In this document: positions 1-23,012 of the stretch, piece after piece | How positions within the stretch are numbered: position 1 is the stretch's first letter | Layout of the letters: every line of letters starts with the position of its first letter | IMG/VR virus record: IMGVR_UViG_3300021389_000162 | Location: 1 to 23,012 of that record | Length of the DNA stretch: 23,012 bases | Strand: one strand, 5' to 3' | Source of the DNA: a virus | Position numbers and translations under genes: made by a program | Notes under the pieces: model-generated | Seen by the model: the letters and a program-made list of their open reading frames with translations, nothing else | The model's database searches: none | What the model was told of the DNA's origin: nothing

Positions 1-983
1 AAGACAATAAACGCTGAGAAGTCGTTATTTGTACCCCTTGCAACGTCAGCAACCACAACATATGTACCACCGTCTTTTGGTTTCTCATACATATCTAATC
101 CAGCATTTGACTGAATAGGATTGTGGAATGCCATTGTTTTAATCTTTGATGGATTAATGAGAGTGTTTGCAGAACCTAAGAACTCACAGTCAAACTCTCG
201 CCTGAACTGTTCCTCTGAGGTGTTTGCAATTGTTTCTGTTCTCCACTTATCATCTCTGCCTGGCACTTGACTCCAATGAACATCTATGATATTATAAGAG
301 TTTCTTTTATTCTCTGCATCCACCCATAACTTGTAGAAAAGATTCATACCGTTAGGTGTTGATACAATAATAACCTTTGTAGATTTACCAGATGAGATTG
401 TAGGATACACAGAACTGAAAAAGTCCTCTGCTACGTTAGTTGGAACGAATGCAAATTCGTCCAAGAATATCATGTTGTAAGAACCACCACGAACAGCAGA
501 TGAAGATGTAGAAGATGCAACCACCCTACTACCATTCTCTAAGTCTACTGAACCCTTGTTCCAAGACACCACCCCTTGTTGTAACCACTTAGGAAGATTC
601 TCATATGCAAGTTGGAGTCTACCAAGAATATCTCGTGCAGTCGCAGCTTTGTTGGCAAGGATTGCAACATTCATGTTAGGGTTGAATAGAACGTAGTGAA
701 GAATATAAGATACCATAGTCGTGGATTTACCAGACTGTCTTGGCATCTTACAGATAGTGAATCTATCGTTATGGATTGTGTCTACGATATCTTCTTGGAA
801 ATCATACATCTTGAAAGGAACAAGTCCTTCATCAAGAGATACAATTTTGATGTAGTTCTTGATGAAGTATATAGGATTTTCCATACACTTCTGATATTCC
901 AGAATTTGGTTTTTAGTCCATTCTACTGGAACATTAGATTTTTTTAGTAGAGGATTTCCAAGGTAGTGTTCATAATTTTCCAT
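1..983 (-). CDS. 17: Terminase large subunit gp17 (N-terminal part; runs off the window)
   Basis: This is the ATPase-nuclease motor that pumps DNA into the prohead. Reading leftward from the ATG at 983 gives 327 codons before the window edge. The order of motifs fits T4 gp17. A Walker A motif, PRQSGKST, lies at about residues 81-88. A Walker B with catalytic Glu, MIFLDE, lies at 171-176. The coupling motif STPNG lies at 208-212. The start of the RNase H-like nuclease domain is VVADVARGTNNDF at 309-322, where Asp313 is the likely first metal ligand. About 280 C-terminal residues are missing compared with the 610-aa T4 protein. The start follows a 15-bp gap after the 1125-aa fibre, and the ribosome site is weak. 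An ATG at 988 is in another frame. In T4 this gene directly follows gene 16; here a fibre gene separates them. The assignment is secure. Confidence 0.97.
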   Translation of the reverse strand, partial: MENYEHYLGNPLLKKSNVPVEWTKNQILEYQKCMENPIYFIKNYIKIVSLDEGLVPFKMYDFQEDIVDTIHNDRFTICKMPRQSGKSTTMVSYILHYVLFNPNMNVAILANKAATARDILGRLQLAYENLPKWLQQGVVSWNKGSVDLENGSRVVASSTSSSAVRGGSYNMIFLDEFAFVPTNVAEDFFSSVYPTISSGKSTKVIIVSTPNGMNLFYKLWVDAENKRNSYNIIDVHWSQVPGRDDKWRTETIANTSEEQFRREFDCEFLGSANTLINPSKIKTMAFHNPIQSNAGLDMYEKPKDGGTYVVVADVARGTNNDFSAFIV

Positions 984-998
984 AACATATTATTCTTG

Positions 999-3900
999 TT
1001 ATTTTGCTGAACTAAACTTATATGGATTTTCTGCCCAGGCCATGTAAATCAGATTAGTGGCTTGGTTTTGTCCAGTACCAGTTGTCCTAATTTGAAATCC
1101 GTTTTGGAAAAACTCTACACCTGTTGGAGTATCCTGAGCGTTTGCAGCAGAAGGAGTCAAGAATTTATTTCCTCTTCCATTTTGTCCAACATTACCAATA
1201 GCGTTGTCAATCATATACCAAATTACATTTGATGCTAAATTTGCTATCATAACAAGAGCAGGTTTGAAGCCAGTGTGTACAAAGGGCCCTATGGCGTTAG
1301 TGTTTCCACTATAGCGTCCAAATTTACTAAAGCCTGGAACTTCAGCCCAAATATAAGAAATAAATTCAGTACCAGCATTGTTATTATCACCGCCGGATGA
1401 CCATCCACCGAATACATTCGTGTCAATTGTATCCCAATATCCACTAGTGCTACCCTGTGTCGTACCTGTAGCGCTGTCCAGATAAATGTAATTATCTACG
1501 TTCGTTCCAGAGGATGTTTGTGCTTCATGCCAACAAACCCAACCACCAGTAGCGTCCACTTTTTTAGTTATAATAAACGCCGGCCTTACTCCTAGTCCAT
1601 GTGCTTTTGTTCGATTAGTTGTATTTCCTGTATATGATACAATAGAAAATCCAGCCTTAGTATTTGCAGTGAGTTTATTCACAGGATTATTTCCGGCAAG
1701 TGCGGCAGTAGATGCAACACCATCAATCATCACAGAACCAGAAGTTGGCACTGCACCAGCGGCAGCGACATTTGTTGCAGTCGGAGCCCCACCGGCTTTC
1801 CAGTTCCATGAAACATAATCTGATCCATTTGTATTATACCATTGAGCGGTTGAACCAGCAGCAGTCCATGTAAACCCATCACTATCAATTGATGAAAGTC
1901 TACCACCACCTGTGGTTGAATTGGCGGCCTCTCTTCTATCAGTTGCTAACCAACTGCCTGGGCCTCTAACTGAATCAAACAATGCATGATGATAGGCGGT
2001 ACTGTTAGATTTTGTCCACACTAAATCTGGCCGAAAACCGACTCCAGTAAACGCCCTATCGTTTGTATTACCGGCGCCAGACCAAGTTAATATACTGAAA
2101 TTTTTATCTGGGCCTTCATCCTTTGCAATATCCATATCTGCATCAGTGGTTAAATTTTTACTACATAGCGCAACAAATCCTGTTGGAGGCGTATAGTAAA
2201 AATCACCAACACCATTTTCATCAGCAGCATTTGCTGAACCAGTTGCTTTTGATCCATTAAAGGTAGAATCTTGTCCAAAGTTAAAATGATTTAGAGTGGT
2301 TGAAGAATTGCACATACCTATTACTATCAAATCATCAACACCATAAGTAGATGAGTCTACTGTTCCAATTTCATATGTACCGGCTGCTGGATTACCTGTA
2401 GTACCACTATCATTAGTGGATGGAGTTTTGAACCAAACCCCATTCCTAGAAAACCAAACTTTACGAGTTGCACCATCTACTGCAACACCAAGAACATTAC
2501 CTTGCGTAAGGTTAGCAACCCCCAATCCTCCAAGTCCGGCCGAAGAACCATAATCTGTTCCAGTTCCATTTACATAGACTGATCTATTATAAACAGTAAT
2601 AGTTCTACCACCACCAACATTATTAGAGGATGGGCCAGCCGTTACGGCACCAATTCCTATTGAATAGGAGGCGCCATTAATACCAGTATCATAATTAGTA
2701 AATTCAAAATAAATCTTTTTATCTTTTGGTATCTCCATTGTTGATGCCATTGGAAAGTGTGTTGAATTCCAATTATCTATTGGATCAAATTGGGTGTTTG
2801 CTTCTTTGAAGTTGCCTCTTGCGTTAGTTCCTCTTTTGCCTTTTGCTTCTAGAGATGCAAAGACATTTGTGGGTGTGGATGGTGATTGGTCTGAAGCAAC
2901 GAACACTGATGATGTGAAGTCATTCGTGTTACCACTTGTATCATCACCAAATGCAGTATCCGTTCCAAACTTTAATTGGAATCCGTTATTGCCATAAGTT
3001 CCAGAATAAGCCTTCGGCACCCATACACCATTAAAGTCCTCTGCAAAAGCAGTAGGTGAAAGCGCTTGTCCATCAATAACGTGCAAGTCTGCCATCAATC
3101 CATCAAAAGGACGATTCACACCTCCGTGTTTACCGATATATAACGTATTTCCATTTTTTGTCCATGGCCATACATCATTCTGTCCAATGGCACCTTGAGT
3201 TCCTAAAAGTCTACTACCATTTACATAAATCTGAACTTGTCTGGTAGTTGCATCACTAGAAGTAGTATCCCATCTTACCACAATATGATAAAATCCACTT
3301 GTGTCTCTGAAAGGTGCAGTTCCACTGAAAGGAGTATCGGAATACCTTCCCGAAGCAAGTGTATTAGTGCCAGTTTGAAACTGGATGTCCATGTGTCCAC
3401 TATTATCGCCGCCAGTGCCAGAATGGATAAGGTATTGATTGTCTGAAGTATCGGCATCAATTTTTCCTCTTTTTACCCACATAGACAATGTGCCTCTTGT
3501 TCCATCTGTGGCATTGGTAGACCACGTTTTGGACAAAGAAGTATTTGTTTCATTATTAAATTTCAAACTAAAGGGAATATTATATGGATATACTGGACGT
3601 AAAACTTGTAGACTAAATGCCCTAGAATTTGTTTGGTTTTCGTCATCTGTTGCAGTGATACTAAAATTTGTTGTAGTTGTATTTGCCGGCGCAGTTGGTG
3701 TTCCAGTAATTTGTCCATTAGCACTTGCTAAAGAGAGCCCAGCTGGGAGAGATCCAGTAGTTACTGAATATGCAAGAGTTCCACCATCTGGTTCTGCCGC
3801 AACAATAGTAATTGTTGGTATTGATTCCCCACCAACAACACTTCCTAAAGAACCAGCGGCAGTTGAGAACGCTGGTGTTCCATTGTATGAAATACCATTT

Positions 3901-4376
3901 GTTAGTCTTGCAGTAAGTCCGTTTGAATTTGTTATTATAATATCATAATCACCAGCGGCCTTTGCTGGTGTTGTAAATGTAATAGATGTTGTTGATACTA
4001 CTGTGATTGAAGATGCAGCTGTTCCACCAACTGTTACTGTTGCACCAGACTGAAAGTTTGAACCAGTAACAGTAATCGTTTCTCCACCAGCAGGATCAGC
4101 AGCAGTTGTAGAACCAGAGTATGCCAAACTTGTAATTGTTGGGGGGGAATCAATGGCCTGCCATGCACCACCAGCATATTGTTCTAGTCTTGCAAAATCT
4201 GTATTGTATCTTAATTGTCCGTTCGCTGCACTGCCCGGCCGTTGTGCAGTTGTACCTACTGGAACATGAACATATTGTACGCCTGGCAGTCCTAAACCAC
4301 CGGCAGTATCATCCAGTTTCGCTGTAGTAATTGCATCAGCACCAATTGCCGTTTGTTTAATTCTTGTTAATGGCAT
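999..4376 (-). CDS. Giant multidomain tail fibre/adhesin, 1125 aa, inserted between gp16 and gp17
   Basis: Probable virion adhesin. Residues 1-75 form a short attachment-like segment (MPLTRIKQTAIGADAITTAKL). An IPT/TIG-like Ig domain spans about 78-165 and includes GGETITVTGSNFQSGATVTV. A putative-Ig (He_PIG-like) domain spans about 167-258 and includes GSLPAGLSL and GTPTAP. A LamG/concanavalin-like lectin domain spans about 268-470, with SMWVKRG, YHIVVRWD, QIYVNG and MADLHVIDGQAL. A SPRY-like domain spans about 520-735 with VLGVAVDGATRKVWFSRNG. Three related C-terminal modules (about 757-860, 905-1010 and 1015-1125) share the pattern YTGN..R...GLGF.PDLVW.K and SDGF...W.WKAGG; these look like the phage DUF7483 type. 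It is a paralogue of the 1098-aa protein at 13623-16919. It starts 2 bp after the gp16 stop, with AAAGGA at the end of gp16 as ribosome site. Domain names are from pattern recognition, not a search. Confidence 0.85.
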   Translation of the reverse strand: MPLTRIKQTAIGADAITTAKLDDTAGGLGLPGVQYVHVPVGTTAQRPGSAANGQLRYNTDFARLEQYAGGAWQAIDSPPTITSLAYSGSTTAADPAGGETITVTGSNFQSGATVTVGGTAASSITVVSTTSITFTTPAKAAGDYDIIITNSNGLTARLTNGISYNGTPAFSTAAGSLGSVVGGESIPTITIVAAEPDGGTLAYSVTTGSLPAGLSLASANGQITGTPTAPANTTTTNFSITATDDENQTNSRAFSLQVLRPVYPYNIPFSLKFNNETNTSLSKTWSTNATDGTRGTLSMWVKRGKIDADTSDNQYLIHSGTGGDNSGHMDIQFQTGTNTLASGRYSDTPFSGTAPFRDTSGFYHIVVRWDTTSSDATTRQVQIYVNGSRLLGTQGAIGQNDVWPWTKNGNTLYIGKHGGVNRPFDGLMADLHVIDGQALSPTAFAEDFNGVWVPKAYSGTYGNNGFQLKFGTDTAFGDDTSGNTNDFTSSVFVASDQSPSTPTNVFASLEAKGKRGTNARGNFKEANTQFDPIDNWNSTHFPMASTMEIPKDKKIYFEFTNYDTGINGASYSIGIGAVTAGPSSNNVGGGRTITVYNRSVYVNGTGTDYGSSAGLGGLGVANLTQGNVLGVAVDGATRKVWFSRNGVWFKTPSTNDSGTTGNPAAGTYEIGTVDSSTYGVDDLIVIGMCNSSTTLNHFNFGQDSTFNGSKATGSANAADENGVGDFYYTPPTGFVALCSKNLTTDADMDIAKDEGPDKNFSILTWSGAGNTNDRAFTGVGFRPDLVWTKSNSTAYHHALFDSVRGPGSWLATDRREAANSTTGGGRLSSIDSDGFTWTAAGSTAQWYNTNGSDYVSWNWKAGGAPTATNVAAAGAVPTSGSVMIDGVASTAALAGNNPVNKLTANTKAGFSIVSYTGNTTNRTKAHGLGVRPAFIITKKVDATGGWVCWHEAQTSSGTNVDNYIYLDSATGTTQGSTSGYWDTIDTNVFGGWSSGGDNNNAGTEFISYIWAEVPGFSKFGRYSGNTNAIGPFVHTGFKPALVMIANLASNVIWYMIDNAIGNVGQNGRGNKFLTPSAANAQDTPTGVEFFQNGFQIRTTGTGQNQATNLIYMAWAENPYKFSSAK
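3961..3988. repeat. 28-bp identity between the two giant fibres (copy 1)
   Basis: These 28 bases, within the IPT/TIG-coding part of the 1125-aa fibre, are identical to 16510-16537 in the 1098-aa fibre. The surrounding sequence is also similar. It shows that the two genes share a fairly recent common segment or exchange DNA. Confidence 0.85.
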
Positions 4377-4378
4377 AT

Positions 4379-4795
4379 CTATTTTCCTTTTAACATTTTT
4401 TGCAGTTCGGCAGTACTTCCTACAAACAATGCATTCGTTACATTTTGTGGTGCAGAGTTAGGAACTTCTTTAAGTTTCTTCATCTTAGTCTGCAAGTCTC
4501 CAAGTTTTTCTGTTACTTCTGCAACCTGTTTTATTAAGTTTCCGGCCACCTCATAACTACGAGGATGTTCTGATTCTCTTGCAAGGTCTAGGATACCATC
4601 AATCGCATCCTGTCCTCTCTCAATTAGATTATAAAAGTTTTCTCTCTGATATTTATAATCATTATCTATATCTACATCAGTACCAGTTGTTGTCGGAACA
4701 AGAACTGGTTTAGTTGGTGTTACATCTTTAGTTGTTGTTTCCACCACATCTGTAATACCAAGAACATTATCTAGAATATCTGTCTGATTAGACAT
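4379..4795 (-). CDS. 16: Terminase small subunit gp16
   Basis: This is the small terminase, which forms a ring that recognises DNA and regulates gp17 ATPase during packaging. The 138-aa protein keeps the layout of T4 gp16 (164 aa). It has an acidic N-terminal arm, then a segment DIDNDYKYQRENF (about residues 43-55) matching T4 DLEDDYGVVRRN. A helical core with SEHPRSYEVAGNLIKQVAE (about 74-92) follows, matching T4 ADSPRHVEVFATLMGQM, and then a coiled-coil-like stretch with LQTKMKKLKEV. The start is taken at 4795 (MSNQTDIL). A longer frame to 4831 would overlap the upstream gene and adds MMLNGQLNHRYE, which looks like read-through of the neighbour's end. The gene is flanked upstream by a chaperone-like gene and downstream, after 2 bp, by the 1125-aa fibre, unlike T4, where 15 and 17 are its neighbours. 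Confidence 0.93.
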   Translation of the reverse strand: MSNQTDILDNVLGITDVVETTTKDVTPTKPVLVPTTTGTDVDIDNDYKYQRENFYNLIERGQDAIDGILDLARESEHPRSYEVAGNLIKQVAEVTEKLGDLQTKMKKLKEVPNSAPQNVTNALFVGSTAELQKMLKGK

Positions 4796-4802
4796 TTCAT
4801 AC

Positions 4803-5192
4803 CTATGGTTTAGTTGGCCATTCAACATCATCTAGAGAACTGTAGTCCTCTGTAATGTCACGAAGGGCTTGTCTGTAAGCAGTTTGTGCATCTGTCATAG
4901 TCAAGTCTGAACTTGCCCACCAATCAGTTGCAGCAATCAATCTGTCTCGTTCTGCACGAAGTTCTTTCATTGGTTCTGCCGCAGTAAGTTCATTCATCTT
5001 TTCTTCTACTGCATCCCATGTCAAACCCTCAGGCCAGTCGGTAGAGTTGTCTGACTCGATTGCAGTGTTATTTCCAGTTGTTCCGATAACTTTTCTGAAC
5101 ATTGATGCAAACTCATCAGCGTTTGTTGGGTTTCCTCTGAGAACCCATTCTGTAATTCCTAATTCTTGTAGTGCGTCTGATACGTTTGCCAT
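4803..5192 (-). CDS. Tail-assembly-chaperone-like protein, copy 3 (Phage_tail_APC type), 129 aa
   Basis: The C-terminal half carries the pattern of the phage tail assembly chaperone-like family (Pfam Phage_tail_APC by recognition): LRAERDRLIAATDWWAS at about residues 78-94, AYRQALRDI at 105-113 and DDVEWPTKP at the end. The N-terminal part (SDALQELGITEWVLRG and a D/E/N-rich linker) differs from the two other copies in the window (18347-18700 and 20706-21083). The other copies sit between two fibre genes; this one sits between a C1q-like gene and gp16. Such small proteins usually accompany tail fibre genes, and a role in fibre folding or attachment is an inference. The ribosome site GGATAA overlaps the stop codon of the gene before it. 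It lies within a 19-bp sequence repeated at 6662-6680. Confidence 0.8.
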   Translation of the reverse strand: MANVSDALQELGITEWVLRGNPTNADEFASMFRKVIGTTGNNTAIESDNSTDWPEGLTWDAVEEKMNELTAAEPMKELRAERDRLIAATDWWASSDLTMTDAQTAYRQALRDITEDYSSLDDVEWPTKP

Positions 5193-5204
5193 TTTCTTTT
5201 ATCC
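5186..5204. repeat. 19-bp direct repeat at a ribosome-binding junction (copy 1)
   Basis: Identical to 6662-6680. On the coding strand it holds the GGATAA stop/ribosome site of one gene and the ATGGCAA start of the next. In both places it follows a C1q-like gene, which suggests copied gene boundaries. Confidence 0.8.
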
Positions 5205-5756
5205 TATTAAAACACCAGATAAACCAGTTTGGTCTGTCATTGCAGTCACAGATTGGTTAGCGGAAGCATAAAGTTCAATTTCTTGCCCTGCTGTTAAATA
5301 TGCAACATCACACCCATTCACTCCATCGTAGTCTGGGTAGCTGGCTCCATCATTGTGACTACCAACCCAATACAAATCATTTTGAGCAGTTCCATCCACA
5401 AAAAGAAGTAACTCAACAATTCGTGAGGGGGTGTTGTTATTGTAAAAACCAACCTGTGCATTTAGTTGCCACAACCCAGTTATTGGAACGACATACTTGT
5501 TATTAGTATTGTCGAAGCCACCACCTCTGTTTGTTCCTGTTGTTGTTTTGTAATTTGCGTTAGAAGCACCGTAGTCACTCCGAATAGGCATTTTTGTTTG
5601 TGAACCAAAAGCAGTAGCAGTGGTTATCCTTGACTTAAATCGAGGCACTTCTGGCATCAACACACGCCCACTGCTATCAATCGTCATTGCAGTCTGATTA
5701 CCACCAGCGTCTTTGATTGTACCAATCTGGGCAGTTGTTGTAATTAAAGTACTCAT
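5199..5756 (-). CDS. C1q-like fibre/adhesin protein, 185 aa
   Basis: The N-terminal module (MSTLITTTAQIGTIKDAGG, then AMTIDSSGRVLMPEVPRF) is shared with the protein at 6675-7202. The rest is beta-rich and looks like a C1q/TNF-type jelly roll: NKYVVPITGLWQLNAQVGF, IVELLLFVDG, CDVAYLTAGQEIELYA and a final strand LSGVLIG. This fold is frequent in trimeric phage receptor-binding tips. The start is set at 5756, where the ATG forms an ATGA overlap with the stop of the upstream gene. An in-frame ATG at 5771 would add five residues (MGDCT) inside that gene and has less support. Function as a receptor-binding or capsid-decorating protein is inferred. Confidence 0.75.
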   Translation of the reverse strand: MSTLITTTAQIGTIKDAGGNQTAMTIDSSGRVLMPEVPRFKSRITTATAFGSQTKMPIRSDYGASNANYKTTTGTNRGGGFDNTNNKYVVPITGLWQLNAQVGFYNNNTPSRIVELLLFVDGTAQNDLYWVGSHNDGASYPDYDGVNGCDVAYLTAGQEIELYASANQSVTAMTDQTGLSGVLIG

Positions 5757-6310
5757 TGTGCAATCTCCCAAATTGTCATTGAAGATGCACCAGATAATTG
5801 GTTTGCATCATTGTAAATACCTACACGATTATAATAAAAATATCTTGTTGCCGTTCTCATAGGTGAAACATAAATTCTATATTCTTGTGCAGTTGATGTA
5901 TCTCCACCATGTGTGTATAAAAATCTTGAAGAAACAGTTTGTAAATGGTGTCCAACATTACCACCAGATGACCTATCTACTGAAAATCCAAACATACAAC
6001 CAGTGCCAGGCGAACCAGCAGTATGTGTTGCACCAGTAACTTCTGAAGTACCTTTATATAATTTGAATCCTACATAAGCATCATCATTGTGAGCACCAGA
6101 AATTGTACACTCAATTAAAAACTTTGAACCAGCAACTTTAGGTGTTATTGAAGTGTTTAAGTGTGTAATATTAGTAAATGCAGTTGCACTATAAGTATCT
6201 TCATTTGTGTTGTCGTAGTTTTGAACAACTTGCACCACATGGCCTGGGATTTTAATTGCACTTGAACTAGTTGCCCCTACGATATTATCTACTGTTAATG
6301 TTGATGCCAT
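5753..6310 (-). CDS. Putative virion structural/fibre protein, 185 aa
   Basis: The protein begins MASTLTVDNIVGATSSSAIK, an N-terminal style common in small structural proteins of marine T4-like phages. It continues with a beta-rich domain (GHVVQVVQNY, SKFLIECTISGAH, YVGFKLYKG, MTIWEIAQ at the end). The pattern of PGHVVQV at the front and MTIWEI at the back is typical of a family of phage receptor-type heads in which a hydrophobic last strand closes the domain. It is translationally coupled by ATGA to the C1q-like gene that follows. The start at 6310 has GGGGATAAAGA directly upstream. The exact function is not known; there are no catalytic motifs. Confidence 0.7.
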   Translation of the reverse strand: MASTLTVDNIVGATSSSAIKIPGHVVQVVQNYDNTNEDTYSATAFTNITHLNTSITPKVAGSKFLIECTISGAHNDDAYVGFKLYKGTSEVTGATHTAGSPGTGCMFGFSVDRSSGGNVGHHLQTVSSRFLYTHGGDTSTAQEYRIYVSPMRTATRYFYYNRVGIYNDANQLSGASSMTIWEIAQ

Positions 6311-6320
6311 TCTTTATCCC

Positions 6321-6668
6321 CTATATGATTGTCAAGTTACCACTAACAGTGAGTGTTACTGAAGATGCGATTGTCAACGGGCCTGCAGCCAAAGCATTGT
6401 CTGTTGAGGCGATTGTAACATTAGTGTCTAGTTGTTGTTCGTGAACTCTGAAAATATCTTTTTTACCGTTTGTTGTGTCACCACGAAGAGCGCCTGATGC
6501 GTTATCTCCTTGGAATGCACCAACACCCAAAGTAACAGCACTGTTAATTTTTGCAGCGGTTACTGCACCGTCTTGGATTTCAGAAGTTGTGATTGCGTTT
6601 GCAGCAATATCCTCTGCGAGAATAACGTCAACTCCGATTGCTCTTGTTCCGATTTTTCTAATTGCCAT
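6321..6668 (-). CDS. Small fibre-like structural protein, 115 aa
   Basis: The N-terminal half is a low-complexity fibre segment (MAIRKIGTRAIGVDVILAED, then ITTSEIQDGAVTAAKINSAV) of the kind seen at the front of many marine phage fibres; the large fibres at 999 and 13623 start in a similar way (MPLTRIK and MAISRIK). The C-terminal half (KKDIFRVHEQQLDTNVTIAS, then AGPLTIASSVTLTVSGNLTI) resembles a beta-helical or beta-solenoid cap common in cyanophage structural proteins. It follows the 6675 gene by 6 bp, with ribosome site GGGATAAAAGAAA. It probably acts as a thin spacer or decoration protein, which is an inference. Confidence 0.7.
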   Translation of the reverse strand: MAIRKIGTRAIGVDVILAEDIAANAITTSEIQDGAVTAAKINSAVTLGVGAFQGDNASGALRGDTTNGKKDIFRVHEQQLDTNVTIASTDNALAAGPLTIASSVTLTVSGNLTII

Positions 6669-6680
6669 TTTCTTTTATCC
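6662..6680. repeat. 19-bp direct repeat at a ribosome-binding junction (copy 2)
   Basis: Identical to 5186-5204. It links the C1q-like gene at 6675 to the small fibre gene at 6321 in the same way that copy 1 links the other C1q-like gene to the chaperone-like gene. Confidence 0.8.
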
Positions 6681-7202
6681 CACCAAATATCCTTGAAACT
6701 GTGCTGCTCTTGCTAGGTCACCAGAACCACCCCAAACATAATTATTACTGCCTGGCACATCAACCTTAATAACATCACCTGCTACCAACACTAATAGTTG
6801 CGTATTATCAAATCTATTGTAGTCAGCGGCGGCTGCATAACCATATATTTTATGACCTGTTTCACTACCATTTTTGTTCAGTGCAATATAAAAACCACCA
6901 ACTGCATTGTTCTGGGCAGAGTTACTAGTGAAACCCATGACACTGAAAGAGTACACTCCTGCTACTGGTGCAACAAACCCACCATCATTCGCACCAGATG
7001 TAGCAAAGTCACTTCCAATATCAAAAATAACGGTAGTATCAGAACCAGCGAAGAGATTGCTACCTCTATACGAAGAACTCCTTGCATTTCTTACAGCAAA
7101 TGCTGGTTTTGTTGGTTGAAGAACACGACCACTGCTATCCATAGTCAGCGCACTAGTGCCGCCAGTGTGTTGTATCTCATTTACTTTTAGAATGCTTGCC
7201 AT
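6675..7202 (-). CDS. C1q-like fibre/adhesin protein, 175 aa
   Basis: The N-terminal module MASILKVNEIQHTGGTSAL, followed by TMDSSGRVLQPTKPAF, matches the protein at 5199-5756 in its DSSGRVL.P..P.F segment. The remainder reads as a C1q-like jelly roll: NDGGFVAPVAGVYSFSVMGF (about residues 75-94), GGFYIALNKNG, QLLVLVAGDVIKVDV and the closing strand AAQFQGYLVG. It is the first gene of the block inserted between gp15 and gp16 and has its own late-promoter box at 7226-7233. The ribosome site is AGGAAAA. A host-recognition or virion-surface role is inferred from fold resemblance; no search was run. Confidence 0.78.
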   Translation of the reverse strand: MASILKVNEIQHTGGTSALTMDSSGRVLQPTKPAFAVRNARSSSYRGSNLFAGSDTTVIFDIGSDFATSGANDGGFVAPVAGVYSFSVMGFTSNSAQNNAVGGFYIALNKNGSETGHKIYGYAAAADYNRFDNTQLLVLVAGDVIKVDVPGSNNYVWGGSGDLARAAQFQGYLVG

Positions 7203-7225
7203 ATCGTTTTCCTAAATCTTTATAC

Positions 7226-7233
7226 TATTTATA
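7226..7233 (-). promoter_or_regulatory. T4-type late promoter box TATAAATA before the 6675 gene
   Basis: The minus strand reads TATAAATA, an exact match to the T4 late promoter -10 element used by the gp55 sigma factor. It ends 24 bp before the ATG at 7202. The TAA stop of gp15 lies inside the box. It would start a new transcript covering the genes inserted between gp15 and gp16. Confidence 0.7.
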
Positions 7234-8050
7234 CGTCTGTGTCCGTCTTAGGGTCATAAGTTTTTGCATCTTCAAAGAAAGATGTTGTCTCGTTAAATCC
7301 AAAGTTATCATCATCTGGATCAAATTCTGTTGCCGTAGAATTAGATGGATTCGGTGTAACCGTATATCTCTGTTCCCTAGATGGAGCATTGACAGGCATA
7401 TTCGCATACTGATCAACCTGTACAGTACGAATAACATTTTGCGATGTTACTGGGCCGTACAAGTAGTACTTTGCAGTAAAAGACAAAGTGTAGATAACAC
7501 TCCTTCTACTTGTAAAGTCACCCTCATAATCATCTTCATACGAGATGCTATTTAAGACAATAGGAACATCACGAATGATATCCAAGTCTGGACTTTCCCT
7601 CAAAGTCACTGTGTACTCTGGTTGAAAGTATGGAAGAATCTGTTCTACAATCTGTAGTGCATCATCTGAACTCTTTGACATAATAAACAGTTCAAATTCC
7701 ACGTTATATGGAACAGGCATAAATCCTGATTTTACTTGTTCGTTGTCAGTTCCGTCTGCAACTTTCTTCACCTTAATTACTTTGTTTTGTTTTCTAGACG
7801 CATCATATGTTATGCCAGAAATCTCAAAACCAATACGAGGTAAAGTTACTGCAACCTTTTTTGCAAGGTTGGGGTCTTCAGTCAGTCTTGCCAACCACTT
7901 TTGTTTAGGCCCATACGCAAGAGGAACTTTCATTGCCTGAATAGTAGCGCCGTTCGCATCTTTCTTTGTCAACTGAATATTGTTGAAAAGTGTACCAAAT
8001 GCTACCACAACATTTCGTGTGGATTGATTATAAAAATATTGTCCAATCAT
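7229..8050 (-). CDS. 15: Tail sheath stabilizer and completion protein gp15
   Basis: gp15 forms the hexameric terminator at the head-proximal end of the contractile tail, holds the last sheath ring, and joins the tail to the neck. The 273-aa length equals that of T4 gp15 (272). Recognisable T4 segments include the start IGQYFYNQSTR (T4 FGYFYNSSFR), FNNIQL, LPRIGFEI, the near-invariant QIVEQILPYFQP at residues 133-144, VPIVLNSISYEDDYEGD and SRRSVIYTLSFTAKYYLYGP. The C-terminal 40 residues are acidic and probably variable. It follows gp14 by 2 bp, as in T4. In T4 the next gene is 16; here five foreign-looking genes come between. Its TAA stop is part of a late-promoter box. Confidence 0.95.
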   Translation of the reverse strand: MIGQYFYNQSTRNVVVAFGTLFNNIQLTKKDANGATIQAMKVPLAYGPKQKWLARLTEDPNLAKKVAVTLPRIGFEISGITYDASRKQNKVIKVKKVADGTDNEQVKSGFMPVPYNVEFELFIMSKSSDDALQIVEQILPYFQPEYTVTLRESPDLDIIRDVPIVLNSISYEDDYEGDFTSRRSVIYTLSFTAKYYLYGPVTSQNVIRTVQVDQYANMPVNAPSREQRYTVTPNPSNSTATEFDPDDDNFGFNETTSFFEDAKTYDPKTDTDV

Positions 8051-8052
8051 AG

Positions 8053-8811
8053 TTATTTCATCCCAGCATCACCGAATGGATTAGATTCAGTGAAGTCTAA
8101 TATATTGTCATCTGCAAGTTCAAAGTCATCATTTTGTGAATTCTTATCTAATATTGCAATATCATAAGTTTCTAGTATTATATAGGACGCCGCTGCATTC
8201 TCTACTATGTTCTCTAGAATTAGTGAACCAGTACCAGTAGCGGTTTCCAAAGTAATTTGGTGTTGCATCATATCCAAAGAATTATCAGCATCAATGGCAT
8301 CAATTTCTGCAATACCTGTGTCAATAACCTCAGATGCATATTCAAAAGTTTTGCATTTGAGCTTATATGTTGGTAGATTCTGTACCTGATAAAAAGGATC
8401 ATCATGGTCTACAAATGTGATTTCAAATAGTTTGTTTCCTTTTGGAAAATAAACTAAGTCTCCCTCATTTGGTCGTGATGAAACAATTACATTATTATCT
8501 ACCGAAACAAATTGTTCCCACCTTCTTCTTGCAACAACGAATGTTGCATCGTCTTGTATATCTAAGCCAAACTTAGACATGAGTTCTTTTTCACCCTCAT
8601 ATCCATCTAAGTTCTCCATGTACATTTCAATAAGATATGAAGATTCAAAAGAAGAACTAATATCTTCTTGCCAAATAGTATCAGTACCGGCCATCTTACG
8701 AGGAATATAATAAACATCCTGCCCATAGATACGCAATTGCTCTATCATTAAATCTTCATAAAGCGCCTGTTCTGGTTTCGTACCTGTATCAAAATATACG
8801 TTTGTCGGCAT
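8053..8811 (-). CDS. 14: Neck protein gp14
   Basis: gp14 is part of the head-completion/neck complex with gp13 and connects the filled head to the tail. The length of 252 aa compares with 256 in T4. Shared signatures in order are QVYYIPR-like QDVYYIPRKM (31-40), LDGYEGEKELMSKFG (68-82), DIQDDATF, the block NEGDLVYFPKGNKLFEITFV (115-134), HDDPFYQ (136-142) and the tail ESNPFGD near the C-terminus (T4 ESNPFDND). The start at 8811 lies 3 bp after the gp13 stop, with AGGGTAA as ribosome site. It forms one operon with 13 and 15. Confidence 0.95.
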   Translation of the reverse strand: MPTNVYFDTGTKPEQALYEDLMIEQLRIYGQDVYYIPRKMAGTDTIWQEDISSSFESSYLIEMYMENLDGYEGEKELMSKFGLDIQDDATFVVARRRWEQFVSVDNNVIVSSRPNEGDLVYFPKGNKLFEITFVDHDDPFYQVQNLPTYKLKCKTFEYASEVIDTGIAEIDAIDADNSLDMMQHQITLETATGTGSLILENIVENAAASYIILETYDIAILDKNSQNDDFELADDNILDFTESNPFGDAGMK

Positions 8812-8814
8812 AAC

Positions 8815-9630
8815 TTACCCTATCATATGCATTGGAGGCAGTTCGTATGCAAGTTGAATCTGTTCTTCCAATTTGTCAATCTCTTCTTGAGCCTGCGTGT
8901 AAATCTGTTCACCATTAAGAGCAACTCCACCCAACATCTGAATACCTTGAAACTTAGAAAGGTTTGCACCCCACTGTTTCTTAATAAGTTGTGTACAATA
9001 TTTTTTTAGAAATATATCATTATAAACATCTGGATATGTGGAAGGGTCTAAATTACGATAACATTCAATAATAATATAGTCATTTTCTACAAAATCTGTT
9101 TGGAAATCTGCGTCTAGGTATAATCTATTTTGATGTTGATTGTGACGTATTGCAGTTTCACCAATAAGAATATGATCTAAAAAGTCTAGATGTTGCATTG
9201 TCATTTCGTAATGTATCAAAGAAGTTGAACTAAAATCATATAAATCATTTAGTCTCAATTGATATCTGAGATCAAACATATTCAGTGATGCTTTATCCGT
9301 CATAGGAAAAACTTTTACTATGGATATAACAGAACTTGGAACAGGAATGTAATTCTTCTGTTCTTTCCAGACTGCCGTTGTAGAACCATCAATATCTGTT
9401 ACTTGTGCTAAACTGTTATCACTTCTTGCACGAGTAATATCTGCAGCAGTAATTTGATATTTTAAATACACTCTTTCAATACCATCATAGTGATATTGTG
9501 CAAAGTATTGTAAAGCTTCGTCTATTCTATCTTCTACCTGATCTGGATCGACATTAATTTCGATTACAGGCTTACCTAGACTCCTGAGACACCACTCCTT
9601 AAAATCTGTTCTTGTTGTAGGTATTGCCAT
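8815..9630 (-). CDS. 13: Neck protein gp13
   Basis: gp13 is the head-completion (neck) protein that binds under the portal after DNA packaging and forms the attachment site for the tail. The protein is 271 aa, shorter than T4 gp13 (309), as is usual for marine T4-like phages. Diagnostic features are the N-terminal segment DFKEWCLRSLGKPVIEINV (9-27) and then QVEDRIDEALQYF.QYH.DG. Later come RYQLRLNDLYDFSS, the central YEMTMQHLDFLDHIL and the C-terminal KKQWGANLSKFQGIQMLGG. Its position immediately before gp14-gp15 supports the call. A late-promoter box at 9650-9657 and ribosome site AAAGGA precede it. Confidence 0.94.
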   Translation of the reverse strand: MAIPTTRTDFKEWCLRSLGKPVIEINVDPDQVEDRIDEALQYFAQYHYDGIERVYLKYQITAADITRARSDNSLAQVTDIDGSTTAVWKEQKNYIPVPSSVISIVKVFPMTDKASLNMFDLRYQLRLNDLYDFSSTSLIHYEMTMQHLDFLDHILIGETAIRHNQHQNRLYLDADFQTDFVENDYIIIECYRNLDPSTYPDVYNDIFLKKYCTQLIKKQWGANLSKFQGIQMLGGVALNGEQIYTQAQEEIDKLEEQIQLAYELPPMHMIG

Positions 9631-9649
9631 TTAATTTATCCTTTTATAG

Positions 9650-9657
9650 TATTTATA
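9650..9657 (-). promoter_or_regulatory. T4-type late promoter box TATAAATA before gp13
   Basis: The minus strand reads TATAAATA, an exact T4 late -10 element. It starts at the base directly after the stop of the 546-aa fibre gene and ends 20 bp before the gp13 ATG. It would drive gp13-gp14-gp15. Confidence 0.75.
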
Positions 9658-11298
9658 CTACCCAAGTGCAATGCCCATGGCGATTGCAAATCCTTGATCG
9701 GCACCAGCAGCGGTTTGAACTGAACCATCACTAAACTCTATTCCAGTTGAACTAACAACAACTTTACCAGAACCATTTGGTGTAAGATTAATATCTCTGT
9801 TTGATGTGGAAACAATTGAGTGGGTTACAACGTCCAAGTTCCCCCCAAGTTGAGGCGAAGTATCATCAGATACGTTTGAAATGCCTGCACCAGCAAGTGA
9901 ACCAACAGATGCAAAGGATAACTGTCCAGAACCATTTGTTGTTATAACTTGTCCAGAGTTACCATCTGCTTGTGGATGTGATAGTCCGTCAATAATAACA
10001 GAACCAGAACCGTTTGGTGTGATTGTAATATTTCTATTTGATGTGGAAACAATACCGTGTGTAACTACATCTAAATCGCCTCCAAGTTGAGGAGTCGAAT
10101 CGGCAGATAAGTCTGTCGAACCAATGTCACTTGTCAACGCAAGTGTTCCAGAACCGCCTGGAATTGTGTGTCCGTTTAGTGTACCAGATAGTGTTGTGTT
10201 ACCAGCAACACTAAGTCCAACACTGTTTAGAAGTTGTAGTTCATTTGATTTCTGTCTACTAACAATCGTGAAAGAACCGTTTCCTTTGATTGCAGTTTCG
10301 ATAAGTCCATCTTCAGTTCCCTGTGATGCATCAGTAATCTTACCAGTAACCTTTGCATATATCTCATCACCACCACCATCGTGTCTACCTTTGAACTGTA
10401 GTTGTCCAAGATAATCTGCATCGGCAGGAGAAGAACTATTTCTATAAAGAACAAGTTCAGGCCCAGCAGCAGAACCAGCATCGGTATCTGTTATGGTAAT
10501 ATCACCAGTAGTAGAAATGTTACCAGTACCAGTAATGTTTTGTGAGTTTAAGTCAAGGTTGCCTCCAAGTTGAGGCGTTGTATCTTCCACAACATTGTTG
10601 ATAGAAACTGCTTGCGCTCTTGCATCTGTATAGTAAAGATTACTAGAACCCTCTGTTAGACTATCAGTGTTTGGTAATACTGCATTTACTCGTGCGTCTG
10701 CTCGTGCGTTAGTAAAGTAAAGGTTAGAACCCTCTGTCAAGTCACCAGTATCAAATGCAGTCAGATTATCTGTGTGTACAAATGCAGCCCAACCCATAAG
10801 AGCGTGTGCAGAACATTGATAGTGAAGAACAGCAGGAGTCGAATGTGTTGCAGTAATCTCTGTGTATGCACCAGCACTACCAGCAGTTCCGGCAGTTGTT
10901 ACACCAGTTGTGTATGCAGTAGACTTGTTTTCATCCAGATAGAATCTGAATGGATGCCCAGAGTTACTACTGTCTGCTTGATCGAACCGATATGTAATGC
11001 CAGGGATAAGTTTTAGATATGGTGAAAAGACACCGTTAATCTTGTACTTATTACTAGAACCACTACCGTTATGAACGTGAGCAGAAGTTGATGTTGCAAC
11101 TGTTACATAGAAAGTTTTTGTGGATGATTCATAGTCGGTTGCATAATTGTTTCCAACAGTAACAATAGTGTTACTGCCGTTACGCATATACATTTTACCA
11201 TCATATGTATTGACTGCAAACTCACCCTCTACCAAATCCGAAGTAGATGGTATTGTAGAGTGGGTATGCGATCTTTTAAGTTTTAAATCCACAGCCAT
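9658..11298 (-). CDS. Fibre protein with Mtd-like N-terminus and cupredoxin-like domain, 546 aa
   Basis: This fibre occupies the place of T4 wac (whisker), directly before gp13. Residues 4-48 (LKLKRSHTHS, EGEFAVNTYDGKMYMRNGS) match the N-terminal attachment domain style of major tropism determinant. Residues about 60-175 form a cupredoxin-like domain: YRFDQADSSNSGHPFRFYL with His115, then HYQCSAHALMGWAAF with Cys162, His165 and Met168. That His...Cys-X2-His-X2-Met set has the spacing of amicyanin-type copper sites. After this come shaft repeats: LTEGSNLYFTNARADARVNA and LTEGSSNLYYTDARAQA; and TPQLGG(N/D)LD three times, two of them extended by VVTH.IVSTSNR.I.(I/L)TPNGSG. The protein ends AIAMGIALG. 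Whether copper binds is unknown. Ribosome site is TAGGAG. Confidence 0.82.
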   Translation of the reverse strand: MAVDLKLKRSHTHSTIPSTSDLVEGEFAVNTYDGKMYMRNGSNTIVTVGNNYATDYESSTKTFYVTVATSTSAHVHNGSGSSNKYKINGVFSPYLKLIPGITYRFDQADSSNSGHPFRFYLDENKSTAYTTGVTTAGTAGSAGAYTEITATHSTPAVLHYQCSAHALMGWAAFVHTDNLTAFDTGDLTEGSNLYFTNARADARVNAVLPNTDSLTEGSSNLYYTDARAQAVSINNVVEDTTPQLGGNLDLNSQNITGTGNISTTGDITITDTDAGSAAGPELVLYRNSSSPADADYLGQLQFKGRHDGGGDEIYAKVTGKITDASQGTEDGLIETAIKGNGSFTIVSRQKSNELQLLNSVGLSVAGNTTLSGTLNGHTIPGGSGTLALTSDIGSTDLSADSTPQLGGDLDVVTHGIVSTSNRNITITPNGSGSVIIDGLSHPQADGNSGQVITTNGSGQLSFASVGSLAGAGISNVSDDTSPQLGGNLDVVTHSIVSTSNRDINLTPNGSGKVVVSSTGIEFSDGSVQTAAGADQGFAIAMGIALG

Positions 11299-11322
11299 GA
11301 GGCACTCCTACATGACTACTTA

Positions 11323-12915
11323 TTAGAATGTGCCGCCGTCAATACTCGTTGCAAAAGAAAGTGTATCAGAAGATGCTGTGTAGAACAGAACTCCATCATT
11401 AGAACCACCACCATCAAGTGCAGACAAAGTATCGGCAGAGTTCGCTACAAGGACAGAACCTTTTGCTATACTGGAAAGTCCAGTACCACCAGAAGTCGCT
11501 GCAATTGCAGTGCCATTCCAAACACCAGTTGAGATAGTGCCTAAAGTAGTAATAGATGACTGGCCAACATAAGTTGATGCAATTGTAAGTGCATTTGCAG
11601 ATACAGTAATCTTGTCTGCTGTTCCTACGACATCAATTGTGTTACCAGTTTTAGTTAAACCAGCGCCAGCAGAAATTTGTCCGGCTCCAGAGAATTGTTC
11701 AAAGGTAATGTTAGTTGTACCAAGTGTTGGTGTTCCGTTTGTAGTCAAAACATAACCATTGTCTGCGTTTGCAGTACCTTCTTCAACGAAAGTAAATGCA
11801 CCACCTGTAAGTTCATTGGCAGCATCTGCATCTGGTGTTCTGGTAAGGACGAATGCGGCAGAACCAGAACCTACAGTTGTCACTTTATAGAAACCGTTTT
11901 GTGTTTGTGTTGTTTGATCTTTAACAAGAACTCTGTCGTTTACAGAAAGACTTACACCATCAACTGAAATTGCACCGTTTGAAGATGCAGTGATTGTTCC
12001 GTTACCATTGTTATAAGAACCAGCAAGGTTTGCTGTGGTTGCAACTTTTACAGATGCTTTAACATCAAGTCCATTTGCAACTGCATCAACATATGATTTG
12101 TTTACAAGTGAGTCATCGCCAAAGCCTGCTCTTCCCTCATAACCAGAAGGAACTGTTACCGAACCTGTTCCATTTGGTGATAGGACTAGGTTGCCATTAG
12201 AGTTAGTTGTTGAGATTGTGTTTGCATCAACTTGAATATTGTCAATCTTTGCAATTGTTACTGGTGTCGAGTTACCAACTGTTCCACCTTCAATTACTGG
12301 AGCAGTTAGTGTCTTGTTTGTAAATGTCTGTGAACCTGCTAGGGTTGCAACAGTTGAATCAATTGCATATGTGATTGCGTTATTTGATACGGTTGTGTCA
12401 ATACCTGTTCCACCAGTAAATGTAAGTGTCTCACTGGTATTGAATGTATCATTAGAACCACTATCGGCTGCAAGTGTGAATGAACTTGAAATTGCACCGA
12501 ATGATAATGCACCAGAACCATTTGTTTTTAGAAATTCATTTGCATTTCCATCAGCAGTCGGTAGTGTAAATGTTACGTTACCACCAAGTGCATTGGGTGC
12601 CTTTAGTCCAACAAAGTGTGTACCGTTGTTAGTACCTTCATTGAGTTTAATTTGTCCACCTGTCGTTGCGTGATTACCAACAAGCAGTTCATCAACTGCT
12701 TTGTTACTGTCAACAAGGACAGCAGAACTAGCAGTTAGTGTACCAGCAGTATGGTCAATCTTGTCATTAAAGGATTTACCCCCAATAACCTCTACCGTAG
12801 ACCCATCTCCGATATATAATACATCGTTGCCGTGGGTATAGGCGAGTTCACCATCGGCAAGAGCTGATGGGGCGGTACTACCAGTAGACCTTTTAATTTG
12901 TAATGTTAGTGCCAT
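11323..12915 (-). CDS. Tail fibre protein with Mtd-like N-terminus, 530 aa
   Basis: Residues 3-46 (LTLQIKRSTGSTAPSALADG, ELAYTHGNDVLYIGDGST) are a clear match to the Mtd N-terminal style used by many phage fibres to sit on the virion. The shaft is repetitive and beta-rich (LAGSQTFTNKTLTAPVIEGG, NGNLVLSPNGTGSVTVPSG, YVDAVANGLDVKASVKVATT). A domain at about 278-412 (VDGVSLSVNDRVLVKDQTTQ, QNGFYKVTTVGSG, FTFVEEGTANADNGYVLTTN) is recurrent in marine T4-like fibres. The C-terminus ends in DGGTF, like SGGSF of the 95-aa neighbour. It probably assembles with the 546-aa protein in the same transcript. There are no catalytic residues to point to. Confidence 0.82.
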   Translation of the reverse strand: MALTLQIKRSTGSTAPSALADGELAYTHGNDVLYIGDGSTVEVIGGKSFNDKIDHTAGTLTASSAVLVDSNKAVDELLVGNHATTGGQIKLNEGTNNGTHFVGLKAPNALGGNVTFTLPTADGNANEFLKTNGSGALSFGAISSSFTLAADSGSNDTFNTSETLTFTGGTGIDTTVSNNAITYAIDSTVATLAGSQTFTNKTLTAPVIEGGTVGNSTPVTIAKIDNIQVDANTISTTNSNGNLVLSPNGTGSVTVPSGYEGRAGFGDDSLVNKSYVDAVANGLDVKASVKVATTANLAGSYNNGNGTITASSNGAISVDGVSLSVNDRVLVKDQTTQTQNGFYKVTTVGSGSAAFVLTRTPDADAANELTGGAFTFVEEGTANADNGYVLTTNGTPTLGTTNITFEQFSGAGQISAGAGLTKTGNTIDVVGTADKITVSANALTIASTYVGQSSITTLGTISTGVWNGTAIAATSGGTGLSSIAKGSVLVANSADTLSALDGGGSNDGVLFYTASSDTLSFATSIDGGTF

Positions 12916-12934
12916 TTTACTTTCTTCCTATTAG

Positions 12935-13222
12935 TTAAAAACTTCCACCACTCAAAACGAGGTTTCCAGAAGTTGTATCAAGTTCATTCCTTGCAGTCCA
13001 CTTTCCAGTAGATGATCTATACTGAAGTAAAGAACCATCTTGAACAGGAAAGGATGTTACATCAACATCAGATGCTGATGATATCTGGTTCTGTGCTGAA
13101 CCAGCAAGTCCAGTATCCCCTTTGGGGCCTGGCACTGTTACACGAGTTACTTGAGGTTGATTTCCCTGAGATACCGAACCTACTACACTTCTTGTTGTAT
13201 TAACTTTTGCTGTGATTGCCAT
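12935..13222 (-). CDS. Small fibre-associated protein with short collagen-like stretch, 95 aa
   Basis: The protein starts MAITAKVNTTRSVVGSVSQG and contains about three G-X-Y triplets (GPKGDTGLAG, residues 32-41), a minimal collagen-like trimerising segment. This is followed by a polar domain (DGSLLQYRSSTGKWTARNEL) and the C-terminus LVLSGGSF. It lies between the 111-aa protein and the 530-aa fibre in one transcript. Its ribosome site AAGG overlaps the stop of the gene before it. A trimeric connector role is inferred from the collagen-like segment. Confidence 0.72.
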   Translation of the reverse strand: MAITAKVNTTRSVVGSVSQGNQPQVTRVTVPGPKGDTGLAGSAQNQISSASDVDVTSFPVQDGSLLQYRSSTGKWTARNELDTTSGNLVLSGGSF

Positions 13223-13226
13223 AGTT

Positions 13227-13562
13227 TTACCTTGATACGCTTGGGTTTACAGTTGCAATACCTTCTACCACTCTTGTCTTATTACCAGATGCATCGGTTA
13301 TAACTAAGTCATAAACGTAACGTCCAGATTCAAGAGCAGCGGTTTGCGTGTCTGTTAGTGAAATTGTGATTTGACCTGTTGTTCGTGGAGAAACGAATGC
13401 AGAAGTAAATGTAGTTGCAGTTGATGATTGATACGATTTTCGTATCATAGCAAGTGCAGTGTAATTTGTCAAGTCAAGTGCAGTACCAGTAGAATCATTA
13501 ACTGTCACCGTTGTGGTGAAGTCAGCATCTTGGTCAATAAATAAATTAGAAATAGTTGCCAT
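13227..13562 (-). CDS. Small structural protein with Ig-like fold, 111 aa
   Basis: The sequence (MATISNLFIDQDADFTTTVT, LDLTNYTALAMIRKSYQSS, TGQITISLTDTQTAALESGR, YVYDLVITDASGNKTRVVEG) is beta-rich and resembles small Ig-like or baseplate-upper-protein-type domains found next to fibre genes in marine T4-like phages. It is the first gene of the fibre unit that runs into the gp13 region. It has its own late-promoter box at 13584-13591 and a strong ribosome site AAAGGAG. The name is by resemblance; the precise role is unknown. Confidence 0.7.
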   Translation of the reverse strand: MATISNLFIDQDADFTTTVTVNDSTGTALDLTNYTALAMIRKSYQSSTATTFTSAFVSPRTTGQITISLTDTQTAALESGRYVYDLVITDASGNKTRVVEGIATVNPSVSR

Positions 13563-13583
13563 CGAACACAGTCTCCTTTGTTC

Positions 13584-13591
13584 TATTTATA
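13584..13591 (-). promoter_or_regulatory. T4-type late promoter box TATAAATA before the 111-aa gene
   Basis: The minus strand reads TATAAATA, ending 22 bp before the ATG at 13562. It lies in the 60-bp gap between the 1098-aa fibre and the 111-aa gene, the longest gap in this part, so it is not constrained by coding sequence. Confidence 0.75.
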
Positions 13592-13622
13592 AGGATTGCG
13601 TATTAGATGGTTAAGATTTTAA

Positions 13623-16600
13623 TTAAACTGCTTCGCCATACTTAAGCGGATTCTCTGCAAATGCCATGTAAATATATATTGCGCCGCTTTCATTCAGACC
13701 ACCAGAACCAGTATTAATAACCTTAAATCCATTTGACTGCCAGTGAACCGTTGTAGTTGTTGCAGCACTTGCTGGGCCATCACCAGCTGCGCTGTTAGCT
13801 AACAATAGGTATTTGTTTGGATTATTTATTGGGTCTCTAGCATTATCCAGTATAAACCAACTACTACCATCACTGGCACCACTACCTAATTTTGTAATCA
13901 TCAACCACGCAGGCTTGAAGCCAGATTGAACTGCCGGCCCATCGGCACTATTGTTGCCAATATAGAATCCAATGTCACTATATCCGGCCACACTATGCCA
14001 TGCATATCCTATCATATCAAGATTATTACCAGTGACATAGCTACTTAACTGGATTGTTGAGTTATTTGTGTTAGGATCTTGAAACCCACCTGAGAAGTAA
14101 GTACTGCTAGCATTGTTTTGACCAATTGTCGTATTCAAATATAAAACATATCCTACTGAAGTGTTCTTATGAAAACCTTCCCAATTTCTTGTTTGTGACA
14201 AACTTTTGGTCATAAAAAATTCTGGGGTTTCAGTTAAACCATGAGCAATAGTTCTATCAGCATTGTCGCCTGTCCATCGTATTATACTAAATCCTGCTTT
14301 TGTATTTGCACTTAACTCTTTTACTGCCAGAGTTCCAGCAAGTGCATCTGTCTTATTTGCACCGTCAATCTTTACTGAACCAGCAGTTGGTACTGCACCA
14401 GCGGCAGCAACATTTGTTGCAGTAGTAGCTCCACCAGCCTTCCAACACCATGCAACGTGCTGTCTGGTATCTTTATTAACACCATCCACACCAGTTATAG
14501 TAAATCCGTCACTATCAAAACTTGTAAATGCACTATAATCATTCGCTGCGGCATTACTATTAGTTAGAAGTCCAGCAAGTGATCCAGTTGGGCCTCTAAC
14601 AGAATCGTAAAGTTGATGGTTATAAGTACCAACTCTATCTTTAATCCAAACTAAATCTGGCTGGAAGCCAAGCCCAGTAATACTTCTTGCAGTACCGTTG
14701 CCTGTGTATGTAACACACTTCATGTTATCATCTGGGCGAACATCAGCACGAATATCAATGTCTGTATCGTCTGCAATATTTTCAGCACAAACTGCCAAGA
14801 AGCCTGAAGGAACAGGATAAGTAAATAGTCCTCTGCCATTACCATCTGTATTTGTACCAGCAGACACAAGACCATTATATGTTGGATTTTGCCCAAAGTT
14901 GACTACTAGTTCAGTGTTCGCTGTTGAAGTTGCAAAATAAGGAATAAGCTTGTTTCCAGTTGCACTGGAGCCAATAAAGGAAGAAAGATCATATGCACTA
15001 GTTCCTGCCGCTACTTGTGAAATTGTGAGAGTCGATGCACTTGCAGCATTGGCGGTATACCACTGTCCATTTACTGACCAATGTACTTTAAAATTATCTG
15101 CGTCATAGGCAACACCAATAACAGCATTGCTACTGTAAGCCACTCCACCATCTATATTAAGGTCTGCTAGTTCAGAATATATATTTCCACCGACTTGGAA
15201 AGCAATAGCGCCGGATGTATAAGCAGCCCTAGTATCACCAGTTCTCCGTAGCCCAATGTAAGGAGCTATAGCGTTAATAACTTTGCATTCCCAATACCAT
15301 TTTCCCGAAGGTAGTGACTGTGTTCCTGTTACCGTTCCATTTGCGCCGAGTGCCGCATATGTGCCATTCTGGATCGTTACTGTACCTCTTGTATCATTAG
15401 AATTAAGGTGTGCAAAATTTGTCGTGGGAGAATCAAGTCTTACATTATCTGGATGCATAGATTGTGGAGTAAAATCATTATTATTACCAGATGTATCATT
15501 ACCAATATCTGAATCATCAGCAAAAGCTAATCTAAATCCATTACTGCCATATGTTCCAGTGTAAGTTTGTGGTGTCCAAACGCCATTATATGAGTTTGCA
15601 AAATCTGTTGGCGCTTTTGCTTGTCCGTCAATAAAGTGGATATCTGCTATATTACCATCATAATATTCACTACTATCGCCCTTTTGTCCAATAAAATGTG
15701 CCGATGCAGCATTTACCTCTAATTGGTCATTTTGGGATGGATATGTAGAAACAGAAAAAGATGTAATCTGTTCGCCATTTACATACATTTTTGCTCGATT
15801 TGAAGCAGTTGCCTGAGTTGTGTCCATTACAAAAACAATATGATACCAAGCTGATGGGTCTCTAAATAAACGATTTGTTTGTAAATTTATACTATTTGAA
15901 GTTCCACCAGTATATTCTCCATATACTTGAAGTTCATTATTAGTTCCGAAGGTAATACGAATTCGATTTGAACTAGATGATTGTGCAGCAAATATTGATC
16001 GAAATGTTTCAATATTTGATCTCTTAACCCAACCACTCCAAGTCCAAGTTCTGCGATTTGATGCAGAGGGCGTTCTATTCAAATACTGTGCTTCGTTGTC
16101 ATTGAGCATTAAACTTCTTGTGATTGGAACATTATATATTTTTCTAAGAACAATTAGATTAAATGCCCGAGCGTTTGTTTGACTTTCATCGTCAGTTGCA
16201 GTTACAGTAAAGTTAAATGTTGTATTTGCACTAATAGTTGGATTTGGTGTTCCAGTAAGTTGTCCGTTTGCAGAACCCAAAGATACACCAGAAGGTAATG
16301 CACCAGAAGTTATAGAAAACGCAAGCGTTCCACTATCTGGTTCTGCGGCAACAATAGTAATTGTTGACATTGCTTCGCTATTGAATAAAGTACCAACATT
16401 ACCAGCAGCAGTTGTAAATGCTGGAGCTCCGTTGTAAGAAATTCCATTAGTTAGAGTTGCAGCAAGTCCGTTTGTATTTGTTACTACAATATCATAGTCA
16501 CCAGCAGTCTTTGCTGGTGTTGTAAATGTAATAGATGATGAACTGACAATAGACACAGAAGGTGCAGTAGTTCCGCCGACAGTCACAGTTGCGCCGGCCT

Positions 16601-16919
16601 TAAAGTTAGAACCTGTAAGAGTGATTGTTTCACCACCAGCAGGGTCAACGGCAGTCTCTGAACCAGCGTAAGCACGAGATGCAATAATTGGTGGACTGTC
16701 GATCGCAGCCCATGAGTTAGTGTTTGTGTTCCACTGTTCTAGTGTACCAATTGTGGTATTAAATCTTAGATACCCAGCAGCAGGACTGCCAGGACGTTCA
16801 GCAGTTGTACCATGAGGCACACGAACATACTGCCCATCAAAATCTGGATTGTGTCCAATTTTTGGTGAGGTTACAGCATCGTCTTGAATACCGTCTGTTT
16901 TAATTCTAGAAATTGCCAT
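13623..16919 (-). CDS. Giant multidomain tail fibre/adhesin, 1098 aa
   Basis: This is the paralogue of the 1125-aa fibre, with the same domain order. There is a short front segment (MAISRIKTDGIQDDAVTSPK). An IPT/TIG-like domain spans about 78-163 (GGETITLTGSNFKAGATVTV). A He_PIG-like Ig domain spans about 166-258. A LamG-like lectin domain spans about 265-480 (WTWSGWVKR, WYHIVFVMDTT, KMYVNGEQI, IADIHFIDGQA). A SPRY-like domain follows (GKWYWECKVI, GVAYDADNFKVHWSVNGQWY), and then three C-terminal DUF7483-like modules (LGFQPDLVWIKDR, HGLTETPEFFMTK, SGFKPAWLMITK; end YMAFAENPLKY). Likely a carbohydrate-binding host-recognition fibre. An AATAAATA late box and AGGA ribosome site precede it. The gene order gives no hint that it is attached to the long tail fibre of T4. 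Confidence 0.85.
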   Translation of the reverse strand: MAISRIKTDGIQDDAVTSPKIGHNPDFDGQYVRVPHGTTAERPGSPAAGYLRFNTTIGTLEQWNTNTNSWAAIDSPPIIASRAYAGSETAVDPAGGETITLTGSNFKAGATVTVGGTTAPSVSIVSSSSITFTTPAKTAGDYDIVVTNTNGLAATLTNGISYNGAPAFTTAAGNVGTLFNSEAMSTITIVAAEPDSGTLAFSITSGALPSGVSLGSANGQLTGTPNPTISANTTFNFTVTATDDESQTNARAFNLIVLRKIYNVPITRSLMLNDNEAQYLNRTPSASNRRTWTWSGWVKRSNIETFRSIFAAQSSSSNRIRITFGTNNELQVYGEYTGGTSNSINLQTNRLFRDPSAWYHIVFVMDTTQATASNRAKMYVNGEQITSFSVSTYPSQNDQLEVNAASAHFIGQKGDSSEYYDGNIADIHFIDGQAKAPTDFANSYNGVWTPQTYTGTYGSNGFRLAFADDSDIGNDTSGNNNDFTPQSMHPDNVRLDSPTTNFAHLNSNDTRGTVTIQNGTYAALGANGTVTGTQSLPSGKWYWECKVINAIAPYIGLRRTGDTRAAYTSGAIAFQVGGNIYSELADLNIDGGVAYSSNAVIGVAYDADNFKVHWSVNGQWYTANAASASTLTISQVAAGTSAYDLSSFIGSSATGNKLIPYFATSTANTELVVNFGQNPTYNGLVSAGTNTDGNGRGLFTYPVPSGFLAVCAENIADDTDIDIRADVRPDDNMKCVTYTGNGTARSITGLGFQPDLVWIKDRVGTYNHQLYDSVRGPTGSLAGLLTNSNAAANDYSAFTSFDSDGFTITGVDGVNKDTRQHVAWCWKAGGATTATNVAAAGAVPTAGSVKIDGANKTDALAGTLAVKELSANTKAGFSIIRWTGDNADRTIAHGLTETPEFFMTKSLSQTRNWEGFHKNTSVGYVLYLNTTIGQNNASSTYFSGGFQDPNTNNSTIQLSSYVTGNNLDMIGYAWHSVAGYSDIGFYIGNNSADGPAVQSGFKPAWLMITKLGSGASDGSSWFILDNARDPINNPNKYLLLANSAAGDGPASAATTTTVHWQSNGFKVINTGSGGLNESGAIYIYMAFAENPLKYGEAV
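16510..16537. repeat. 28-bp identity between the two giant fibres (copy 2)
   Basis: Identical to 3961-3988, at the matching place in the IPT/TIG-coding part of the 1098-aa fibre. Both copies are in the same orientation, so recombination between them would delete the 12.5 kb that includes gp13-gp16. Confidence 0.85.
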
Positions 16920-16941
16920 TTATGTATGTCCTGTTTCTCTT

Positions 16942-16949
16942 TATTTATT
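16942..16949 (-). promoter_or_regulatory. Late promoter box AATAAATA before the 1098-aa fibre
   Basis: The minus strand reads AATAAATA, which fits the NATAAATA form described for cyanophage late promoters, one base off T4. It ends 23 bp before the ATG at 16919, and its first two bases belong to the TAA stop of the 80-aa gene. Confidence 0.55.
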
Positions 16950-17190
16950 AGTGACCGTCTGCTGCTAGTTCTGCGGCAATCACTGCATCATAGTCTGAGG
17001 CAGAACCTACAGTTAAAGTTCCTGCCGTAATTTGTTTTTGAATCTCTGCATATACGGTATTGGCAGTATTTAAGGGAACGTGACAGGGAATACCATCAAC
17101 AGTCGCCTTGATACCATTTGCATCTGCACCAGAAATAATATTTCCATCATCATCTCTAGGTACTAAGTAATATGCGTTTGTAATAATCAT
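16948..17190 (-). CDS. Small protein of unknown function, 80 aa
   Basis: The sequence reads MIITNAYYLVPRDDDGNIIS, then NGIKATVDGIPCHVPLNTAN, TVYAEIQKQITAGTLTVGSA and an acidic, Ala-rich end. The pattern of a short beta hairpin, then VP.N..N..Y.EI..(Q)..G, resembles small phage proteins such as XkdW-type or fibre-associated accessory proteins, but I cannot name the family. It sits between a fibre tip gene and the 1098-aa fibre; ribosome site AAGGAT. A fibre-assembly accessory role is a guess from position. Confidence 0.6.
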   Translation of the reverse strand: MIITNAYYLVPRDDDGNIISGADANGIKATVDGIPCHVPLNTANTVYAEIQKQITAGTLTVGSASDYDAVIAAELAADGH

Positions 17191-17204
17191 ATCTTCAATC
17201 CTTA

Positions 17205-18347
17205 TTATAATTCTGATGTTGCAATTACATGAGCGGCAAGGGCAATATCACCAGCCGCAACAGAAAAACCATTAATACCTCGTTCACCTAATTCATATGT
17301 TCCAGTTATGCTTACATTTGTATCGTGGGCGAAATCACCGCCAACATGACTAGCCCTATCTACAGTTCCATTGAGACTATAGTATGTAATAATTGGTGTG
17401 TCTCTCATTGGTACTGGATAGATTACTGTAAAGTTATGGTGGTTAGTGGTTGCAGTACCCCCATCATTTCTACATTGCGCTGCACCATTATCAGAACCAG
17501 TACTACCAATGGCAATACCATGACGATAGGTGTGGAAATAATAGCGCTGACAATCTCTAAGGTCTTCTGCATATGTTCTATGCTCAAATGGAGATGGGAT
17601 TGTGCCCCTTTCTAACTGTACGCCAGTAATTTCAAAGGTAGCGTTCAGAGTATTTGAGAAAGTTGTAGAACTTACTCCATTAGGAAGTATTAGGCCAGCG
17701 CCAGATTCATTCGCCCAAGTGTTATTCGTGTAGGAAGCGGTTTGTCCATCTAACATTATGTGAATTGCCCATCCAGTAGTATTATCGGCGTCACTATCTA
17801 ATGCAACATTATATGCTGGAATAGGAATACTTACTCTTTGCCATGTATTGGCTGCGTTAATAGTAAATGGTATAACTATTTCTTGTGGAGTTGCGTGTTG
17901 ATATGCAAGGATATATAATCCATATGTAGTTGCTATTGATGCCTTTACATAAAAACTTAAAACTGATTGAGACATATTAGAAGTTCCTACACCAAGTCTA
18001 TGTGTATCACGCTTTTCGATATAATATCCTATACCAACTGATGTGCTAGCTGGTACGGAGCCTCCTTCTGCTGTTGTACATTTAGCTTGTAGTGCATGAA
18101 TAAGTCCGGCATCACCTGTTCCAGATGCATCAACTCTTGTGTGACTGAATTGTGCATTTGCCCAAGTACCACCTCTACGATGAGAAAATCTATCTACTGT
18201 AATAACACCACCAGTATTTGCCAAACCTGTAGTGGTGTGAGTTGTGGCTTTTCTTTGAGAGACTTGCATGGCTCCATTATAGACAAGATTCCGTCTACTA
18301 TCTAAAGAAACAGATTGTCCTCTATTATTTACTTTAATCAATGCCAT
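17205..18347 (-). CDS. Fibre tip with carbohydrate-binding-like domain (unit B, third gene), 380 aa
   Basis: The start region RRNLVYNGAMQVSQR (18-32) and ITVDRFSHRRGG (49-60) is a widespread motif of phage and prophage fibre domains that resemble carbohydrate-binding modules. The sandwich closes with EITGVQLERGTIPSPFEHRT (239-258) and YAEDLRDCQRYYF (259-271), after which comes a separate beta-rich C-terminal head of about 110 residues. I set the start at 18347, where TAATG joins it to the stop of the chaperone-like gene. The longer frame to 18365 (MAGETI) only reads back into that gene's C-terminus. The same coupling is seen at 20706. Sugar binding is inferred from fold resemblance. Confidence 0.78.
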   Translation of the reverse strand: MALIKVNNRGQSVSLDSRRNLVYNGAMQVSQRKATTHTTTGLANTGGVITVDRFSHRRGGTWANAQFSHTRVDASGTGDAGLIHALQAKCTTAEGGSVPASTSVGIGYYIEKRDTHRLGVGTSNMSQSVLSFYVKASIATTYGLYILAYQHATPQEIVIPFTINAANTWQRVSIPIPAYNVALDSDADNTTGWAIHIMLDGQTASYTNNTWANESGAGLILPNGVSSTTFSNTLNATFEITGVQLERGTIPSPFEHRTYAEDLRDCQRYYFHTYRHGIAIGSTGSDNGAAQCRNDGGTATTNHHNFTVIYPVPMRDTPIITYYSLNGTVDRASHVGGDFAHDTNVSITGTYELGERGINGFSVAAGDIALAAHVIATSEL

Positions 18348-18364
18348 TATGGTTTCTCCGGCCA
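18345..18364. repeat. 20-bp direct repeat at a chaperone/fibre-tip junction (copy 1)
   Basis: The 20 bases here are identical to 20704-20723. They contain the last codons of the chaperone-like gene (WPEKP), its TAA stop and the overlapping ATG of the next gene. The identity marks the boundary of the duplicated units. Confidence 0.85.
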
Positions 18365-18700
18365 TGTAACATCATCAAGTGATGTTGCATCATCTGTTAT
18401 ATCTCTAAGTGCTTGTCTGTATGTTTTCCAATCTGCATCATTTGAAAGAGTAACATCTCTGTTCTGTGTCCAATCTGTTTCTGCGAGTTTTCTGTTTCTT
18501 TCTTCTCTCACTTCATCCAACTTTTCTGCAGCGTATATCTCATTTCTTTTTGTTTCAATTGCAGAGGATGTTGGTTCAGTCAAACTATCATTCAACCACT
18601 CAACAGTATAATCTGTCATATTTCCGCTTGGAATAACTCTAAAATCTACATTAACATTTGCACCATCTACAAGTGCCATAATTGCTTTTGCTACACTCAT
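18347..18700 (-). CDS. Tail-assembly-chaperone-like protein, copy 2 (unit B), 117 aa
   Basis: This copy has a variable N-terminal part (MSVAKAIMALVDGANVNVDF, TDYTVEWLNDSLTEPTSSAI), a short predicted helix (YAAEKLDEVREERNRKLAET), and the conserved end TDWTQN, then WKTYRQALRDITDDATSLDD and VTWPEKP. The end is nearly the same as in copy 1 (20706-21083) and similar to copy 3 (4803-5192). It is coupled to both neighbours: ATGA overlap with the fibre before it and TAATG with the fibre tip after it. Such tight coupling suggests co-translation with fibre partners. The family call (Phage_tail_APC) is by recognition; a chaperone role in this phage is inferred. Confidence 0.82.
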   Translation of the reverse strand: MSVAKAIMALVDGANVNVDFRVIPSGNMTDYTVEWLNDSLTEPTSSAIETKRNEIYAAEKLDEVREERNRKLAETDWTQNRDVTLSNDADWKTYRQALRDITDDATSLDDVTWPEKP

Positions 18701-19707
18701 GACCCTACCACTCCATAAATTGTCACTTCACCAGTTGTATTCAACAAACTACTCGCCTCGCCGTAATTTGGTGCGTTCGTTTCTTGAAAAAATCTGATAC
18801 CCCTTGCGTTTACAGCGGCAGCATTTGTTGCTACTCCTTTTGGCATTTCCCAATATAAAACTGGATTATACATAAAATGTTCAGCCCAATACATAAATCC
18901 AGTACCAGAATATGCATTCTTCATCCATAGTCTACCTTCAAAATAAGAGGATGCATCAGTAACGCTGGTATTTGCACCTAGAAAGGCGTATGTACTTGCG
19001 GCGGCCCGTACAGAACCAGTAGTTCCAGCACCAAGCGTCCAATACTCGATTTCTGTTGTAAAGGTTGCTGACGCCCAAGATGAAAGACTACTAGAGTAAA
19101 TACCATTAGATTCAACATCGGCACCAGAAGTTTCCAATGCAAAACTTAATGTATTTACATTTGCGACAGTCGATGTAATTTTGTAGTCAATCACATAATC
19201 ATTATAGGTTGATGTAAAACAATTTGGAAGATCAAAACTTCCAGATGTATCTGAAGAAGTCCTTGTTTTAGTTGCAACTTGAATTAGATTGCCATTTGGA
19301 AGAGATGTCAGTGATGCACCAGAAACCGCTGGCAATGCACCAGTAAGTTTCGATGATGACATTCCAACAACCTTTGCATCTGTCACTGCACTGTTAGCAA
19401 GTTGACTTGTGTTTACACTTCCGTCACTTGGTGTTCCAATATTAAGAACATCTCCAAGTGCCATGATAAAGTCGATGTTATCAGAACTTGTTAGAGCAGA
19501 AGCGAATGTGATTGTTGAACCAGATACAGTGAATGAATCTTGTGGGGCCTGCATAACACCATTGAGCGAAACCAGCAAATGATTTGCACTAGCAGGCGAA
19601 TATGCACCACCGTTTAACAGTAGATTATAAGTCGCAGTGGCAGATGTTGTAATAGCATCTAACTTATGATATGCACCTGTTACTGGCTGTTGTCCTATGA
19701 ATGGCAT
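18697..19707 (-). CDS. Modular fibre protein (unit B, first gene), 336 aa
   Basis: The protein starts MPFIGQQPVTGAYHKLDAIT, followed by the attachment-type module (YNLLLNGGAYSPASANHLLV, SLNGVMQAPQDSFTVSGSTI) also present at 21095 and twice at 22272. A linker follows (TSQLANSAVTDAKVVGMSSS, KLTGALPAVSGASLTSLP) that is almost the same as in 21095-21913. Residues from about 145 form a different beta-rich head (FDLPNCFTSTYNDYVIDYKI, MYWAEHFMYNPVLYWEMP, end EVTIYGVVGS), where GEVTIYGV resembles the last strand of lectin-like or C1q-type heads. A CTAAATA box and AGGAAA ribosome site precede it. The pattern of conserved front and exchanged head is typical of receptor-binding fibres. Confidence 0.78.
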   Translation of the reverse strand: MPFIGQQPVTGAYHKLDAITTSATATYNLLLNGGAYSPASANHLLVSLNGVMQAPQDSFTVSGSTITFASALTSSDNIDFIMALGDVLNIGTPSDGSVNTSQLANSAVTDAKVVGMSSSKLTGALPAVSGASLTSLPNGNLIQVATKTRTSSDTSGSFDLPNCFTSTYNDYVIDYKITSTVANVNTLSFALETSGADVESNGIYSSSLSSWASATFTTEIEYWTLGAGTTGSVRAAASTYAFLGANTSVTDASSYFEGRLWMKNAYSGTGFMYWAEHFMYNPVLYWEMPKGVATNAAAVNARGIRFFQETNAPNYGEASSLLNTTGEVTIYGVVGS

Positions 19708-19734
19708 ATTATTGTTTCCTAATCTCGTTCATAC

Positions 19735-19741
19735 TATTTAG
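19735..19741 (-). promoter_or_regulatory. Candidate late promoter box CTAAATA before unit B
   Basis: The minus strand reads CTAAATA, a form reported for late promoters of marine cyanophage S-PM2. It ends 28 bp before the ATG at 19707, and the TAA stop of the 51-aa gene lies within it. It is a weaker match to T4 than the other boxes. Confidence 0.4.
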
Positions 19742-19893
19742 TCTGCATCTTCCCATTGTGTGAACCCACAACTTGTGCATCCAGTTTCACCAGATGATTT
19801 TACAGTCCAACTTTCATCACCATCAGTAATAGTTTCGTTTGTTACTGTGACTTCTTCTACGTTATCGCAATTTTTACATTTATACTCAGCCAT
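19738..19893 (-). CDS. Small zinc-ribbon-like protein, 51 aa
   Basis: This short gene reads MAEYKCKNCDNVEEVTVTNE, then TITDGDESWTVKSSGETGCT and SCGFTQWEDAD. It has two CxxC pairs (Cys6/Cys9 and Cys39/Cys42) 29 residues apart, the usual layout of a zinc ribbon. A strong ribosome site AGGAGA lies at the end of the preceding gene, and the start comes 3 bp after that gene's stop. It is the only non-fibre-looking gene between the two duplicated fibre units. Possible roles are nucleic-acid binding, transcription adaptor or a structural zinc knuckle; none can be shown. The clean start, ribosome site and paired cysteines support a real gene. Confidence 0.8.
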   Translation of the reverse strand: MAEYKCKNCDNVEEVTVTNETITDGDESWTVKSSGETGCTSCGFTQWEDAD

Positions 19894-19896
19894 CTA

Positions 19897-20706
19897 TTAA
19901 TCTCCTGTTGGCATTCTCAATCCATAGACTGAAATGTAACTTCCCTTTGCAAAATTAAAATTTGAACCAGATACATTTTGATTAATTGCAAACTGAAATC
20001 CACCAAATGAATCTGATGCATTTCCTGTGGCAGTTGGATCGAAAGTTTGATTCTGACGAGCAGTTCCATTCGTACCCTGATATACACTCGATGTCTGATT
20101 GTAGGTTTGAGCTATAGTATGATAATACGTTCTATAACCAATGTTAGTAACTTCTGATGCCACAGTTGTGTCATTTGCAAAAGACCTATGGTCAAAACCA
20201 TCCATGTTTGCAATAGCCTCTGGATGAAACCCTCTTGCAGTAAGTTCTCCCTGAACTCCAGCACGATAACCGGCAGTGGCTGAACCCCTTGCCCAAATAT
20301 TATTTTGAAGCTTCAAGGTTGTACTAGCATTTCTTGTCAAACTAGTGGCACCACTTGTCGTGTCTTGTACTGTTGCCCCACCGAACCAACTACCAACAGC
20401 TGTTGATGTTTGATCCATTCTTATAGTATCAAATAAAAGATTCGCCGTGGTTGATCCAGTATGAGTAAAATGATAATACATTTTATAACATTGATATCTA
20501 GTTTTTATAGTTGACAAGTTGATATTGATAGTGGCATAACTCGAACTCCCAGATACTCCGTTTTGAAAATTAGTGTCGCCATCTGATTTACAAACTCTTG
20601 TTTCGATATGTTCCCAACCAGAAAGTCCAACACCCTGAGTTGCAACATCTAAATCAGATGCTACAACATTTTGTCTCATTCCACTTTGTATTATACTTAA
20701 AGGCAT
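19897..20706 (-). CDS. Fibre tip protein (unit A, third gene), 269 aa
   Basis: The gene is coupled by TAATG to the chaperone-like gene, so the start is placed at 20706 (MPLSIIQSGMRQNVVASDLD); a longer frame to 20724 reads back into the neighbour. The protein is beta-rich, with Ser/Thr/Asn-rich strands (SSYATININLSTIKTRYQCY, KMYYHFTHTG, FGGFQFAINQNVSGSNFNF) and a last strand SYISVYGLRMPTGD. SYISVYGL resembles the closing strand of many phage lectin-like heads. It lacks the carbohydrate-binding-like front of its positional counterpart in unit B. Receptor binding is inferred from context; the fold was not identified. Confidence 0.72.
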   Translation of the reverse strand: MPLSIIQSGMRQNVVASDLDVATQGVGLSGWEHIETRVCKSDGDTNFQNGVSGSSSYATININLSTIKTRYQCYKMYYHFTHTGSTTANLLFDTIRMDQTSTAVGSWFGGATVQDTTSGATSLTRNASTTLKLQNNIWARGSATAGYRAGVQGELTARGFHPEAIANMDGFDHRSFANDTTVASEVTNIGYRTYYHTIAQTYNQTSSVYQGTNGTARQNQTFDPTATGNASDSFGGFQFAINQNVSGSNFNFAKGSYISVYGLRMPTGD

Positions 20707-20723
20707 TATGGTTTCTCCGGCCA
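20704..20723. repeat. 20-bp direct repeat at a chaperone/fibre-tip junction (copy 2)
   Basis: Identical to 18345-18364. It covers the end of the chaperone-like gene and the TAATG start of the following fibre tip gene, in the same frame relation as in copy 1. Confidence 0.85.
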
Positions 20724-21083
20724 AGTGACATCATCAAGTGATGTAGCACTATCTGTAATGTCTCTTAATGCTTGACGATATGTTTTCCATGCAGCAGGAA
20801 TGTTTGTTCCCAACTCTTTATGCATAGTGACAACCCAATCTGTTTCTGCGAGTTTAGTGTTTCTTACTGCACGAAGAGCAGTAATGTTTTGTTCGGCAGT
20901 AATCGTTGAATCGTTGATTCCATCAATTGCAGATTGTGATGGTTGACTTACAGTTTTGTGTTCCCACTTTTCAATGGACTCCACACCATTTTCTGACATG
21001 ATTAAAATTGTTCCTGTCTCTGGATGAAAATCATCATTGGTTAAGGAAGGTTTTAATTTCATTATTTTACTTGCTAAATTCAT
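20706..21083 (-). CDS. Tail-assembly-chaperone-like protein, copy 1 (unit A), 125 aa
   Basis: The N-terminal half (MNLASKIMKLKPSLTNDDFH, ILIMSENGVESIEKWEHKTV) is unlike that of copy 2. The C-terminal half matches it: ALRAVRNTKLAETDWVVTMH, WKTYRQALRDITDSATSLDD, VTWPEKP. The conserved end is therefore the working family domain and the front is exchangeable, perhaps specific to the partner fibre (inference). The ribosome site is AAGGAAAG; the gene begins 11 bp after the fibre at 21095. Confidence 0.82.
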   Translation of the reverse strand: MNLASKIMKLKPSLTNDDFHPETGTILIMSENGVESIEKWEHKTVSQPSQSAIDGINDSTITAEQNITALRAVRNTKLAETDWVVTMHKELGTNIPAAWKTYRQALRDITDSATSLDDVTWPEKP

Positions 21084-21094
21084 TCTATCTTTCC

Positions 21095-21913
21095 TTAATC
21101 AGCTATTCTAACAATTACAGCAGTACCATAAGTACTAGTACCAGTTGCGCCAGAGTTAGTATATAATGCAAACTGAAAGTAATCTGAAGAACCATTCATA
21201 GACACTATACTGACAACAGTAGGAAACCCTAGATTAGAACCACCAGCATAATTTATAATATCACTTTGTGACGCCCAGTTACTACTGTTTTTGTAAATGT
21301 ATGATGTTGGAGTATATCCACCAGTTGTAGTTATACTACATCCTGCTTGGAATACAACAAGATAATCTCCAGCAACACTTGGTATAATTTGAGAAGTATT
21401 TGCAATAGTAAAATTATTTGATTGTGCTTGTAATGTTGGAGTAATTGCTGTTACAGTATTGTGAGCAATATTAGGCCCAGAAAAAGTAACTCTTGCATAG
21501 TCCTTAGTAGGGGATGAAATACCTGTCAATGCGGCACCACTAATTGCTGGTAATGCACCAGTAAGTTTTGACGCCGCCATTCCAGCAATCTTTGCATCTG
21601 TTACTGCACTTGAAGCAATCTTTGCAGAACTAATAGTTCCATCAGCAGGAACGACTGAGTTCTCTTCTAGTCCTTTGAATACGACATAGAAGTTTAATCC
21701 AGTTGCAGGCGGTGCTGACATAGCAAGAGTTGTTCCAGAAACGGTATAAGCATCAGTAGGTTCTTGGCGAACATTTCCTACGAATACTTCAATATCGTTT
21801 GCAGAAGCAACTGCACTATTTAATGTGAAATCTGTTGTACTACCATTTGCAGTAAAATCTTGTTTAGTTCTTGAAGAGAAACTAGCATTTGGTGTACTTC
21901 CAAGATATGGCAT
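21095..21913 (-). CDS. Modular fibre protein (unit A, first gene), 272 aa
   Basis: The front MPYLGSTPNASFSSRTKQDF is followed by an attachment-type module (FTLNSAVASANDIEVFVGNV, RQEPTDAYTVSGTTLAM) and a shaft linker (SAKIASSAVTDAKIAGMAAS, KLTGALPAISGAALTG). The linker closely matches 18697-19707. The head from about residue 135 is different and C1q-like in appearance: KDYARVTFSGPNI, SQIIPSVAGDYLVVFQAGC, YFQFALYTNSG and the end GTAVIVRIAD. The ribosome site is AGGGAG. It is the first gene of unit A, followed by a chaperone-like gene and a tip gene. Likely role: receptor-binding fibre (inference). Confidence 0.8.
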   Translation of the reverse strand: MPYLGSTPNASFSSRTKQDFTANGSTTDFTLNSAVASANDIEVFVGNVRQEPTDAYTVSGTTLAMSAPPATGLNFYVVFKGLEENSVVPADGTISSAKIASSAVTDAKIAGMAASKLTGALPAISGAALTGISSPTKDYARVTFSGPNIAHNTVTAITPTLQAQSNNFTIANTSQIIPSVAGDYLVVFQAGCSITTTGGYTPTSYIYKNSSNWASQSDIINYAGGSNLGFPTVVSIVSMNGSSDYFQFALYTNSGATGTSTYGTAVIVRIAD

Positions 21914-21924
21914 AGATTACTCCC

Positions 21925-22257
21925 TTATGCTTTTTCCATGAAACCAAGAACGACATCTATTGCCGAACCAGTTCCAGCTTGAACTTTGAGAATATCTGTT
22001 GCTTCAAGTATATACTTTTGTCCAGCGAGTGTTTCTAATGTCGTGTTTGCTGGGATACTGACATCTTCCAACAACTGAAATGTTGTACTTGCAGAAGTGT
22101 CTGTAAATTGTACTTTGACTGTAACTGCATTAGTTGTCTTGTTTGCAATCGCCAGTCCTAAAATAACTGTTTGTGTTGCGGCAGGAGCAGTGTATAAAGT
22201 TTGATAAGAACTATTACTTACGTTTGCCAATGCAGCATTCTTAAATGTGTTCGCCAT
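21925..22257 (-). CDS. Small virion structural protein, 110 aa
   Basis: The sequence MANTFKNAALANVSNSSYQT, VILGLAIANKTTNAVTVKVQ, FTDTSASTTFQLLEDVSIPA and KYILEATDILKVQAGTGSAI is a single beta-sandwich-like domain seen as a stand-alone small protein in many marine T4-like phages, annotated there as virion or hypothetical protein. The SD AGGA lies 9 bp upstream. It sits in the same transcript as the 204-aa gene before it and unit A after it. A decoration or connector role is possible but not shown. Confidence 0.7.
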   Translation of the reverse strand: MANTFKNAALANVSNSSYQTLYTAPAATQTVILGLAIANKTTNAVTVKVQFTDTSASTTFQLLEDVSIPANTTLETLAGQKYILEATDILKVQAGTGSAIDVVLGFMEKA

Positions 22258-22271
22258 GTTTTTTTCCTATA

Positions 22272-22886
22272 TTATCCTAAAGCAATTGCCAGTGCCGTTG
22301 CGTCATCTTCTGCTTGGTCAAATACCCCTTGCTGAACCTTTGCAACAGACACAGTTCCATCTGCAATAGTATTTAGTGTGTTCACCCCATTCAATTGAAT
22401 ACATTGAATGTTATTTGTTCCACTTGGTGGAGCAGATGTAAATGTTAATACGTCACCATTGACGGTATACGCATATGAAGAACCATATCTTTGATATACA
22501 TTATCTACAAACACAGCAAAGTTTTGAGCGGCATTTGCAGCAGGAGTTCTTGTCAATGTAAATGTAGTATCAGAACCATCACCATTAAACTCATCTATGT
22601 GTGTTGATGAGGTAGCAGGAGTTGCTGTTAGAACTTCATTACCAAGATAGACAATAGAAACTCTACCACCATTATCTGGTGCTTGTGAAAATGTAATCTT
22701 TGGTTGTCCAGAAACAAGACTAGTTGAATACGAATATTCGGGTTCTTGCACGACACCATCAAGTACGACCAACAACGAAGTTGGTACTGCCATATGGTCA
22801 AGATTGTAAGATGTGGTTGTACCATCACCCGCCAAAACCTGTCTGTCAAATACACCGTAACTTGGTGATGCGCCAATATATGCCAT
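22272..22886 (-). CDS. Structural protein with two attachment-type modules, 204 aa
   Basis: The protein starts MAYIGASPSYGVFDRQVLAG and has two successive copies of the same beta module. Module 1 (about residues 19-82) has GDGTTTSYNL, SLLVVLDGVVQEPEYSY, KITFSQAPDNGGRVSIVYLG. Module 2 (about 104-170) has GDGSDTTFTL, FAVFVDNVYQRYGSSYAY, VLTFTSAPPSGTNNIQCIQL. One copy of this module stands at the front of the fibres at 18697 and 21095. The end DDATALAIALG resembles AIAMGIALG of the 546-aa fibre. There is no variable head, so it may be a shared adaptor onto which the fibres dock (inference). A CATAAATA late box and AAAGGGA ribosome site precede it. Confidence 0.78.
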   Translation of the reverse strand: MAYIGASPSYGVFDRQVLAGDGTTTSYNLDHMAVPTSLLVVLDGVVQEPEYSYSTSLVSGQPKITFSQAPDNGGRVSIVYLGNEVLTATPATSSTHIDEFNGDGSDTTFTLTRTPAANAAQNFAVFVDNVYQRYGSSYAYTVNGDVLTFTSAPPSGTNNIQCIQLNGVNTLNTIADGTVSVAKVQQGVFDQAEDDATALAIALG

Positions 22887-22905
22887 TATTTTTTCCCTTT
22901 AATCA

Positions 22906-22913
22906 TATTTATG
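22906..22913 (-). promoter_or_regulatory. Late promoter box CATAAATA before the 204-aa gene
   Basis: The minus strand reads CATAAATA, matching NATAAATA. It ends 20 bp before the ATG at 22886 and contains the TAA stop of the gene entering from the right edge. Confidence 0.6.
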
Positions 22914-23012
22914 CAAGGCCTACTGCACTATTATAAGTTGATACTCTATATAACTCAGCATAACTGTTAGAATATTGTCCACCAGATGCATATGCAGCAA
23001 GTTGATGATTCC
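22909..23012 (-). CDS. C-terminal end of an unknown protein (partial)
   Basis: An open frame runs in from the right edge and ends at a TAA whose bases are part of the CATAAATA box. The last 33 residues read NHQLAAYASGGQYSNSYAEL and YRVSTYNSAVGLA. This is too little to name a family. The position in front of structural genes and the Ser/Tyr/Asn-rich composition suggest another virion protein. Confidence 0.6.
   Translation of the reverse strand, partial: NHQLAAYASGGQYSNSYAELYRVSTYNSAVGLA

Follow-up and report, generated by a model that had tools for sequence, protein, structure and literature searches.

Parts of the architecture considered here are known from several phages. In Methylophilales phage Melnitz and its strains (Kyanoviridae), the tail-associated region is reported to vary between strains (PMC9004378), and in pelagimyophages and cyanomyophages the host recognition cluster is a hypervariable tail-fibre island adjoining the neck protein gp14, described for pelagimyophages as lying between VrlC and gp14 (PMC7029224). 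Mu Tfa and Pam3 gp25 are small fibre-adjacent proteins with a variable fibre-binding N-terminus and a conserved helical C-terminus (PMC9608196). In Alteromonas phages V22 and A5, a fibre and its cognate chaperone form a module common to distant phages (PMC10579305), and the dual receptor-binding proteins of Klebsiella phages combine an N-terminal anchor with an exchangeable C-terminal specificity part, sometimes with two such proteins per phage (PMC8262889).

We analysed a stretch of 23,012 bases (the window), a viral record from a marine phage related to the OM43 methylophage Melnitz. The neck proteins of the two are 66% identical, the fibre region of the window precedes the neck genes, and the gene order matches that of Melnitz over the fibre region, the neck genes and the terminase genes. 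Melnitz has the same locus, with two docks and the flanking genes of the window; its heads and tips differ from those of the window. For this phage, the available text of PMC9004378 did not yield a description of docks, cassettes, junction or exchange between docks. The window fibre region also corresponds to the pelagimyophage host recognition cluster, which the available text of PMC7029224 presents as a variable island, with no mention of two fixed docks or of movable head–chaperone cassettes.

The window chaperones are like Mu Tfa and Pam3 gp25 in being small, in following the fibre directly and in having a variable N-terminus and a helical C-terminus, but their C-terminus is of the PF16778 type, and there are two docks rather than the one fibre–chaperone pair of those systems in the part of PMC9608196 that was available. 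The fibre–chaperone modules of the Alteromonas phages are shared between distant phages as here; each has one fibre, and neither movement between two docks nor a separately exchanged adhesin is mentioned in the accessible text (PMC10579305). The Klebsiella proteins, as far as the available account goes, are depolymerase spikes, the second of which docks on the first, and they carry a C-terminal intramolecular chaperone, whereas here the chaperone is a separate gene (PMC8262889). On the best reading of these sources, the window system is a variant of known modular phage adhesion, in which two docks with movable head–chaperone cassettes appear to be new as judged from the open-licence PMC literature.

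On the minus strand, the genes run from a 204-aa anchor-like gene through x110, fibre A, chaperone A, tip A and a 51-aa gene to fibre B, chaperone B, tip B, an 80-aa gene, a 1098-aa adhesin, g111 and g95. The initial annotation had described units A and B with the same order of fibre, small chaperone and downstream adhesin, and both the order and the coordinates were confirmed (Table 1); beyond these three genes, each unit has one more small gene (51 and 80 aa). The 204-aa gene matches the tail fiber protein family phrog_18673 (7e-19) and Melnitz gene 173 (71%), and the 51-aa gene has a Zn-ribbon match with E = 0.01, below the Pfam cut-off. PADLOC gave no match for six proteins of the locus.

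Table 1. Features of the two-dock fibre locus and of a third chaperone gene (window coordinates).
Feature	Position	Strand	Description
204-aa gene	22272..22886	-	Conserved flanking marker (first of two), upstream of docks; two anchor-like beta domains
x110 (110 aa)	21925..22257	-	Conserved positional marker directly upstream of dock A; 90% to Melnitz 174
Fibre A	21095..21913	-	Anchor ~21626-21913, linker ~21509-21625, head ~21098-21508
Chaperone A (125 aa)	20706..21083	-	Variable N-terminus ~20910-21083; conserved PF16778 C-terminus ~20709-20909
Junction A	20704..20723	-	TGGCCGGAGAAACCATAATG; GGAG 20718-20715, 8 nt before tip A ATG (20706-20704)
Tip A (269 aa)	19897..20706	-	Orphan putative adhesin
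51-aa gene	19738..19893	-	Between units, after tip A; CxxC-containing; weak Zn-ribbon match
Fibre B	18697..19707	-	Anchor ~19393-19707, linker ~19288-19392, head ~18700-19287
Chaperone B (117 aa)	18347..18700	-	N-terminal helix + beta-hairpin ~18551-18700; PF16778 helical C-terminus ~18350-18550
Junction B	18345..18364	-	Identical 20-mer TGGCCGGAGAAACCATAATG; GGAG 18359-18356, tip B ATG 18347-18345
Tip B (380 aa)	17205..18347	-	CBM4/22-like jelly roll (residues 18-248); poorly predicted C-terminus
80-aa gene	16948..17190	-	After tip B; s80-type small gene
chC	4803..5192	-	Third PF16778 chaperone, outside both docks; 47.2 bits; 77% to Melnitz gene 196

The reading that we favour, with a probability of about 75%, is that the locus combines two fixed docks, interchangeable cassettes of fibre head plus Tfa-like chaperone, and separately exchanged adhesins. 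The anchor domains of A and B would be old paralogues, each staying in its dock. Behind each dock would lie an exchangeable cassette of linker, fibre head and Tfa-type chaperone, the variable N-terminus of the chaperone being matched to its head and the PF16778 C-terminus being conserved. The adhesin, alone or together with a small partner gene, would form another exchangeable cassette joined at the junction, which closes the chaperone gene and would supply the ribosome-binding site and the adhesin start. Through homologous recombination in the conserved linker and in the conserved chaperone end plus junction, the intervening parts would be replaced by those of other phages, also across docks.

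By analogy with Mu Tfa and Pam3 gp25, each chaperone would fold and trimerise its own head, the variable N-terminus binding the head and the C-terminus trimerising. Both fibres would presumably be carried on the virion, the tips may bind glycans, and the purpose would probably be a change of host range. This last effect is one that we infer; the four Melnitz strains had an identical host range on a small panel (available text of PMC9004378).

Both chaperones match PF16778 (Phage_tail_APC; curated cut-off 26.6 bits), A with 54.3 bits (1.2e-14) and B with 62.9 bits (2.5e-17). Their matches to Caudo_TAP (PF02413, the lambda/Mu type of Tfa) reach 16.4 and 14.8 bits, below the 22.1-bit Pfam cut-off, and span the last about 30 residues only. 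Each gene lies directly downstream of its fibre and encodes a variable N-terminus and a conserved helical C-terminus; by sequence and position, A and B are Tfa-like proteins and not PF02413 members. The initial annotation had the two N-termini differing completely; they proved to be homologous though diverged (score 47, 0/2000 shuffles as good), and BLASTP aligns the two proteins over their whole length at 44%.

The structure model of chaperone B (pLDDT 82) has a helix and beta-hairpin at the N-terminus and a helical C-terminus. Its top fold match, among common helical matches, was 2KZ6 (Z 5.9, 74 residues aligned, 34% identity), an uncharacterised PF16778-like Chromobacterium protein and the sole PDB sequence match of the chaperone. 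PBSX XkdW (2HG7) aligns to the N-terminal 60 residues of the model with Z 3.2, and 4 of 53 chaperones match the Pfam family XkdW; an XkdW-like N-terminus in A and B is plausible. Mu Tfa is absent from the fold-match list, an absence that excludes nothing.

In 63 of 127 distinct dock slots, the fibre is not followed directly by a recognised PF16778 gene, so the content of the cassettes is broader than the window suggests. Other docks have different small genes of 85-127 aa in the chaperone slot (L148 4718-6326, L149 4718-6468, L305 6988-7290, L160 2167-2424 and others), for which no Pfam match was found. In some, what looks like the same N-terminus continues into a different C-terminus that ends in YPK[EP] or FPKP, and the sequences suggest alternative chaperone types in other docks. 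The third window chaperone, chC, also passes the PF16778 cut-off and has an N-terminus unrelated to those of A and B. Its gene overlaps by 29 nt the gene at 4379-4831, whose match to PF11053, a T4-type DNA packaging family, lies at the cut-off; this neighbourhood is conserved in Melnitz.

We correlated pairwise similarities over 46 non-redundant units, with 2000 permutations. Head similarity followed that of the chaperone N-terminus (r = 0.675, 0/2000 permutations as high) and much less that of the chaperone C-terminus (r = 0.22); it did not follow the anchor (r = 0.06) or the tip (r = 0.01). In a control limited to the eight loci with both units, the correlation was 0.58 for the own unit and -0.05 for the other unit. 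Similar heads always had similar chaperone N-termini; the converse fails. This comparative evidence supports the suggestion, made in the initial annotation, that each fibre has a dedicated assembly partner.

Head and chaperone might also travel together by physical linkage only, with a generalist chaperone and no functional pairing. Since there is no conserved recombination block between head and chaperone, linkage alone could give part of the pairing signal. Such a chaperone would also suit the breadth of the chaperone families, which exceeds that of the head families (9-26 pairs of units are similar in the chaperone N-terminus only, none in the head only), and the one chaperone found behind two unrelated heads: the dock-A chaperone N-terminus of L010/L349 is 95% like that of L095/L298, yet the head is unrelated, and DNA identity starts 15 nt before the fibre end. 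Linkage by itself fits poorly with the lower correlation at the C-terminus and with the concentration of variation in the N-terminus, the fibre-binding part in Mu Tfa and Pam3 gp25 according to the available text of PMC9608196, and we consider it rather unlikely as the whole explanation.

Both fibres match phrog_18673 over the N-terminal anchor (A, 7.2e-11; B, 2.1e-33). Anchor A is 92% like that of Melnitz dock A, and residues 1-155 of fibre B match Melnitz gene 179 at 71%. The two anchors are homologous to each other (score 112, 0/2000 shuffles as good) and, at about 29%, far more diverged than the linkers behind them. Searching IMG/VR with x110 and both anchors as queries recovered the order x110, dock A, dock B in about 40 distinct loci. 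In a tree built from 39 anchors of each dock, in which the B anchors were chosen partly by likeness to anchor B of the window and the A anchors by position after x110 plus a minimum anchor match, a single branch splits A from B (SH-aLRT 100), with 1 dock change against 26 in shuffles. Read from this tree, the duplication of the anchors is old and each dock has been inherited in place. The retention of both docks in about 40 distinct loci favours two co-existing fibres, which bears on the question of whether they are alternative or cooperating.

The remaining parts of the units behave differently from the anchors. The dock-A sequence of the window, together with the sequence upstream of its anchor, matches the dock-A side of L016 up to 21620 and then dock B of L016 from 21627 to 20691, placing the crossover in fibre A at 21620-21627. 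The shared cassette (linker, head, chaperone and junction) is 91.6% identical over 937 bp without gaps; head A is 85% like the L016 dock-B fibre, and the chaperone A N-terminus is 92% like that of the chaperone behind that head. Including this one, five cassette families were found in both docks, the others being L002A/L001B (98.1% over 980 bp), L095A/L298B (= L176B; 97.4% over 957 bp), L001A/L005B (about 96% over 0.9-1.0 kb) and L078A/L006B (75.8% over 1050 bp). Most of these matches have their start in the linker or a little ahead of it, and their end 15-20 nt after the chaperone stop; those of L001A/L005B and L078A/L006B extend further into the tip gene. In a tree of chaperone C-termini the docks are intermixed (11 changes, at least 4 of them forced by starred branches). 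Head B is 42% like that of L133.

The cultured strains Melnitz and Melnitz-3 are near-identical up to the dock-A linker and then different until the start of dock B; they agree at 98.6% through the dock-B fibre and chaperone and diverge again just after the junction. Overall, cassettes recurring across docks and phages support the earlier idea of exchanged receptor-binding parts.

The initial annotation had proposed a tandem duplication of the three-gene unit. Taken as a recent event in this lineage, after which heads and tips diverged, it would explain the shared gene order and two blocks of high similarity in the window, namely the linker repeat (104 nt, 78%; 19297-19400 and 21515-21618) and the chaperone C-terminus with the junction (117 nt, 79%; 18321-18437 and 20680-20796). 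The region has no longer direct repeats than these two, and the likeness that had been reported for linkers and chaperone C-termini is real and exceeds a general family level in the linker and junction blocks. However, a recent event does not agree with anchors so much more diverged than linkers and chaperone ends and falling into two clades across 39 loci, nor with a dock-A cassette whose closest relative lies in dock B of another phage. Common ancestry is detectable neither for the heads of the two units, which are as unlike as had been noted, nor for the tips; in both comparisons the similarity does not rise above that of shuffled sequences, about 0.11 of which score equally well. We regard a recent duplication of the unit as very improbable. 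Duplication holds for the docks, that is the anchors, and not for head, chaperone and tip, which are exchanged cassettes. Because the counterpart of the dock-A cassette sits in L016 dock B, the likeness between the window units owes much to exchange, and exchange at linker and junction leaves linkers and chaperone ends alike, and anchors, heads and tips unlike.

Cross-dock cassettes could instead be metagenome assembly chimeras made at the conserved linker and junction, since the breakpoints fall within conserved blocks and most cases come from metagenome assemblies, the loci being mostly IMG/VR contigs. We hold this to be very improbable: the window and L016 cassettes are 8% different, and their joint has 12 identical bases, too few for the usual k-mer join; the pattern is seen in five cassette families, and breaks at these landmarks also occur in the cultured Melnitz strains. 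A programmed switch of heads by a Mu-like inversion, a shufflon or a diversity-generating retroelement is barely credible, even though variable heads that come with matched assembly proteins recall the outcome of the Mu G segment: both units have the same orientation, none of the inverted repeats found is longer than 22 nt (77%), and annotation of the window proteins, in a genome fragment with some ORFs left unannotated, revealed neither a recombinase nor a reverse transcriptase. An invertible segment or shufflon was rejected, as there are no suitable repeats and no oppositely oriented alternatives; a diversity-generating element is not claimed.

For the exchange of cassettes between fixed docks, the distal crossover point lies at the junction, where chaperone stop and tip start overlap as TAATG. 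The shared 20-bp sequence noticed at first sight is exact in the two units. GGAG precedes an ATG by 8 nt in 52 of the 165 distinct chaperone ends, and this spacing is kept both in the TAATG form (31; the chaperone stops at TAA) and in the GAATG form (9; one residue longer), although CCG makes up only 6% of the proline codons of the window. The simplest reading is that GGAG is a Shine–Dalgarno sequence, a ribosome-binding site for the tip gene embedded in the chaperone gene; the tip would then go on being translated regardless of the cassette in place. The tip genes begin at the ATG of TAATG (20706 and 18347) and not at in-frame upstream starts. Judged from the breakpoints, the junction doubles as a crossover site; selection for that role goes beyond the breakpoint data. 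We tentatively consider, as possible but doubtful, that orthogonal docks and a common plug standard (the linker block, and the chaperone end with its ribosome-binding site) were selected for re-plugging head–chaperone cassettes into either dock and for independent change of the adhesin, and would thus be an evolved interface rather than incidental homology.

According to the comparisons at the junction, the tips are exchanged separately from the head–chaperone cassettes. Tip A has no Pfam or PHROG match and no relative among the fetched loci. Tip B matches the tail fiber family phrog_4492 (1.1e-33) and is 32% like the dock-A tip of Melnitz and 58% like that of L355; an s80-type small gene follows 76 of 121 distinct genes of its family. 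Neither Pfam, its carbohydrate-binding families included (E up to 1), nor the PDB (nothing of weight) gave a sequence match for tip B. Its predicted fold resembles a CBM4/22 carbohydrate-binding module (4BJ0, CBM4-2; Z 12.8, rmsd 3.0, 163 aligned), a shared fold which in itself demonstrates no function; the jelly roll also matches the phage tailspike 5W6H and the fibre 7XYC, and the last third of the model is poorly predicted.

The locus resembles a natural plug-in system by which the phage would change its binding targets. Natural exchange provides many paired examples of head and chaperone, as well as the same pair on two different anchors, and such pairs turn the specificity of PF16778 chaperones into a testable question; members of this family occurred in hundreds of marine viral contigs in this analysis. 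The linker-to-junction rule offers a way to find head–chaperone pairs in uncultured phages. Cassette exchange would account for strains of one phage that differ just at the fibre locus, and changes in the host-recognition part could be read from metagenomes.

Several further observations concern the surroundings of the docks and related loci. Many relatives (L148 741-1917 and similar loci) have second x110-like and anchor-like copies upstream of the docks; in some, a tip-B-type adhesin and s80 come next, possibly a further dock. Pelagibacter phage HTVC026P (L399 3001-4929), a SAR11 phage outside the myophage group of the window, has a fibre with a dock-B-like anchor (52%), a PF16778-like gene annotated as hypothetical and a putative tail fiber, so that the architecture is wider than that group. 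The window protein encoded at 11323-12915 is fibre-like and matches Mtd_N weakly (E 0.0026, below the cut-off). At 999-4376 (1125 aa) and 13623-16919 (1098 aa), the window encodes two giant adhesin-like proteins that are paralogous over their full length (42% over 1163 columns) and share TIG, He_PIG and DUF7483 domains; one adjoins the docks and the other the terminase genes.
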